Shown here: piece after piece, positions 1 through 64,000 of the stretch
Layout of the letters: the number at the start of each line of letters is the position of its first letter
Numbering within the stretch: the first letter of the stretch is position 1
Origin: Kovacikia minuta CCNUW1
GTDB taxonomy: Bacteria; Cyanobacteriota; Cyanobacteriia; Leptolyngbyales; Leptolyngbyaceae
Length of the DNA: 64,000 nt
Assembly: GCF_020091585.1 (NCBI RefSeq)
Contig: NZ_CP083582.1
Location: 3,224,001 to 3,288,000, forward strand
Direction: 5' to 3'
Position numbers and translations under genes: made by a program
Notes under the pieces: generated by a model
What the model saw: only the letters and a program-made list of their open reading frames with translations
Told to the model about the DNA's origin: nothing
Database searches by the model: none

Positions 1-287
1 AGTTCGGAAAAGGGATCAGGAGTTAGGAGCCAGGGACTAGGGATTAGGGAGTAACAGCCCCTTACCCCTTACCCATGACTCAATGCCTAACTCATCTAAT
101 TCATCATTCATAACCCCCCCTTCCTCGCCCTGATCACTTGCCGCTGTAAGGTAGAGAATATAGTGAGACTTTACTCACTCCTGCTAGAGCCATAGCCACA
201 AAGGTTAGGACACCTCGTGGTGTTGAAACTCTTTGCACTGGCGATCGCCGCCCTGACCCCTGACCCCTGACCCCTGACCCTTGCTAT
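1..287. repeat. Spacer with heptamer repeat arrays
   Basis: No gene is supported here. The first 110 bases hold degenerate heptameric units (AGGAGTTAGGAGCCAGG type) and a C-rich inverse. Bases 251-280 are a clean array of the 7-mer CCCTGAC (four units) that ends 7 bases before the start codon of the next gene. This is the short tandemly repeated repeat (STRR) style common in filamentous cyanobacteria. Confidence 0.7.
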
Positions 288-1202
288 ATGAACCGATCGC
301 GCTGGTTGCCTCTATTTTGCTTACTGGTTTGGAGCGTTTTCCCGATCGGGAGAACGGCAGCCGAACCCTTGCTGGTTGCCCAATCGAGCTGCCAGGCACC
401 GGTTCTTTCTCGCTTAATTCGGCATAAAATTGCCGCTGGTGAAACCCTGGATGGAATTGCCCAGCGCTACAACCTGATCCCGGCAACATTGATGGGGTTG
501 AACCCGCAATTGCGGGGTGGTAAAGCTCCGGTTGGGGCTGAGATTTTGGTTCCGCCCTACAATGGCATCCGGGTCGAACTCCAGTCCAACCAGACCTGGC
601 GAGATATTGCCAAGCGCTATAACGTGAGACCGGCTGTTTTGTTTGAGGTTAACGGTTGCCAGCCTGCCCCAAAGGTCGTTTTTGTGCCTGGGGTCAACTG
701 GTCTCCGGTCGAGGCCTCTGGACAGAAAGCCCCAACTGCTCAAACCACCCGGATTCTATCTGGCTTCCCACTGCCCGCCAAGCCATCTCAATCTGCAATT
801 TTGCTGGGATACGGTTGGGGAGTGCAACCAAACACAGGTCGGGTGGGGTTTCACAGCGGCGTGGATCTGGTGGCGGCAACTGGCACGCCGGTCCTGGCAG
901 CGGGGGATGGCACCGTTGCCTTTGCGGGCAATCAGGGTGCCTATGGCAGACTAGTGGTGATTAACCATCAGGAAGGCTTACAGACCCGTTATGCCCAATT
1001 GGGCAGCATTAAGGTCAAAGTTGGACAGCGCGTGCGGAAGGGGCAGACGATCGCCACCGTTGGCAGTAGCGGCATACCCAGTTCTAAACAGCCCCATCTG
1101 CATTTTGAGGTGCGATCGCGCTCCAATCTCGGTTGGGTTGCCCAAAGCCCTGAACCCTACCTGTTGCAAGGAATCACGAGACCCAATCAGGCGAAGAAGT
1201 AA
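288..1202 (+). CDS. LysM domain M23-family metallopeptidase
   Basis: Predicted secreted cell-wall enzyme of the zinc M23 (lysostaphin/LytM) type, which cuts peptidoglycan cross-bridges. An N-terminal hydrophobic stretch (about residues 5-25) looks like a signal peptide. Two LysM-like segments follow (about 44-88 and 92-135). The M23 domain carries HSGVD at 189-193 and HLHFE at 270-274, the usual zinc ligands and catalytic histidine, so it should be active. Length 304 aa is normal for cyanobacterial LysM-M23 proteins. The ATG at 288 gives the signal peptide. No classical ribosome binding site is visible because a heptamer array sits directly upstream. Function is well supported by family; the exact substrate bond is not visible. 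Confidence 0.9.
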   Translation: MNRSRWLPLFCLLVWSVFPIGRTAAEPLLVAQSSCQAPVLSRLIRHKIAAGETLDGIAQRYNLIPATLMGLNPQLRGGKAPVGAEILVPPYNGIRVELQSNQTWRDIAKRYNVRPAVLFEVNGCQPAPKVVFVPGVNWSPVEASGQKAPTAQTTRILSGFPLPAKPSQSAILLGYGWGVQPNTGRVGFHSGVDLVAATGTPVLAAGDGTVAFAGNQGAYGRLVVINHQEGLQTRYAQLGSIKVKVGQRVRKGQTIATVGSSGIPSSKQPHLHFEVRSRSNLGWVAQSPEPYLLQGITRPNQAKK

Positions 1203-1206
1203 ATAG

Positions 1207-1237
1207 GTGGCAGGTGGCAGGGGGTAGGTGGCAGGGA
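1207..1237. repeat. Heptamer repeat array after M23 gene
   Basis: Degenerate 7-mers of the GCAGGTG/GTAGGTG type begin a few bases after the stop codon of the peptidase gene. Confidence 0.6.
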
Positions 1238-1317
1238 TGACAAAATCGAATCAGGTGAAGAGGGAGGGCGATCGCGAGATCCGGGTAAGGAGAATAAGGA
1301 AAGACTCGCAATGTTCA

Positions 1318-1476
1318 GTGTCAGTAGAAGCCGATAATAAGGCTCTCATTCGTCGCTTTTATGCCGAACTCAACCAGGGAAATCTAGATATTATCAATGA
1401 GTTGATTTCACCGGATTATGTTGGTCATTTTCCTGAGTTTGAGTTGCACGGTACTCCAAACCTCATACCGATTTAA
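1318..1476 (+). pseudogene. SnoaL-like (ester cyclase/NTF2-fold) N-terminal remnant
   Basis: The first ~50 residues from the GTG at 1318 match the start of SnoaL-like proteins of the NTF2 fold: a segment beginning NKALIRRFYAELNQGNLDI, then ELISPDYVGHFPEFE. The frame stops after about 52 residues, whereas the family is usually 120-150 aa, so most of the fold is missing. A short palindromic repeat and heptamer arrays follow instead of the lost part. An ATG at 1228 in the same frame would add a poorly conserved leader; GTG preceded by purine-rich AAGGAGAATAAGG looks better. Probably a decayed gene. Confidence 0.5.
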
Positions 1477-1506
1477 ACAGACTTCACAACAGATCAATCC
1501 TTTGTA

Positions 1507-1536
1507 AGGGCGCATGGCGATGCGCCCCTACCCAGA
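1507..1536. repeat. Short palindromic repeat
   Basis: AGGGCGCATGGCGATGCGCCCCT forms a near-perfect inverted repeat. It resembles the small dispersed hairpins seen elsewhere in the window. Confidence 0.5.
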
Positions 1537-1590
1537 TCTGCAACGTTTACAGTTCAAATTGGTATTAGACAACCGTTCTAATGATTTCCT

Positions 1591-1642
1591 GACACCTACC
1601 CCCTACCCCCTGACACCTACCCCCTACCCCCTAAATCCCCTC
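1591..1642. repeat. Heptamer array abutting priA 3' end
   Basis: Tandem 7-mers such as CACCTAC and CCCCTAC run up to the stop codon of priA, which lies on the opposite strand at 1641-1643. Confidence 0.7.
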
Positions 1643-4278
1643 AACCCAGATTCAGCGGCTCCACGTCGATCGTCAAACTCACCGTGCTGGGGCAGAGGGC
1701 ACGCAATTCAGCTAAATCAGGTAGGTTGGTGGAACTTTCCAGTGGCAGCTTCAGCAAAATTTGCCAGCGGTAACGGCGGGCAACCCGCAAAATCGTTGCG
1801 GGAGCTGGTCCCAACCGTTCTGCTCCAGCCGTTTGTAGGGGGGTAAGGGCATCGGCGACTCGTTCCGCCGCCTTTTGCACAGCAACGGGATTGGAACTAC
1901 TAAACCGAAGCAGAATCAACTGCCGATAGGGAGGGTAGTTCAGCGTTGCCCGATGTTCCAGCTCTGTCTGGATGAAGGCTTCGTAGTCTTGCTGTTGCAC
2001 AGCCCGAATCACCGGATGGTCGGGGGAATAGGTTTGCAGAATCACCTGACCCGGTTCCTCTCCTCGGCCACAGCGTCCGGCAACCTGGGTTAAGGTTTGA
2101 AAGGCGCGTTCGCTGGCGCGATAATCACTCATGGTGGAGCAGCCCATCGGCGGCAACAACCCCCACCAGTGCTACCTGGGGCAGGTCAATTCCCTTCGTC
2201 AGCATCTGGGTGCCCACCAGCAAATCGGCTTCTCCCGCTGCAAACTGGGTCAACAATGCCCGATGGGAACCTTTGGCACGGGTCGTGTCACTATCGAATC
2301 GCAGCACACGCAGGTGGGGGAGCTGGTTGACGAGTTCCTGAACGACCCTCTGGGTGCCGCTACCAAATTGCTTGAAATAGGCGGAGTCACAGGAGGGACA
2401 GGCTTTAGGCAGAAGTTGGGGGTAATTGCAGTAGTGGCAGCGCAACAGAGGATTGGCATCGGCATGGATGTGGTGGTATGCCAGGGAAACATCGCAATTG
2501 GGGCAGGTGACGACATAACCACAACTGCGGCAAGAGACAAAGGTGCTATGTCCCCGCCGATGGATAAATAAAATTCCCTGTTGTCCCCGATCGCCCAAGG
2601 CTTGCAGTGCCGATTGCAGCGATCGACTAAAAATGGAGCGATTCCCCTGGTGCAGTTCCCGGCGCATATCCACCACCTCGATCGGCGGTAACGGACGGGC
2701 ATGAACGCGGCCAGGGAGAGAGAGGTAAAGCACGGATGAAGGATGGGGGATGAAGGATGAAAGACTGGAAGTTTCCGGCTTGTTTTTTATCCTTTCGCCT
2801 TTATCCTTTATCCTTTCCCTTTCATCCCTCATCCCTCCGCCCTCATCCCTGATGGTTACCCAACTCTCCAGCGAGGGCGTTGCTGATCCCAGCACCAGAG
2901 GGCAGTTTTCCAGTTCAGCCCGCCAGTGGGCAACCGTGCGGGCATGGTAGCAGGGAGCGGGTTGATCTTGCTTGAAACTAGAATCGTGTTCTTCGTCTAA
3001 AACGATTAACCCCAGGTTGGGTAAGGGAGCAAAAATTGCCGAGCGGGTGCCAATAATCACCTGGGGTTCTCCGCTCAGGGTTTGCCGCCAGGTATCGTAG
3101 CGTTCCCCTTCTGAGAGGGCACTGTGATACACACAAACCCGACTGCCAAACCGCGCCTGAAAGCGATCGGTGAGTTGGGGCGTCAACCCAATTTCAGGTA
3201 CCAGCACCAGGGCAGATTGCCCTCGCTGCAAAATTGGGGCGATCGCTTGCAGGTATACCTCCGTTTTACCGGAGCCTGTGACACCGTGCAAAAGGACCTG
3301 AGTAAACCCCTTCAATTGCTTGATTTGAGCCAGCGCATTTGCCTGATCAGCAGTCAGCGATTTGGGCGCATCTGCGGCGACGATCGCCCCCGTTTCAGTT
3401 CGCAACACCTCCCGCGACTGGATCACCAGACAGCCCTTAGTTGCCAGGGCCTTGAGGGTTGCTGTGCTGGTATGGCAAAGCTGGAGCAAATCCGCCAACC
3501 AAACTTCGCCACCCTGCCGCTTCAATACATTTAGCACTTCCTGCTGGCGAGGGGTCAAATCTGGCAACAGCGGAGCGGGGATCAGGGTAACTGCCTGCCG
3601 CTGCTTCGGCCGGGGTGGAGTGGGGGGTTCCAGGTAGCTTTCGACCCAACCCGCCTGCAGTAATTCCTGCAACCCCCGGTGGGCAACCTTTACCTGCCGT
3701 TGCAGATGTTGCCAGCTATAGTCCCCTGTTTTGCTGGATTGGAGCAGGGTAAGGAGGTGTTGAGCAGGCAAGGAAAGGGATGAAGGATGGGGGATGAGGG
3801 ATGAAAGTATCTCTTCCCCATCCCCCATCCCTCCGCCCTCATCCCTTTTGATCAGCCGAATCCGTCGCTGTGATCGGGCCAGCAACCCTGGGGGAAGGGC
3901 AACCCGCACGACCTGCATCAGCGGGGTAAGGTAATAATCTGCTGTGCGGTTAAGTAAGGTCCAGTAGGTTGGCGGAAAGAACCCTGGATGGATGACAGCA
4001 TCAATTTCACGCAGTTGGGTGACCTCCAGATTGGGGGGTGGAGAGTCCTGAAGGCGAATGGCGATCGCTCCCACCTGCTGCGTCCCAAACGGAACACTCA
4101 AAATATCTCCGGGTTGCACTCTGGAGCCAACCGGAACGCGGTAGGTAAACAGCCCTTGCGTCCCTGGGCAATCAACCAGCACATCCACCCACCGGGTGGG
4201 CGATCGATTCATTCCATCCGCTGCCAAACCCGCTTCAGCCAGCACGGGAATCCATGAATCAGAAAGTCGGGTAGACAT
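1641..4278 (-). CDS. priA: Primosomal protein N' (replication restart helicase PriA), frameshifted
   Basis: PriA is a DEAH-type 3'-5' DNA helicase that reloads the replisome at stalled forks. Visible parts: N-terminal DNA-binding domain (RWVDVLVDCPGTQGLFTY), Walker A HGVTGSGKTEVYL, helicase motif DEEH, the cysteine-rich zinc region (CRSCGYVVTCPNCD, CHYCNY, CPSC), and motifs V-VI. The frame breaks at about 2130. Upstream it reads ADGLLHHE then stop; one frame over it continues SDYRASERAFQTLTQVAGR, the expected next motif. One extra base (C at 2130 on the plus strand) explains this. Two low-complexity insertions, at about residues 144-168 and 475-514 counted from the ATG at 4278, are encoded by heptamer repeats and keep the frame. 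ATG at 4278 is preferred over TTG at 4308. PriA is important for growth, so a sequencing error is a fair alternative to a real lesion. Confidence 0.88.
2735..2856. repeat. Heptamer inverted repeat inside priA (second insertion)
   Basis: GGATGAA-type 7-mers on one side and TTCATCC/ATCCCTC-type 7-mers on the other form a hairpin about 120 bases long. It lies inside the priA coding sequence and is translated as a charged, serine/proline-rich insert between the PriA helicase subdomains. Confidence 0.8.
3776..3848. repeat. Heptamer inverted repeat inside priA (first insertion)
   Basis: GATGAAGGATGGGGGATGAG and its imperfect reverse complement, about 25 bases apart, sit inside priA between the N-terminal domain and the helicase core. 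The insert adds about 25 residues without changing the frame. Confidence 0.8.
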
Positions 4279-5285
4279 AACAATCGCGATTGATAACGCC
4301 CGCTTCAACCGGACGACTAAATAGAATAGGCAAACTGCGAGATTCCACCCAGGTCAAATGCGCTTTCTGCCCATTGATAGAGTGCAGTATCCAGGCTGAT
4401 ATGAGAGCCTGTTATAGCAAAGTTCACCTAGTCTCTGCAATTCAAAACAATAAGTTGTGATTTCGAATAATTTGCCAATCTTTACTCAGCTTTAGGTAAA
4501 TTTCCATTCCTAGAGAAAGTGGTGTAGGGTAGAGAAACAAATTCTCTGGTTCAATGGGGCGCTCAAAATCCGTTTAATTTTTTTAACGTTTGAACTTCTT
4601 TAAGCGTTATTAAGCGGCAGTATGACTGAACTCAATGCGATCGGTACTATTCAATTTATTTGATCCATTCACATCCTACTTAAGCGACTCAGGATTACTT
4701 TTAGAATCAATTAAGATTCTGCCATTGCTAACAGGGTCAAACAAAGGACGCTTTTGTAGTTAAGCGAACAACCTAAAAAATCACTTCTAGTAGCTTACAG
4801 AAGGCGATTAATCCAACCTCCATTCCTGTGGATGGATTCTGGATTCCTCTCCAATTACCGCCCACCCGATTGGGTTTCATTGTTGCCTATTGTTGCCTGT
4901 TGAGAACTGCGCTATTCCGTAATTGGCTTGTTTAATGTTTTCCCTACTCTTCAGTGGTCTCATCAAATATTGAACAGTTTGGCTTCGACCTCAGTTTAAT
5001 TTGTTACGGATTCTCAATGTTTCGCTTGTTTATCCTCAGGTCCAACTCTTAGTCAATCCTATTTTCACACCATCTCAATATCCACTCTACAGGTTATTTC
5101 TATCGATTATGTCTTCGGTTTATGACTAGCCACCTCCTTGTTCTATTTGTTACCTATCCCTTACTAATCCTAACATCAAATTCAACCTTCAACAAAATTT
5201 GCACACATTGATCAAGCTTAAAAATAAACCCGTTTAATGCCCTAACTCTCCAAAATTCAACCCTCTGTAGTATTCACCTATTCAT
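4279..5285. promoter_or_regulatory. Long AT-rich leader upstream of sigma factor, with phased TTAAGCG motifs
   Basis: About 1 kb without a credible gene separates priA from the sigma factor gene. TTAAGCG occurs at 4600, 4610, 4680 and 4760, so start-to-start distances are 10, 70 and 80 bp, which places all four on one face of the helix. Poly-T tracts lie just before the first copy. The region probably holds promoter and regulatory sites for the sigma gene. The binding protein is unknown. Confidence 0.4.
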
Positions 5286-6527
5286 ATGTATCAAAAGATT
5301 CAGCTTTCCGAAACCGTAGCCCCTTTTCAAACTGAATTTGACTCGCTTGCAGGCGCATCCGAGTTTGATCCAATTGAGTCGCTTCAACGGGTAATCGATG
5401 GGGACTTGCCGATGACGGCAGATCTGGAGCTAGAAGAGCCTGATTTGACCGATCTGAATGAGGTTGACCCCGAAGTGGATGTGGAGCATTTAACTCAGGA
5501 GGAGGGGGAGGTCGATCCCAACGCGGGTGGGGTTGAGCAAATTGCTACCGCTCGCCCTTCTGGCTATAGCAAAACCCTCTCAGATGATGCCGTCGGAGCT
5601 TTCTTCAAGGAGATGGCACGGTATCCTTTGCTAAAACCGAATGAAGAGGTCGAACTCGCCCGTTGTGTGCGTTATTTGGTCGAAGTAGACGCTTTACAGA
5701 GAAGTCTGACTAAGGAATTAGGGCATTCTCCCAATCGGGCTGAACTGGCGGCAGCCCAAAACATGACTGAGCGTCAGTTGGAGTATCGCCTACATCGGAG
5801 CCGCGTCGCTAAACGTAAGATGATTCGCTCCAACTTGCGGTTGGTGGTTTCAATTGCCAAACGCTATCTAAACCGGGGGGTGCCGTTCCTGGATTTGATT
5901 CAGGAGGGAGCTTTGGGGCTGAACCGGGCAACTGAAAAATTTGACCCGGATAAGGGGTACAAATTTTCAACCTATGCCTACTGGTGGATTCGTCAGGGCA
6001 TTACCCGCACGATCGCCAACGATGCCCGCACGATTCGGCTACCGATCCACATTGTGGAGAAACTGAATAAGCTGAAAAAGGCGCATCGGGACTTGCGTAA
6101 AGAACTAAACCGCAACCCAACCGAAGCAGAATTGGCGGCAGCCCTGGAAATGCCCGCTGACCAATTGCGAAACCTTCAGCAGGTACGGCGCAAATCCCTG
6201 TCGCTAAACCACCGGGTTGGCAAAGGAGAGGATACCGAGCTGATGGATCTGCTTGAGGATGGGGACACTCAATCTCCCGAAGCTCAAATGAGTGAAACCA
6301 TGCTGCGCCAGGAAATTTGGGAGGTTTTAGGCGATGTGCTGACGGAGCGCGAAAAGGATATTATCTCTTTGCGTTACGGGCTAAATTCCAGCAAGCCCTG
6401 CACTTTAGAGGAAGTGGGTGGTTTATTCAACCTCTCCCGCGAACGGGTACGGCAGATTCAAAGCAAAGCCATGCGAAAACTGCGCCGTCCCCAAATTGCT
6501 GAACGGTTGAAGAACTGGCTGGTTTAG
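5286..6527 (+). CDS. RNA polymerase sigma factor, sigma-70 family (group 2, RpoD-like)
   Basis: Directs RNA polymerase to promoters. The 413-aa protein has an acidic N-terminus (about 1-95) and a region 1.2 motif around DAVGAFFKEMARYPLL. Region 2 includes NLRLVVSIAKRYLNRGVPFLDLIQEG and the -10 recognition/melting part YAYWWIRQGITRTI. Region 3 follows, then region 4 with the helix-turn-helix TLEEVGGLFNLSRERVRQIQ. It lacks the long 1.1 region of the primary sigma, so it is best placed in cyanobacterial group 2 (SigB/C/D/E), which respond to carbon, nitrogen, heat or light status. Length resembles SigC, but I cannot assign it firmly. The gene is monocistronic behind a 1 kb leader. No strong ribosome binding site precedes the ATG. 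Confidence 0.9.
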   Translation: MYQKIQLSETVAPFQTEFDSLAGASEFDPIESLQRVIDGDLPMTADLELEEPDLTDLNEVDPEVDVEHLTQEEGEVDPNAGGVEQIATARPSGYSKTLSDDAVGAFFKEMARYPLLKPNEEVELARCVRYLVEVDALQRSLTKELGHSPNRAELAAAQNMTERQLEYRLHRSRVAKRKMIRSNLRLVVSIAKRYLNRGVPFLDLIQEGALGLNRATEKFDPDKGYKFSTYAYWWIRQGITRTIANDARTIRLPIHIVEKLNKLKKAHRDLRKELNRNPTEAELAAALEMPADQLRNLQQVRRKSLSLNHRVGKGEDTELMDLLEDGDTQSPEAQMSETMLRQEIWEVLGDVLTEREKDIISLRYGLNSSKPCTLEEVGGLFNLSRERVRQIQSKAMRKLRRPQIAERLKNWLV

Positions 6528-6598
6528 GAAGACGATTAGCCATCAGCAGTCAGGGAAAAACGAATCGCTGACTGTTGACGGCTTCTACAGGCTTCAAC

Positions 6599-7579
6599 CT
6601 AGCGATTTACAGTGCTCATGTCGGAGTAGCGATCGCCTGCTGCTACGCCTTTTGGGGCAACCGCTTCAATTCGCTTCAGGTCCTCTGGCGTCAGTCGAAT
6701 ATCCGTTGCAGCAATATTTTCCTCCAAATATTGGCGTCGTTTGGTGCCTGGGATGGGAACGATATCCTCCCCCTGGGTTAGCAACCAGGCGAGGGCAAGT
6801 TGGCTGGGTGTGGCTCCTTTTTCAGCCGCGATCGCTTTCACCTGTTCCACCAGTTGCAGATTTTTGGTAAAATTCTCGCCCTGAAACCGAGGGGCAGATC
6901 GACGGTAATCATCGGGGGGCAGATCTGCCGGGCTGGTAAACTGACCCGATAGGAACCCGCGCCCCAGGGGGCTGTAGGGCACAAATCCAATCCCCAACTC
7001 CCGGATCGTGGGCAGAATTTCATCCTCTGGCTCACGACTCCAGAGGGAATATTCCGATTGCAGGGCAGAGATGGGATGAACCGCCTGTGCCCGTCGGATT
7101 GTTGCTGGAGCCGCCTCCGAAAGCCCCAGATAGCGAACTTTACCCTGTTGCACCAGTTCCGCCATTGCCCCCACAGTGTCTTCGATCGGCACCGTAGGAT
7201 CGACCCGATGCTGATAATAAAGATCAATCACATCCACCCCCAACCGTTTGAGGGAAGCATCGCAGGCTTGACGGACATATTCTGGTTTGCCACTAATGCC
7301 CTGCCAACCGCCATCTTCTGTACGCACATTGCCAAACTTCGTCGCCAGCACAACTTGATCTCGCCGATCGCGAATAGCTTTGCCCACCAATTGTTCATTG
7401 GTAAACGGACCGTACATATCAGCAGTATCGAGGAAATTAACTCCCAATTCCAGCGCCCGATGAATCGTGGCGATCGCCTCCGTTTCATCCCGCCCGCTGT
7501 AGAACTCAGACATCCCCATACAGCCCAGTCCTAGCTCAGAAACGGTCAGTCCCTGATTGCCAAGTTTTCTGATTTTCAT
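6599..7579 (-). CDS. Aldo/keto reductase
   Basis: NAD(P)H-dependent reductase of the AKR superfamily, acting on aldehydes or ketones in the cytosol. It is full length (326 aa, TIM barrel). The catalytic tetrad is visible: D51 and Y56 (DTADMYG), K81 (ATKFGN) and H124 (YYQHRVDP). The C-terminal cofactor motif is [18 protein letters not shown] at 7579 has GGAGAAACC upstream. The merR gene lies upstream on the same strand, and a palindrome at 7718-7732 identical in core to the one before merR lies between them. The MerR protein therefore probably controls this gene. MerR/AKR pairs of this sort usually respond to reactive carbonyl or oxidative stress; that role is inferred. Confidence 0.93.
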
Positions 7580-7710
7580 TTTGGTTTCTCCATGTGTTGT
7601 TTGATTAGCGATCAGCTTTTCATCCCGCGCTCAAAACACCTCTGGTGCAGGCATTATTTCCCTTGAAGAAGCGGCGTCAACGACAGATCTAAGAAAATCC
7701 AGGGGATTGA

Positions 7711-7738
7711 CCTAACATTTACGTTAACGTAAGATTAA
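7711..7738 (-). promoter_or_regulatory. Probable MerR operator before aldo/keto reductase
   Basis: TTTACGTTAACGTAA (7718-7732) is a perfect palindrome about 140 bases upstream of the reductase start. Its core ACGTTAACGT recurs upstream of merR (8167-8176), which is good evidence for a shared regulator site. Confidence 0.6.
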
Positions 7739-7749
7739 ACCCAAAAAAA

Positions 7750-8143
7750 TTACTGGGTAGCCGACTGTTCATCGATCCATTTCTGGATGCGATCGATATT
7801 GGCTTTTAGTTCCGAGCGAAACGTGCTCTAAATCCTCAATCCGTTCCTCCGTTTCCCAAAGATGCTGTCTGAGAATTTCCACAATTTTGCGTTTTCCTTC
7901 CAGTAGGGTTGGTTCTTCAAAATAAAGGGGCGCGATGCTGGCAATTTCCTCTAAACTCAACCCTAAGCCCTTGAGATTGTTGATCTTTTGCAGTCGGGCT
8001 AATGCTTCTTCGGTATAGTACCGAAAACCCTCACCCTCACGCTCATTTGGACTCAGCAACCCCAAACTTTCGTAATAGCGAATCGTGCGAGGAGTCACTC
8101 CCGCCCGCTTTGCCAATTCTCCTATCCGCATTCTGTCGTTCAC
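7750..8143 (-). CDS. MerR family transcriptional regulator, C-terminal frameshift
   Basis: DNA-binding regulator with a winged helix-turn-helix at the N-terminus (MRIGELAKRAGVTPRTIRYYESLGLL) and a dimerising coiled coil. In the literal frame the coil ends abnormally (EDLEHVSLGTKSQYRSHPEMDR, stop at 7769). Dropping one base near 7822 restores FRSELKANIDRIQKWIDEQ and a stop at 7750-7752, exactly the C-terminus expected for this family. The start is GTG at 8143 or ATG at 8131. The minus-strand promoter upstream reads TTGACG, 18 bases, TATAAC, the long spacer typical of MerR-controlled promoters. The ACGTTAACGT palindrome overlaps the -35 and spacer, suggesting autoregulation. No cysteine-rich metal loop is visible, so it is not an obvious metal sensor. 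Confidence 0.85.
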
Positions 8144-8151
8144 GCTTCTGT

Positions 8152-8181
8152 TATATCACAACTTTTACGTTAACGTCAATT
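8152..8181 (-). promoter_or_regulatory. merR promoter with palindromic operator
   Basis: On the minus strand TTGACG and TATAAC are separated by 18 bases. ACGTTAACGT (8167-8176) overlaps the -35 box and the start of the spacer. This architecture is characteristic of MerR regulators, which untwist an over-long spacer. Confidence 0.65.
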
Positions 8182-8335
8182 TTTGGGGAGGAAGGTCGGG
8201 GGATGCATTGGCATCCAGTCGCAATCAGCCAAAAAAGCAAAAGGCACAAGAGAACCAACCGCTTCTTTTTGCTGCTTCTTTTTGCCCTCCCCTATACCCT
8301 ATTCTCCATTGCGACAAAAAGCTATGCTGTAATCG

Positions 8336-10651
8336 ATGACCCTCTTGCGTACCTGCATTGAACAGGGGGATTGCTTGACCTATCAGCCAAAGCCGATTAG
8401 TACCGCCAATGTAACACTTACAGCAGAATACCTAAAACTGACAGAGGTGCTTGCCCGCAACATCCACGAGATTTGGGCAAAGCATCAGTTCGATTTGGGC
8501 TGGTCTCAGGGTTCGCAATATAGCGAGATCGATCGTCAGCATCCCTATTTAATTCCCTACGATGAGTTGCCTGCTGCCGAAAAACAAAGCAGACGGCTGG
8601 CAATTTTGGAAACGTTAAAAACGCTTTTGGCTTTAGGATATCGAGTTGAAGCAAGCGATGCAGCCAATCTCAGCTTGTCATTGGAAGATCAGGATCTGGC
8701 TGGAATTTTGCAAGGCTTGAAAACGTCTTCTGAACTGAACCTCGCCTCCCTGCTCGCTTTACGACGGGAGACGATTCGACTCCAACCTCGAACACCTGAC
8801 ATTTATCGCGCCCTGGGGGATGCCATTCTCCAGTTGGGCGAGCCATTGATGGCCTATGACGTGTTGGCGGAGGGGCTGAAATACTGGCCCACAGATTTAC
8901 AATTGCAGCAACTCTTGGCTCTGTCCCTAGCCCGCAGTGGGGCGACGGTCGCCGCCAATTCCCTGTTGTTGAAACTGGTGCAATCGGGGCAACAGGATGA
9001 GGAAACGCTGGGACTGTTGGCACGCACCCATAAGGATTTGTGGCTCCAGGCGGTCGATCCGGAGGTCCGCGATCGCCAGCTTCAGTTGGCAACAGAGCGC
9101 TATCAGCAGGCCTATCAATTAAATCGAAGCGCCTGGACGGGAATTAATGCTGCCACGCTGGCAATGATCAATGGGCAGGTAGAGCAGGCAAAATCGTTGG
9201 CTCATAAGGTGCGGGAAGATTGTCTGCAAAAATTGTCAAACAGCTTTAACAGAAGCAGTGATGACTACTGGCAGTTGGCGACGCTGGGCGAAGCAGCGTT
9301 AATTCTGGGGGAAGGGGGGGAGGCAGAAACGTTCTATGGTCAGGCAGTAGAAGTGGGGCAGGGGCGATTTGGCGATTTGAGTTCCAGTCGTCGCAATGCA
9401 ATGCTGCTGGCAAAGCACCTGGAGATCGATAGCCAGCAAATTAAGCAATGGTTTCAGGTTCCCCGAGTGGTTGTTTTCTGTGGTCATCGGATAGACCATC
9501 CTGACCGTCCTCAACCCCGCTTTCCAGCCCATCTGGAACCTAAAGTTTACCGGGCAATTTGCGATCGCCTGCATCAGCTGAATGCGCGTTTGGGGTATTC
9601 CCTGGCAACCTGTGGCTCCGATATTTTGTTTCTAGAAGCAATTCGGGAAATGAAAGGCGAATTGCACATCGTTCTGCCCTACGATCGGGAGCAATTCATC
9701 CGGGATTCGGTTGACATTATTCCTGGAGCAAATTGGAAAGAACGGTTTGAGCAACTGATGCAACAGGCAACGGAGGTCATTATTGCCTCAAATCGGAAGC
9801 TCCAGGAAGGAAACGTGGTCTATGAATACTCCAATCGGCTGTTGCATGGGCTGGCAAAGATGCGGGCGGAGCAGCTTGGGACCGACCTGGTACCGCTAAC
9901 GGTTTGGGATGGCAAGCCAGGGGATGGACAGGGAACCGCCAATAACATTGCCTTTTGGCAACAGTGGGCAGAGCAGGTGGAAGTGATTGATCTGGAGGCA
10001 TTGCTCCATTCCAGCCCTTTAAGGATCGCTACCGCAGGTTCTATTTCAACCCAACAATTCGCTGCGCCCGCTTTAGCAACACCCCTGATTTCAACCCCTA
10101 CCCTGACGATTGAACGGCAAATTCGGGCGCTGTTATTTGCGGATGTGGTTCACTACAGCCAGTTAGAAGAAAGCCAGTACTTGCCTTTTGTGGAACACTT
10201 TTTGGGGGCGATCGCGGATTTGTCTAGCCAGCCAAACCACCCACCCTTGCTGAAGAATACCTGGGGGGATGCCCTTTACTTTGTATTTTTAACGGTGAAA
10301 CAGGCGGGTCAATTTGCGCTGAACCTGTGCGATTTGATTCAAAGCATTGATTGGAGCAGTCGGGGATTGCCTGAGCAGTTAAACCTACGAATCGCACTAC
10401 ATGCAGGACCGGTAGACCGAAATGTTGATCCAATTACTGGCCAGGTCAACTACATTGGCACCCACGTCACCCATACGGCACGCATCGAACCCATCACACC
10501 CCCCGGCAAGGTTTATGCCAGTCAGGCGTTTGCTGCGATCGCCGCCTCCGAAGGCTTAAAAAGTTTTACCTGTGACTACGTCGGACAAATGCCCTGGGCA
10601 AAGCACTATGGCACATTTCCCACCTATCATGTTCGCCGTTGTGTCCCCTGA
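8336..10651 (+). CDS. RyR-TPR-SLOG-like protein with class III adenylate/guanylate cyclase-type domain
   Basis: A 771-aa multidomain protein. Residues about 30-105 match the RyR domain (IHEIWAKHQFDLGW, QHPYLIPYDEL, LKTLLALGYRVE). Residues about 120-375 form helical TPR-like repeats of the kind annotated as TRAFs-binding/DUF4071. Residues about 378-560 look like a Rossmann-type SLOG/LOG nucleotide-sensing domain (VVFCGHRIDHPD, ATCGSDILFLEA, LPYDREQFI). Residues about 595-771 are a class III cyclase homology domain, with metal-binding aspartates in FADVVHYS and WGDALYF. The usual catalytic N-x-x-x-R is T-H-T-A-R, so Asn is replaced while Arg is kept; the substrate lysine before GD also appears shifted or absent. 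Activity is therefore uncertain. No signal peptide or membrane segment is seen. A cyclic-nucleotide or ligand-sensing signalling role is inferred. The gene stands alone, next to a repeat-rich island. Confidence 0.8.
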   Translation: MTLLRTCIEQGDCLTYQPKPISTANVTLTAEYLKLTEVLARNIHEIWAKHQFDLGWSQGSQYSEIDRQHPYLIPYDELPAAEKQSRRLAILETLKTLLALGYRVEASDAANLSLSLEDQDLAGILQGLKTSSELNLASLLALRRETIRLQPRTPDIYRALGDAILQLGEPLMAYDVLAEGLKYWPTDLQLQQLLALSLARSGATVAANSLLLKLVQSGQQDEETLGLLARTHKDLWLQAVDPEVRDRQLQLATERYQQAYQLNRSAWTGINAATLAMINGQVEQAKSLAHKVREDCLQKLSNSFNRSSDDYWQLATLGEAALILGEGGEAETFYGQAVEVGQGRFGDLSSSRRNAMLLAKHLEIDSQQIKQWFQVPRVVVFCGHRIDHPDRPQPRFPAHLEPKVYRAICDRLHQLNARLGYSLATCGSDILFLEAIREMKGELHIVLPYDREQFIRDSVDIIPGANWKERFEQLMQQATEVIIASNRKLQEGNVVYEYSNRLLHGLAKMRAEQLGTDLVPLTVWDGKPGDGQGTANNIAFWQQWAEQVEVIDLEALLHSSPLRIATAGSISTQQFAAPALATPLISTPTLTIERQIRALLFADVVHYSQLEESQYLPFVEHFLGAIADLSSQPNHPPLLKNTWGDALYFVFLTVKQAGQFALNLCDLIQSIDWSSRGLPEQLNLRIALHAGPVDRNVDPITGQVNYIGTHVTHTARIEPITPPGKVYASQAFAAIAASEGLKSFTCDYVGQMPWAKHYGTFPTYHVRRCVP

Positions 10652-10948
10652 GTGGTGCGTTAGTGCCAATCGCGCTGCCGTCGTTTCAACGTGTATTGCG
10701 CTGAAATTTGTACATCCAGTTCGTAATTGTCGGTCATGTTGCGGCGCTGAATTGCGTTCTCGATCGCCTGCTTTGCCCACAGTGCGATCGCCCTCTCTCG
10801 CGTAGGTTGGATTGAATCCGCAAAATCCAACATCTGCAAGCATTTGATAGTGCGATCGCCCTCTCTCTCGTAGGATGCGTTAGTGCCAACGTAACGCATC
10901 AATTCAATGATTTAGGGCGATCGCTGATCTCCTGTAGGATGCGTTAGG
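10652..10948. repeat. Palindromic repeat cluster: partial module copies
   Basis: No gene. The spacer holds a GTAGGTTGGATTGAATCC / AAATCCAAC hairpin (about 10801-10835). Incomplete copies of the GTAGGATGCGTTAG ... CGTAACGCATC element (from about 10854) lead into a complete copy starting at 10949. Confidence 0.7.
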
Positions 10949-11134
10949 GCGATCGCTGATCTCCTGTAGGATGCGTTAGTTTGCGTAACGCATCAATTTA
11001 AGGACTTAACCTACATATTTCAAATTACAATTGAGTTTCTATTACTTCTTGCATCAAACTCTTTTGTATCATTCCAATTGATAAATTGATGCGTTACGCT
11101 TGCAGCTAACGCATCCTAAGCGAGGGGCGATCGC
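10949..11134. repeat. HIP1-bounded palindromic module, copy 1
   Basis: A 186-bp element starting and ending with GCGATCGC. Each end carries GTAGGATGCGTTAG followed by CGTAACGCATCAATT (or its complement), so each end is itself a hairpin and the two ends are inverted relative to each other. The middle shares CAATTGAGTTTCTATTACTT with copy 3 (18214-18398). Confidence 0.75.
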
Positions 11135-11409
11135 GCTTGGGGTTTCGGATAGGCTCTAAGTGCAATTGTCTATTGATATAGTTGAATCGTTGACTCTATA
11201 CGCATAAGTAAATAAGCTCCTATATTATTAAACTCACTCCATTCAATTCTACCTCCTTGCTGATCTTGATGATAAAAGTTAAGAGGTGGATTGTCGCCCA
11301 TGGATTCACAAATAAAACCAAATTTATAACCTCCATGAGGGATTATGAAGATTATTGAGTCATGAGGTAAGCTAGTGTGCATCTAAATTGCATTAATAGC
11401 ATTTCCTTT

Positions 11410-12496
11410 CGCCAATTCAAATCTGAAGTGCACCACCTCTAGAAGCTTCCCCTAGAGGGACTCAAAAGGGTAACCTGGCATTTATCACAACAACAGGAAA
11501 CCCTAATGAGCTATACGCAGCTTAGCGCAGATGAGCGCCTGGAACTCTATCGATTGAGACAAAGGGGTGATTTGTCCCTGCGGGCAATTGCCATTCGAAT
11601 GGGACGTTCCCACAGCACCATTTCTCGTGAACTCAAACGCAACCAAAGCTCAGAGCAGATCTATCTACCGGACTTGGCTCAAGCTCAGCAGCACGTTCGT
11701 CGGCAGCAGTCCAAGCAACCGTTTGTGGGCATCTCTGAGGGTTGTTTGGCGAGGGTGAAAGCGCAACTTCGGCAGTACCATAGCCCGCAACAGATTGCCG
11801 GTTCACTCAAGCTCAAAGGACTGGAGTGGGTGAGCCATGAGACCATCTATCAGATGATTTATCACAACTATGCCGATATGGGTGCCTATCGTGGCTATTT
11901 ACGGCACTCTCACATCCGACGGCAGCATCGGAGCGCCAAGCGACAGAAACGAGGATTGATTCCCAATCGAGTTGGGATTGAACACAGACCTGTGATTGCA
12001 GAACAAAAGAGTGAAATTGGGCATTGGGAAGGCGATACGATCGTCGGGGGTAATCATTTGGGAGCGATTGCGACGCATGTAGACAAAGCCTCAAAGTTTC
12101 TGGTTGCACGAGTGATGAAAGACCGAACAGCAGGGGAGATGAACCGTGTCAGTATTGCAGCGTTTGAGTCGATTCCAAAAGAGCGACGTAAGACGATGAC
12201 GTTTGATAATGGCAAGGAGTTTAGCAAGCATGAGCAACTAACAGCGAGGTTGGGAGTGCAATGTTATTTTGCCAATCCATATCATTCTTGGGAACGTGGG
12301 TTGAATGAGCATACGAATGGATTGATTCGACAGTTTTTCCCAAAAGGAACGAATTTTAGAATCGTCAAGCAAGATGAAGTCGATCAAGTAGTTGAATTGA
12401 TTAATCATCGACCGAGACAATCGTTAGGTTATCGAACTCCTCATGAGGTATTCTGGGGTCAGTCAGGTGATGGTGCACTTCAGATTTGAATTGGCG
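11410..12496 (+). mobile_element. IS30-family insertion sequence nested in IS630 copy 1
   Basis: A 1087-bp element with perfect 26-bp terminal inverted repeats (11410-11435 and 12471-12496, beginning CGCCAATTCAAATCTGAAG). It is flanked by a 3-bp TTT duplication (11407-11409, 12497-12499), as expected for the IS30 family. The interrupted IS630 3' end can be read directly from copy 2, which confirms the boundaries. Confidence 0.9.
11506..12489 (+). CDS. IS30-family transposase
   Basis: Intact 327-aa DDE transposase. The N-terminal helix-turn-helix (SLRAIAIRMGRSHSTISRELKRN) binds the IS ends. The catalytic core has D in EGDTIVGG, D in TFDNGKEF, and E in RGLNEHTNGLIRQFFPKGT, the IS30 signature. 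The stop codon lies within the right inverted repeat. All parts look functional, so the element may be active and is probably the most recent insertion here. Confidence 0.93.
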   Translation: MSYTQLSADERLELYRLRQRGDLSLRAIAIRMGRSHSTISRELKRNQSSEQIYLPDLAQAQQHVRRQQSKQPFVGISEGCLARVKAQLRQYHSPQQIAGSLKLKGLEWVSHETIYQMIYHNYADMGAYRGYLRHSHIRRQHRSAKRQKRGLIPNRVGIEHRPVIAEQKSEIGHWEGDTIVGGNHLGAIATHVDKASKFLVARVMKDRTAGEMNRVSIAAFESIPKERRKTMTFDNGKEFSKHEQLTARLGVQCYFANPYHSWERGLNEHTNGLIRQFFPKGTNFRIVKQDEVDQVVELINHRPRQSLGYRTPHEVFWGQSGDGALQI

Positions 12497-13172
12497 TTTA
12501 TTTTTGATACTTCTCCCCCAATTTACAATCAAATCACCCTCATTCAGTAATTTATTGACAAGAGCTTCCAGCTCTTCAATTGATTTAAATAGGCGATTAG
12601 AGATAAACTCTTTTGCTGAGTGCCAAACCAATTCTGCCAGATTGTAGTCAGGGCTGTATTCAGGTAGGAATTCTAAAATCAGATTAGGCATCTTCTTCTT
12701 AATTATTTCTAGAATATCTTGACGCTTGTGAATACTGGCATTGTCCAGAATAATGATGATTTTCGGTCCATTTTGTTCAAAGTTATCTATATCATTCCCT
12801 GTTTCTGCCCACTCATTTTTGAGTTCCTGATAAAATCCTTCAAGAACACTCATGAAACTCTCTCCAGTACCTTTTGAAATGAAATCAACAATTCTTTTCT
12901 TGTCAGAAAATCGTACTCCTCCCATAACACTAAATCGCCCTTTTCTCCGTCGTCCCGAAACCTTATTTCGGCTACCTTTCTTAGTCCACCTCCGTCTTCT
13001 AATCACTCTTAAACTAAATCCAGTCTCATCCCAAAACCACACCTGAAGGCGCTCTGGAGATTCTTTCGTAATCCGTAAATACTCCTCTAGCTTGGCTTTG
13101 AATAGCTTTCTTTTCTCTGGATCCTGCTTGTCTTTAAGGCTGTATTTTGACCAGATATAAACATATTTTTTT
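12401..13172 (-). pseudogene. IS630 transposase OrfB (catalytic part), copy 1, 3' end replaced
   Basis: Catalytic half of an IS630 DDE transposase: WFWDETGF, IIIILDNASIHK and PEYSPDYNLAELVW supply the DDE/D residues. It should be joined to OrfA by slippage on an A8 run (T at 13166-13173 on the plus strand). The intact copy 2 ends IKNKGNAINAI. Here the IS30 insertion replaces that with a read-through tail ending at 12401, so only the last few native residues are lost. Confidence 0.75.
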
Positions 13173-13584
13173 TACTGAGAATTCTCCTAACCTGACTCCC
13201 ACTTAATTTTATCCCTGTCTCCTCCTCTAAGTAAGTTGCAAGTCTCTGAGCAGTCCAATTGCCAAACTCATAACCGTATTCTTGGGGTTCTTTATCGATT
13301 ACTTCTAGCAGCAAATGGATATACTCTTCTGTCGCTTTGTGGTAGTTGCCTGCCATTCTCGCATCCGTTAGGCTGTCTAAGTTGCTAGGGTCTCCATGAG
13401 TACACCAATAAGCAACTTTTCGTAAGGAACAACCTAAAAAATCTGCTATTTCCTGTTGTGTTCTTCCGGCATTCCTTAATAGGAGAATTAGAATTCTTTC
13501 TCGGATTTCAGGATGCTCATGAAACTTTAATTGTCCTTGCAATTTAAGTTTCTCTTCGGGAGTTAAATAATTCTTGGTTGTCAT
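13087..13584 (-). CDS. IS630 transposase OrfA (DNA-binding part), copy 1
   Basis: A 165-aa helix-turn-helix part of the IS630 transposase (RTQQEIADFLGCSLRKVAYW, then the second domain WTAQRLATYLEEETGIKLSGSQVRRIL). It is identical in protein sequence to the copy at 14640-15137. The frame ends soon after the A8 slip site; a -1 shift continues into KYVYIWSKYSLKD and on to the catalytic domain. Producing transposase by frameshifting is common in this family. Confidence 0.88.
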   Translation of the reverse strand: MTTKNYLTPEEKLKLQGQLKFHEHPEIRERILILLLRNAGRTQQEIADFLGCSLRKVAYWCTHGDPSNLDSLTDARMAGNYHKATEEYIHLLLEVIDKEPQEYGYEFGNWTAQRLATYLEEETGIKLSGSQVRRILSKKNMFISGQNTALKTSRIQRKESYSKPS

Positions 13585-13945
13585 GTTAACTTCAAAAATC
13601 TATCATCAATTATATGTAATTTAGATGCTTAACAGCTTAAAGCCCCTGAAAAATTGAATTCTTCCATAATTTCAGTAGCAGTCTCCCTTCCATCCCAAAC
13701 ATCAGATAGGCGGCAATTATCCGAATCAAAATATTTAGAACCCTGTCCCATCCAGAGGAGAAACTCTTGATGAACTTTGGGTATTGATAACCCTAAATGT
13801 TGCTCCAATGAGCTTACTTGATCAGGCGTACATGGCTTAACGTCATTGTCGCGGTTTAACAATTGATTTAGATCTTGATAACGTTGTTTAGCTTTTTCCA
13901 AATACATCTTATTTCTCCTAATTACAGATTAGAGCCATCTCCAGT

Positions 13946-14148
13946 GCGATCGCCCTCTCTCTCGTAGGATGCGTTAGTGCCAACGTAACGCATCAATTCA
14001 ATGATTTAGTTTGTTCATCTCAAATTCCCAATGAGATTTTTATTGTTTGCCCAATTCAATTTATTTGAATCGCTTTCCTTTGAAGTTGTTCAATTAACCA
14101 ATTGATGCGTTACGCAAAGCTAACGCATCCTACGCGAGGGGCGATCGC
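13946..14148. repeat. HIP1-bounded palindromic module, copy 2
   Basis: A 203-bp element with GCGATCGC at both ends and inverted arms carrying GTAGGATGCGTTAG and CGTAACGCATCAATT. The central ~85 bp differs from copies 1 and 3. It supplies the last codons and stop of the neighbouring DUF4291 gene, which appears truncated by it. Confidence 0.75.
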
Positions 14149-14501
14149 CATTCAGCTTCAGTAGGATAGATAGTGGAAGTGTAATTCGATGGCACTGCAT
14201 TTGCCAAAATTTCATCAAAAGCTGAACGCTTCAACCAAATAGCTAATACAACTTCCTGTCGATCTTTTGTTCCCCAGCCTGATCGATGCATCATCCAAAG
14301 AAAGCTTGGCTTAATCCAACTCATACGGCTAAACTTAAATCCATCACCAAAATAGCCGTTTCTAGCAGCGAAGTGACCGATCTCTGGGCAAAAAGCTTGA
14401 TAGACAACAACACAATCCGAGTCAAATTGAGCTAATATATGCTGTCCGGAGTTTGGATAACTACTGGCTTTGTTTATGTATAATTCTGTCAGCAGTTCCA
14501 T
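14130..14501 (-). pseudogene. DUF4291 family protein, 3'-truncated
   Basis: The 123 residues match the N-terminal two thirds of DUF4291 proteins: ILAQFDSDCVVVYQAFCPEIG and the conserved RMSWIKPSFLWMMHRSGWG-TK. The family is usually about 190-220 aa and continues after the EW motif with a QWDPER-like segment. Here the frame passes from EAEWR into the palindromic module (13946-14148) and stops at once. No remainder is found beyond the module, so the 3' part was deleted. DUF4291 has no settled biochemical function. The truncated protein might still be made. Confidence 0.7.
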
Positions 14502-14639
14502 ATTAAAAAGTAATTACGCTAGATCTCCACCTACTATTTAGTCAATTGTAAGCCCAACAATGGCCTTAGATGTTGCCACAATGCTAAGCTGTTAAGCATC
14601 TAAATTACATATAATTGATGATAGATTTTTGAAGTTAAC

Positions 14640-15137
14640 ATGACAACCAAGAATTATTTAACTCCCGAAGAGAAACTTAAATTGCAAGGACAATTAAAGT
14701 TTCATGAGCATCCTGAAATCCGAGAAAGAATTCTAATTCTCCTATTAAGGAATGCCGGAAGAACACAACAGGAAATAGCAGATTTTTTAGGTTGTTCCTT
14801 ACGAAAAGTTGCTTATTGGTGTACTCATGGAGACCCTAGCAACTTAGACAGCCTAACGGATGCGAGAATGGCAGGCAACTACCACAAAGCGACAGAAGAG
14901 TATATCCATTTGCTGCTAGAAGTAATCGATAAAGAACCCCAAGAATACGGTTATGAGTTTGGCAATTGGACTGCTCAGAGACTTGCAACTTACTTAGAGG
15001 AGGAGACAGGGATAAAATTAAGTGGGAGTCAGGTTAGGAGAATTCTCAGTAAAAAAAATATGTTTATATCTGGTCAAAATACAGCCTTAAAGACAAGCAG
15101 GATCCAGAGAAAAGAAAGCTATTCAAAGCCAAGCTAG
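14640..15137 (+). CDS. IS630 transposase OrfA, copy 2
   Basis: 165-aa DNA-binding part, identical in protein sequence to the copy at 13087-13584. The A8 slip site is at 15051-15058 in the context AGT-AAAAAAAA-TATG. A -1 shift leads into OrfB (about 15051 onward, WFWDETGF at about 15187), which is then cut by the ISKra4-type element. Confidence 0.88.
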   Translation: MTTKNYLTPEEKLKLQGQLKFHEHPEIRERILILLLRNAGRTQQEIADFLGCSLRKVAYWCTHGDPSNLDSLTDARMAGNYHKATEEYIHLLLEVIDKEPQEYGYEFGNWTAQRLATYLEEETGIKLSGSQVRRILSKKNMFISGQNTALKTSRIQRKESYSKPS

Positions 15138-15320
15138 AGGAGTATTTACGGATTACGAAAGAATCTCCAGAGCGCCTTCAGGTGTGGTTTTGGGATGAGA
15201 CTGGATTTAGTTTAAGAGTGATTAGAAGACGGAGGTGGACTAAGAAAGGTAGCCGAAATAAGGTTTCGGGACGACGGAGAAAAGGGCGATTTAGTGGGGT
15301 GCATCCCAGTCTTGTAAGTC

Positions 15321-16124
15321 TTAGAGTGAGAGTTGCCCATTGAGATAAGCGCAACGGTGCAGCAACACTTGCGGCACATTGTCCGCTTTCCACTGTGCCC
15401 CGGTCAGTTTGATACGTGCGCTGATCTGCTTCACCGTCGATTCAATCGTGCCCGACCCAATTGAAATGCCTTCGGCTTGGTAGTAACTATAGTTGACAAT
15501 GCGATGACGATGTTTGGTGAGATAGGCGATGAAGTTGTCAACCTGTTCATGCTGCCAACCCGTGAATTGCTCAATTGCGCCATCTACGTTACCCTGCCAC
15601 AACAAGCTTTCCACAGTGGCTAATCGTTGCAGTGAACCACCGACTTTGTACAGATTTTCGACCAGATGAAACCAATCTAAAATCTCACGTCGTTGGCTGA
15701 CTTCAGCAATCCCTGCAAACAAGTTCCAAATCCCATCATGACCATCACCGAGACAAGTAACCGGAGTGTTCAGCGGTTGTTCGTTGACCCATTGGACTAA
15801 TTGCTCATTGTCTTGCAAAAATGCCTCACAGCAATGTCCATGCAGATTCACAGCTTTGTAATCCTGCCATCTACAAATCTCTCCTTTTGGAGTACGAATC
15901 CGCACCTTGCCGCCATCAATACTCATTTCCTCCACTGCGGTTTCAATTCGTGGCAACTCGAAGCACTGCCGATGCACTAACCGTTGCTGTGTCCCTCTGG
16001 AAACCTTCATTCCCGTTAGAATCGGAATATCTTGAGCAGATCGCTCATAGGACACATTCGCACTCAAAATCAAGCAGCATTTCTCCAAGTAAGGACTTAA
16101 CTGAGTGCGCTCTTTCACGTTCAA
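15321..16124 (-). CDS. ISKra4-family transposase, catalytic part
   Basis: 267 aa with EEMSIDGGKVRIRTPKGE, CLGDGHDGIWNLFAGI, EILDWFHLVENLYKV and GSGTIESTVKQISARIKLTG, the conserved DDE blocks of ISKra4 transposases. The frame opens at TTG (16124) within the TTGA that ends the upstream ORF, so it is probably translated by coupling or frameshift from it. Confidence 0.8.
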   Translation of the reverse strand: MNVKERTQLSPYLEKCCLILSANVSYERSAQDIPILTGMKVSRGTQQRLVHRQCFELPRIETAVEEMSIDGGKVRIRTPKGEICRWQDYKAVNLHGHCCEAFLQDNEQLVQWVNEQPLNTPVTCLGDGHDGIWNLFAGIAEVSQRREILDWFHLVENLYKVGGSLQRLATVESLLWQGNVDGAIEQFTGWQHEQVDNFIAYLTKHRHRIVNYSYYQAEGISIGSGTIESTVKQISARIKLTGAQWKADNVPQVLLHRCAYLNGQLSL

Positions 16125-16438
16125 GACTTTCGCTTGGTTTTCGGTGAGGCTGATGCTGCCAAGGATGCTTTTGAGTTGCCGACTTCGTCCGCTGCTAGGA
16201 CCGCTTGCCCTTGTGATAAAAAATTACCGATTTCTGGACTGACCTGCTCCAGGACATGTCCTCTTACTGCCGCTTCGATGCCTTCAAGGGTGGTTAATTG
16301 CTCTGGGGCAGTTTCATCGTAGAGCAATGCCGCTATCGCACGAGCGTGAGCTTGAATTTGTTGAAGTTTCTCAGCATCCATCGTCGGCATCCTTGGGAAA
16401 TAGTAGGGGGTCCCTTTAGCATAATCGAGTCTTCCCAA
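16121..16438 (-). CDS. ISKra4 element upstream ORF (transposase N-terminal part)
   Basis: 105 aa, mainly helical, overlapping the catalytic ORF by 4 bases (TTGA). ISKra4-type elements commonly split the transposase into two overlapping frames, so this is probably its N-terminal domain. The helices around QIQAHARAIAALLYDETAPEQLTTLEGIEAAV fit that reading. Confidence 0.65.
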   Translation of the reverse strand: MGRLDYAKGTPYYFPRMPTMDAEKLQQIQAHARAIAALLYDETAPEQLTTLEGIEAAVRGHVLEQVSPEIGNFLSQGQAVLAADEVGNSKASLAASASPKTKRKS

Positions 16439-17997
16439 TTCGCTGCCTAAGTATTCCTACTCATTGCATAACTGGGATGCACCCGATTTAGTGTTATGGG
16501 AGGAGTGCGATTTTCTGACAAGAAAAGAATTGTTGATTTCATTTCAAAAGGTACTGGAGAGAGTTTCATGAGTGTTCTTGAAGGATTTTATCAGGAACTC
16601 AAAAATGAGTGGGCAGAAACAGGGAATGATATAGATAACTTTGAACAAAATGGACCGAAAATCATCATTATTCTGGACAATGCCAGTATTCACAAGCGTC
16701 AAGATATTCTAGAAATAATTAAGAAGAAGATGCCTAATCTGATTTTAGAATTCCTACCTGAATACAGCCCTGACTACAATCTGGCAGAATTGGTTTGGCA
16801 CTCAGCAAAAGAGTTTATCTCTAATCGCCTATTTAAATCAATTGAAGAGCTGGAAGCTCTTGTCAATAAATTACTGAATGAGGGTGATTTGATTGTAAAT
16901 TGGGGGAGAAGTATCAAAAATAAAGGAAATGCTATTAATGCAATTTAGATGCACACTAGCTTATCTCCTTGAAAATCGAACTTTGTTGAGCCAACTCCTG
17001 CTGGAGGATCAGATACCCATCTAGAGCAAAGAGTGGCCGCATCGTCGTATATTAAAAGCTCACCAGCTTCACTGCCGTTGGCATAGGATGTGTAGGTTCC
17101 TAACCAAAGATTTCCTATTGAGTCCACACTAGGTTCAATGGCTCGATTAGCTGAAGCATTTGCCATCATACCTGGCTTGCCGTTTTGTGCTAATCGAGAG
17201 ATAAGAATATAATCCGAATCTTTAGGCGAATCCCAAGGCGAAACAGTCGAACCAATTAGCCACGCTCCTCCTTGCGGACTATTTAAGAGTTTTGCTCGCC
17301 ATAATGGTGGAAGCAAGTACTTCTGGAGGATTGTACCGTCGATTGATACCCTCACTATTGCACACGAATGATCCGGTAAAATAGCTGCAACAATAGCATC
17401 GTCAGAGAACACTAAAGCTTCCGATATACAGACTAAGTTATGACTATCACTATCTTCTCTAGTGAGAATTTCACCTGAATACGCTTCGACTCGAATTAAG
17501 CCATTGCTTGTAGCAGCCCAGATAGTCTGATCCGGAGCTAAGGTCATAGGATGTTGTAGCCCGTAATCTCGTGAAATATAACGTTCGTAGGAAAGATTAC
17601 CATCAACATCAATTCGAGCTAAAGCGCTGTTACCGCCTCCCATGCCAAACCATAAATCACCTGAATTTCCCACTAGAATTTCAGTCGTGATGGATGTCGG
17701 CAAATTAATGGTTCGAACAACTTGACCGACTTCATTAATAAAGTGAATACTATTGTCGCCGCTAGCACAAACAATGCAATCAGGATTTAGAAGTACTGGA
17801 GATCCCCAAAATCCCCACGAAGAAGGACAGTGCCAAAGAGGGTTTCCTTCGAAGTCAATTTTAATTAAACCAGTTCCATCTAAGATGGCAGCTCCGTCAG
17901 AAAGTATCAAAGGGTGAGAGATTAGATCATAGGTTAGACTATAAACCGAGTTTATAGGGAATGACCATTTTTTAGTAATTTGCTTCATATTACTCAT

Positions 17998-18433
17998 TGA
18001 TTCTAGAACTTCTCACTCCACAGAATGATTTTGAACCGAATTCCTAAATCTGTTCCAGTCGCTTCTAGGAATTACAATGTTAGCGTCACCCCTCTCTACT
18101 TTAAAGCGAGGATTCGGGGATAGTTGTCCACTTAAGCGGATACTATCTGGGACTAAGTTTTCCCTGAGAAAAGTTCTTAGTGCGATCGCCGATCTTTTGT
18201 AGGATGCGTTAGTGCGATCGCTGATCTCCTGTAGGATGCGTTAGTTTGCGTAACGCATCAATTCAAGGGCTTAATCTACACATTTCAAATCACAATTGAG
18301 TTTCTATTACTTCTTGAATCAAATTTTTTGTAGCGCTCCAATTAATAAATCAATGCGTTACGCTTGCAGCTAACGCATTCTACGCAAGGGGCGATCGCAC
18401 TTCCGCCAAAGCTAATTGAGTTTAAGGGGCGAT
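17998..18433. repeat. Spacer between propeller and WD40 genes, mostly repeat
   Basis: No gene. A partial module arm (18181-18213) is followed by the complete module copy 3. The promoter for the propeller gene must lie in 17998-18180, but no clear boxes stand out. Confidence 0.5.
18214..18398. repeat. HIP1-bounded palindromic module, copy 3
   Basis: 185 bp, with GCGATCGC at each end and the same GTAGGATGCGTTAG / CGTAACGCATCAATT arms. The centre is nearly the same as in copy 1 (AATCACAATTGAGTTTCTAT and following bases), which points to recent dispersal of a unit. Confidence 0.75.
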
Positions 18434-19558
18434 CTACAAGTGATTGGCGATCTCGCTGATATCCCAGATTAGAAGTTGCCCAGGGTAACTACCAGTAATC
18501 AACTCTTTTCCATCAGGAGTAAAGGCAAGTGCCATAATATGCCTTTCTTTATCGGATTGCCCCAACAACCTTCCTGTTTGAACATCCCAGAGTCGCAAGT
18601 CATGATACCTCATACCTGTAGCCAATTCACGTCGCCCCGAATAACCAACGGTTGCGAGAATTTTACTATTTGGTGAGAAGGCAAGTGCATGAGCACTATC
18701 ATAAAAATGCCCTGAAAAAATGCGAATTCGGTTGCCTGTTTCCAAGTTCCATAAACTGATTCCTTTGTTAGCATCTCCGCGAGCCATTAGTTTGCCATTT
18801 GAGGCAAATGCAACTTTAGAAAATACATCCTCTACCCCAATTTCATTTTTAGAATCTGCCAGTGTTTGAATCAACTTACCAGTTTTAATGTCATAGGTAT
18901 GAACCGTACCAGCGAGATCCGCTCCTCTCACAAAGTTGCTATCAGAAGAGAAGCCAATTTGAACAATTCTGCGCGGCATAATGAAAACATATTTCAACTG
19001 CCCTGTGTATAGATTCCAAACTCTGATCGCATTATCGTCTCTCCCACCACTTGCCACAATTTTTCCGTCTGGTGAAAAAGCAATCGTTGTTATGTAGGAA
19101 CCCTGTGAAGCAAGTTTTTTCTCTAATTTGCCCGTTTGAGCATTCCAAAGTGTAAGTTGCTTATTCGGTTGACTAAAATCACCTGTTAAAAGAGCGTTTT
19201 TATCGGGAGAAAAGGCAACAGCTGTGACTGAAGAATTCTGGCTTGTAAGTGGCAAGCTAAATAGGATGTGACCACTCCTTCTGTCCCATACTATGAAAGG
19301 ATTACTGTAGTTGATGATCGCTAAGCTGTTTCCATCTGGAGATATTGCAACATCGGATATTCCAGCCATAGAGTTGGATAATTGTAGTTGTAAAGTCTTT
19401 GGTTCGGGGAGTGAAGAGAAGTGTGAAATGACAGAAGAACAAGAACAATTAAACAGAGTGGCAGAGATCACAAGCAAACCTAGCAGGCTCTCTTGCATCC
19501 GCTTTGCTCCCCAACTCTTAGCTCTACCATTTATGCCCATATTCGTCAGCTTAATCAT
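18434..19558 (-). CDS. WD40 repeat lipoprotein
   Basis: A 374-aa protein with an N-terminal hydrophobic segment ending in a lipobox-like LFNC|S (LLGLLVISATLFNCSC), so likely a membrane-anchored lipoprotein. About seven WD40 repeats follow, e.g. VTAVAFSPDKNALLTGDF, ITTIAFSPDGKIVASGGRDD, AHALAFSPNSKILATVG and IMALAFTPDGKELITGSYPG, forming a propeller that probably binds partners outside the cytoplasmic membrane. The ATG of MQESLL further in may be the true start, since it gives a normal-length signal. Function is not evident from neighbours. Confidence 0.82.
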   Translation of the reverse strand: MIKLTNMGINGRAKSWGAKRMQESLLGLLVISATLFNCSCSSVISHFSSLPEPKTLQLQLSNSMAGISDVAISPDGNSLAIINYSNPFIVWDRRSGHILFSLPLTSQNSSVTAVAFSPDKNALLTGDFSQPNKQLTLWNAQTGKLEKKLASQGSYITTIAFSPDGKIVASGGRDDNAIRVWNLYTGQLKYVFIMPRRIVQIGFSSDSNFVRGADLAGTVHTYDIKTGKLIQTLADSKNEIGVEDVFSKVAFASNGKLMARGDANKGISLWNLETGNRIRIFSGHFYDSAHALAFSPNSKILATVGYSGRRELATGMRYHDLRLWDVQTGRLLGQSDKERHIMALAFTPDGKELITGSYPGQLLIWDISEIANHL

Positions 19559-19639
19559 TTCTCATCTATAGTACGATGGCCCTCTCCATAGATTGGGTTG
19601 AGTACGATCGCCGATTTTTTGTAGATACTGTTTTGCGAG

Positions 19640-19993
19640 TCAAGGGGTGGGGCAAAGTTTGGTCGGGTCAAAGGGCTGCCTTGAATGCAAAACACCGTAG
19701 ATGATGCGGATCAACTTATGCATGACCGCTCCGACGACCTGCATCTTGGTTTTGCCCGCTGCGAGTAAGCGATCGCGAAAGGCTTGAATTTGAGGACAAC
19801 GCCGGATCAGGTTCAAGGCTGGGAAATAAAGCACTTTACGCAGACGGAGGCTGCCAATTTTACATAATCGGGTTTTGCCTTGAACGGATGTTCCCGATTG
19901 ATGTTCTTGCGGGGTTACCCCTGCAAACGCTGCGAGTGCGATCGCCCTCTCTCGCTTAGGTTGGGTTGAGTCTGCGAAACCCAACATCCACAT
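19640..19993 (-). pseudogene. IS110-family transposase C-terminal remnant
   Basis: The readable stretch from LAAFAGVTPQEHQSGTSVQG through LRKVLYFPALNLIRRCPQI to GAVMHKLIRIIYGVL is the C-terminal Transposase_20 domain of IS110 elements. The DEDD catalytic N-terminal half is missing. The first ~20 residues come from a palindromic repeat of the GTTGGGTTGAGTC type. It is unlike the intact IS110 at 59933-60868, so it derives from another element. Confidence 0.75.
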
Positions 19994-20137
19994 ACACTGG
20001 GACGATCAAAAAGTTGAATGACAAAGCGTGAAATCGTGCAGTCAAATCATTCGCTTCTGCGGGGTTAGTAAAGTTGGGTTTCCTGTCGTCAACCCAACCC
20101 ACAGCGAGGGGCGATCGCGCGGAGCTGAAATTTGCAC

Positions 20138-20509
20138 TTATTTTCGCTGATAACCCTCAGCACATTTGTACCCACCATTATTTGGGAGACTATCTTCGTA
20201 ATCACAAGCTGCAACTGCTGGTATTTTGCTTACCCAAAGGCAATTTAGAATCATTGAAACTAAAGCAATCTGGCTCTCCAAAACGATTACTTCTGAGTCA
20301 ATCGGAAAAATCTCGATTCGTTGTTGAAAATATAGAAAGCCATCAGGAAATTGCTGCCCTTTGACTGGATCAGAATCTACATTTCTCACAACCTCTATGC
20401 TATTATTTTGTACAGATGAAATAGTGACATTGCTATTTTTATGCAGTAATTGTCTCAGTTGGTCCGAGCTAGCATCAGCGTAAATTATACAAGCTAAATC
20501 TGTAGACAT
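20138..20509 (-). CDS. Conserved hypothetical protein (123 aa)
   Basis: Not assigned to a function. The sequence has an N-terminal ferredoxin-like alternation (LACIIYADASSDQLRQLLHKN), a middle GFLYFQQRIEIFP block and a C-terminal VAACDYEDSLPNNGGY block. The overall look is of a small soluble globular protein. AGGAGGTAACTAG-like sequence just before the ATG at 20509 is a good ribosome binding site, which supports a real gene. Its place beside SUKH and DUF4291 remnants would fit an immunity or accessory role, but that is only context. Confidence 0.55.
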   Translation of the reverse strand: MSTDLACIIYADASSDQLRQLLHKNSNVTISSVQNNSIEVVRNVDSDPVKGQQFPDGFLYFQQRIEIFPIDSEVIVLESQIALVSMILNCLWVSKIPAVAACDYEDSLPNNGGYKCAEGYQRK

Positions 20510-20697
20510 TCTAGTTACCTCCTGCCCTTAGAATTGTCGGATTGAAGGGCGATCGCCCTACTTCATGTTTGTACGATATTCAAAAAATATTACTAACCGA
20601 TCAAAATTTTTGCATGTCCCCTTGACGATTTCACCACCGATTACAGTAGGAGTAGAAGTGTTCAGCTTCCGACTCCTTACCCTTCGACTTCCATTTC

Positions 20698-22143
20698 ATG
20701 TTGACGCAGAATCAGGTTCTTCAAAATCGCTACTTTCTCAAGCAACCGTTGGGCAACCATGCCGGACGGCAAACCTGGTTAGCGGCAGACCAGCAGACAG
20801 AGACGATCGTGGTGGTCAAACTGCTGGCATTTAGTCCGCAGATGCAATGGGATGCGCTGAGATTGTTTGAGCGGGAGGCAGCCGTCCTTCAGCAACTCAA
20901 CCATCCCAGAATCCCCCGCTATCTCGACTATTTTTCGATCGATAAAAAGGATGGCGGCGGACTCTGCTGGTTTGGGCTGGTGCAGGAATATATTCCCGGT
21001 GCTTCTTTGCAGCAACGGTTGCAGCAGGGAGAGCGGTTTAATTCCACGCAAATTCAGGAAATAGCCACTCAAATTTTAGAAATTTTGCTCTATTTGCATG
21101 GGTTAGAGCCACCTGTTTTGCATCGAGATATCAAACCTGGCAACCTGATTTTGAATGAAACAGGGCAGGTCTACCTGGTTGATTTTGGTTCCGTGCAGCA
21201 TCAGGCCGCGATCGAAGGCGTTACATTTACCATCGTGGGGACCACTGGCTACACTCCCTTAGAGCAGTTTTGGGGACGGGCAACCCCTGCCTCTGACCTC
21301 TATGCATTAGGAGCCACCTTAATTCACCTGATCACCGGGATTGCCCCGGCAGATTTACCCCAGCGCAATTTGCGGATTCAGTTTCGCGATCGCATCAGCC
21401 TTGACCCTGCCTTCGTTGCCTGGATAGAAGCCCTGGTTGAACCCGATCTGGAACTGCGTTACCCATCTGCCCAGCAAGCCCTGACAGATTTACGCGCGCG
21501 GCAATCGCTTCACTATCCCTTTCAGAGGGTTCCTCCTCCAGTGGGTCGCCGAATTAAACTACTGCGCTCGCCCCAACAATTGAATCTTGAAATTCAAGGA
21601 TGGAAGCAACTTCCGTTTCTGCCGTTAGATTTCGCCATTTTTGGCATCAAAGGTCTGCTGGCACTCAGCTCACTGTTTTCCCAGGGATTAATTGTGGCAG
21701 GACTGCTTGCCAGCACGATCGCAATTCTGATCAGCACCTTCTGGATTGGGGCTGAAATGTTGATTTGGCTACTATTTGGGATGTGGTTTGCGTTCATTGG
21801 ATACCAGTGTATGAAAGCGCTAAACCAGGAACTGGCAGGCGTAAGAACCGACCTGAAGCGATCGCCCTCCCCCTTCCTCGCCTTTGGCACCCATCGCCTT
21901 CAGCTTGACAAAACCCGACTGACCATCACCTGGAAGATTCTGGGATTTACCGTTCGCAATTTAGCGGCACAAACAGCCAACATTACCGAAATTTCGGGCG
22001 ATCGGGGTACTCTGACGATTGAAACCGTAGAAACTGCCCATCAACTCGGCTACCGCCTGTCTTCCGCTGAGTCCAAATGGCTCGTTCGGGAAATCAGGGA
22101 TTGGCTGAATTACCAGGGCAGCAGGGAGAACGATAAAGGATAA
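20698..22143 (+). CDS. Serine/threonine protein kinase with C-terminal membrane segments
   Basis: A Hanks-type kinase. Residues about 11-270 form the kinase domain, with ATP lysine K41 (VVVKLLAF), catalytic HRDIKPGN at 142-149 (D144), DFG at 162-164, and activation segment GTTGYTPLEQFWGRATPASDLYALG. All essential residues are present. Two hydrophobic stretches follow (about 320-340 and 345-370), so it is membrane-bound with a cytoplasmic C-terminal domain of unknown fold. The glycine-rich loop is weak (LGNHAGRQTW). Length 481 aa. Substrates cannot be inferred. The ATG at 20698 is the only one in place before the kinase fold. Confidence 0.9.
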   Translation: MLTQNQVLQNRYFLKQPLGNHAGRQTWLAADQQTETIVVVKLLAFSPQMQWDALRLFEREAAVLQQLNHPRIPRYLDYFSIDKKDGGGLCWFGLVQEYIPGASLQQRLQQGERFNSTQIQEIATQILEILLYLHGLEPPVLHRDIKPGNLILNETGQVYLVDFGSVQHQAAIEGVTFTIVGTTGYTPLEQFWGRATPASDLYALGATLIHLITGIAPADLPQRNLRIQFRDRISLDPAFVAWIEALVEPDLELRYPSAQQALTDLRARQSLHYPFQRVPPPVGRRIKLLRSPQQLNLEIQGWKQLPFLPLDFAIFGIKGLLALSSLFSQGLIVAGLLASTIAILISTFWIGAEMLIWLLFGMWFAFIGYQCMKALNQELAGVRTDLKRSPSPFLAFGTHRLQLDKTRLTITWKILGFTVRNLAAQTANITEISGDRGTLTIETVETAHQLGYRLSSAESKWLVREIRDWLNYQGSRENDKG

Positions 22144-22217
22144 AAGGGTGGGAAAAGGCAGAAGACCCAAATTCTCCTCACCCCTCCCATTCAATTCAAA
22201 ACTCAAAACTTAAAACT

Positions 22218-22895
22218 CTACTCCTCCTTCCCTTCTTCCAACCGTTGCAGTGAAATCCTGGCCGCTTCAGCCACTTGAGGATGGCTGTCTCTTTCCAGAT
22301 ATTTTAGTGCTGAAAGGCTTTTAGGGGTTGGGAGTTGTCCCAGGGCTTCAGCCAATCTCTGGCGCACCAGCCAGTCCTCCGATTGGGCAAAGCGCAAAAT
22401 GTGATCGACGGCATCTAAGGCTTTGATTTCTCCTAAAGCTGCAATTGCAGCTTGCTGCAAAACGATTTCATTACTATCCAATGCCTGGATCAACAAATCG
22501 TAGGCACGGGGATCTTTGAGATTACCGAGGGAAACCGCTGCACTAAAGCGTACCAACCAATCCGTGTCTTCGTAGAATGCCCGTGATAAAGGTTCGAATG
22601 CGCGCGGATCTTGCAGATATCCCAAAGCCCCAGCGGCATCCGCCCGAATGCTGTAATCGGGTTCGTTAACCAGAATGTCTAAAAGGATGGGGTAGCTTTC
22701 GTCAGTCTGCTTAATCCCCAGGGCAAACACTGCCATCGCTCGAATTTGCAGACTCTCATCATCCAACACTTTTTTGATCAAAGGCACTGCAAATTCAGCG
22801 GGGACATCTCGCAAGGATGCCAGCGCAACCATGCGATCGCGAGTATTCTGACTTTCCAGTTGCGTTGAAATTTGTTCTAAATCTGAGGGATTCAT
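22218..22895 (-). CDS. HEAT-repeat protein (NblB/IaiH type)
   Basis: A 225-aa alpha-solenoid of about six HEAT/PBS-lyase-like repeats, e.g. IRAMAVFALGIKQTDESYPILLDIL, IRADAAGALGYLQDPRAFEPL, VRFSAAVSLGNLKDPRAYDLL and VRQRLAEALGQLPTPKSLSAL. Length and repeat pattern fit the cyanobacterial NblB/IaiH group, HEAT proteins linked to phycobilisome turnover or low-temperature iron/light responses. It could also be a generic scaffold. The gene stands alone. Downstream (22144-22217) is a short spacer with no feature. Confidence 0.8.
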   Translation of the reverse strand: MNPSDLEQISTQLESQNTRDRMVALASLRDVPAEFAVPLIKKVLDDESLQIRAMAVFALGIKQTDESYPILLDILVNEPDYSIRADAAGALGYLQDPRAFEPLSRAFYEDTDWLVRFSAAVSLGNLKDPRAYDLLIQALDSNEIVLQQAAIAALGEIKALDAVDHILRFAQSEDWLVRQRLAEALGQLPTPKSLSALKYLERDSHPQVAEAARISLQRLEEGKEE

Positions 22896-22919
22896 TACAA
22901 AACTTTACATAAAGGTTTC

Positions 22920-23060
22920 TATGATTATATCGCAGGAGCAGGGGATAGGTGTCAGGGGCTAGGGCACAGGGAAGGGATAAAGGCTGAAGGATAAAGGGTA
23001 GAAACGATCTCATCCTCCCATTCTCTTTGAGTAGGGGAGATACCAGGAGCCAAGGGGTCA
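22920..23060. repeat. Heptamer repeat array between HEAT and protease genes
   Basis: Degenerate 7-mers (GGATAGG, TCAGGGG, GGATAAA) followed by CCAGGAGCCAAGG and its near complement TTCTGACTCCTGGC. Confidence 0.55.
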
Positions 23061-23137
23061 GAAAATTCTGACTCCTGGCTTCCTGAGTTGTGCCAAATTA
23101 ACGGGTAGCCTTTAAAACTTCTAATTTTAATTCTGTT

Positions 23138-24637
23138 TCAACTCCCAATTCCCAACCGACCTGCCAATCCAGGGGTCAGGGGTAGTAGAGTTGCGACCAT
23201 TAGAAATAATGCCAACAATGCCAGGGCTGCCCTGGCATCGTCGGGTTCTGTCAAGTCGTTCAAGGTTGGACGTTCTAACTCGCGTTGCAAAAACAAAACC
23301 AGGATTGCCCAATACAGCGCCAGAGGATTGACCAGCGATACCAACCCCAACACAATAATGGTGCCGATCGTTGTGCGACCTGCAATTTTGCGTCCATAAA
23401 TTGCCTGCACAATTCTGCCCCCATCCAATTGCCCCGCTGGCATTAAATTTAGGGCGGTAATCACTAACCCCAGCCAACCTAGAATGACTAAGGGATGCAC
23501 ATCCACGATCGGTTGTTGCAAAGACTCGCGTAGCACCACCCGTGCCAGAGTTCCAACCAGAATAGAACCCTTAAAAAACTCGGTGGGTAACTGGAACAGG
23601 CTCCCCTGGTGGGATAGAACCAGCCCTACAATCAACATCACAAGGGCAACCATGCCACCGGCGGCGGGTCCTGCAAAGGCAATATCGAACAAAACGGATC
23701 GGTTTGGCAATAAGGACTCAAATCGCGTCAGGGCACCAAAAGAGCCAAGCTGCCAGGTTGGAATGAAGAATGGCAGGCTGAGACGAATTTGGTAGCGCTG
23801 TGCCACTAGCCAATGCCCCAATTCGTGGGTGGTTAGCACAAACAGAATTCCAAGGGCTAAGGGCAAAACCTCCTGCCAGCGTCCAGGTGCACTAAAAAAG
23901 TCAAATCCGCGCATTAGCCCACCGCTCTCTAAACAGGTTGAGATCGTGGCCAGCAGCAGTAACACCGAAATACCTTTCTGCACCACTGTCATGGGTTTTG
24001 GGTCACGACTGCTCGGCAGTACGATAACCACAGGCTTACCATCCTGACTTTCAACTAAAAAAAGGCGGTAGCGATCGCCCAATTGCTCCTGCAAAGCTGA
24101 GGACATTCGGTCATAGGTGGGTTGCGGTTCTCCCCGCAGGTTTCCCCGAAAAACAGCCCCTTCCTGATAGGGGATTGTTTCAGTTGCAAAAAAGGTGTCA
24201 ATCCCAAAAATGCCCTGAATAGCCCGCAAATCTTCCGCTGGAATGGGAACGACATCAGGCTCTTTAACAACTCCTTCCGGTTGGGGTGGACGGGTGGCAC
24301 CCGATTCTGCATCTCTAATGTCCTCCGGCTTAGGTTCCGCCTGCTCTGTCTCCTGAGCAATGGCAGAAGCCCGTCGGGAGAGGGTTTCTTGCCCCAGCGC
24401 CCGCAATCGATTGCCCAAGAAGATGTAAACCCCGGTGGATAGTACAAATAAAAACAGTACACTGACCAGGTTCAGGTAGATGCCTGCTGCCGAAAGGCTA
24501 AAAAAGATGAGCCAGGGAGCCATCAACACGACCGACTGTAACCAGGCTAAGATCCCCAGTTTGCCAAAGGGTCTAGCACGGTTAAACCCCCAACCCAAAA
24601 AACCCAATGCGACCAGCACGGTAATTGCCGTAATCAT
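23138..24637 (-). CDS. Site-2 protease family (M50) membrane metalloprotease
   Basis: Intramembrane zinc protease. The active-site motif HELGH (TTHELGHWLVAQRYQ) lies in a membrane helix, and the second motif LNLMPAGQLDGGRIVQAIYG supplies the metal-binding aspartate. There are two N-terminal membrane helices, a soluble region of about 150 residues with a substrate-gating segment (AIQGIFGIDTFFATET, as in EGY/slr-type S2Ps), then at least five more helices. Size (about 500 aa) fits cyanobacterial EGY1-like S2Ps. ATG at 24637 is preferred over GTG at 24676 because it opens directly on the first membrane helix. Targets are unknown. Confidence 0.87.
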   Translation of the reverse strand: MITAITVLVALGFLGWGFNRARPFGKLGILAWLQSVVLMAPWLIFFSLSAAGIYLNLVSVLFLFVLSTGVYIFLGNRLRALGQETLSRRASAIAQETEQAEPKPEDIRDAESGATRPPQPEGVVKEPDVVPIPAEDLRAIQGIFGIDTFFATETIPYQEGAVFRGNLRGEPQPTYDRMSSALQEQLGDRYRLFLVESQDGKPVVIVLPSSRDPKPMTVVQKGISVLLLLATISTCLESGGLMRGFDFFSAPGRWQEVLPLALGILFVLTTHELGHWLVAQRYQIRLSLPFFIPTWQLGSFGALTRFESLLPNRSVLFDIAFAGPAAGGMVALVMLIVGLVLSHQGSLFQLPTEFFKGSILVGTLARVVLRESLQQPIVDVHPLVILGWLGLVITALNLMPAGQLDGGRIVQAIYGRKIAGRTTIGTIIVLGLVSLVNPLALYWAILVLFLQRELERPTLNDLTEPDDARAALALLALFLMVATLLPLTPGLAGRLGIGS

Positions 24638-24720
24638 CCCCAAACCTCTGCGAAACAGATCCGGAACACATTGCACAGATCTAATCTACCTGAATCAGGC
24701 ACCTCCAGAATGCCCCTGAC

Positions 24721-24747
24721 AAAAGAGGCAGCCCGATGGACTGCCTC
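24721..24747 (-). terminator. Hairpin with T tract downstream of tsf
   Basis: On the minus strand GAGGCAGTCCATCGGG, CTGCCTC then TTTTGT forms a 7-bp GC-rich stem and U-tract, a good intrinsic terminator about 115 bases after the tsf stop. Confidence 0.65.
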
Positions 24748-24802
24748 AAAATTTCAGGTATTTTATCGTGTTGCTCCAACCTGACCAGGAAAGAGTATTC
24801 AA

Positions 24803-24841
24803 AAGCCAGGAGAGTTCAGAATATTTAACTTCTCCTGGCTT
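24803..24841 (-). terminator. Hairpin directly after tsf
   Basis: AAGCCAGGAGA and its complement form a near-perfect stem of about 14 bp around a 10-base loop, ending in TTTTG on the minus strand. It may be the main tsf terminator, or a dispersed CCAGGAG repeat used as one. Confidence 0.5.
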
Positions 24842-24864
24842 CTGGCTTCTGGCTTATGTTTTGC

Positions 24865-25665
24865 CTACTTCTTACCCTTCTTGCCGTCCTTCTTGCCGTC
24901 CTTCTTGGACTCCTTCTTTTCCGCCTCTTTCGCAACAGGCGCTTGAGCTTCAGGCGCTTGAGCAGGTTCTTTGGCTTCAGGCGCTTGAGCAGGTTCACTT
25001 TCTTTGGTAGTGGTGCCCATCTGAGCAGCCACTTCAGCAACAAAGTCCGTTTCTTCCTTCTCGATGCCTTCGCCCAGGACAAACCGGACGAAGCGACGAA
25101 CCTGGATGTTTTCACCCAGTTGAGCAACGTGCTGCTTCACCAATTCCTCTACAGTAATGTTTTGATCACGAATGTAGGGTTGATCGAGCAAGCAAAGCTC
25201 TTTCAGGCGCTTGTCAATCCGTCCCTGAACGATCTTTTCCTTGATGTTGTCAGGTTTGCCCGCCAGGTCTTCCTTCCCCATCTCGATCGCCGTTTCCTTC
25301 TCAACAAAGTCCTTCGGGATGTCAGCAACCTTGACGTATTCAACCTGGGTGCTGGCAACGATCTGCTTGGCAATATCCTGAACCAGTTTTTTGAAGGCTT
25401 CATTCCGCGCTACAAAGTCTGTCTGGCAGTTTACTTCTACCAGCACACCCACCCGGCTACCCGTATGGATGTAGCTATCAATTAATCCTTCGGCTGCCGT
25501 TTTGCCTTCTTTCTTGCCAGCAGACGCAATGCCCTTCTTACGAAGCCATTCACCTGCTTTCTCAAGATCACCGTCATTTTCCTGGAGTGCTTTTTTGCAA
25601 TCCATCATACCTGCACCTGTTTTCTGGCGCAGTTCGCTCACCATTTTTGCTGTAATTTCCGCCAT
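24865..25665 (-). CDS. tsf: Translation elongation factor Ts with long repetitive C-terminal tail
   Basis: Nucleotide exchange factor for EF-Tu. The core is canonical: [51 protein letters not shown], and a C-terminal block with [15 protein letters not shown] and [14 protein letters not shown]. The core ends near residue 220, the usual cyanobacterial length. It is followed by about 45 residues of low complexity ([18 protein letters not shown], then [17 protein letters not shown]). This basic, repeat-like tail is unusual and probably disordered. rpsB lies 108 bases upstream on the same strand, the usual rpsB-tsf operon. Confidence 0.95.
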
Positions 25666-25773
25666 TTCCCTTAGTCCTGCTCTGAATTAGTTTTGAGTTT
25701 TAAGTTTAAGGGATGGGTTACAGAATTAGATTGATTCAAAAACCCATCACTCAAGACTCAGCGTCAGTGCCCG

Positions 25774-26568
25774 TTACTCTTCCGTATCCTCATCTTCCTC
25801 AGGAATGAACGAGGTGTCGTTATCTTCGTAATCGAACTCTTCTTCAGCGCCGTCGTAATCTTCGTAATCGTCCTCAGCCTCAAGCTCGCCGTGCCGACCT
25901 TCGTAGATCGCATCTGCCAATTTGCCTACTATTAGCTTAATCGACCGGATGGCATCATCGTTGGCAGGAATGGGAACATCCACCACATCAGGGTCGCAAT
26001 TGGTATCCAGGAGGGAGACGATCGGAACCCCTAATTTCTGACATTCCTGGACTGCGTTATATTCCCGTCGCTGGTCCACAATCACGACAATATCAGGAAC
26101 TTTCCGCATTGCCTTAATGCCACCCAAATATTTTTGCAGCTTCTCCAACTCTCGCCGCAACACAGAGGCTTCTTTCTTGGGCAGCAAGTCCAAGGCTCCC
26201 GTTTCTTCCCGGCGTTCTAACTCTTTCAACCGCTCGACTCGGGTTTTGATCGTTACCCAGTTAGTCAGCATCCCACCGAGCCAACGCTGATTGACGTAAT
26301 AAGCGCCACAGCGGGAAGCTTCCTGAGCGATAATTCCAGCAGCCTGCCGCTTAGTACCAATAAAAAGAAACCGTTTTCCCTGCTCGGACGCATCCCGAAC
26401 GTAGCTATAAGCCTGATCCATCAACTGGGCAGTCTGCACCAAATCAATGATATGCACTCCATTACGGGAGGTGTAGATGTAGGGGTCCATCTTGGGATTC
26501 CAACGACGGGTTTGATGCCCAAAGTGAACTCCCGACTCTAGCAATTGAGCCAACGAAACAACTGGCAT
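25774..26568 (-). CDS. rpsB: 30S ribosomal protein S2
   Basis: Component of the small ribosomal subunit. The protein has standard S2 features: [19 protein letters not shown], the coiled-coil middle, and [27 protein letters not shown]. Length 264 aa includes an acidic tail (about 235-264, [12 protein letters not shown] and following) common in cyanobacterial S2. First gene of the rpsB-tsf pair. A conserved-looking hairpin leader at 26634-26683 may control it. Confidence 0.97.
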
Positions 26569-26633
26569 ATTAGTTTTTACTCCTTTCGGGTTAATCCTCC
26601 ACCCAGGTGCATTTCTGTTGAAGCTTTCAGCCT

Positions 26634-26683
26634 TTAGTGCTCAGCTTTTAGCATTTCTTCCGTTGCTAAAAGCGAACCACTAA
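26634..26683 (-). promoter_or_regulatory. Stem-loop in rpsB 5' leader
   Basis: On the minus strand TTAGTG pairs with CACTAA, and, after a symmetric internal loop, CTTTTAGC pairs with GCTAAAAG around an ACGGAAGAAAT loop. It lies 66-115 bases upstream of the rpsB ATG. It could be an S2 autoregulatory site or a dispersed repeat hairpin. Confidence 0.45.
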
Positions 26684-26936
26684 TGACTAATTGCTATTTC
26701 CAGAAACACCCGAAATCCTGGATGTGCGGTTTTTTGACAACTTCTCTAGGATAACACAGCACAAAGGCTTTCTTGGCGTTTCCCTTGAACAATTTGGAGC
26801 AAGGGTAGGGAGTGGGGAGTAGGGAAAGAATAAAACAAACTCCCTCACACTCCCACCTCTCTCATCTTTCCTACCTTCCCTCTCCTTCATCCCTCATCCC
26901 CCCTCCCTCATCCCTCATCCCTTAACTTTGTATCCT

Positions 26937-27164
26937 TCATCCTTCATCCTTTATCCTTTCCCCCTCCCTCATCCCCAATTCCCAAAAAAGAAGGGGAAGC
27001 TGGTTGGCTTCCCCTGGTTGGTTTTGATTGTCGGATTGTTCCTTGAGTTTTTTCCGTAGTGATTGAAACTGTTTGCGGCGCTGGCGTTGACGGGCAGAAC
27101 CGCCTTTGCCTTTGTCATTCCGTCCCTCTCGGCGGGGGGACTCCCATCGTTTGAGTCGGGTCAT
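26937..27164 (-). CDS. Possible small basic protein
   Basis: From the ATG at 27164: MTRLKRWESPRREGRND, then a K/R/Q-rich stretch (SARQRQRRKQFQSLRKKLKE), about 75 aa. The basic, low-complexity composition and an end inside a heptamer array make it doubtful. Kept because the N-terminal half does not derive from repeats and the start is clean. No function proposed. Confidence 0.25.
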   Translation of the reverse strand: MTRLKRWESPRREGRNDKGKGGSARQRQRRKQFQSLRKKLKEQSDNQNQPGEANQLPLLFWELGMREGERIKDEG

Positions 27165-27492
27165 AGCTAAATAATAAGTGGTAGGGGTTAGAGGTAAAGT
27201 TCCAATGAATTGGGGAGTTGAGGGCAAGTCAACAACCATCTCCATTCTACAAAACTCCCGGCTAAAGCATCGCTCACCCAATCCCAGAATCGGGTTTCTT
27301 CGATCTGAGTAACGAGATTCTGGTCTTCCAGAACAGAGACCCAGTTTCCTGACCTGCATTCTAGCCTCTTGTTTTGATACAGTCTTTGCTTGATAGATTC
27401 CGGATAATCCAGATGCCAGGCAGATTTCCAGACCAATGGGGGCAAATTGGGTCAGGAGCCAGGAGCCAAAGTCCCTACTCCCTGCCCCCCTG

Positions 27493-28593
27493 CTATCCCT
27501 CACCGAAGGTTTTGCGGATTAGGTCTGCTAACCGTTCGGCGCTGTCAGGCACAGCCAAACTCGCCGCTTTCTCTGCCATTGTTTGCAGGGTTCCTTTACC
27601 TTCCATCCCTAGAGGCTGCTCCTTCAGCAGATGCAAGACCTGTGTTTTGACTGTTTCAGGTATCAGGTCAGACTGCTGAACCATCAGAGCTGCCCCAGCT
27701 TCAACAAAAATCGCAGCATTGTAGGTTTGATGATCTTCAGCCGCGAAGGGATAGGGAATCAGAATGGATGGCGTTTGGGTCATGGCTAATTCAGTTAAGG
27801 TTCCCGCTCCCGCACGACTAATGACTAAATCGGCTCGGTGTAATAATCCCGCCATATTGGTGTAGAAGGGCAGTGGAAAGTAATGGGGATGTTGAAGGGT
27901 TTTGGCATCGGGGTCGTTGTCTCCGGTTTGATGAACAATCCAGATGCCTTCTTCCAGCCAGGCTGGAGCACATTGGCGTACCAGCTTGTTGACAGCAACA
28001 GCGCCCTGACTACCCCCTACCACTGCTATCAAGGGAACGTTTGCCGGAATGGGTAGATCTGACAGAGGGGTAACCTCATCTGCCTTGACAAGAAATTGTG
28101 CCCGGACTGGGGTTCCTACACAAATGGTTTTGGCACGGGGTAGGTACTGAGCCGCTGCTTCAAACCCCAGAGCGACGGTAGTACACAGTGGACCAAGTAA
28201 GCGAGTAACTTTTCCGGGCAGGGCGTTGGATTCATGAAGGATAATGGGCAAGCCGAGAGAGCGGGCGGCGATCGCCGCTGGAGCCGCAATATACCCTCCA
28301 GTCGTAAACACGCCCTGAAATTTTCCCCGTTGCAACAACCGCCGTACCTGCCAGATGGAGCGAATGAGTTTCCCTAAGACCCGCAAAGAATCAAACCCTC
28401 GTTTTTGGAAGCCTTCTACAGAAACGGTATGGAGGGGATATTGGGAGGGAAGAAGTTGGTTTTCCAGGCGATCGGGAACACCCAACCATTCAATCTGGTA
28501 GTCTGGTAGCTGCTCGGCAACCGCGATCGCCGGAAATAGATGGCCTCCGGTGCCGCTGGCTGCAATTAGTAACCGGGTCGGTGAAGTCTTCAC
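27493..28593 (-). CDS. murG: UDP-N-acetylglucosamine--N-acetylmuramyl-(pentapeptide) pyrophosphoryl-undecaprenol GlcNAc transferase
   Basis: Final cytoplasmic step of peptidoglycan precursor synthesis: adds GlcNAc to lipid I to make lipid II at the membrane. The GT-B fold is evident. The N-terminal glycine loop is [17 protein letters not shown], the second domain begins [18 protein letters not shown], and the nucleotide-sugar site includes [39 protein letters not shown]. Length 366 aa is normal. Start is GTG at 28593. No division-cluster neighbours are present, which is usual in cyanobacteria. Confidence 0.95.
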
Positions 28594-28774
28594 GATCGCT
28601 GCTCCGAAGCTTGCTGGCAGAGTAGAATCAAATCAATCATTCCCAGGTTTAGCCAAATTAGGTTAAAGTTCTGACCGATTGAGATCGGGGGGAGTCATCC
28701 GGTCAGCGTTTAGATAATAGATCGCAAATTGTACCTCTAACGCCCGATAACCTGTCCACTTAACCACCAAATCC

Positions 28775-29629
28775 ATGCGTAAGTCCTTGAATCGTCCATC
28801 GCAAAGTGCTCAACACAGCATTCTCTTGCACCAAGCGAAACCGCGGCACTGGAAACCCTTTTTAATTACGCTGGGCTTAGTCACTACCTTGGGAGCGGTG
28901 CTTCATTCTGGAGTTGTCAGGGCACAAAAAGCCGAAGCAGTTCCTCCTCCAGAACTGACCAATGCCATTTCCCAAATTGATACCGCTGCCAGCAGCCATA
29001 ACGTTCAGAGTGTTTTGGAATATTACAGCCCCAACTTCACCCAGTCCGATGGTTTAACGCGCCAAACGTTAGGACAAGCCTTGACCGAACTGTGGAAACG
29101 CTATCCTGACCTGAAATATCAGACGGCTATAAAGTCCTGGAAACCCGAAGGAAAAGGGATTTCAGCCGAAACAGAAACCCGGATTACAGGCACTCAAAAG
29201 GTGGGAAACCGTGAATGGAAAATTGACTCTACCCTGCGATCGCGGCAGCTATTTGAAGACCAAAAAATTGTCCGGCAAGAAGTCTTAGCCGAAAAGAGCC
29301 AGATTACTTCTGGTAAAAATCCGCCGACTGTATTGCTGAATGCCCCAGAGCAGGTAAAACCTGGACAGCAGTTTAACTTCGATGCGATCGTCCAGGAGCC
29401 TCTGGGTAATGACCTGTTACTTGGCACAGCCCTGGAAGAACCCGTTAAACCGGATGGGTTTATCAACCCCACCACAGCAGACCTGGAGGTGCTCTCGGCA
29501 GGGGGCATCTACAAAGTTGGACGTGCCCCAACAACTCCCGAAAACCGTTGGCTTTCAGCCGTTCTGGTGCGCCAGGATGGAATGACTTTGGTAACCCAAA
29601 GGGTAAATGTGGTTGGGGAGAAGAAGTAG
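28775..29629 (+). CDS. Predicted exported NTF2/SnoaL-fold protein
   Basis: A 284-aa protein with a basic N-terminus and one hydrophobic segment (PFLITLGLVTTLGAVLHSGVV, about 29-49) ending near a possible cleavage site, so exported or anchored. Residues about 60-170 look like an NTF2-fold domain (SSHNVQSVLEYYSPNFTQSD, LWKRYPDLKYQ). A second, beta-rich domain follows (TVLLNAPEQVKPGQQFNFDAIV) resembling an immunoglobulin-like fold. Related proteins occur in cyanobacteria without known function. The gene diverges from murG, and a heptamer array follows the stop. Confidence 0.7.
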   Translation: MRKSLNRPSQSAQHSILLHQAKPRHWKPFLITLGLVTTLGAVLHSGVVRAQKAEAVPPPELTNAISQIDTAASSHNVQSVLEYYSPNFTQSDGLTRQTLGQALTELWKRYPDLKYQTAIKSWKPEGKGISAETETRITGTQKVGNREWKIDSTLRSRQLFEDQKIVRQEVLAEKSQITSGKNPPTVLLNAPEQVKPGQQFNFDAIVQEPLGNDLLLGTALEEPVKPDGFINPTTADLEVLSAGGIYKVGRAPTTPENRWLSAVLVRQDGMTLVTQRVNVVGEKK

Positions 29630-29735
29630 GGGGTAGGTGTCAGGTGTCAGGTATCAGGCATCAGCCACGAGTGACTGATGCCTGATACCTAATGACCGAT
29701 GGTTAACTTAGAACTCAAAACTTAGAACTCAAAAC
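29625..29735. repeat. Heptamer repeat array
   Basis: GGTGTCA/GGTATCA units and an inverted TGATGCCTGATACC arm, then repeats of AACTTAGAACTCAAA. It separates two convergent genes and may act as a terminator. Confidence 0.6.
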
Positions 29736-30842
29736 TTACACACTGGTATAAACCTGCTTGTAATACGCCTGGTATTCAGGGGAAAGCAGGGGTTGCCACC
29801 AGTTGCGGTGGGTTAAGTACCACTGCACCGTTTTGCGGAGACCGCTTTCGACGGTTTCGGCAGGAGTCCAGCCGATTTCGGTTCTCAGTTTAGTGGCATC
29901 GATCGCATATCGGCGATCGTGACCAGGGCGGTCTTTGACAAAGGTAATCAGCTTGTGAGCCGGACGCACGGGCAAATCGGTCGCTAACTCGTCCATTAAC
30001 TCGCAAAGTTTGTGAACCAGGTCAATGTTCTTGACTTCATTGTTGCCGCCGATGTTGTAGGTTTCTCCCGGTTTGCCCCGGTGCAGAACCGCATCGATCG
30101 CGCTGCAATGATCTTCCACATAGAGCCAGTCGCGGATGTTTTGCCCATCTCCATAGACGGGTAACCCTTTACCCATCAGGATATTGATGCACATCAGCGG
30201 AATTAATTTTTCGGGGAAGTGATAGGGACCGTAATTGTTGGAACAGTTGGTCATCAAGGTCGGTAGCCCATAGGTATGATAGTATGCCCGTACCAAATGG
30301 TCACTTCCCGCTTTAGACGCCGAGTAGGGGCTATTGGGGGCATAGGGAGTGGTTTCCGAAAATCCTGGATCATTCGGATTCAGACTGCCATACACCTCAT
30401 CCGTTGAAACATGATGGAAGCGAAAGTGAGTTGGTTGTCCATTCGTCAGCCAGTATTGCCGAAAAGCCTCCAGCAAAGTAAAAGTACCTATCACATTGGT
30501 GCGCACAAAGGCGTCGGGTCCCAAAATAGAACGATCGACATGGGACTCTGCGGCAAAGTGGGCAAGAATATCAATTCCTTCTTCCTGGAGTAGCGCATCA
30601 ATCAGGGGGCGATCGCAGATATCCCCCTGCACAAACCGCAAATTCGCCCATCCCTCCAGCCCTGCCAAATTATTGCGATTACCGGCATAGGTAAGGGCAT
30701 CCAACACGACGATGCGATCGCCCGGATACTGCTGACACCAATAATGCACAAAGTTAGAGCCAATAAAACCCGCCCCTCCTGTGACTAGAATAGTTCGGGG
30801 TTCTCTTGATAGCGCTTGATTCTGTTCCACAACGAGCCTCAT
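29736..30842 (-). CDS. rfbB: dTDP-glucose 4,6-dehydratase
   Basis: Second step of dTDP-L-rhamnose synthesis, making dTDP-4-keto-6-deoxyglucose. A short-chain dehydrogenase fold with [15 protein letters not shown] for NAD+, [10 protein letters not shown], the catalytic VSTDEVYG, and [15 protein letters not shown] (Y-x-x-x-K). Length 368 aa is normal. ATG at 30842. It is the third gene of the minus-strand order rfbC-rfbA-rfbB; 130 bases with a heptamer array separate it from rfbA. Product likely feeds surface polysaccharide. Confidence 0.96.
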
Positions 30843-30869
30843 TGCAAGATTTTGAATTTGTGTGATTGG

Positions 30870-30925
30870 TAATCGGGGAGTGGGGAAGAGGGAGAAAGGG
30901 GATAGAGGAGAGTAGTTTAGAACTT
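30870..30925. repeat. G/A-rich heptamer array between rfbA and rfbB
   Basis: GGGGAGT, GGGGAAG, AGGGAGA and AAGGGGA units in tandem, next to CTTAGGATTCAAAACTTAAAAC. Confidence 0.5.
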
Positions 30926-30972
30926 AGGATTCAAAACTTAAAACTCGTTTATCCTTTTCCTGCACCTTCCAC

Positions 30973-32046
30973 CTATGTCAATTCAATTTGGGAATCGTCT
31001 CCAATCATGAATCGGAGCGCTTTAGGGCGCTGGGGTGCAGCTCGGAGCTGGGCACGTTGACCAATGACACTATCTACAATTCGTTGATGAATCCCCGTCA
31101 TCTTGGCACCCTGGAGAACAACGCTATGCTCCAGGTCAATGTCAATCAGGGTGACCTGATCCGCGATGCTGCTATAGGGACCGATAAAGCAATTTTCCAA
31201 ATAACAGTTGTTGCCAATTGTGACAGGACCCCGCACAGTGCAATTAATTAATCGGGAGCCAGTTCCAATATGTACCCGTCCAAAGGTTTTGCTTTGTTCA
31301 TCAACTTCACCCGCGATATCTGACTTGAGGCGAGTGTCTAGAATAATTTGGTTGGCTTCCAGGAGATCGTCTTTCTTGCCTGTGTCTAACCACCAACCCT
31401 CAATTTGGCGGGCTTCGACATGGGTTTGATGGTTGATCAAATCCTGAATGGCGTCGGTGATTTCTAGCTCGCCTCGGGCAGAGGGTTGGATGCGATCGAT
31501 CGCCGCATGAATAGTATTAGCAAAGAAATAGATACCGACCAACGCCAGATTAGAGGGAGGAACTTTTGGCTTTTCGACCAGGTGCAACACCCGTCCCTGA
31601 TCATCGACCTGGGCAACTCCAAAGGAAGTTGGGTTAGGCACCGGACGCAGCAGAATCATGGCATCCATGTGCTGTTCTTTGAAGCTATTTAGGAATTCGC
31701 CTAGTTCGCTCTGAATCAGGTTATCTCCCAGGTACATGACAAAGGGCGAATCTCCCAGAAATGGACGGGCTACCTTAACCGCGTGAGCCAGCCCGGCGGG
31801 TTTTTCCTGAAGAATGTAGGTGATGTTGGCACCGAAGCGATCGCCATCCCCCGTTTTTGTCCTGACCTCATCTCCTGTTTCGGGACTGATGATGATGCCA
31901 ATGTCTGTAATACCCGCTGCCACAATGGCTTCAATTCCGTACCAGAGAATTGGTTTGTTGGCGACTGGAACGAGTTGCTTGGCTCCTGTGTAGGTCAGAG
32001 GTCGCAGGCGTGTGCCTTTTCCACCACTGAGAATGATTGCTTTCAT
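30973..32046 (-). CDS. rfbA: Glucose-1-phosphate thymidylyltransferase, long (RmlA-long) type
   Basis: First step of the dTDP-sugar pathway: Glc-1-P plus dTTP gives dTDP-glucose. Nucleotidyltransferase signature GGKGTRLRPLTYTGAKQLVPVANKP. The C-terminal 110 residues are a left-handed beta-helix (INCTVRGPVTIGNNCYLENCF, GPYSSIADQVTLIDIDLEHSV), which marks the long form (357 aa) rather than the ~290-aa E. coli type. 26 bases separate it from rfbC upstream, so they are cotranscribed. Confidence 0.93.
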   Translation of the reverse strand: MKAIILSGGKGTRLRPLTYTGAKQLVPVANKPILWYGIEAIVAAGITDIGIIISPETGDEVRTKTGDGDRFGANITYILQEKPAGLAHAVKVARPFLGDSPFVMYLGDNLIQSELGEFLNSFKEQHMDAMILLRPVPNPTSFGVAQVDDQGRVLHLVEKPKVPPSNLALVGIYFFANTIHAAIDRIQPSARGELEITDAIQDLINHQTHVEARQIEGWWLDTGKKDDLLEANQIILDTRLKSDIAGEVDEQSKTFGRVHIGTGSRLINCTVRGPVTIGNNCYLENCFIGPYSSIADQVTLIDIDLEHSVVLQGAKMTGIHQRIVDSVIGQRAQLRAAPQRPKALRFMIGDDSQIELT

Positions 32047-32072
32047 AAGTAGAAAATCTGTAGGGGTTAGGG

Positions 32073-32618
32073 TTACGAGTAGACATCAGCGCTCATGAAA
32101 GGCAGCCCTGCTTGATCCTTTGCAGACAGAATGGGTTCCACTGCTAGAGGCCAGTTGATCGCCAGATCGGGGTCATTCCAGAGAATTGATCGCTCATGCT
32201 GGGGAGCGTAGTAATCGGTTGCCTTATACAAAACTTCAGCCACTTCTGAAATAACCAGAAACCCGTGGGCAAACCCTGCGGGAACCCAAAACAACCGCTT
32301 GTTTTCGGCACTTAATAAACAACCGACCCACTGCCCAAACGTTGGTGAACCCTTACGAATGTCTACAGCGACATCAAATATGGTGCCCACAACTGCCCGC
32401 ACAAGCTTACCCTGGGGCTGCTGAATTTGATAATGTAAGCCTCGTAGGACGTTTTGACAGGAACGGGAATGGTTGTCCTGAACAAACCGGGCTGTTATCC
32501 CCGTTTTCTCTGCAAAAGCGTGCTCGTTGTAGCTTTCAAAGAAAAAACCGCGCTCATCTCCAAAAACACGAGGTTCAATAATTAGTACATCGGGTATGTC
32601 TGTGGGTAAAATATTCAT
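32073..32618 (-). CDS. rfbC: dTDP-4-dehydrorhamnose 3,5-epimerase
   Basis: Epimerises dTDP-4-keto-6-deoxyglucose at C3 and C5. Cupin (RmlC) fold with EPRVFGDERGFFFESYNE, FVQDNHSRSCQNVLRGLHYQ, KLVRAVVGTIFDVAVDIR and WVPAGFAHGFLV; the catalytic His and Tyr positions are present. ATG at 32618 gives 181 aa, the family norm; an in-frame start at 32672 would add an unconserved leader. First gene of the rfbC-rfbA-rfbB set. rfbD is not in the window. Confidence 0.93.
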   Translation of the reverse strand: MNILPTDIPDVLIIEPRVFGDERGFFFESYNEHAFAEKTGITARFVQDNHSRSCQNVLRGLHYQIQQPQGKLVRAVVGTIFDVAVDIRKGSPTFGQWVGCLLSAENKRLFWVPAGFAHGFLVISEVAEVLYKATDYYAPQHERSILWNDPDLAINWPLAVEPILSAKDQAGLPFMSADVYS

Positions 32619-33250
32619 CGCCCTTTCCTCATAACACCTAGCGCCATAAGATTTCCAAAATTCTTCATTCACCCACCCTATAAGTTCCCATTAACGAAGC
32701 TGTAGCATTCCTCAGTCATTTGTTAAAAGTAGAACGCTGTGTGAATAAGGCTTCTCCTGAAATTTTTCTAGGAAGTTTTCTTGCAACTTAAAGTAAAACC
32801 GCTACGCAGCCAACTATCAATTTTTATCGCCTGTGAAGCAGAAATCTCCAAGGGTTCTGGCGAGTCTTTACCGAAAAATAAATCTATACATCAGCGAAAA
32901 AAGATAGAGATAAGGTTGCTTCCAGGGTTGAAGTATCTTCTGGACAAATATTCCAGCCTCCCTACCCTAGGTAAACATACATTGAATTCTGTAAACTTTT
33001 GATGGAGAATTCCGCGTTCACACCGGAAGTCTTTCTCTCTACTTTTCCCTCTAAGTTACAGGATGACGACAATTGATGCGGATCTGTATCTTAGCTAACA
33101 ACGTTTAGGGACTCTGAAGAAATAACGTCATGTTCTGTAGTCGTCAGCGGTGAGCCATCCGTTTACTCTGCCTAGTGATAGCCCATAGCAGATGGCTGAT
33201 AACTTCTCCTTTGTGTCAATCCTGATTATGCCAATGGTTCCTTAATTTCT
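32619..33250. other. Spacer upstream of rfbC and 2OG oxygenase
   Basis: About 630 bases between divergent genes. One open frame (32781-33002) has no family resemblance and poor composition. Promoters for both flanking genes must lie here, but no boxes or repeats stand out. Confidence 0.5.
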
Positions 33251-34207
33251 ATGGCTTTTCGTTGCATCCCAGTGATTGATGTCAGTCGGTTGCGCTCTAA
33301 GAACATTGACGATCGCAAAGACGTCGCCGTAGAAATGGGTCAGGCATCGCACGAAGTGGGATTTTTCTACATCACTAACCACGGAATTGAGGATGCCATT
33401 ATTGAGCAAACCCTTGCTGAAACGAAGCGGTTTTTTGATCTGCCGCTGGAAGTGAAAAATCAGGTGACGATCGCCAACTCCCCAATTTCACGCGGATTTG
33501 AACCCATCGGCTACCAAACACTGGACCAAAACGCAGCGCCTGATTTTAAGGAAGGCTTTTATATCGGCGTCGAACGGGGGATAAACGATCCGCTCGTTCA
33601 GGCGGGCACACCCAACCACGGTGCTAATCAATGGCTCCCAGACCTGCCTGGTTGGCGCGTGCAGATGGAACAGTACTTCGCGCTTATGTCAGGGTTGTCC
33701 CGGTTGCTCTTGCGTGGGTTGGCACTTTCCCTGGAAGTCGATGAACACTACTTTGATGCTGCGATCGACAATCCAATGGCAATTCTGCGGTTGCTTCACT
33801 ATCCGCCTCAATCCGTTCATGCGCCTGCCGACCAGTGGGGGTGTGGCACCCACACCGACTGGGGCACCATCACCATTCTGCTGCAAGACCAGGTCGGAGG
33901 ATTGGAAGTCCGCACTCCGGATGGCAACTGGGTTCAAGCCAAGCCTATTCCTGGCACATTTGTAATCAACCTGGGTGATATGATGGCACGCTGGACGAAC
34001 GACTATTACCAATCTACTCCCCATCGCGTCGTTAATCGATCGGGCAAAGAACGGTATTCCATTCCATTCTTCTTTGACGCCAACTATCACGCCCTGGTGG
34101 AGTGTATTCCCACCTGCCAGAGTCCTGAGAACCCACCCCGATATGCCCGGATCACAGCTGGAGAACACATTGTGGAGATGTACCGCAGGACCTATGGGAA
34201 TGGGTGA
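33251..34207 (+). CDS. Isopenicillin N synthase-like 2-oxoglutarate/Fe(II) oxygenase
   Basis: A non-haem iron dioxygenase. N-terminal DIOX_N region: IPVIDVSRLR, EVGFFYITNHGI, and a conserved DLPLEVKNQV. The double-stranded beta-helix carries HTDWGTITILLQD (His and Asp iron ligands) and STPHRVVNRSGKERYSIPFFFD (third His, and Arg-x-Ser for 2-oxoglutarate). Length 318 aa is typical. The substrate is unknown. The amidohydrolase downstream on the same strand acts on purine-like rings in its family, so a role in modified-purine or N-heterocycle breakdown is possible. Confidence 0.9.
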   Translation: MAFRCIPVIDVSRLRSKNIDDRKDVAVEMGQASHEVGFFYITNHGIEDAIIEQTLAETKRFFDLPLEVKNQVTIANSPISRGFEPIGYQTLDQNAAPDFKEGFYIGVERGINDPLVQAGTPNHGANQWLPDLPGWRVQMEQYFALMSGLSRLLLRGLALSLEVDEHYFDAAIDNPMAILRLLHYPPQSVHAPADQWGCGTHTDWGTITILLQDQVGGLEVRTPDGNWVQAKPIPGTFVINLGDMMARWTNDYYQSTPHRVVNRSGKERYSIPFFFDANYHALVECIPTCQSPENPPRYARITAGEHIVEMYRRTYGNG

Positions 34208-34380
34208 TAGGTGGTAGGTGGTAGGTGTCAAGGAAAGGATAAGGGATAAAGGATACAACAATCTCATCTCCCCACTCAATCACCCCATTACCTCATCATG
34301 CCTACTTCCTACTTCCCGCCCAATACTTGATAATTGACAACTCGAAACTCTTTTATCCTTCATCCTTTATCCTTTCCCCT
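34205..34380. repeat. Heptamer arrays before the amidohydrolase gene
   Basis: GGTGGTA/GGTAGGT units after the oxygenase stop, then TATCCTT/CATCCTT units that run right up to the ATG at 34381, in place of a normal ribosome binding site. Confidence 0.65.
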
Positions 34381-35742
34381 ATGCCTACCCTCCTTGTCAA
34401 AAACATTCATACTCTGATAACAATGGACGCGGCGCGGCGGGAGATCCGCAATGGGGCGTTGTTTGTTCGCGATCGGGCGATCGAACAGGTGGGAACAACG
34501 CAGGAACTTCCCGCCACTGCTGATGAAGTGTTGGACTTGCAGGGGCGTTATCTGGTGCTTCCCGGTTTGGTCAATACGCACCACCATTTTTACCAAACCT
34601 TGACGCGGGTCGTTCCAGCGGCGCAGGATTGCGACCTATTCAATTGGTTAACCACGCTGTATCCCATTTGGGCAAAGTTGACGGCAGAGGGAGTTTATGT
34701 CAGCGCTCAGATGGCAGCAGCAGAATTGCTCCTGTCAGGTTGTACGACTGCCAGTGATCATCTTTACATTTACCCCAATGATTGCACGCTGGATGATGAA
34801 ATTCGGGCAGTTCAGGAAATAGGGATGCGGTTTCATGCCAGTCGAGGCAGCATGAGCGTGGGGGAAAGTCTAGGGGGACTGCCACCCGATTCGGTTGTGG
34901 AGAAGGAACCAGATATTCTGAAGGATTCGCAACGGTTAATCGAGCAGTATCATGACAATTCCCGCCATGCGATGACGCGAATTACGTTAGCGCCCTGCTC
35001 ACCCTTTTCGGTATCCCAGGACTTGATGCGAGAGTCGGCTAAGATGGCACGGCTGTATCCAGGGGTACGGCTCCATACCCATCTGGCAGAGAACAAATCG
35101 GATGTGACCTACAGCCTGGAAAACTTTGGCATGATTCCGGGGGACTATGCGGAGTCGGTGGGATGGCTGGGTGAGGATGTCTGGCATGCCCATTGTGTCC
35201 AACTCAGTGATGACTCAATCTTAAAGTTTGGCAAAACAGGGACGGGCGTTGCCCACTGCCCCTGTAGTAACATGCGGCTTGCCAGCGGCATTGCACCTAT
35301 CCGAAAGATGCTAGACCATAACGTGCCGGTTGGTTTGGGCGTCGATGGGTCTGCGTCTAACGATGCTGGAAATCTGATCCAGGAAGCCCGAACAGCATTT
35401 CTGCTTGCCCGTGTGCGCGATCGCGACGCTTCTGCCATAACTGCCAGGGAAATTTTGGAAATCGCTACCCTGGGGGGTGCTAAAGTGCTGGGCCGGGATG
35501 ATATCGGCTATCTCGCTCCGGGTATGTCAGCGGATTTTATTGCAATTAACTGCGATCGGCCCCAATTTGCTGGAGCGCATCACGATCTGGTTGCCGCCCT
35601 GATTTTCTGCCAGGTGCACTCGGTTGACTACAGCTTTATCAATGGCAAAAGGGTTGTTGATCAGGGGCGCTTGACCACTGTTGAACTGGAAACACTCGTC
35701 GAAAAAACCAATCGGATTGCTCAGGGAATGCTTGAAAGTTAG
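34381..35742 (+). CDS. Amidohydrolase, 8-oxoguanine deaminase-like
   Basis: Metal-dependent hydrolase of the cytosine/guanine deaminase group. Metal motif NTHHHFYQ near the N-terminus, then HTHLAENKSD, HCVQLSDD, and GLGVDGSASND with the catalytic Asp. The segment QTLTRVVPAAQDCDLFNWLTTLYPIWAKL resembles characterised 8-oxoguanine deaminases and the hydroxyatrazine hydrolase AtzB. About 453 aa from the ATG at 34381 (MPTLLVKNIHTL), which starts the beta-sandwich properly; an upstream in-frame start at 34327 lies in repeats. 8-oxoguanine to urate is the likeliest reaction, but an s-triazine-like substrate is possible. Probably linked to the upstream oxygenase. Confidence 0.85.
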   Translation: MPTLLVKNIHTLITMDAARREIRNGALFVRDRAIEQVGTTQELPATADEVLDLQGRYLVLPGLVNTHHHFYQTLTRVVPAAQDCDLFNWLTTLYPIWAKLTAEGVYVSAQMAAAELLLSGCTTASDHLYIYPNDCTLDDEIRAVQEIGMRFHASRGSMSVGESLGGLPPDSVVEKEPDILKDSQRLIEQYHDNSRHAMTRITLAPCSPFSVSQDLMRESAKMARLYPGVRLHTHLAENKSDVTYSLENFGMIPGDYAESVGWLGEDVWHAHCVQLSDDSILKFGKTGTGVAHCPCSNMRLASGIAPIRKMLDHNVPVGLGVDGSASNDAGNLIQEARTAFLLARVRDRDASAITAREILEIATLGGAKVLGRDDIGYLAPGMSADFIAINCDRPQFAGAHHDLVAALIFCQVHSVDYSFINGKRVVDQGRLTTVELETLVEKTNRIAQGMLES

Positions 35743-35749
35743 AGCTAGA

Positions 35750-35985
35750 AGGCAAAGGGCAGCAGGGGGCAGGGGTTAGGTGTCAGGTGTCGGGTGTCAG
35801 GTGTCAGTTACCAATGACTAATGACCAACCCCAATAACAAATGACAAATGAATCCCTTAAATTGGTTGCCGATTTACGGCAGGGTCTAGAACGCCGGTAC
35901 AGAAACCGGGTTTCTTCTCTGAGATGCTCAAGTTTTGTTGAATATCCTCACCAGAAACCCGGTTTCTCGAAATACTGTACCGATG
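35750..35985. repeat. Heptamer array and AGAAACCGGGTTTCT palindromes
   Basis: GGTGTCA/GGTGTCG units at 35770-35810. Then CAGAAACCGGGTTTCTTC near 35900 and CCAGAAACCCGGTTTCTCG near 35950 form two self-complementary hairpins that also pair with each other. Confidence 0.65.
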
Positions 35986-35987
35986 CT

Positions 35988-36135
35988 CTAGCAGTTTGTC
36001 GGAGTAAATCGGTGAGCAACGGATTAAAGCAGATGAAACGGATAAATCAGCGCTTTCACCAATCGCCCATCCGTTTCATCCGCTAGAAAATCTGCTGCTG
36101 AACTGCTTTATCCGAATTCCCCGACAGGCTGCTAG
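35988..36135. repeat. MITE-like nested inverted repeat bounded by CTAG
   Basis: 148 bp. The outer arms are CTAGCAG..TGTCGG and its complement CCGACAGGCTGCTAG. An inner hairpin is AGATGAAACGGAT with ATCCGTTTCAT. No coding capacity. The CTAG at both ends suggests a TA-duplicating non-autonomous element. Confidence 0.55.
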
Positions 36136-36159
36136 AGTCAGTAGCCTAAACTTTAGCAA

Positions 36160-37344
36160 CTAAAGCGAGTTAGCAATTCCCTTGAGGCGAAATAAGAGTA
36201 ATTGAGTCACTTGCTTGGGTTGAAAATTGTCGTCGCTGATCAGGAGTAAACTCTGACTTTTGTCCGGCAGTTTGGGTCCCAGGGCTATGCCCTCCAAATT
36301 GTCGAGGGGAATGCCTAAATCGCTCAGGTTAAGTAAAAGCTTTTTGTAAATAGGTTGAACACCGGATTGCGATCCTTTCAGGGTGGGTTGCCTTGAAATA
36401 TCGGTGGCTCCTCCCATAGTGAGTTGAAATAGTTTGACCTGAAAACCAGCCAGGCCAAAGGAGCGTTCTAAGCTGAGGAAGTGCCCCCCCTGATCGATCG
36501 CCAGTAAATCGGTCAGCCCAGTCATCACCGCACCTTCGGGAATAGGGTCAAGGATATATTCGTGTTCGGAAAGTAAGGCTGCCCGATCGGCATCAACGAG
36601 ATAGTGCAACACCCGACTTTTAGCACCTTGATCAGGTTTGGGGTCTTCTTTATCTTCAACCAGGGAAGATTCGGTGGCGGTAAATATCCGAAAGGGTTCA
36701 TTCGTTGAGAAGGTTCCCGGAGTGACCGTTAACGCCTCAAGCCCCAGGTTATCCTGTACGCCCTTTGTCTGCGGTTCACCCTCAGGACTGGGAATGTAGC
36801 GTTCTGGGATGGGTAAACTTCGCTGGGCTTGCCCCGTTTCCAGGTTGAATTCCTTTACAAACGGCGAAATGCCCTTAGGGGCAACCCCTTCGCTGGAAAC
36901 AAACAGCGATCGCAACGGTGACACAACCAACCCTTCCGGATCAACGCTGCCTTTGGTAAACGGTTTGCCATCTGCATCTTTCAGGAACGTCACGCCTTCA
37001 ATTTCTGCCTTCTGAATCTGCGGTTTTTGGGAATCCGATCCATCCAGCGTCAGTTTGAGCGTATAAAAACGGGCGGAAGCGAACTCGCTACGATCGTCGG
37101 AAAGGGTATAGAAGCGATCGCGCTGGCGATCGTAGGCAATCGCAGATAGCCCACCGACAGGTGTGCCCTCAAACCTCGTTTTGGGCAACTGGTACTCGTC
37201 TAGAAAGTCCAGCGACAGGTTGAGAAATAGCCGATCCTCAGCACTGACCTGAGGCAAATCGCAACTCGTCAACAACGTTGTAACAGCTAGAACAAGTGCT
37301 AACAGCCAGGAAGTCAGGGGCGATCGGGATTGGATAGAAGGCAT
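36160..37344 (-). CDS. Phytase-like esterase domain lipoprotein
   Basis: A 394-aa protein with a lipobox signal (LLALVLAVTTLLTSC, cysteine at about 28), so attached to a membrane facing the periplasm. The rest matches the phytase-like / esterase-like propeller (PF13449 type): VGGLSAIAYDRQRDRFYTLSDDRS, DPEGLVVSPLRSLFVSSEG, GLEALTVTPGTFSTNEPF, LDNLEGIALGPKLPDKSQSLLL. These proteins are thought to bind or cleave phosphate esters, but activity is rarely proven. Single gene. Confidence 0.85.
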   Translation of the reverse strand: MPSIQSRSPLTSWLLALVLAVTTLLTSCDLPQVSAEDRLFLNLSLDFLDEYQLPKTRFEGTPVGGLSAIAYDRQRDRFYTLSDDRSEFASARFYTLKLTLDGSDSQKPQIQKAEIEGVTFLKDADGKPFTKGSVDPEGLVVSPLRSLFVSSEGVAPKGISPFVKEFNLETGQAQRSLPIPERYIPSPEGEPQTKGVQDNLGLEALTVTPGTFSTNEPFRIFTATESSLVEDKEDPKPDQGAKSRVLHYLVDADRAALLSEHEYILDPIPEGAVMTGLTDLLAIDQGGHFLSLERSFGLAGFQVKLFQLTMGGATDISRQPTLKGSQSGVQPIYKKLLLNLSDLGIPLDNLEGIALGPKLPDKSQSLLLISDDNFQPKQVTQLLLFRLKGIANSL

Positions 37345-37483
37345 TCGAGGGGTGTAGGGTGTAGGGTGTAGGGCGCGGGGGTTAATCCCTGATCCCCCTA
37401 GAGCTTATCCGAAAACTCAATCGCTGATCGCCATTTTCAACCCTCTCTCCAATCTTCCACACACCTTACACCCACAGTACGAC
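37345..37483. repeat. Spacer with GTGTAGG heptamers
   Basis: GGTGTAGGGTGTAGGGTGTA immediately upstream of the phytase-like gene on the plus strand, then a short spacer to the next gene with no other feature. Confidence 0.5.
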
Positions 37484-38194
37484 TCAGATTGGCAGTAGGT
37501 CTCGCGTAAGATCTGCCAGTTCTACTGGTAAAGGACCTTGCCCTGGAAATCCACCAGACCGAAAACAGACCCTCAAATAATCAACAAATGTCGTCTCATG
37601 GGACTCATTCTCCAATTTTGCATCGATCGTGCTATTTGGCACAATGATTCCATAAGGTGGGCCGCCGCTAACATTGTCTTTATGGTAACTATCGGGGGCA
37701 ATCGGTAGTTCAAAAGGTCCTACTTCCTCCAATCCATAATCTTCGCAATTCTCCTTCCAATACTCGTATTCTGCATCCACCTGATCGAACGGATCAACAA
37801 CTAGCGGGTCTGAGTAATCTGGCCAATCAGGATGATACCCAATGAAAGCTACAGAACCGACGACCTCCCAGAAGACTCTTAGTGATAACGGGAGAGTCCC
37901 AACCAATTCTTCAAGTGTGGCAATCTTAATACTTATGTCAGGCGCAGGTGGGATATGAGCTTGTGAATGATAGCTTCTCGGAGAGCCATCTGGGTAGATA
38001 CCGAACTCGTAACCAATTGATTGCAGCCGTGGTACCAATAACTCTACATTTGTACGAACGCGAGACATGGTTTCGTATGCTACGGCATATGCTTCGTTAA
38101 ACAAGGGTTTCTCGCGTATGCTTTCTCCCAAAGCAAGAAGTTCTGCCCAGACTTGCTCCTGTTCACCAGCTCTATAACGATTGACGAATGACAC
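37484..38194 (-). CDS. Hypothetical protein (236 aa)
   Basis: Not recognised as a characterised family. The protein is soluble and rich in aromatic and acidic residues, with a helical N-terminus (AGEQEQVWAELLALGESIR, NEAYAVAYETMSRVRTNVELLVPRL) and a later FWEVVGSVAFIGYHPDWPDYSDPLVVDPF segment. The middle (LEELVGTLPLSLRVFWEVVGSVAFIG) recalls the way SMI1/KNR4-like proteins are built, but the match is too weak to call. GTG start at 38194. It lies 47 bases downstream of the stop of the transketolase-like gene, so they may be cotranscribed. Confidence 0.65.
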   Translation of the reverse strand: MSFVNRYRAGEQEQVWAELLALGESIREKPLFNEAYAVAYETMSRVRTNVELLVPRLQSIGYEFGIYPDGSPRSYHSQAHIPPAPDISIKIATLEELVGTLPLSLRVFWEVVGSVAFIGYHPDWPDYSDPLVVDPFDQVDAEYEYWKENCEDYGLEEVGPFELPIAPDSYHKDNVSGGPPYGIIVPNSTIDAKLENESHETTFVDYLRVCFRSGGFPGQGPLPVELADLTRDLLPI

Positions 38195-38240
38195 GATTCA
38201 AGAAACCTCGATGTTTGTTTTTCCGGTGCTACTTCTCCTT

Positions 38241-40472
38241 TCAATGGGCTAATTCGAGCGATCGCTGCGCCAGGGCTGCTGCCGTAATTCCGTTAAACGC
38301 CATCAGTTCGCCCGATGTTGCCGTGGTTTCGCCCCGCTTCCAGGCGAAGGTATCGCGTTTTGCCGTACTCCGGAGCATAATGGGTTCCAGCATCAGACTG
38401 GCACCCCCTGTCACCCCAATCAGAACATCGCCACCAAACAATGCTTCAAATCCAGCATCATTCAAAAACTCCCCATCCGGTTCCGAACAACGGTCCCAGG
38501 CCACATCAGAAGCACGATAGAGCCGTCGGGGATTGACCACAGCCACCACCCGCACCGATAAACCTTCTGCTTCCAGGTGGCTTGCCGCTTCCAGAACGGG
38601 ATTCAGGATCATATCGCCGATAACCGCAAACACCACTTGCTTTGCATCCTGACTTTCCGTACTTCGGCTTTCTTGCAGGATCACAGCCCCATCTTCCAGT
38701 GCCTGCCGGGTCTGTTCAAAACTGGTACGGATGGGTAAGGGCGACTTACTAGCCGTAATCACGATTCCCTTATTTTTCGTGGTCAGCGCCCATTCATAGC
38801 ACACCTGAATACTGTTGGCATCGGGGGGAAATAGGGGAAACACATTGCCATTGCGCATCATGGCTGCGAAGTATGCCTCAATTTCCGGTCGCTGGTGGGT
38901 CCAACCGTTGCGTCCCTGCTCTAAAGCACCCGCTGTGAATAACGTAATCGTTGAAGGGGTGGGACGGCGTAATTCCGCCATTGCCTGAGTGACTGTTTGC
39001 CAAATCGGTAACCCATTGATGGCAAACGATTCATAGGAACACCAGAGACTACGAGAACCCATCAACGCCAGTCCGGCAGCCAGTCCAGCGCAGGCATCTT
39101 CACTCAGCGGTTCGTATACCTGTCCGCCTGGTTTCTGGTTATAGAGCGGATCTTCCGTGGGATGGTTAATTTTGAGTGCCTGGTTAATGTTGGCAATTCC
39201 AGAAGCTTCGTTGCCATCGGCATTTGTTACCAGATAGGTTGGGTCTGTCTGTCCAACTTTTGCCACCAGGCGGCCCATTACGGTCGTTGCCACTTTTGGA
39301 TCGCCGCCAACAACAAACTCCTCCAAGGGCAGCTGTCCCAAGTCGGGGAGGGAGAGAACCGATTCGGTCACAACGGTTTTACTGGCTGACCCCCCACCTG
39401 CCCGTTCACAGTTCGTTCGCACCAGTTCCCAGGCTGCTGGCGGGAGGGCGCGGGCTTTCAATGCGCTCACAATGTCGGGGTTATCTAGCGTGTGTTGAGC
39501 GTATAGGTTATGGGACTTGGCACCTTTAGCGTGAACCCCTGCCCCCTTCAGTTGCTTGATGATGAAGGCCGTGAGGGTGCCGTTCAGTGCCGATCGGGCA
39601 GCTTTGTCAACCTCGGTCAAGACAGCTTGAGCAAACTTGACCCGTTGCTCCAGGGAAAAGGCGGTGCTGTCTACATAATCACCGGGTTGATTTTGATCAT
39701 CAAAGTCTTTGGCATCGACCAGCACCACTTCCTCAAACCCATGCCCCTGCCAGTATGCCCGCATTTGCTGATTGGACAGGGTAGACACCATGCTGTGGTG
39801 TTCCTGGGAATAGCCGTTCCAGACCAGCACAGGTAAGAAATTGGTGACACCGGGATAGGCGGTATGGAAGTGGGCGATCGCACTCAAAACGTAAGGTTCA
39901 CCAAAACCACCATCGCCCACGGTGAAGGGAAAAAGGGTATCCCGATGCAGAAATGCTGCTGCCATAGCAAAATGTTGCCCCTGCCCCAAGGGACCCGCAG
40001 GAGCCAGAATTCCAGGAATGTAGCCAGACAGGTGCCCCAGTAAGCCATGCTGTTCCCGGAAGCGATCGCGCAATTGCTGCACGGTCTCGATCCCCATATC
40101 CTCCAGGGAGCGATCCAGAAACATGGCGCAATAGAAGCCAGGGGCGTGGTGCCCCACTTCCGTAAGGATATTTTTGTAACCCAGCAGTACCAGAGCCGCA
40201 TACACTTCCGCCTGACTGGCAAACCCTCCGGGGTGCCCTGATGCCTTACTCGCAGTCATTTGCAGAATTAGATAACGGAGGGCATCAGCGTACAGAATGG
40301 TCTGGTAAGCAGCCGCTGGGTCGGTTGGGTCAGCGATCGCAGTCTTTCCATCAGCAATAATTGGTGCTTTGCCATAGGCATCAAAACCGGGAATCGAGCC
40401 ATTGAAATACTGAATCCCTTCACAAAATGCCGGGATGCTAGCTGATTTGGGGTTAGGAGAGACTGCTGTCAT
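38241..40472 (-). CDS. Transketolase/phosphoketolase-like thiamine diphosphate enzyme
   Basis: 743 aa with transketolase architecture. The N-terminal ThDP domain includes KASGHPGGFASQAEVYAALV, GQGQHFAMAAAFLH and TVGDGGFGEPYVLSAIAHF (GDG motif). The central pyrimidine domain has TNADGNEASGIANINQAL and YEPLSEDACAGLAAGLALMGSR. The C-terminal domain carries VTASKSPLPIRTSF-like and GVTGGASLMLEP blocks. It differs from the classical Calvin-cycle transketolase and has phosphoketolase-like traits (HLSGYIPGI, NGYSQEHHSMVS), so it may split sugar phosphates to acetyl-phosphate, or be a specialised transketolase. ATG at 40472. The real reaction cannot be decided from sequence alone. Confidence 0.75.
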   Translation of the reverse strand: MTAVSPNPKSASIPAFCEGIQYFNGSIPGFDAYGKAPIIADGKTAIADPTDPAAAYQTILYADALRYLILQMTASKASGHPGGFASQAEVYAALVLLGYKNILTEVGHHAPGFYCAMFLDRSLEDMGIETVQQLRDRFREQHGLLGHLSGYIPGILAPAGPLGQGQHFAMAAAFLHRDTLFPFTVGDGGFGEPYVLSAIAHFHTAYPGVTNFLPVLVWNGYSQEHHSMVSTLSNQQMRAYWQGHGFEEVVLVDAKDFDDQNQPGDYVDSTAFSLEQRVKFAQAVLTEVDKAARSALNGTLTAFIIKQLKGAGVHAKGAKSHNLYAQHTLDNPDIVSALKARALPPAAWELVRTNCERAGGGSASKTVVTESVLSLPDLGQLPLEEFVVGGDPKVATTVMGRLVAKVGQTDPTYLVTNADGNEASGIANINQALKINHPTEDPLYNQKPGGQVYEPLSEDACAGLAAGLALMGSRSLWCSYESFAINGLPIWQTVTQAMAELRRPTPSTITLFTAGALEQGRNGWTHQRPEIEAYFAAMMRNGNVFPLFPPDANSIQVCYEWALTTKNKGIVITASKSPLPIRTSFEQTRQALEDGAVILQESRSTESQDAKQVVFAVIGDMILNPVLEAASHLEAEGLSVRVVAVVNPRRLYRASDVAWDRCSEPDGEFLNDAGFEALFGGDVLIGVTGGASLMLEPIMLRSTAKRDTFAWKRGETTATSGELMAFNGITAAALAQRSLELAH

Positions 40473-41008
40473 GTGTTCAGATACCTACTGCAACAAAGAG
40501 ACTGGTCAATTTGCCATTAAACAATAGTACACAGCCGCCTGCACAAAAAATGGGAATGATGATACAGACCTTCTGAGTCAAGGGATTGATTTTCCCCTAT
40601 GGAGCTGCTGGTGGTAGTAGGTGCCAGGTGTCAGGTATGAGCTTCGTTTGACTGAGCACTCACATTGCCATCAGCCAAACGGTGTCAGGCAAAAAGGCTC
40701 TATCGTCTAAGTTATGCTTAATCAATAGCTAAATGCCAACAGATTAAGCAGCGTAACTGAAAATTGTCGGCTCTATTGGATCGCGTATGCTAATGTTCAC
40801 TGCAAACACTTTCATTGCAACTCAGAGGGCTGAAAGCTTTGAAAGCTCGTGAATATTCACCTTGAGAAGCATAGCAAAGTCGATAGACCCGGCTTATTGG
40901 GGCAATTTTCTCTCCTGAAACTTGAACGATCGCCTTTTTCCAGCCATGATCAAGATAGGGTTTTGCGGTTAACGCGAAGCGCGCGCCGTCCAACGGCTCA
41001 GCTTTCCG
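40473..41008. other. Spacer upstream of transketolase-like gene
   Basis: No gene supported. It contains a GGTGCCAGGTGTCAGG heptamer trace (40620-40640). Degraded sequence runs into the DUF4058 remnant. Confidence 0.4.
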
Positions 41009-41226
41009 CATTTAGCCTGCGCGATCCGATATCCGGATTTCCGTTGCCTTTGAAGGTTGGGGATGCAGAACCACTGGTCAACCTGAATGAGATCCTGAAC
41101 GGTGTCTATGAGCGGGCGGGGTTTGATCTGCGAATTGACTATACGCAGCCTCTGCAACCGCCCCTTGCAGAAGGGGGAATGGCTTGGATCGATGGTCTAT
41201 TGCAGGAGGCAGGGTTGAGGTCGTAG
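41009..41226 (+). pseudogene. DUF4058 C-terminal remnant
   Basis: About 72 codons match the end of cyanobacterial DUF4058 proteins: LRDPISGFPLPLKVGDAEPL, VNLNEILNGVYERAGFDLRIDY, PPLAEGGMAWIDGLLQEAGLR. The family is normally about 250 aa. Everything upstream is missing; the frame opens at 40849 with unrelated residues. DUF4058 resembles restriction-like/Uma2-type nucleases, many copies of which occur in cyanobacteria. It lies beside a truncated IS, whose insertion or deletion may have removed the 5' part. Confidence 0.7.
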
Positions 41227-41264
41227 GGATTTGTATGCAAATTCTATGATTTGCCTGTGCTGCT

Positions 41265-41916
41265 TCTTGTTCACAAGCAACCCGGTGACGACTGAACTCT
41301 CGGTTCTCCTGTTTCTGTTGTTCGCTTAATTCCTTCCCCCTGGGTTTCTTGTGCGGCAAATGGACGTTATCAAACTCATTCTGTAATCCTTGAAAGCCCA
41401 AATCTCCTTCGATCGCGACTTCATCGGGAATGTTGCCGACCAAGTCTTCTTCGTCTAATTGTCGTTTGTCATGAATTTTGCCAGGTTTCGCCTTCGTCAA
41501 GAGGATAACTCGCTTTTTTCGCGTACTGCCTGTGATGTGCTTACGGGTATGACGTTTCTTTTTGCCAGAGTAATGCTCCTTTTGTTTGTCGGGGTCTTGG
41601 GGACGTTGCACTGGACGCTCCGTCCCATCGAAAACACCTCTTCCACTTCTGGAAAGCGTTCTAGAAATTCCTCCATACTCCGCACCTTACGATCAGGTAG
41701 CTCCTGCTCGTGCCCTAACGCCTGCTCTAAAACCGGGAGCAGACCATGTACCCAGTCCCATGCACAGGAACGATCAAAGTCAAACAACACACTCATCCAG
41801 TCGAAGGTCGGATAGCATTTGCAGTACAACAAAATGTAAAACAATTTGTCGCGACTGGTTCGTAAGGTTGCTTTTCGTCCTCCTCCAGGTGCACGTTTTC
41901 TCAATTGCTGACTCAC
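41265..41916 (-). pseudogene. IS5-type (DDE_Tnp_4) transposase remnant
   Basis: N-terminal part 41497-41916: RDKLFYILLYCKCYPTFDWMSVLFDFDRSCAWDWVHGLLPVLEQAL. In another frame the catalytic part follows: FDGTERPVQRPQDPDKQKEHYSGKKKRHTRK, GDLGFQGL and the HKKPRGKELSEQQKQENREF block. The frame shift occurs at GTGTTTTCGATGG (about 41630) and could be programmed, as in related elements. The 3' end is cut after SRHRVACEQ, so the DDE domain is incomplete and the element is dead. It adjoins the DUF4058 remnant and the 3' end of the FUSC gene. Confidence 0.78.
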
Positions 41917-41933
41917 ATGCCGTATGTTCCTGT

Positions 41934-44153
41934 TTACTGGGCGTAGGTTGGCAACGTTTGACTGATTCGGTTCAGATTACTGGCGATCGCTTTCATCGTC
42001 ATAAAGGCTGAACTGAACGCGATTAATTGCTCCAGAGGATAGCTACGACTTTCAACCCGTTGACTCAAAAGCTGCTGTTCAATCGACTCAATTTCCTGGA
42101 TTAAGGATGCTGTTTGAGAGGATTGCAGGGGCATTGGAGCTGTAATCATTGCCGCTAGTTGATTAAACGCATCGACCGTTTGCTGGGCGATCGCCTGGAG
42201 TTCTGCTAAATACTTTTGGCGGATGGCATCGGGCATCGGTTGTTGCAATTCATCTGCCAACGTTCCAAGCTGAGCAAACAGCGTTTGTTCATAACCCAGC
42301 AAAAAATTCCATAGATGTTTATGCTTGGTCGCCAATCCACCCGAACCCTGCTCAAGACCCGCGATCTTTAAGCCGATTGGATGTTGAGCAATTGTCTTTG
42401 CCAAGGTTGCTTTTAGTTGAGTGGTTTCTGGGGATGGGGTTGCACCCTGAAGATATGTTGTGAGAAGGGACTGATACAGTCGTCCAAGTTGCTGATAGGT
42501 TTGAGCAAAACTCTTTTCTAATTCATTCGCAGCAGAACCACCCATGAACACGGTTGTAATCAAGAAAGCAATCAACACGCCGCAGGGAACGGCAATGACT
42601 ACTGCTGCCAGTCCCTCATAAAAAAACGGGAAAATGTCTTTTGAGAGCCAATCAGCTGCAATAATCGCACCCACACGAGCAAGTGGAGTAAAACCCAGTG
42701 TGGCACAACAGACATAAATGAAAAAGTAAACCACGCAGGCGGTGATGGGATTATAGCCAAAGGAAATACCCAGGAGGTAGATGAAGAAGAGGCTGAGCCA
42801 GAAACAAATGACAGCAGCCAGACTGAACGCGATCGCTCGTCCCCGTGTCGGTTGAACGAGCATGATAACCAGGGCAACAATAATCACGTCAGCCGTTTGC
42901 TCATAGGCAGAAGGATAGGGAAAATCGATATGGTGAATAATGGCGATGACCATTCCGATCGCCATGCCCATTCCCACAATTTCGATCACCCGCTTCATGG
43001 AGATGGACGTGCGTTTCGGAAAGGTCAACAATCTCCTTTGCTGATGGCTGGTCGCAACAGTCTGTTTCTGGAGGAGTCGAGTTTGCAGCGATCGCAACTC
43101 CTGGGTAAATTGGGTCAGAAGCTGGAGCAATTGAAAGAATCGCAGTATTTCGGAGATGTTGTATTGGCTGATTTCTCCACTAGAGCGCAGGTGATTGCAT
43201 TTATCCTTGATAATGGCTAAGTCTTGGTCTAGATCAGAAAGAGCATCATCGGCATCATGGGATGAACTGGTGATCGTGCTCAATGCATCACAGCTTCTTT
43301 CTAAATGACTCGCAAACTGAGTTAGTTCAACCCGAAACTGACGCGCTAATGTTTGCTGATCTTGATCAGCAAGCGCCAACATATCTGCCAATTGCCGAGA
43401 AAGTTGATTTTGACTGGCTAAAATACCACTCCAATTCTCCTCAGTTAGAGCCTGACTCTGAAATTCAGATGCGGCTTTCGTCAAAGTTGTCAGGCTGACC
43501 TGAGTGGATTTTGTCAGTTGGTTGAGCAGAGAGGACAGCGGTGTGGAGACGGGGAGAACAGGAGCATGATTGTTTTCCGTATTCTCTAACTGGAGAGGTG
43601 TGGCGTACTGATTCACGATGCCTTGAAACAAACGGGACATCCCTTGCAAAAATTGGTTCAAGCGCTTGTTTAAATCAGTGCGTGTATCCTGTCGCCAAAA
43701 CAATAGGGATACAGCAATTCCCACAGCAATACCAACCCAGTTATCAATTAGACGCGATCTTAAATATAACCATATATCTTGCTGATCAGATGTGCCAACG
43801 ACTCTCATCGCAATCAGCGTTCCAATCAATGTTGCTTGAGAATAGGCTGCCTGCCAACGATAGGTTTCACAAATTAAAGCGGATAGGATGAAGGTAATCG
43901 GTGGAATGATAAACATGCCTGAGCCATAGAGACCAAAGGAATTCACTAAGACGGCAGCAATGAATCCACCCAAGGCGCTGCCGCCAACCCGCCCCAAGCC
44001 TGCAATAATTGCGCCTCCAGCGGCAGGTTCAATCAGAACAGAGACATAGCCGAAAGTCGGATAAACATAGTTATCCAATACATCTGCCCGATGCCAGAAA
44101 AAGCTCCCTAACAGAGCGGCACCGAGGGAGAATTTTAATCCCTGTTTGATCAT
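41934..44153 (-). CDS. FUSC family efflux/aromatic acid exporter protein
   Basis: A 739-aa inner-membrane protein with two blocks of about five to six transmembrane helices. The N-terminal block starts LKFSLGAALLGSFFW and includes GGAIIAGLGRVGGSALGGFIAAVLV. The second block is near residues 390-540 (VIEIVGMGMAIGMVIAIIHH, ADVIIVALVIMLVQPTRGRAIAF). Large soluble helical regions follow each. This is the arrangement of AaeB/FusC pumps. ATG at 44153 is chosen over TTG at 44174. A small membrane protein and an HlyD adaptor lie upstream on the same strand, suggesting an Aae-like tripartite efflux system. Confidence 0.85.
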   Translation of the reverse strand: MIKQGLKFSLGAALLGSFFWHRADVLDNYVYPTFGYVSVLIEPAAGGAIIAGLGRVGGSALGGFIAAVLVNSFGLYGSGMFIIPPITFILSALICETYRWQAAYSQATLIGTLIAMRVVGTSDQQDIWLYLRSRLIDNWVGIAVGIAVSLLFWRQDTRTDLNKRLNQFLQGMSRLFQGIVNQYATPLQLENTENNHAPVLPVSTPLSSLLNQLTKSTQVSLTTLTKAASEFQSQALTEENWSGILASQNQLSRQLADMLALADQDQQTLARQFRVELTQFASHLERSCDALSTITSSSHDADDALSDLDQDLAIIKDKCNHLRSSGEISQYNISEILRFFQLLQLLTQFTQELRSLQTRLLQKQTVATSHQQRRLLTFPKRTSISMKRVIEIVGMGMAIGMVIAIIHHIDFPYPSAYEQTADVIIVALVIMLVQPTRGRAIAFSLAAVICFWLSLFFIYLLGISFGYNPITACVVYFFIYVCCATLGFTPLARVGAIIAADWLSKDIFPFFYEGLAAVVIAVPCGVLIAFLITTVFMGGSAANELEKSFAQTYQQLGRLYQSLLTTYLQGATPSPETTQLKATLAKTIAQHPIGLKIAGLEQGSGGLATKHKHLWNFLLGYEQTLFAQLGTLADELQQPMPDAIRQKYLAELQAIAQQTVDAFNQLAAMITAPMPLQSSQTASLIQEIESIEQQLLSQRVESRSYPLEQLIAFSSAFMTMKAIASNLNRISQTLPTYAQ

Positions 44154-44174
44154 CAGTGAGTGTTGCGTGTCCAA

Positions 44175-44317
44175 GGATGTTGTGTTTCCTTATCAGGCGA
44201 TTTTTAGAAAACAAAATACCTGTAGGTGCAGGTTTAGCAACAAAACTATCGGTCAAAGCCAAAGACTTTGGCAAAACCTGCCCCTAGGTCATCAAAATAT
44301 TTACGGCAGGGACTGAC
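44175..44317. repeat. Palindromic repeat between FUSC and small membrane protein genes
   Basis: GTAGGTGCAGGTTT (about 44221) pairs with AAACCTGCCCCTA (about 44275) around an inner CAAAGCC/GGCAAA region. A dispersed-repeat hairpin. Confidence 0.55.
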
Positions 44318-44494
44318 TTACTCGTTGATGGCGCGTTCAATGGAATAGAGAAGCAGTGCAAAAAATGTAACCAACCAGAACCAAAGCTGGGGCGGTTCAC
44401 TAAACACCATTAAGATAAACACGATCGCGGCGGCAATCACCCACCACTTCAGCCACCAAATCCACCATCTTGCGCGTCTTTTAGACTGTTGCAT
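44318..44494 (-). CDS. Small membrane protein (58 aa)
   Basis: Starting MQQSKRRARWW, with two hydrophobic helices (WWLKWWVIAAAIVFILMVF and LWFWLVTFFALLLYSIE). An in-frame TTG at 44509 would add five residues. It lies between the FUSC and HlyD genes on the same strand, where Aae systems carry the small protein AaeX (DUF1656). Sequence similarity to AaeX is not evident, so only the position argues for a shared role. Confidence 0.6.
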   Translation of the reverse strand: MQQSKRRARWWIWWLKWWVIAAAIVFILMVFSEPPQLWFWLVTFFALLLYSIERAINE

Positions 44495-44548
44495 AGGATG
44501 AAACTCCAATAAAAAATTAGTTAGGATCGCGAATTAAATAACCTGCGT

Positions 44549-44625
44549 AGGTTGGGTTGAAGTATGAAACCCAACATTTGTGTAAGTGTTGGGTTTCGCA
44601 GACTCAACCCAACCTACAAAAGTCT
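44549..44625. repeat. GTAGGTTGGGTTGA palindromic repeat
   Basis: GTAGGTTGGGTTGAAGTATG and AGACTCAACCCAACCTAC form a long stem with inner GAAACCCAACA/GTTGGGTTTC pairing. The same family occurs in part at 10801-10835, 19589-19630, 19960-19990 and 20070-20105. Confidence 0.7.
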
Positions 44626-44694
44626 AGTCTCATGTGCATTTCCCACACCCCACACCCAAATCACAAGATGTAATTGACTCATTTGAAGCTAACA

Positions 44695-46212
44695 TTACTG
44701 TCCGTATACGCCTGTAATCCAACGAAAAGCGGGCGTTAAGTAACTGAAGAGCGATCGCTCTTCAATCACAGCCTTGACATCAGCCGTGGTTCCATCGGTA
44801 ATTGCTCTGGGTGCTCCCTTACCTTCAGTCCACTGAAAGCCACTGGGCGTATGAGGGTTCGTTTGTAGTTCCAGAATCACTTTTGTAACACTGGCATTGA
44901 TGGGTTGGGGCTTATCGCGATCGTCCTTATCTCGTCCCAATAACAGCTTCTCTGCTAGATCATGGCTACCGACGAGGCTGGATAATTCCGATGCGGTGAC
45001 TGGATTTTGAGCCACTTCAACGACCGTTGCAACAATGCCACCATACCGTTCGCGATCGTACAGATCCGGGATCACTTCGACTTCCATCCCGGGTGCTAAC
45101 TGCTTGGCATCGCCCACTTTGAACAGTGCGACCACATTCACTTTGGCGTTGGGGTTTTCGACTGCCAACTTGCCAATCCGACCACTGGGAGGCAGGACTT
45201 CCCCTGCATTGACTGAAATTTCCTCCACTTTTCCGTCATAAAGACTGGCGACCTGGCTATCGGCACGAATTCTGGCTTGTAAGGTATTGATGTCGCGTTG
45301 TTGGTCGGCGATCGCGTTATGCCGAGTCACATCACTGACAGTATCCTGAAGGTCTATGCCGCGCTTTTCGGTTGCCAGTGCCTCATTCGCTGCTAGCAGG
45401 GTTTGCATCTGTGCCCTCAAGCTCTCATCCTCTCCCTTGAGGCGATCGAGCGCCACTTGTGTCTGGTTCACCGAATTCGCCACTTCTTGCTGACTGAATT
45501 GAAAGAAATAAGCCTGGAAGCCAATCCGAGGCACCGCACCCTCTTTTGCCAGATTGTTGTACGCAGACAATCTCTCATCCGTAGAAACATTAAAGTTACG
45601 CAGGTATTTGAGGTGGTCGAGATACGCTGCTCGCTGGCTCTGGTTACTCGCCAGTTGCACCCGCAGCGATTCAATCTGCCGCAAATTTGCCTGATTCTTC
45701 TGTTCCACTGCACTTGCATTGAGTTGACTGCGATTCGTTTGCACCGAGCCAATTTGATGATTCTGCGCTTTGAGGTCTGCGAGGCGATCGCGCTTGTCCT
45801 GTAATTCGGTTTCCAGTTCAGGAAACTCCATTGTTGCCAGCACCTGTCCTTTCCTAACCGCATCACCCGGTCGAATGTTCAACGCCAGTACCCGACCCCC
45901 TTCACGCGGTTGGATCGCAACGCTGGAGCGAGGAATCAAAATTGCTGCCCGTCCTTCAGCCTGATTGGGAATTTTACCAAACACTCCCCAAAGCGCAAAG
46001 GCAACGAATAGCACACCAACCGGAAGTAAGCGCCGCCGAATTTCCCGACGCTTTTCTACGGTGTTTGGCTCTTGCAACCCTGTTTCAGACGGATGCGTTT
46101 GCCCAGACTGATCAGGTTTGTGCTTATTCTGAAGTCCTACAGTGGATTCCGTATTCTGTGTGTGCAGTTGTGCGGCTATCTGTGCCTTGCTTGCGGTATC
46201 CGGTGATTCCAT
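44695..46212 (-). CDS. HlyD-family secretion/efflux adaptor (membrane fusion protein)
   Basis: A 505-aa periplasmic adaptor. A cytoplasmic polar N-terminus (about 1-58) precedes one membrane helix (LLPVGVLFVAFALWGVF). Then comes the lipoyl half-motif PREGGRVLALNIRPGDAVRKGQVLATME, a long alpha-helical hairpin (about 130-330, coiled coil), the second lipoyl half (LYDGKVEEISVNAGEVLPPSGRIGKL), and a beta-barrel domain. It bridges an inner-membrane pump to the outer membrane. The FUSC pump downstream on the same strand is the likely partner. The exoprotein gene at 46519 is divergent, so a link to protein secretion is less likely. Confidence 0.88.
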   Translation of the reverse strand: MESPDTASKAQIAAQLHTQNTESTVGLQNKHKPDQSGQTHPSETGLQEPNTVEKRREIRRRLLPVGVLFVAFALWGVFGKIPNQAEGRAAILIPRSSVAIQPREGGRVLALNIRPGDAVRKGQVLATMEFPELETELQDKRDRLADLKAQNHQIGSVQTNRSQLNASAVEQKNQANLRQIESLRVQLASNQSQRAAYLDHLKYLRNFNVSTDERLSAYNNLAKEGAVPRIGFQAYFFQFSQQEVANSVNQTQVALDRLKGEDESLRAQMQTLLAANEALATEKRGIDLQDTVSDVTRHNAIADQQRDINTLQARIRADSQVASLYDGKVEEISVNAGEVLPPSGRIGKLAVENPNAKVNVVALFKVGDAKQLAPGMEVEVIPDLYDRERYGGIVATVVEVAQNPVTASELSSLVGSHDLAEKLLLGRDKDDRDKPQPINASVTKVILELQTNPHTPSGFQWTEGKGAPRAITDGTTADVKAVIEERSLFSYLTPAFRWITGVYGQ

Positions 46213-46518
46213 GTCTCAGCCCTTTTGCGCCTGAGTTGATTATAGGCAATCGATGCTCACTTGTCGTCCACTCGGAGTTCACATTCCTTTCTAACAGAGC
46301 GATCGATGAAGCAATCCATCTCAAAATTGCAGCCTGGCTCCACCTAAAGTTGATATTCAAATATGAACTAAAGTACAGCTACAAGTTGATGAAGTCATGC
46401 TAATTTACTGATCTTGCCTGGTCTGATGCGTGGGGTGTGGGGTGCGAGAGGGTGAGGGGGTGAGGGTGCGAGAATCACCTGCTTTCGGCGATCTCAATGA
46501 TGGAATAAAGGCAACAAA
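46213..46518. other. Divergent promoter region of HlyD and exoprotein genes
   Basis: About 300 bases between divergent genes. 46430-46475 holds GTGTGGGGTGCGAGAGGGTG-like heptamer repeats. No clear promoter boxes. Confidence 0.4.
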
Positions 46519-49500
46519 ATGAACCGATCAGCGCAGAGCGCAGCTCCAAAGGAACCGCACTTGAAAGCATGGGTTTTGACGGGCAGTATCGTGAGTGGGT
46601 TGCTCTGTGCTCAGCCGATCGCGGCTCAAGTCATCCCCGATGCAACGTTGCCTGTGGGAGAGCGATCGCAAGTTACAGGCAATCCCAATCTGCAAATTGA
46701 TGGCGGGGCAAGACGGGGTGGCAATCTGTTCCACAGCTTCAGCCAATTTTCCGTTCCCACGGGCGGTTCTGCTTACTTCAACAATGCGGCGGATGTCCAA
46801 AATATCTTCAGTCGTGTTACGGGTGGATCAATCTCGAACATTGATGGCTTGATTCGAGCGAACGGGACGGCAAATCTGTTTTTACTGAACCCCAATGGCA
46901 TTCTGTTTGGTCCGAATGCATCGCTCAATATTGGCGGTTCCTTTGTGGCAACGACTGCGAATGCGATCGGCTTTTCCAATGGCGAGAAGTTCAGCAGCGA
47001 TGCGACCCAACCGTTACCCAGTCAGTTGCTTAGTGTTAATCCTAATGCTTTTTTCTTTAACCAACTGACACCCCAGCCAATTATCGTGCAATCTCGTTTT
47101 GACGAGAGGGTTTTCACTGGCTCTAGTTTTAACGCTACGGGTTTGCACGTTCCGCCTGGGAAAAACCTACTGCTCGTTGGCGGACCGATTCAGCTAGAGA
47201 GTGGAGAACCTTTTATTTCCGCCAATCCTCCTGGACGACCCCTGCTAGTTTTTTCCACCCCTGGTATACAAGACGTGCAACCGGATGGTGGATGGTTAAT
47301 CAGTCCGGGAAGTTATGTCGAGCTAGGGGCCGTGGGTGGGATAGGAACCGTTGGTTTATCGATGGTTAACTCTGACTGGCAACTCACGATCCCGAATGCA
47401 GTATCAAGAGCCAATATCTCCTTAAGCAACGGTAGTGGCATTTATGTTATGGGAGCCAGTGGCAGTATTAGAATGCTTGCCCAAAACATTGATATTTCCA
47501 AAAGTGAACTTGCGACTGGGATTCCCAGGGATTCAAGATTACCCAATACCGAAACCGGAGATTTCGATCTCAATGCAACTGGCTCGATTACTCTCAGCAT
47601 GAGCATCTGGGAAAACAATTTAGCTGGACAGGGAACGCTCGGTAGCATCAATCTAACAGCGGGAGATCGGGTCTCTTTAGATCGCGCTGTTGTATACGGT
47701 GGTATCGGATCAACGGGTATTGGTAACGTTGGCGATATCAACATCACTACAGGATCGCTTTCTGTCACCAATCGCTCTAGCGTGCAGTTCTACACAGATG
47801 GACAAGGAAGTACAGGCAATATCAATGTTAATGCCCACGATACCGTTTCTTTTGATGATTTTGGTAGTGTATACAATACTGTGCGTCAAAATGGTGTTGG
47901 CAATGCTGGTAATATCAACATTACTACAAGATCACTGCTTCTCTCCAATAACACCGAATTAGCTTCTTTCACCACTGGACGGGGAAATGCAAGCAATATA
48001 AACATTGATGCCCGCGATACCGTTTCTTTTACACGGAATTCCAGTCTGCTCTCTTACACATTTGGACAAGGAAACGCAGGCAGTATCAACATGAATGCTG
48101 CCAACACCATTTCTTTGGATCAACACAGTAATGTGTTCAATTTTGTATTTGGTGGTAATTCTGGCGGTATCAATATCACGACCGGATCGCTATTTCTCAC
48201 TAATGGTAGTAGCATGTATACCAACACATTTGGGCAGGGAAATGCAGGCAGTGTAAAGATTAATGCCCGCGATCGCGTCTCCCTGGATGGTGAATACACT
48301 ACAACCGTTACCATCGGTGGGCGCATTGTTCCTCTAGGCTATAACACCAGCACGATCTATACAACAGTAAATGCAGGTGCTGTGGGTCAAGGAGGAGATG
48401 TATCAATCTCAACTGGCTCACTATTTTTGACCAATGGAGGCGTTGTGAATACCTCTACTGAGGGGCGGGGAAATGCCGGTCGTGTCTTCATCAATGCGCG
48501 TGACTCTGTACAAATTAGTGGCACAGCCCCTACCCGTCCTGGCTTTCGTAGTGAGGTGTTAACCTCGACGCAACCGACAGCGGTAGGAAATGCAGGTGCT
48601 ATTGACATCACAGCGCGATCGCTCTCAGTCTTGAACAACGCGCAACTCTCGGCTTCCACCGCTGGCGACGGCAAGGCTGGCAATATTATCATCAGTGCCG
48701 AAACCTTCGACATTCAAAACCAGGCAGAAGTGACGGTTAGCAGTGTAAGTTCAGGACTGGCAGGCAACTTGTTTGTGGATGCCGATCGCGTCTTCCTCAA
48801 CCATCAAGGCAGCATTCGCGCCGATACATCCGGTGGTGGTGGAAATATTGATTTGCGATCGCCCTTCATCCTCCTCCGCAATGGCAGCAACATTACAACG
48901 AACGCGACTGGAGTCAACATTCCCGGTGGCAACATCACCATTGATACCCGTTTTCTAATTGCAGTACTCAGCGAAAATAGCAACATTAGCGCCAACTCTG
49001 AGGATTTCCGGGGCGGCAATGTTCGCATCAATGCCTTTTCCATCTTTGGTATCCAACCCAGGTTGGTTTCTACCCCATTGAGCGACATCACGGCAACAGG
49101 TGCGACTTCTACATTGAGTGGCACGATCAATGTCATTACATCAGGACTTGACCCGACTTCTGGCTTAGTCGCGTTGCCCACTGACCTTGCAGATTCATCT
49201 CGCCTGATTACTCAAGGTTGTGCTGCGAACCAAGGCAACTCCTTCGTGATTACAGGTCGCGGAGGCATACCGCCCACACCAGAACAACAATTAGATGATG
49301 ATGCGGAGTGGAGCGATCGGCGCAGGTTAGTTGTGGGTCAGCAGGCTAACAAGAAAGGAGTCAGGAGTCAGGAGCCAGGAGCCAGAATTAACTCAACACT
49401 CAGCACTCAGCACTCAGCACTCAGCACTTTTCCCCACCCCCCACACCCCACACCCTACACCCCAACTCCTATTGTCGAAGCCACTGGATGGCGAAGAACT

Positions 49501-49590
49501 CCTAGCGGAGAGGTGTTTCTCGTTGCCGACTCCTCTAGCCCGTCACAGACCACGTATCCGTCTTGTGTGGGATATGGTGTAAGAAGGTGA
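46519..49590 (+). CDS. Two-partner-secretion exoprotein (filamentous haemagglutinin N-terminal domain)
   Basis: Large secreted adhesin-like protein. A signal peptide (about 12-35) precedes the TPS domain (about 40-160) with GGNLFHSFSQFSVPTGGSAYF, NIFSRVTGGSISNIDG and NLFLLNPNGILFGPNASLNIGG, all typical of TpsA proteins secreted by a TpsB outer-membrane channel. The rest is a beta-helix of N/G/S-rich repeats (GNAGNINITTRSLLLSNN and similar). Near the C-terminus a repeat-derived insert (49361-49475) encodes STLSTQHSALSTFPHPP, then the conserved ending ATGWRRTPSGEVFLVA. 1023 aa. No TpsB gene is nearby. Confidence 0.88.
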   Translation: MNRSAQSAAPKEPHLKAWVLTGSIVSGLLCAQPIAAQVIPDATLPVGERSQVTGNPNLQIDGGARRGGNLFHSFSQFSVPTGGSAYFNNAADVQNIFSRVTGGSISNIDGLIRANGTANLFLLNPNGILFGPNASLNIGGSFVATTANAIGFSNGEKFSSDATQPLPSQLLSVNPNAFFFNQLTPQPIIVQSRFDERVFTGSSFNATGLHVPPGKNLLLVGGPIQLESGEPFISANPPGRPLLVFSTPGIQDVQPDGGWLISPGSYVELGAVGGIGTVGLSMVNSDWQLTIPNAVSRANISLSNGSGIYVMGASGSIRMLAQNIDISKSELATGIPRDSRLPNTETGDFDLNATGSITLSMSIWENNLAGQGTLGSINLTAGDRVSLDRAVVYGGIGSTGIGNVGDINITTGSLSVTNRSSVQFYTDGQGSTGNINVNAHDTVSFDDFGSVYNTVRQNGVGNAGNINITTRSLLLSNNTELASFTTGRGNASNINIDARDTVSFTRNSSLLSYTFGQGNAGSINMNAANTISLDQHSNVFNFVFGGNSGGINITTGSLFLTNGSSMYTNTFGQGNAGSVKINARDRVSLDGEYTTTVTIGGRIVPLGYNTSTIYTTVNAGAVGQGGDVSISTGSLFLTNGGVVNTSTEGRGNAGRVFINARDSVQISGTAPTRPGFRSEVLTSTQPTAVGNAGAIDITARSLSVLNNAQLSASTAGDGKAGNIIISAETFDIQNQAEVTVSSVSSGLAGNLFVDADRVFLNHQGSIRADTSGGGGNIDLRSPFILLRNGSNITTNATGVNIPGGNITIDTRFLIAVLSENSNISANSEDFRGGNVRINAFSIFGIQPRLVSTPLSDITATGATSTLSGTINVITSGLDPTSGLVALPTDLADSSRLITQGCAANQGNSFVITGRGGIPPTPEQQLDDDAEWSDRRRLVVGQQANKKGVRSQEPGARINSTLSTQHSALSTFPHPPHPTPYTPTPIVEATGWRRTPSGEVFLVADSSSPSQTTYPSCVGYGVRR
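49361..49475. repeat. Heptamer arrays inside the exoprotein gene
   Basis: GAGTCAGGAGCCAGGAGCCAG, then ACTCAGC repeated and CCCCACA/CCCTACA units, all translated in frame. This replaces what is usually a short linker before the conserved C-terminal segment. Confidence 0.7.
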
Positions 49591-49758
49591 GCGGAAGAGC
49601 AGAACCGAATCATTCGTTGGTGCAATCCCGTCTGCCATCATCAGCGGATCATAGTTGATGTTATAACTACCAGCCAGGTCGGATGGCATTGCCGATGTCA
49701 GTGTTAGAGTGCCAGCCTTCAATCACAACAAATGCTGAAATTGTTGAGGGATGAGGAA

Positions 49759-49831
49759 TGGAGCTAAGCGGATTCGAACCGCTGACCCCCGCAATGCCAT
49801 TGCGGTGCTCTACCAACTGAGCTATAACCCC
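49759..49831 (-). tRNA. tRNA-Ala (anticodon GGC)
   Basis: 73 nt on the minus strand, starting GGGGTTATAGCTCAGTTGGT. The anticodon stem CCGCA/TGCGG encloses ATGGCAT, giving anticodon GGC. The T arm GCGGTTCGAATCCGC and discriminator A are present. The acceptor stem carries the G3:U70 wobble pair that identifies alanine tRNAs. CCA is not encoded. No intron is seen. Confidence 0.95.
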
Positions 49832-50087
49832 TAGTGCGTCTCTCATCATGCCTTGAGAATAGTCGATTCGTCAAGCGATGGCGTGATAAGTTGAAGTGGG
49901 GAATGAGCCGGATCGGCTGATGGATAGCAAGAATGGTGGGTCGAGGTAAAGGGGTGGGGTTGTGTTTATTGTAATTTGTATCTAAGTGGAACGTGTGCTT
50001 GCATGATTGGTGTGGAATATATACTTCATCGGAGACGAAAACTTTACCTGCGATGAAAACGGAAATTAACGAAACGATGAATGACCC

Positions 50088-51197
50088 ATGACCAGTGACA
50101 CTATTAATCCTATGTCAGATATTTCTCAAGACTCCCCCAAGCCTGAAAGTCAAACAAGTGTTGACGCTGAAGGATTGCTACGATCGCTCCGTCGCAAGGA
50201 AGGAACCTGGGTGGAGTGGGGGCAAGCCTGTCAAACCCTGCAAAAGGCAGGATATAACCCTCAGACTATTTTTGAAGCAACTGGATTTGAGCCCATTCAA
50301 CAAAACCAGATTATTGTGGCGGCTCAAGTGTACGCAACGATCTTGAGTGAGGGCGTCTCCGAAGCAGCCGAGCGTCACTTTGGGCATAAAGGTAGCGATA
50401 TTTTGTACGAACTGCGGATTCTCCCTCAGGCAGAACGGGCAGCGGTTGCAGAACTGGTTTTAGAGAAGGGGCTGGATCTGGATGAAGCCCATGAAGCAGC
50501 AAAAGCGGTAAAGGAATATTCTCGCCTAGGAAAAAAATCAGAAGAATTTACAGGCCACCCTGGAGATGCGATCGCCCACCAGTCATGGAAACAGGCAAAG
50601 CAAAAATCCGATCTACAGGAGCGTGCCCGTCTGATTGCCAGAGGTTTACGGTTTGCCCACAGTGCTACTGCGCGCAAGCAACTAGAACACCTGCTAACCG
50701 ACTTCACGGTAACACCTGCCAAGCCTGTTCCCAGACTTCCTCTATACCGCCTGGAAGCCTCTGAAGAGCTACCCCGCATTCTGCCTGTAGTGGGCAAATT
50801 GCCGCTGACTAAATCCGATCTTCAGGCAGTACCACTGATTGAGGAAATAAAACCCTTTCGGATGGTGAAGTTTGCGGGCACAGGGGCCTGGGTTTCTGTA
50901 CCAGGTTGGCAGGTGATTCTTGCCAGTGAAGATCCGGTGGTAGTGGTCTGTGATAATAACGCATTACCCACTCCACTTGAAGGTGAGCCGGAGGAGGTTC
51001 TGGTTGTTCTGGACAGGGCACAGCGGGAATGGAGTGAACAGCATTTCTTTATTGTTGAGCAGGCTGGGCAACTCCAGATTCAATGGTTTGCCGAAGACCC
51101 AAAAACCTCTCTTTTAGGGAAAGTTGTGTTGATCATGCGGCCCAAAAAGGTTCTGGACGAGGATTACACAAAGGAAATGTGGCAGATCGATGAGTAA
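50088..51197 (+). CDS. raf1: Rubisco accumulation factor 1 (RbcX-independent assembly chaperone)
   Basis: Raf1 helps fold and assemble Rubisco large subunits into L8 cores. The 369-aa protein has the N-terminal alpha domain (LLRSLRRKEGTWVEWGQACQTLQKAGYNPQTIFEATGFEP, WAELVL-like helices, LILEKGLDLDEAHEAAKAVKEYS) and a C-terminal beta domain (ILPVVGKLPLTKSDLQAVP, GTGAWVSVPGWQVILASEDPVVV). The first ATG (50088) and MSDISQD at 50112 are both possible starts. Single gene; heptamer GGATGAA repeats follow the stop. Confirms a photosynthetic carbon-fixing host. Confidence 0.92.
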   Translation: MTSDTINPMSDISQDSPKPESQTSVDAEGLLRSLRRKEGTWVEWGQACQTLQKAGYNPQTIFEATGFEPIQQNQIIVAAQVYATILSEGVSEAAERHFGHKGSDILYELRILPQAERAAVAELVLEKGLDLDEAHEAAKAVKEYSRLGKKSEEFTGHPGDAIAHQSWKQAKQKSDLQERARLIARGLRFAHSATARKQLEHLLTDFTVTPAKPVPRLPLYRLEASEELPRILPVVGKLPLTKSDLQAVPLIEEIKPFRMVKFAGTGAWVSVPGWQVILASEDPVVVVCDNNALPTPLEGEPEEVLVVLDRAQREWSEQHFFIVEQAGQLQIQWFAEDPKTSLLGKVVLIMRPKKVLDEDYTKEMWQIDE

Positions 51198-51268
51198 CAG
51201 GGGGGAGGGAAAGGATAAAGGATGAAGGATGAAGGATGAAGGATGAAGGATGAAGGATAAAAGGGGGG
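51198..51268. repeat. GGATGAA heptamer array
   Basis: About five exact tandem copies of the 7-mer GGATGAA (51222-51258), followed by GGATAAA. It lies between raf1 and the IS256 insertion. Confidence 0.85.
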
Positions 51269-51289
51269 GAGAGGTCAGAATTCAACATT

Positions 51290-52667
51290 GTTAGTGTCAC
51301 GAATTTTTCGCCATTAGACAGAGAAAAAAGATTCAGTGACAGTAGAGGAACTCCATCGAGAGGGGAGCTTCCCATGACCATAGCCCAACGAGAACAACAA
51401 ATCCATCGAGTCAAAGCCGTCAGTTTTCAACCTGAACTGGATGAGGCGTTAGAACAGGCCCTCAGAGAGGCCGTCATCAGTGCCGTCAAAATCACCTTGG
51501 AGAGCGCACTGAAAGAGGAACTCAAGGCAGAACTAGCCAAAATGGGAGACGATCGACCTCGACGTTCCGGGTATTTTCAACGGAGACTCGATACCCAGTA
51601 TGGCCAGGTGAAGGATTTGCGAGTTCCGAAATTACGAGAACGCAACCCAGAACGAGAGTGGCAGATTCTCCAACGTTACCAACGGGGCTTAGGCAACCTG
51701 CTCAACTGGTTGTGTTGTTTGTATGTGATGGGACTGTCGTTGAGAGATTTGCAAGAGGCGCTATATTTTCTCATAGGACATGTGCTTTCCCGCAGTGCTG
51801 TGAACCAAGTCACCCTCCAGATTCAGCAACACTTAGACACTCGTCGCTTAGCCCCGATTGGCAAAACCCCTGCGATATTAATCGTCGATGGGGTGTGGGT
51901 AGAGATTCAATATACCCGAGAAGCGTTTAAGCTAGACCGGGCAGGACATCTGCGACAAAGTCGGCAGGCCGAAGAACGGGTAATTTTGGCAGTTCTAGCC
52001 GTCTGGGAGGATGGGTCTTATGAAATCCTGCATTATGAGATTGCCTCCGACGAAGGAGAAGCAGAGTGGGAGGCCTTGTTTGAGCATTTAATCGCCCGAG
52101 GACTGCAAGCCGATGCGGTGAAATTAGTGGTCAGTGATGGCAGTTTGGGATTGCCCAAGGCGTTGAAAAAGACCTTGCCCCAGGCCCAACAGCAACGCTG
52201 TATCACGCACAAAATCCGAGGGATTGAGCGCTATTTGAGTTATGAGGATTTGCCGAAAACCGATGAGCAGGAACAACCCCTGAAGCGGGAAGATGCCAAA
52301 CGGCAGCGTCGATTTGAAATTGCCTCTGAGGCTTATCAAATCTACAATGCAGAGACTTTGGAGCAGGCAAGGCAACGGTTAGAGCAATTCATCACCAAAT
52401 GGGAAACACAAGAACCCAAAGCCATCCAAGTCTTTCAACGCGATCTAGAGTTGACCCTGACTTTCTATCAATTTGCACCAAACCTGCATCGGCATATTCG
52501 CACCACTAATCATTTGGAGCGGCTATTTCGAGAATTTCGCACCAAGTCAGATGAAATTGGGGCATTCCCGCATGAAACGAGTTGCCTCACTGTCTTTTTC
52601 CTCGTGATTGAGCGTGATCATGCCAAACATGACCGTAAAACCGTGGCGAAAAATTCGTGACACTAAC
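51290..52667 (+). mobile_element. IS256-family insertion sequence
   Basis: 1378 bp with long terminal inverted repeats (GTTAGTGTCACGAATTTTTC at 51290 and its complement ending 52667). CAACATT flanks both ends (51283-51289 and 52668-52674), a probable target duplication slightly shorter than the usual 8-9 bp. It looks intact. Confidence 0.88.
51374..52660 (+). CDS. IS256-family transposase
   Basis: 428-aa Mutator-type transposase. Core motifs: ILIVDGVWVEIQ (first Asp), KLVVSDGSLGLPKAL (second Asp), and TTNHLERLFREFRTKSDEIGAF (Glu-containing C-terminal block). The N-terminal part RRSGYFQRRLDTQYGQVKDLRVPKL is typical of the family. Full length with no stop, so likely functional. The C-terminus overlaps the right inverted repeat. 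Confidence 0.93.
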   Translation: MTIAQREQQIHRVKAVSFQPELDEALEQALREAVISAVKITLESALKEELKAELAKMGDDRPRRSGYFQRRLDTQYGQVKDLRVPKLRERNPEREWQILQRYQRGLGNLLNWLCCLYVMGLSLRDLQEALYFLIGHVLSRSAVNQVTLQIQQHLDTRRLAPIGKTPAILIVDGVWVEIQYTREAFKLDRAGHLRQSRQAEERVILAVLAVWEDGSYEILHYEIASDEGEAEWEALFEHLIARGLQADAVKLVVSDGSLGLPKALKKTLPQAQQQRCITHKIRGIERYLSYEDLPKTDEQEQPLKREDAKRQRRFEIASEAYQIYNAETLEQARQRLEQFITKWETQEPKAIQVFQRDLELTLTFYQFAPNLHRHIRTTNHLERLFREFRTKSDEIGAFPHETSCLTVFFLVIERDHAKHDRKTVAKNS

Positions 52668-52852
52668 CAACATTCAATATTCAAAATTTCTCCTCACCCC
52701 TGACTCCTCCCCTTTCACTGACAGATTAATGCCCGGAAAAGTTAAGTCAGTCCTCATGTCAAACTCCTTAACTTTCCTGTATCGACGGTTTGGGGTACAA
52801 ATTCTATAAATGAATTGTCAACCATACAACAATTCATTGAGGAACCCAAACC

Positions 52853-53041
52853 ATGCAACTTTCCTACCGGGGCATCAACTACGAATTCAACCCGACTGAA
52901 GTTTCCACGACTGAAGGTGACATTGTTGGCAAGTACCGGGGAAGTGTTTTAAGAACAACACGCGTCGAGCTGCGATCGCTCCCCCAGTCCGTCACCAACC
53001 TTCAGTATCGCGGCATTCGCTATCTCAAAGCGAATTACTAA
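52853..53041 (+). CDS. DUF4278 domain small protein
   Basis: 62 aa, starting MQLSYRGINYEFNP, with two Y-R-G/I repeats (LSYRGINYEF and LQYRGIRYLK), the DUF4278 pattern known almost only from cyanobacteria. No function is established. AGGAACCCAAACC before the ATG is an acceptable ribosome binding site. Followed 56 bases later by a second protein of the same type. Confidence 0.8.
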   Translation: MQLSYRGINYEFNPTEVSTTEGDIVGKYRGSVLRTTRVELRSLPQSVTNLQYRGIRYLKANY

Positions 53042-53097
53042 AGATTGAACCCATACGCCCCACATTTTGCCCCCAATCACTCAAGGAAATCTGACCC

Positions 53098-53283
53098 ATG
53101 AAGCTCATCTATCGTTCACAAGCACTGGTATACTCCCCTGAACAACCTTCTTCTGCGCGCTATCCTGCTGCTGTCAACTGGCGACACCAAATTCCCGGTC
53201 AACCCTTTGAGGTTGCCTCAATTACTAACTTCTCTGCTCCTCCGTCCCGTGCCGTTAACTGGCGCTATCGCATTTCTGAATAA
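53098..53283 (+). CDS. DUF4278-like small protein
   Basis: 61 aa. MKLIYRSQALVYSPE opens like DUF4278, and two later repeats (VNWRHQIPG, VNWRYRISE) echo each other. CAAGGAAATCTG precedes the ATG. Likely a diverged tandem relative of the upstream gene and cotranscribed with it. Function unknown. Confidence 0.7.
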   Translation: MKLIYRSQALVYSPEQPSSARYPAAVNWRHQIPGQPFEVASITNFSAPPSRAVNWRYRISE

Positions 53284-53413
53284 TGGGACTTTGAAAGACA
53301 TCAATCTGCTCTGAATCTAACCCCATTCAGAGCAGATCTCAATAATTATGCAAGATGACCAATTATCGCTATTCGTTACTCCCCCCAAGGGAAATCGCTA
53401 ACACGAACACAAT

Positions 53414-54247
53414 ATGGTTAAAGTTAAAGATGTAATTGATGCAGGAGACACAGGGCTGATCAGAGGGCTGAGTCTGCAAATTATTGCAGTTATGAACATG
53501 CTGGTGCCAAATGCTTTAGTCAATTTTGATGATCTAAACGTCGATATTACCGGCAACCAAATAAATCCCTATTTGCAACCCGCAGCCAAAGAGTCGCTAC
53601 GAATCGCAATCAAAGAACGGGGCAGAACCCTCTTTGTTAATTCAGCCTATCGAACCGTTGCCCAGCAGTTTTTAATTCGACAACAATTTGAGCGGGGTTT
53701 ATTTGGCATTACAGCGGCGGCACTTCCTGGTTCTAGTAACCACGAAGGAGGGTTGGCGTTGGATGTGGAAGATCCTGACGGTTGGCAACCCTTCTTTGAG
53801 CGTCATAATTGGATTCGATTGGGACGGGATTTTGATTTTCCCCACTTTGATTATCGGTTTCTTGCTGCCACCCGGCAAGACCTGGGACGGATAGGTATCA
53901 GAGCCTTCCAACGTCTGTGGAACCAGTACAACCCAGGCGATCGGATTGCGGAAGACGGCAGCTTCGGTCCCCAAACGGCAGCCCGCCTGGCTAACTCCCC
54001 GGCGAATGGTTTTGGTGTTGTCTTCAACCGGGCACTTCGGCTTCAAACTCCACCTCTCCAGGGAGACGACGTAACCAGGCTCCAGCAAGCCTTAATTAAC
54101 GCAAAAATTACGAAAATCGAAATCTCCGTTACTGGCATCTTTGACGCAACCACAGACAAAGCTGTTAAGCAATTTCAAGATGCCACAAAGCGCTTAAGCG
54201 TAGACGGAATCGTTGGTCCAGCAACTCTCACAGCCCTCGGACTTTGA
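53414..54247 (+). CDS. Endolysin-like M15 peptidase with peptidoglycan-binding domains
   Basis: 277 aa. Residues about 55-155 form an M15/VanY-like D,D-carboxypeptidase domain: [27 protein letters not shown] (His, Asp zinc ligands at about 110-118) and FDFPHFDY (third His). Two peptidoglycan-binding PG_binding_1 repeats follow (about 160-200, GPQTAARL; 215-277, VTRLQQAL and [13 protein letters not shown]). There is no signal peptide, as in phage endolysins that need a holin to reach the wall. The stop overlaps a TTG of the next gene by 4 bases. Role (lysis, wall remodelling or phage remnant) is open. Confidence 0.82.
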
Positions 54248-54279
54248 CCCCTCCAACTCCCAACCTCACCCCCCATCCC

Positions 54280-55806
54280 ATGCCCGAACTCTCCCTACCC
54301 TACCAGTATCAAGTAGGTGGACGTTTACCCCTAAATGCGCCCAGCTACGTCATGCGGCAGGCGGACGAAGAACTTTATACTGCACTTAAGGCGGGGGAAT
54401 TTTGTTATGTTCTAAATTGTCGCCAGATGGGTAAATCTAGTCTGCGCGTACAGGTGGGCCAACAGTTGCAGGCAGATGGTATTGTGTGTGCCACGGTTGA
54501 TTTATCTGGGATTGGTAATCAAAACATTACGCCCAACCAGTGGTATGCCGATATCATCATGCGTCTGGTGCGAAATTTTCAGCTTTCCCAACACATCAAT
54601 GTTCGCCATTGGTTAGCGGAACGTCAGGATTTATCGCCGGTTGGGCGGTTGGGTGAATTGTTGGAAGCCACGTTGCCGGAGTTAATGCAACAGCCGATCG
54701 TGATCTTTTTTGATGAAATTGACAGTACCCTCAGCCTGCCGTTTGATACCGATGATTTTTTTGCCCTGATTCGTTCCTGCCATGAACATCAACGGCTCAC
54801 TTTTGCCCTCTTGGGTGTGGCAACCCCGTCAGATTTGATTGCCGATCGCACCCGTACACCCTTTAATATTGGGCGAGCCATTCAATTAAATGGATTTCGG
54901 CTCCAGGAAGTTCAGCCGCTGGAACAGGGTTTGGTTGGCAAGGTAGAAAACCCCCAGGCAGTTCTGAAAGAAATCCTGGATTGGACGGGAGGACAACCCT
55001 TCCTAACCCAAAAGCTATGTCAGTTGGTAGCACAGCAGGGAGAACGCCAGGGCACCTATCAACAGGCACTTTCCAATTTAGAACCGGAAACGACCACAGC
55101 AACGCAGGCTCCGTTCCTTCAGCAGCTTGTGCAGGAAATGCTGATTCAGCATAGCGAAATCGCAGAACAGGTTGCCGCGACAGCCCGTTCCCGTATCGTT
55201 GAAAACTGGGTAATCCAGGATGAACCTCCCCATTTAAGAACTATCCGCGATCGCCTCCTGAGCAACGATCAAACCGCTGGTCGGCTGTTGGGACTCTACC
55301 AAAAAATTCTGGAAAAAGGCGGCATTCCTGCGGATGATACTCCCGAAAAAATTGAATTACTGCTGTCTGGTTTAGTCGTGAAACAACAAGGGCAGCTCCG
55401 GTTGTATAACCGGATTTATCAAGAAGTGTTTAACCAAACCTGGGTAGAACAACAGTTAAAGAACCTGCGCCCCTATGCTCCCCAAATCAACGCCTGGATT
55501 GCTTCTGACTACCAGGATCAATCCCAGCTACTCCGCGGACAGGTGTTGCAAGCAGCCCAGGACTGGGCAAAGGGAAAAAGCTTGAGTACTCAGGATTACC
55601 GCTTTTTGGCTGCCAGTGAAGAACTGGGTAAACAGGTGATGCAGGATGCTTTGGTTGCTGCCGAACAAGCCAACCGGATTCTGGAAGCTGCTCAACAACA
55701 AGCCCGACGAACGACCCGCTGGGGATTAATTGGATTGGCAATTCTCACTTCAATTTTTGTCATGATGGCATTGGCGGGTCTTTTGACTTGGCGGGTGATG
55801 GGGTAA
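54280..55806 (+). CDS. AAA-like (AAA_35 type) ATPase with C-terminal membrane helix
   Basis: 508 aa from the ATG at 54280 (a TTG at 54244 would overlap the upstream stop). The P-loop is [13 protein letters not shown] (about residues 45-57) and Walker B is IVIFFDEID (about 141-149). Preceding [20 protein letters not shown] is the hallmark of a cyanobacterial AAA_35 family often fused to WD40, TIR or vWA effectors. Here the C-terminus has only a helical region (about 385-480) and one terminal membrane helix ([22 protein letters not shown]). It is probably tail-anchored. The 32-base gap to the peptidase gene implies an operon. Function unknown. Confidence 0.85.
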
Positions 55807-56391
55807 CAGAGGCTATCGCAGTGCGAAGGATCAAATATGATTGATGATCTGGCACGATCTAGACCCGCGCAAGCTTGTCGATCGCTGTCAGCACTTCGCC
55901 CTCAATTGTTAGATCCCTAAGAATTGTGGGCAGCTCGGTGACAAGGGAGTTTTGCCCTGAACTTCGGTACCACGGTTTTTCATCTAGCTCCCTTTGGGTC
56001 GAAAAATTATAGCGATCCGAAATGGATTGTGAGAAAGGATTCCACGGAATCCTTTCTCACAATCCATTTGTTGAGAGGAGGCGACCGATCTGGAGCAGGC
56101 GAAAGGCGAAGGGAAAAAGGGTTAAACGACAATGAGCACCCCTTTCGCCTTTTTCCTTTAGCCCTTCGCCCCTAACGGATTTGTCACTTCTCCAATTTAA
56201 GTTGGTATCACGAAGCTCCTTAATCTCATACCAGATTAAATTGCGAATAGGGCAGATGCCTGTAGGGCGGGTTTAGTCCGTACCGATTCATCTAAACCAA
56301 CCATCTCAACGAAAACCGCCCCCACGATTGTTCGCATTTGCCCAGAAGTTCATTTAAATCGGTATCACAACTGATTCAGGACTGCTGTAGT
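55807..56391. other. Spacer with hairpins upstream of histidine kinase
   Basis: No gene. It contains a perfect 23-bp inverted repeat (56021-56068), a second imperfect repeat with GAAAGGCGAAGGGAAAAAGG (56099-56170), and a GTAGGGCGGGTTTAG / AAAACCGCCC palindrome (56262-56330). Confidence 0.6.
56021..56068. repeat. Perfect 23-bp hairpin
   Basis: AATGGATTGTGAGAAAGGAT.. and its exact complement separated by two bases. A very stable stem with no T tract, so not a classic terminator unless bidirectional; it could be a dispersed repeat or attachment-like site. Confidence 0.7.
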
Positions 56392-57793
56392 ATGAATAGA
56401 ATTAATTTAGAGTTCAAACATTATGTTGTCGCGGTACTATCAGTCGCGATCGCCCTAATTGTCACACTTGCCATTGAAAATTTATTTGATCGTTCCCTAA
56501 TCGGTCCATTCCTGGCAGCTGTAGCCCTCACAGCCTGGTACGGTGGCATAAAACCAGGTAGTGTCGCAGTCATCTTATCGATCCTGGCTTGCAATTCCCT
56601 TCATCTATCCTCCTTTTGATTCAATCACCACTGGAACCCCTGCGAGTTTTGTTCGAAATGCTCAATTGCTTCTGGTCGCTTCTGCAATCTGCTATCTAAC
56701 GGGTCAATTAAGATCTGCCACTCAACGCCTGACTCAGACGAACCACATATTAGAAAACGAAATTCAGGAACGGATTAAGGTGGAAGCAGCCCTTAATGCC
56801 TCTCAAACAGAACTTCGTGCCTTGTTTGCAGCAATCCCCGATCCGCTCTTTGTCATTGATGCAGAAGGACGTATTTTAAGAGCCACCCTTATTGCATCCG
56901 AGAAAGTATATCGACCGATCGACGAACAGGTAACCCGAACATTACACGAAATTTTTGAGCCATCTCAAGCGGATACATTCCTGGGTTACATTCAGCAAGC
57001 ATTGCAAACTCAGCAGTCTGTAACGGCTGAGTATAGCCTGTTGCTAGGGGAGCAAGAAACCTGGTTTGCCGCCCATATTTCACCCACTTCAGAAAATGCG
57101 GTGATTTGGTTGGCACGGGATATTAGCGATCGTAAACGTGCGGAAGCCGCTTCAATCTTAGAAGAACGCAACCGGATGGCACGGGAAATTCACGATACCC
57201 TAGCCCAAGCCTTCACCGGCATCCTGGTTCAGGTAGGTGGTGCAACCCAGGTACTTGCAGATGATCGGGAAGCAACCCAGGCGCATCTGGAAATGATTGA
57301 TGAACTGGCACGCACGGGATTAGTTGAAGCACGGCGATCGGTGGCGGCACTCCGTCCCCAACTGCTGGAGGAGGGTAATTTAGAGAGTGCCCTGCATCAC
57401 CTCGTCACTCAAATGCGATCGACGACCGATACAGCTTTGATTTACGAAACTCAAGGTACAGCCTATGTCCTACCAACCGAGGTGGAAAATAACTTACTGC
57501 GAATGGGGCAGGAAGCATTAACCAATGCAATTAAATACGCCCATGCCCATGAAATTCGAGTTGAGTTAGTGTACCGCGATAGCCAATGCATCCTACGGGT
57601 TAAAGACGATGGACAGGGATTTGGAGTGGGTAGCGTTCCCCTAGGTGGTGGATATGGCTTATTAGGCATGAGCGAACGAGCAGAGCGCATTGGCGCACAC
57701 CTAGCAATTCAAAGCCAACCCGGACAGGGAACGGAAATTACGGTGGTGGTGGATGGGGGAATGGGGAATAGGGAAAGAGGGGAAAGGCAGTAG
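56392..57793 (+). pseudogene. Sensor histidine kinase (NarL-type) with N-terminal membrane domain, frameshifted
   Basis: The N-terminus (56392-56619: KHYVVAVLSVAIALIVTLA, FLAAVALTAWYGGIKPGSVAVILS) is a DUF4118-type membrane sensor. The frame then stops. One base over, the reading continues IPFIYPPFDSITTG, as expected for DUF4118, and then a helix, PAS domain (SQTELRALFAAIPDPLFVIDAEGRIL), HisKA_3 dimerisation with phospho-His (MAREIHDTLAQAFTGIL) and HATPase (LLRMGQEALTNAIKYAHA, DDGQGFG, GYGLLGMSERAE). One extra base near 56590 (GCTTGCA) explains it. Corrected length is about 466 aa. Partner of the response regulator at 58087. May be an assembly error. Confidence 0.8.
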
Positions 57794-58086
57794 AAGAATA
57801 TTAACTTTTCCAAAGGTGCTGCTGGTGAAGTGTGCAGCCTTTTACAGCGGTTTTCAGATCAGTCAGCACCAGTTTTGTGCAATGGAGTGTGGGGCTTCAA
57901 CGTGAGCTTCGGCATGAGCTTAAGCCAACCAGCGCTCAGCCGAACGGTATGGGGTGGGGTTAATTTAAATGAAACCGGATCTAAGAGTTGCTTTAGAAGT
58001 TGGCTATCTTAATTAAGCAACCTGTGACAAACTCTATAATCAGTTAACACAAGCAGCTTTGCAGGTATCAACTTTCCCTTCCCCCC
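57794..58086. other. Spacer between kinase and regulator genes
   Basis: About 290 bases with a GAGCTTCGGCATGAGC / GCGCTCAGCCGAACGG inverted repeat (about 57905-57945), another cyanobacterial hairpin type. No gene. Confidence 0.5.
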
Positions 58087-58713
58087 ATGTTGCCCTCCCC
58101 CATTAAAGTTTTAATTGTTGATGACCATGCCATTGTCAGAAAAGGATTGGCAACCATTATTAGCCGTGATCCAGAAATGACGGTGATCGCTCAAGCGGAA
58201 GATGGACAGCAGGCGATCGACGTGTTTCGAGAATACCAGCCCGATGTCACCCTGATGGATTTACGCATGCCTCAAATGGGAGGGGTAGAAGCCATTATGG
58301 CGATTTGTGCCGAATTTAAGCAGGCTCGAATTGCTATACTCACCACCTACGACGGAGATGAAGATATCTATCGTGGATTACAGGCAGGTGCACAGGGCTA
58401 TCTACTGAAAGACGCAAAACCTGGGGAGCTTTTGAATGCAATTCGTGCCATTCATAACGGTCAAAAATATATTCCTCCAGAAGTGGGGGCAAAATTATTG
58501 CAGCGAATGAGCACTCCAGAACTGAGTGAACGAGAGTTGGAAGTGCTGCGGTTGATGGCACAAGGAATGGGGAATCAGGAAATTGGCACTACTTTGATTA
58601 TTGGTGAAAGCACCGTCAAATCCCATGTGAATCGCATTTTAAGCAAACTGGGAGTGAGCGATCGTACACAAGCCGTAATTGTTGCCGTCAAGCGTGGGCT
58701 TGTCAATTTATAG
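58087..58713 (+). CDS. NarL/FixJ-type response regulator
   Basis: 208 aa. Receiver domain (about 6-122): acidic pocket VLIVDDHAIVRKG, phospho-acceptor Asp in VTLMDLRMPQMGG, conserved Thr and Lys in ILTTYDGD and YLLKDAKPG. C-terminal LuxR helix-turn-helix (about 143-205): LSERELEVLRLMAQGMGNQEIGTTL, STVKSHVNRILSKLGVSDRTQAVI. Output is DNA binding. It follows the NarL-type histidine kinase on the same strand, so a cognate two-component pair, although the 290-base gap suggests its own promoter. Confidence 0.93.
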   Translation: MLPSPIKVLIVDDHAIVRKGLATIISRDPEMTVIAQAEDGQQAIDVFREYQPDVTLMDLRMPQMGGVEAIMAICAEFKQARIAILTTYDGDEDIYRGLQAGAQGYLLKDAKPGELLNAIRAIHNGQKYIPPEVGAKLLQRMSTPELSERELEVLRLMAQGMGNQEIGTTLIIGESTVKSHVNRILSKLGVSDRTQAVIVAVKRGLVNL

Positions 58714-59040
58714 CGGCATATACCTCATTTTTTGCAGGATTTATCTAAGGGAGTGCATCTCGATCGCAGTAATGCAGATATTCGAGGTAGACAACGTATG
58801 TGTCATTAATTCCTTCACCATGTCAACCCTCATCACAGGAAATACAAACCCATTCCCTATCATGATGGGTGGAAAGGCAGAGGATTTAATGACATGGAGA
58901 ATCGATGATGTAGTAAGGAAATGATGCAATGAGGTAAAAGTATCGGCAAAATTTCCTATTTCCCTGTGCCCCCGTCTTCCTGCATCCCAACGTCAACTCC
59001 TCTTAATGACAAGAACCCATTCTTAAACAGGAGACATGCC
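58714..59040. other. Spacer with no recognisable gene
   Basis: Open frames here have poor composition and no family resemblance. AGGAGACATGCC at the end is the ribosome binding site of the cupin gene. Confidence 0.4.
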
Positions 59041-59535
59041 ATGAACTCGAATGGTCTTTTGTTACAACCTACTCAGGGAATTTCCTATTGGGTATTAGGT
59101 GACTTATATACCTTCAAGACCTTAAGTCAGGACACAAACGGAACGTATTCACTGATGGAGATAATCGTTTATCCCCAGACGGGTTCCCCCCCCCATATCC
59201 ACAGTCGCGAAGATGAGTCATTCTTTATTCAATCAGGAGAAATTCAGTTTCAAATTGAGGGTCAAACTTCTGTCGCAACACCCGGAACTTTCATCTATTC
59301 GCCTAAAGGACAAACTCATCGATTTACTAATGTCAGCGATCGACCTGCTCAAATGCTGTGCTGGGTAACACCTGCTGGACTGGAACAGTTCTTTATGGAG
59401 ATCGGTACTCCGGTAGCTGATCCAGCTGCACCCTCCCCACCCGTGACAGATACAGATATTCAAAAGACGATCGCTCTGGCTCCCCATTACGGTCTCACCC
59501 TTCTCCCTTCAGACACCGCTATCTCATGCAGTTAG
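59041..59535 (+). CDS. Cupin domain protein
   Basis: 164 aa from the ATG at 59041, which has a clear AGGAG. Single cupin_2 barrel: PHIHSREDESFFIQSGEIQFQIEGQ contains metal-binding histidines, and GTFIYSPKGQTHRFTNVSDRPAQML the second motif. QcrH-type quercetinase-like or storage-like sugar-binding cupins share this plan. The C-terminal helix region (VTDTDIQKTIALAPHYGLTLLP) occurs in small cyanobacterial cupins of unknown substrate. An in-frame ATG at 58966 gives a non-conserved leader. Confidence 0.85.
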   Translation: MNSNGLLLQPTQGISYWVLGDLYTFKTLSQDTNGTYSLMEIIVYPQTGSPPHIHSREDESFFIQSGEIQFQIEGQTSVATPGTFIYSPKGQTHRFTNVSDRPAQMLCWVTPAGLEQFFMEIGTPVADPAAPSPPVTDTDIQKTIALAPHYGLTLLPSDTAISCS

Positions 59536-59539
59536 TCAT

Positions 59540-59699
59540 GCACCCATTTCTGTCAATGTTGTACCTTCTGCATGCTAAGGATCATGAATTAAATAACTTG
59601 AACATCCCTTACTTGTACGGGCGCGGCATTCGGCAGCAGTTTTTGCGGCAATAGCGAGGACTTTCTACCGAATGCCACGCCCCTTGTATGTTGAGGGAA

Positions 59700-59700
<1 letters not shown>
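59540..59700. repeat. REP-like palindrome upstream of IS110
   Basis: GGGCGCGGCATTCGGCAG (about 59621) and TACCGAATGCCACGCCCC (about 59675) form an inverted repeat around a ~35-base spacer. Confidence 0.6.
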
Positions 59701-60868
<1,168 letters not shown>

Positions 60869-61105
60869 TTTGTCCACCTTCATTCCACTCCCTGACACGC
60901 AAACCCTCCTCCGGTTTGTCGCTTTCTCTTGGGCGTTTTTAGGTGAACTGTTGTTCCTCAACCCCTTGACACCCAAGACAATCGCTACGCAGAATGGCAC
61001 TTTAATCAATTCCCGTTCCTAAGCCCTTACGATTGGAGTTGCCGATGTTATTGAATTCACGATCCTACAGCCCGTTTCATTTGGATTAACCACCCCCCCA
61101 CCCCT
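60869..61105. other. Spacer between IS110 and ISAs1
   Basis: Probably contains the right end of the IS110 element. C-rich tract just before the ISAs1 end. No gene. Confidence 0.4.
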
Positions 61106-62270
61106 AGGGCTGATTCTCTAAATGAAGGAAAGAAGAGTTGGAAGGTCATGTTTACACAAGCGCATGGCTTTGGTGATGGAGGAGTAGCCCGCTTTGCGAA
61201 ACAAGGAAATGGCCCAAGACCGCAGAAATGCCATCAATGTCGCGGGTTGTGCCGCTTGAATCAAAGAGGTATCTTCCCCTTGCACCACGTCTTTGACCCA
61301 ATGCAATTTATTTTCAGTTGTACCCCGATGGGCTTGAATCATCTCAGCGGCAGCGGCAGCAGGAATGACTCGGCTCAAGATAAACCAGGACTGTCGATGG
61401 AACGGTTTCCCTTCCCGAATCCCAAAGCGCTCAACCGCAACAAATGCCGCTAAACCCGCCCACTCCTTGGCAAGGTCAACTGGGGCAGCAAAAACGCGCA
61501 CCTGACGCTCAACTTCCCGTCCATGAGAGGTCTCACAAGTATGATGGTGGCTCAAGGGGGACTGAGTTTGGGCACAGCTTTGGGCGTGCTTGAGTAACTT
61601 GAGTTGATTGGCTTTCAGTCCAATACAGTAGTGATTTTCACTCTCGATAATCTGACTCACCGTTTTTTTGAGTGTGTAAGGCATCTAGGGTGACCCACAC
61701 CCCTTTGAGGTTGAGTTGCTTCAGCAATTGACGCACACCTACAATCTCGCTGGTTTTACCATTTTGAAAGCTCAGTTGACCAATCACGCCATCCCACTGT
61801 TGTACACAAGCACTGATGACGCTGACAAAATCCTGCTGCTGACCATAACCATCCTCCACCGTACTCGCTAAAGCTTTGCCATCCATCGAAACCACCTGCC
61901 CTGCCTCAATGGAAACAGCTTGTTTGACCCACACCAAGAAGACTTGAGCAACGTCCTGGGGGTTGATATGCAAGCTCATGTCTCGCAAGGTCGAGTAACT
62001 TGGCAGTTTCGCTTTGCTTAACCCAAATAATTCAGCAACCTCTTGCTGGTGCCGTTTCATAAAGTCCTCTAGACCGCGCAGACTACTGTACCCGCTCATC
62101 ACTCCAAGTAAGCTCAGCAACAGCATCAACCACAGTGGGTACTGCACTGTTCTGCCCCGTCTCCAGTCGGGAATCGTTTTGAGTTGTTCGATCAATGCTT
62201 CTACACCCATTGGTATACTCCAGTCGTCCTCCCCTTTAGCTTAAATTCTTCTCCCTAAAGAATCAGCCCT
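61106..62270 (-). mobile_element. ISAs1-family insertion sequence
   Basis: 1165 bp with 15-bp terminal repeats differing at one base (AGGGCTGATTCTCTA at 61106-61120 against the complement of TAAAGAATCAGCCCT at 62256-62270). Flanks are C-rich on both sides, so the duplication cannot be defined. Confidence 0.8.
61118..62210 (-). pseudogene. ISAs1-family transposase in two frames
   Basis: The N-terminal part (61638-62210) carries DWRRGRTVQYPLWLMLLLSLLGVMSGY, VVSMDGKALAST and VWVTLDALHTQK. In the next frame the C-terminal part (61118-61684) reads KKTVSQIIESENHYCIGLKANQ, ATLMAFLRSWAISLFRK. The frames meet at an A7 run (about 61657-61663), where +1 or -2 slippage or one base change would join them. 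Total length about 360 aa fits the family. Either a programmed frameshift or a broken copy. Confidence 0.8.
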
Positions 62271-62363
62271 ACCCCCACCCCCCACTTACTGATCTAAAAA
62301 CCGCTGTAAGCGAACTGTTATGGCTCTGCACAAGGCTTGAAAAGGTTTCCATATCAAGCCAAG

Positions 62364-63380
62364 ATGATGTGCTGGTACTGGTTGCAGTTCCACCCTACAA
62401 TTTCAAAATGTGATGAGACTCTTTCGGTGGATGTTTCCCCTCCAAACGTGCCTTCCCATTCCTATCAGGTTGCGGCTTACATTACCGCTTACGAAGATGC
62501 TGAAGCTCTGAACGCTTGCATCGCTGCTATCCGTATCCAGTCTTACCCAGTCCGGCAAACCGTAGTGGTCGATAATTCCCATCAGCCGTTGCCCCTTTCC
62601 CCGGAGCATGCCTCCGACGAATCGCTGCTGGTCTGGTTGCAGCCAGAAAATATTGGGATTGCGGGGGGATTGGAATTAGCCCTTGAGTGGGCGCACCAAC
62701 AGCATTACGATTTTCTCTGGACTTTTGATCAGGATAGTGTTCCTGCCCCTGATTGCTTAGAGTTGCTGCTAAAAGCCTACGCTGAACGCACCCAGGCAGG
62801 ACATGAAATTGGCATTGTAGCTCCCAGGGCGATCGACGCCAGAACTGGAGAAACCGTGAAGCCAAGTTTGTTTCTGGGCGATCGATTTCGCGGCTTTCAA
62901 CCTCCCGATCCCACCCTTCCCTATGAATGTGATGCTCCAATCACTTCCGGTTCCCTCGTTTGGTTAAAAGCTGCGGAAAAAATTCCGCCCCCGAATCCCG
63001 ATTTGTTTATTGACGGCATCGATCTGGACTACGGACTGCGTTTGAGAAAAGCCGGATTTCATCACTGGGTTATTCCTGCTGCTCTGATGCAGCACCGATT
63101 TGGGACACCGCTTCAGGTGCAGTTATTTGGCAAAAAAAAGGCTTTGCAGCTTTACTCACCCTTACGGTATTACTATATTTGTCGCAATCAAACCTACCTG
63201 GAATTGCACCATTCCGAAGGATGGCAGCGGCTGACTTGCAGCCTAAGGCGCATTAAATACCTACTGCTAACCCTTGGTACAATCCTGATATTTGATAGTT
63301 TGAAGTTAAAAAAGATGACTGCCTGTCTGATCGGAACCTATCACGGGTTTTCAGGTCAGCTAGGAAAAACCTGGCAGTAA
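62364..63380 (+). CDS. Glycosyltransferase family 2 (rhamnosyltransferase-like)
   Basis: GT-A enzyme transferring a sugar from a nucleotide donor. YQVAAYITAYEDAEALNACI opens the Rossmann fold, VVVDNSHQPL and LQPENIGIAGGLELALEWAH bind the nucleotide, DFLWTFDQDSVP contains the D-x-D metal motif, and IDLDYGLRLRKAGF is the acceptor-side motif. About 338 aa. The start is uncertain: TTG at 62337, ATG at 62364 or later, since the first ~35 residues are not family-like. ISAs1 ends 94 bases upstream and may have displaced the original promoter. A second GT2 follows. Confidence 0.85.
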   Translation: MMCWYWLQFHPTISKCDETLSVDVSPPNVPSHSYQVAAYITAYEDAEALNACIAAIRIQSYPVRQTVVVDNSHQPLPLSPEHASDESLLVWLQPENIGIAGGLELALEWAHQQHYDFLWTFDQDSVPAPDCLELLLKAYAERTQAGHEIGIVAPRAIDARTGETVKPSLFLGDRFRGFQPPDPTLPYECDAPITSGSLVWLKAAEKIPPPNPDLFIDGIDLDYGLRLRKAGFHHWVIPAALMQHRFGTPLQVQLFGKKKALQLYSPLRYYYICRNQTYLELHHSEGWQRLTCSLRRIKYLLLTLGTILIFDSLKLKKMTACLIGTYHGFSGQLGKTWQ

Positions 63381-63402
63381 CTTGAAGATTCCCGGGTGGC
63401 TG

Positions 63403-63445
63403 TTTCTTCCCTGCCACCTGCCACCTAACACCTGTCACCTGCTAT
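63403..63445. repeat. Heptamer array abutting glycosyltransferase start
   Basis: GCCACCT, GCCACCT, AACACCT, GTCACCT then GCTATATG: four 7-mers ending five bases before the start codon, where a ribosome binding site would be. Confidence 0.75.
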
Positions 63446-64000
63446 ATGATTCGCGATCGCACCCCCATCATCTCCATTATTCTGGTTAACTACAACGGGG
63501 CAGATATCGTTGGGGAATGTTTGCGATCGCTGGAACAATTCTTGCAATCCTATCCCTACGAAGTCATCGTTGTTGATAACGCCTCTCAGGATGGCAGTCC
63601 GGATTTAATTGAACACACTTTTCCTTGGGTGCAGCTACTTAAACAGCCAGAAAATCGAGGATTTGGGGCAGGAAATAATATTGCTGCAAAGGTCGCAAGA
63701 GGAGAATTTTTGCTCCTCCTGAATACAGACACACAAATGACGAGCGATATTTTGCCCCATTTAATCCGACAGATAAAAGATTACCCTGATGTAGGCATTA
63801 TTGGTCCTCAATTGCTAAACCCAGATGGAAGTCTTCAGCTCTCAACCGCCTGGAAAATCAGCATCGTGGGGGAATATCAAACCCTAAAACAACAGAAAGA
63901 CTATCAGGAACCCAAGCATCAGGCAAGCATCACTCAAAAATTTAAAGCCTTGCAAGAAGTTGATATTGTTGTGGGAGCCGCCTTTTTCATTCGAAAGGCT
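63446..64000 (+). CDS. Glycosyltransferase family 2, partial at window end
   Basis: Runs off the window; 185 codons are visible. PIISIILVNYNGADIVGECL, VIVVDNASQDGSPDLIE, ENRGFGAGNNIAA and LLLLNTDTQM (D-x-D) are the standard motifs of rhamnosyltransferase-type GT2 enzymes. ATG at 63446. With the upstream GT2 and the rfb genes, it points to assembly of a rhamnose-containing surface polysaccharide. Confidence 0.9.
   Translation, partial: MIRDRTPIISIILVNYNGADIVGECLRSLEQFLQSYPYEVIVVDNASQDGSPDLIEHTFPWVQLLKQPENRGFGAGNNIAAKVARGEFLLLLNTDTQMTSDILPHLIRQIKDYPDVGIIGPQLLNPDGSLQLSTAWKISIVGEYQTLKQQKDYQEPKHQASITQKFKALQEVDIVVGAAFFIRKA

Follow-up and report, generated by a model that had tools for sequence, protein, structure and literature searches.

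One gene of the window, by which the whole analysed stretch of 64,000 nucleotides from Kovacikia minuta CCNUW1 (contig NZ_CP083582.1) is meant, encodes a single protein that joins a RyR domain, a TPR solenoid with a TPR-S region, a SLOG-fold domain and a class III nucleotide cyclase domain. Judged from its sequence and from the genes that surround its relatives, this protein may be the receptor-plus-output component of a signalling relay initiated by TIR proteins and probably directed against phages; the probability of this reading is put at about 0.5. It draws on the recurrence of TIR genes beside the relatives and on a residue-level match between the RyR domain and phage proteins that act on TIR-made messengers. 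Each single domain is already known, and a limited literature search found neither a description of the RyR–TPR-S–SLOG–cyclase combination nor a link between host RyR domains and TIR genes.

Domain architecture and distribution of the family

The open reading frame is intact and is present in one copy in the 8.56 Mb genome. Its N-terminal part is matched by the Pfam RyR family with E = 1e-27 (96.6 bits against a curated cut-off of 27.4), and the solenoid by TPR-S with E = 9e-22 (78 bits against a curated cut-off of 27.6) and by MAP3K_TRAF_bd (PF13281; residues 189–321, E = 2e-11), the family formerly named DUF4071. In carrying TPR-S, the protein resembles the TPR-S proteins (PF20308; MAP3K/ASK TRAF-binding region PF13281). 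The Pfam family Guanylate_cyc matches residues 599–752 with E = 4e-7. A full-length AF2 model built with 50 relatives reached a pLDDT of 89 and a pTM of 0.80, with low confidence in the linker (residues 566–588) between the SLOG-fold and cyclase domains. The cyclase part of the model was matched by Foldseek to solved class III cyclases (E about 1e-8, target TM about 0.8), which were also found by a PDB profile.

The third, Rossmann-type domain gave no match in Pfam and PDB sequence searches. Modelled separately, it reached a pLDDT of 91.7 in AF2, and DprA, ShosA, the Moco carrier protein and LOG were among its top PDB matches in Foldseek, which places it in the SLOG superfamily; the TM-scores of these matches are modest (0.3–0.45), so that the assignment holds at the level of the fold only. 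Thus, the RyR, TPR/DUF4071-like, Rossmann and cyclase domains that a preliminary description had read from the letters of the DNA are borne out, the RyR and TPR parts by Pfam and the SLOG and cyclase folds by the structure prediction it had proposed as a check. Taken together, the sequence features describe three likely nucleotide-sensing modules joined to a cyclic-nucleotide-type enzyme domain. TPR-S was reportedly predicted by Burroughs and Aravind in 2020 to be a sensor of NAD+-derived signals. SLOG is described as the fold of the signal-binding domain of ThsA (PMC11204291).

Table 1. Features of the gene, of its product and of the flanking DNA (positions in the window; residue numbers refer to the protein)
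Feature	Position	Strand	Basis or remark
Whole gene, RyR – TPR-S solenoid – SLOG – class III cyclase	8336..10651	+	771 aa
RyR (R12-type) domain, aa 16-105	8381..8650	+	PF02026; human RyR2 and Bacteroides RyR structures by sequence
Ligand residues H44 (8465-8467), W47 (8474-8476), H69 (8540-8542), equivalent to RyDEP H75/W78/H100	8465..8542	+	alignment, codons
R86, at the place of RyDEP catalytic D117	8591..8593	+	alignment
TPR solenoid, aa 111-372	8666..9451	+	PF20308, PF13281, helices in model
TPR-S within the solenoid, aa 177-276	8864-9163	+	PF20308
SLOG-fold domain, aa 376-560	9461..10015	+	AF2 model and Foldseek to DprA/ShosA/LOG
Class III nucleotide cyclase domain, aa 593-768	10112..10639	+	PF00211, PDB profile, Foldseek
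Metal aspartates D603 (10142-10144) and D645 (10268-10270); N641 (10256-10258) at the substrate-lysine position	10142..10270	+	alignment, codons
N705 (10448-10450, Asp/Cys specificity position), T712 (10469-10471, transition-state Asn position), R716 (10481-10483)	10448..10483	+	alignment, codons
PriA (-) and sigma factor (+), synteny common to the sister locus in G025	2125..6527		upstream
IS-rich island: transposase ORFs, SUKH and DUF4291 fragments, WD40 gene	11506..19993		downstream

Genomes of 84,980 species were scanned, and 80 loci were taken from 189 relatives. The relatives occur in Cyanobacteriota, Chloroflexota, Acidobacteriota, Thermodesulfobacteriota, Myxococcota, Bdellovibrionota, Verrucomicrobiota, Planctomycetota, Pseudomonadota, Actinomycetota and other phyla, many of these phylum labels coming from metagenome bins. 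The tree contains one large RyR-rich clade and another clade that lacks RyR and holds the Magnetospirillum group; the nearest relatives of the window protein are cyanobacterial. A RyR domain above the cut-off was found in only 3 of 386 sampled cyanobacterial genomes, and in the two other RyR-bearing cyanobacteria no TIR gene was found near RyR in the 11–13 kb taken.

Several variants of the architecture were seen in passing. Three cyanobacterial proteins (L008, L009 and L012) have the TPR-S and SLOG core without a cyclase, preceded by an N-terminal domain, unmatched in Pfam, that looks nucleotide-hydrolase-like by eye. At L059:8012-11731, an ABC-type/AbiEii-like ATPase domain is in frame with TPR-S and cyclase, and a Sinorhizobium plasmid encodes a stand-alone SLOG protein of 186 residues (L141:5989-6546) with TIR genes, one of them TIR-nSTAND1, within 5 kb. 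A further cyanobacterial homologue (L063:6028-8343) is broken over three frames, through decay or sequencing error.

The RyR domain and neighbouring TIR genes

Phage RyR-domain proteins have been described that cleave (RyDEP) or sequester 2′cADPR and 3′cADPR, which TIR proteins produce as messengers in Thoeris (PMC13232231, 2026 preprint). RyDEP is a homodimer and uses the residues H75, W78, H100 and D117, while most of its homologues tested did not cleave (PMC13232231). The RyDEP reference, gp78 of phage DyoEdafos, was aligned with 22 RyR domains of cyclase proteins, that of the window protein included. The three ligand residues H75, W78 and H100 correspond to H44, W47 and H69, with identical +3 and +25 spacing in RyDEP and in the window protein. 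Among the 22 domains, W78 is present in all, H75 is lost only in the degenerate L021, and H100 is kept in all except L002 and L035. At the position of D117, 17 domains have Asp, those of the window protein, L002 and L005 have Arg, L017 has Lys and L021 has Ala. Since the binding residues are kept but the catalytic acid is replaced by R86, the window RyR domain is predicted to bind a cADPR-type signal without cleaving it. It differs from the phage RyR proteins (R12, PF02026) also in its setting, as these are anti-defence proteins and mostly stand alone, whereas here the domain belongs to a host fusion with TPR-S, SLOG and cyclase.

TIR genes recur beside the relatives of the window protein. With one locus counted per 70%-identity cluster, TIR was found in 13 of 64 ORFs within 300 bp versus 4 of 236 ORFs beyond 2.5 kb (p = 8e-7), as detected by a TIR HMM that was built from 12 of the neighbours and, being seeded from them, favours them somewhat; those tested were confirmed by Pfam. 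A TIR gene lies within 300 bp in 10 of the 16 RyR-bearing clusters versus 4 of the 27 RyR-less ones (p = 0.002, kinship ignored), and the RyR–TIR association was not significant in phylogenetically independent pairs, of which too few were informative. Many of the adjacent TIR genes are on the same strand, with gaps below 140 bp or with overlap. Their products include TIR-WD40 proteins (L015 and L057 by Pfam; WD40-rich proteins at L018 and L038 by the TIR HMM), TIR_2 proteins with TPR (L020, L026), kinase and TPR (L022), FGE (L050) or nSTAND1 and TPR (L059), and TIR proteins without a further Pfam domain (L028, L031, L051). By eye, the TIR sequences examined keep a glutamate in the region of the catalytic Glu of TIR NADases. 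Several loci without an adjacent TIR gene carry STAND-type ATPases, namely nSTAND1 at L037 and L054 (with TIR slightly further off), DUF4062-NACHT at L053, NB-ARC-TPR in L094 (the L005 locus) and AAA_16 at L021. Many relatives, e.g., the Magnetospirillum group, have no TIR gene nearby. The preliminary description had pointed to the recurrence of RyR and SLOG domains in bacterial conflict and signalling systems and had proposed a survey of homologues' neighbours for effectors; this theme is upheld and takes the more specific form of a TIR link, with TIR genes as the recurrent neighbours and PycTM adjacent in Priestia only.

Moreover, the parts of the protein occur in relatives as fusions, as separate neighbouring genes and in changed order, which is evidence for a common pathway. 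On a plasmid of Priestia aryabhattai (NZ_CP128553.1, 56612-68887; L138), PycTM, two hypothetical genes, a cyclase-TPR-S gene and a stand-alone RyR gene follow one another on one strand, and a divergent run includes a TIR protein, so that the plasmid holds what would be the proposed relay in four parts. The domain order of the Priestia cyclase-TPR-S protein is reversed, with the cyclase first, and it has the canonical Asn (VNTAAR) and NTWGD, while the stand-alone RyR protein has all of the H, W, H and D residues. In an Armatimonadota relative (L049), a separate divergent RyR gene adjoins the gene of a cyclase protein that lacks RyR, and a TIR gene lies at a distance of 1 kb; on a Tolypothrix plasmid, a cyclase fragment lies 93 bp from a TIR gene.

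The window copy itself has no TIR gene next to it, the nearest being about 23 kb upstream. A relay at this locus would have to work in trans, unless the partner gene has been lost here. Between the sigma factor and the cyclase gene, the window holds aldo/keto reductase and MerR genes (6599-8143), a stretch absent in the genome of the closest relative (G025). Downstream of its own copy, G025 has an ORF of 414 residues that Pfam does not match, a gene for an OprB porin and, 3.2 kb away, a triple-TIR-WD40 gene; triple-TIR proteins 57–61% identical to that of G025 are encoded elsewhere in the window genome, which has 24 TIR matches in all. TIR genes are numerous in cyanobacterial genomes generally. 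Two candidate partners were considered and rejected: the TIR-NB-ARC-TPR gene 23 kb upstream (L132) is too distant, given the 24 TIR matches genome-wide, and the WD40 gene at 18434-19558, taken as a decayed TIR partner, is about 26% identical to the TIR-WD40 protein of G025 over the WD40 repeats and lacks TIR.

The latter gene (minus strand) encodes a 374-residue WD40 protein with a lipoprotein-like N-terminus and lies inside the IS-rich island. There, two identical 165-residue IS630-type HTH ORFs in opposite orientation (13087-13584, minus strand; 14640-15137, plus strand) flank the SUKH and DUF4291 fragments. The island that the gene borders is an IS-rich stretch with IS insertion downstream of the gene; the "broken SUKH gene" reported in it is weakly supported, as 13632-13907 matches the first 38 of the 125 positions of SMI1_KNR4 at 19.3 bits, below the curated cut-off of 25.4.

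The surroundings of the window copy bear on a reading outside immunity, in which RyR and SLOG would sense adenine nucleotides, or metabolites derived from NAD, and adjust cAMP or cGMP accordingly, the TIR neighbours being one of several partners. The R12 domain of human RyR3 binds ADP and AMP-PCP near Trp881 (RyR1 numbering; PMC12627627), a residue that corresponds in position to W47; the synteny with PriA and the sigma factor is of a housekeeping kind, there was no PADLOC match, and RyR-less members without TIR are common. Such a metabolic sensor is considered unlikely in view of the strong TIR adjacency of RyR-bearing members across phyla and of the Priestia cluster of PycTM, RyR, cyclase and TIR.

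The signal could also run in the reverse direction, with the cyclase product activating a neighbouring TIR effector and RyR acting as a brake by sequestering or eliminating what TIR makes. A cUMP-activated NADase, PycTIR, does exist in Pycsar (PMC11224242), and the His-Asp dyad with which RyDEP cleaves its ligand is retained in 17 of the 22 RyR-cyclases. However, the scanned TIR neighbours show WD40, TPR, kinase, FGE or STAND modules, with no cyclic-nucleotide-binding domain among the matches listed, and the subclade of the window protein has lost the catalytic acid, so that this direction appears quite improbable. The order from TIR to cyclase is favoured, since RyR would suit the part of an ADPR-type receptor and since PycTM, an effector that responds to cyclic nucleotides, stands in the Priestia operon.

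The cyclase active site

The window protein combines the class III fold and both metal aspartates with the loss of the transition-state Asn-x-x-x-Arg motif, which reads T712-x-x-x-R716 in a gap-free alignment, codon 712 being ACC; the substrate lysine, which specifies purines, is replaced by N641, and N705 occupies the partner position. The two aspartates, the T-x-x-x-R motif and the missing lysine had been noticed in the preliminary description and are confirmed. Across 85 aligned sequences, D603, N641 and D645 are invariant, and R716 is present in 84, although the count for N641 carries some bias, as NTWGDA was part of one search pattern. Asn641 is found as well in members obtained with the other pattern (NTWGDG: L021, L024, L030, L036) and by tblastn (Priestia, Rhizobium), while a relative on a Caballeronia plasmid has a residue other than Asn at this position. 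The absence of the substrate lysine is a family-wide trait, with Asn in all 85 aligned sequences. The lysine position is also substituted in Rv1900c. This class III cyclase shares the fold and is among the profile and Foldseek matches of the window domain; in contrast to the Rv1900c type, many members of the window family have the transition-state Asn replaced as well.

Position 712 is far more variable: Asn occurs in 47 of the 85 sequences, Ser in 26, Thr and Cys in 4 each, and Val and Ala in 2 each. Asn, and hence the full Asn-Arg pair, is found in the closest relative (L002, 71% identical), and Ser in L005. A quick maximum-likelihood tree of 72 dereplicated sequences, in 33 of which Asn is replaced, implies at least 11 switches between Asn and other residues and 16 changes over all states. 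A residue other than Asn accompanies RyR, being found in 19 of 24 sequences with RyR versus 14 of 48 without it (p = 1e-4, kinship ignored); for an association between Asn and TIR, the phylogenetically independent pairs that were informative were too few. The cyclase is the best conserved part of the protein, with a mean pairwise identity of 46% (SLOG 41%, RyR 39%, TPR 31%), and it is 86% identical between the window protein and L002.

The invariant metal aspartates, the conservation of the domain and the repeated switching at position 712 indicate that the cyclase is probably a selected, working enzyme rather than a dead fold, with a position 712 that is tolerant or tuned; Thr712 is likely to reduce or adjust the activity but not to eliminate it. 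Accordingly, there is less reason to take T-x-x-x-R as the mark of a non-catalytic fold or of an unusual product, as had been suggested earlier, since homologues that carry Asn once realigned were indeed found (L002, L003, L004, L006, L007). Catalytic death through T712 is disfavoured by Asn in the sister protein, by the repeated reversals and by the strong conservation of the domain. A regulatory pseudo-cyclase, which would bind nucleotide or dimerise without turnover, has in its favour the frequent replacement of Asn, the missing lysine and the inactive cNMP cyclase domains of other bacterial conflict systems (PMC7159879), but it is hard to reconcile with invariant aspartates, an Arg kept in all but one sequence, the intact Asn-Arg pair of L002 and the repeated switching between Asn and Ser, and is thought rather improbable.

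A related cyclase on a plasmid of Rhizobium beringeri (L140:5980-7053) also has Thr at the Asn position; it is fused to NUDIX, and a second NUDIX gene follows.

A possible relay of two messengers

In the proposed relay, a TIR protein with a sensor of its own (WD40, TPR, kinase or STAND) would meet a trigger and convert NAD+ into an ADP-ribose-type nucleotide. This nucleotide would be bound by the RyR domain, perhaps together with TPR-S and SLOG, as the residue-level match to the phage RyR proteins suggests. Binding, probably by way of dimerisation, would then turn on the class III cyclase, and an effector would respond to the cyclic mononucleotide; such an effector is seen as a neighbour gene only on the Priestia plasmid, in the form of the Pycsar protein PycTM. 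In the genome of the window, the TIR partner would need to be supplied by another locus. The relay would thereby be partly Thoeris-like and partly Pycsar-like, with a TIR-made signal passing through RyR to the class III cyclase and a cNMP firing the effector. This two-messenger form is put forward as tentative, its odds being clearly short of even.

The likeness to both systems is partial. As in Thoeris, which consists of the TIR protein ThsB and the SLOG-bearing ThsA, a TIR gene adjoins a SLOG-fold protein in relatives of the window protein. Unlike in Thoeris, the output domain is a cyclase and not SIR2, RyR and TPR-S are added, and no TIR gene lies near the window copy, though many relatives have one; Pfam and PADLOC found in the window protein no domain of a ThsA-type effector (SIR2-SLOG or a known variant). 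With Pycsar (PycC plus PycTM or PycTIR), the protein shares the class III cyclase fold, and PycTM adjoins the Priestia relative. It departs from Pycsar in that sensors are fused to the cyclase and that no Pyc effector accompanies it, PycTM being absent from the window genome by PF18967; nor did PADLOC match it to a PycC-type cyclase. A general link to Pycsar was rejected, since PycTM is absent from 31 of the 34 genomes surveyed and that of the L021 genome does not adjoin the cyclase; a Pycsar effector beside the cyclase was found in one relative only.

Within the family, nature supplies a set of cyclases whose transition-state asparagine, a textbook residue, was replaced again and again. Should the two-messenger relay prove true, two bacterial immune messenger systems would be joined in one pathway, and host RyR domains would gain a function in receiving TIR-made nucleotide signals. 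The bacterial RyR domains would then be the true receptors and the phage RyR proteins their counterpart, which would account for the presence in phages of RyR domains able to bind these signals or break them down. Finally, there would be a bacterial precedent for cADPR acting via a RyR domain, which would bear on the long dispute over the animal ryanodine receptor.
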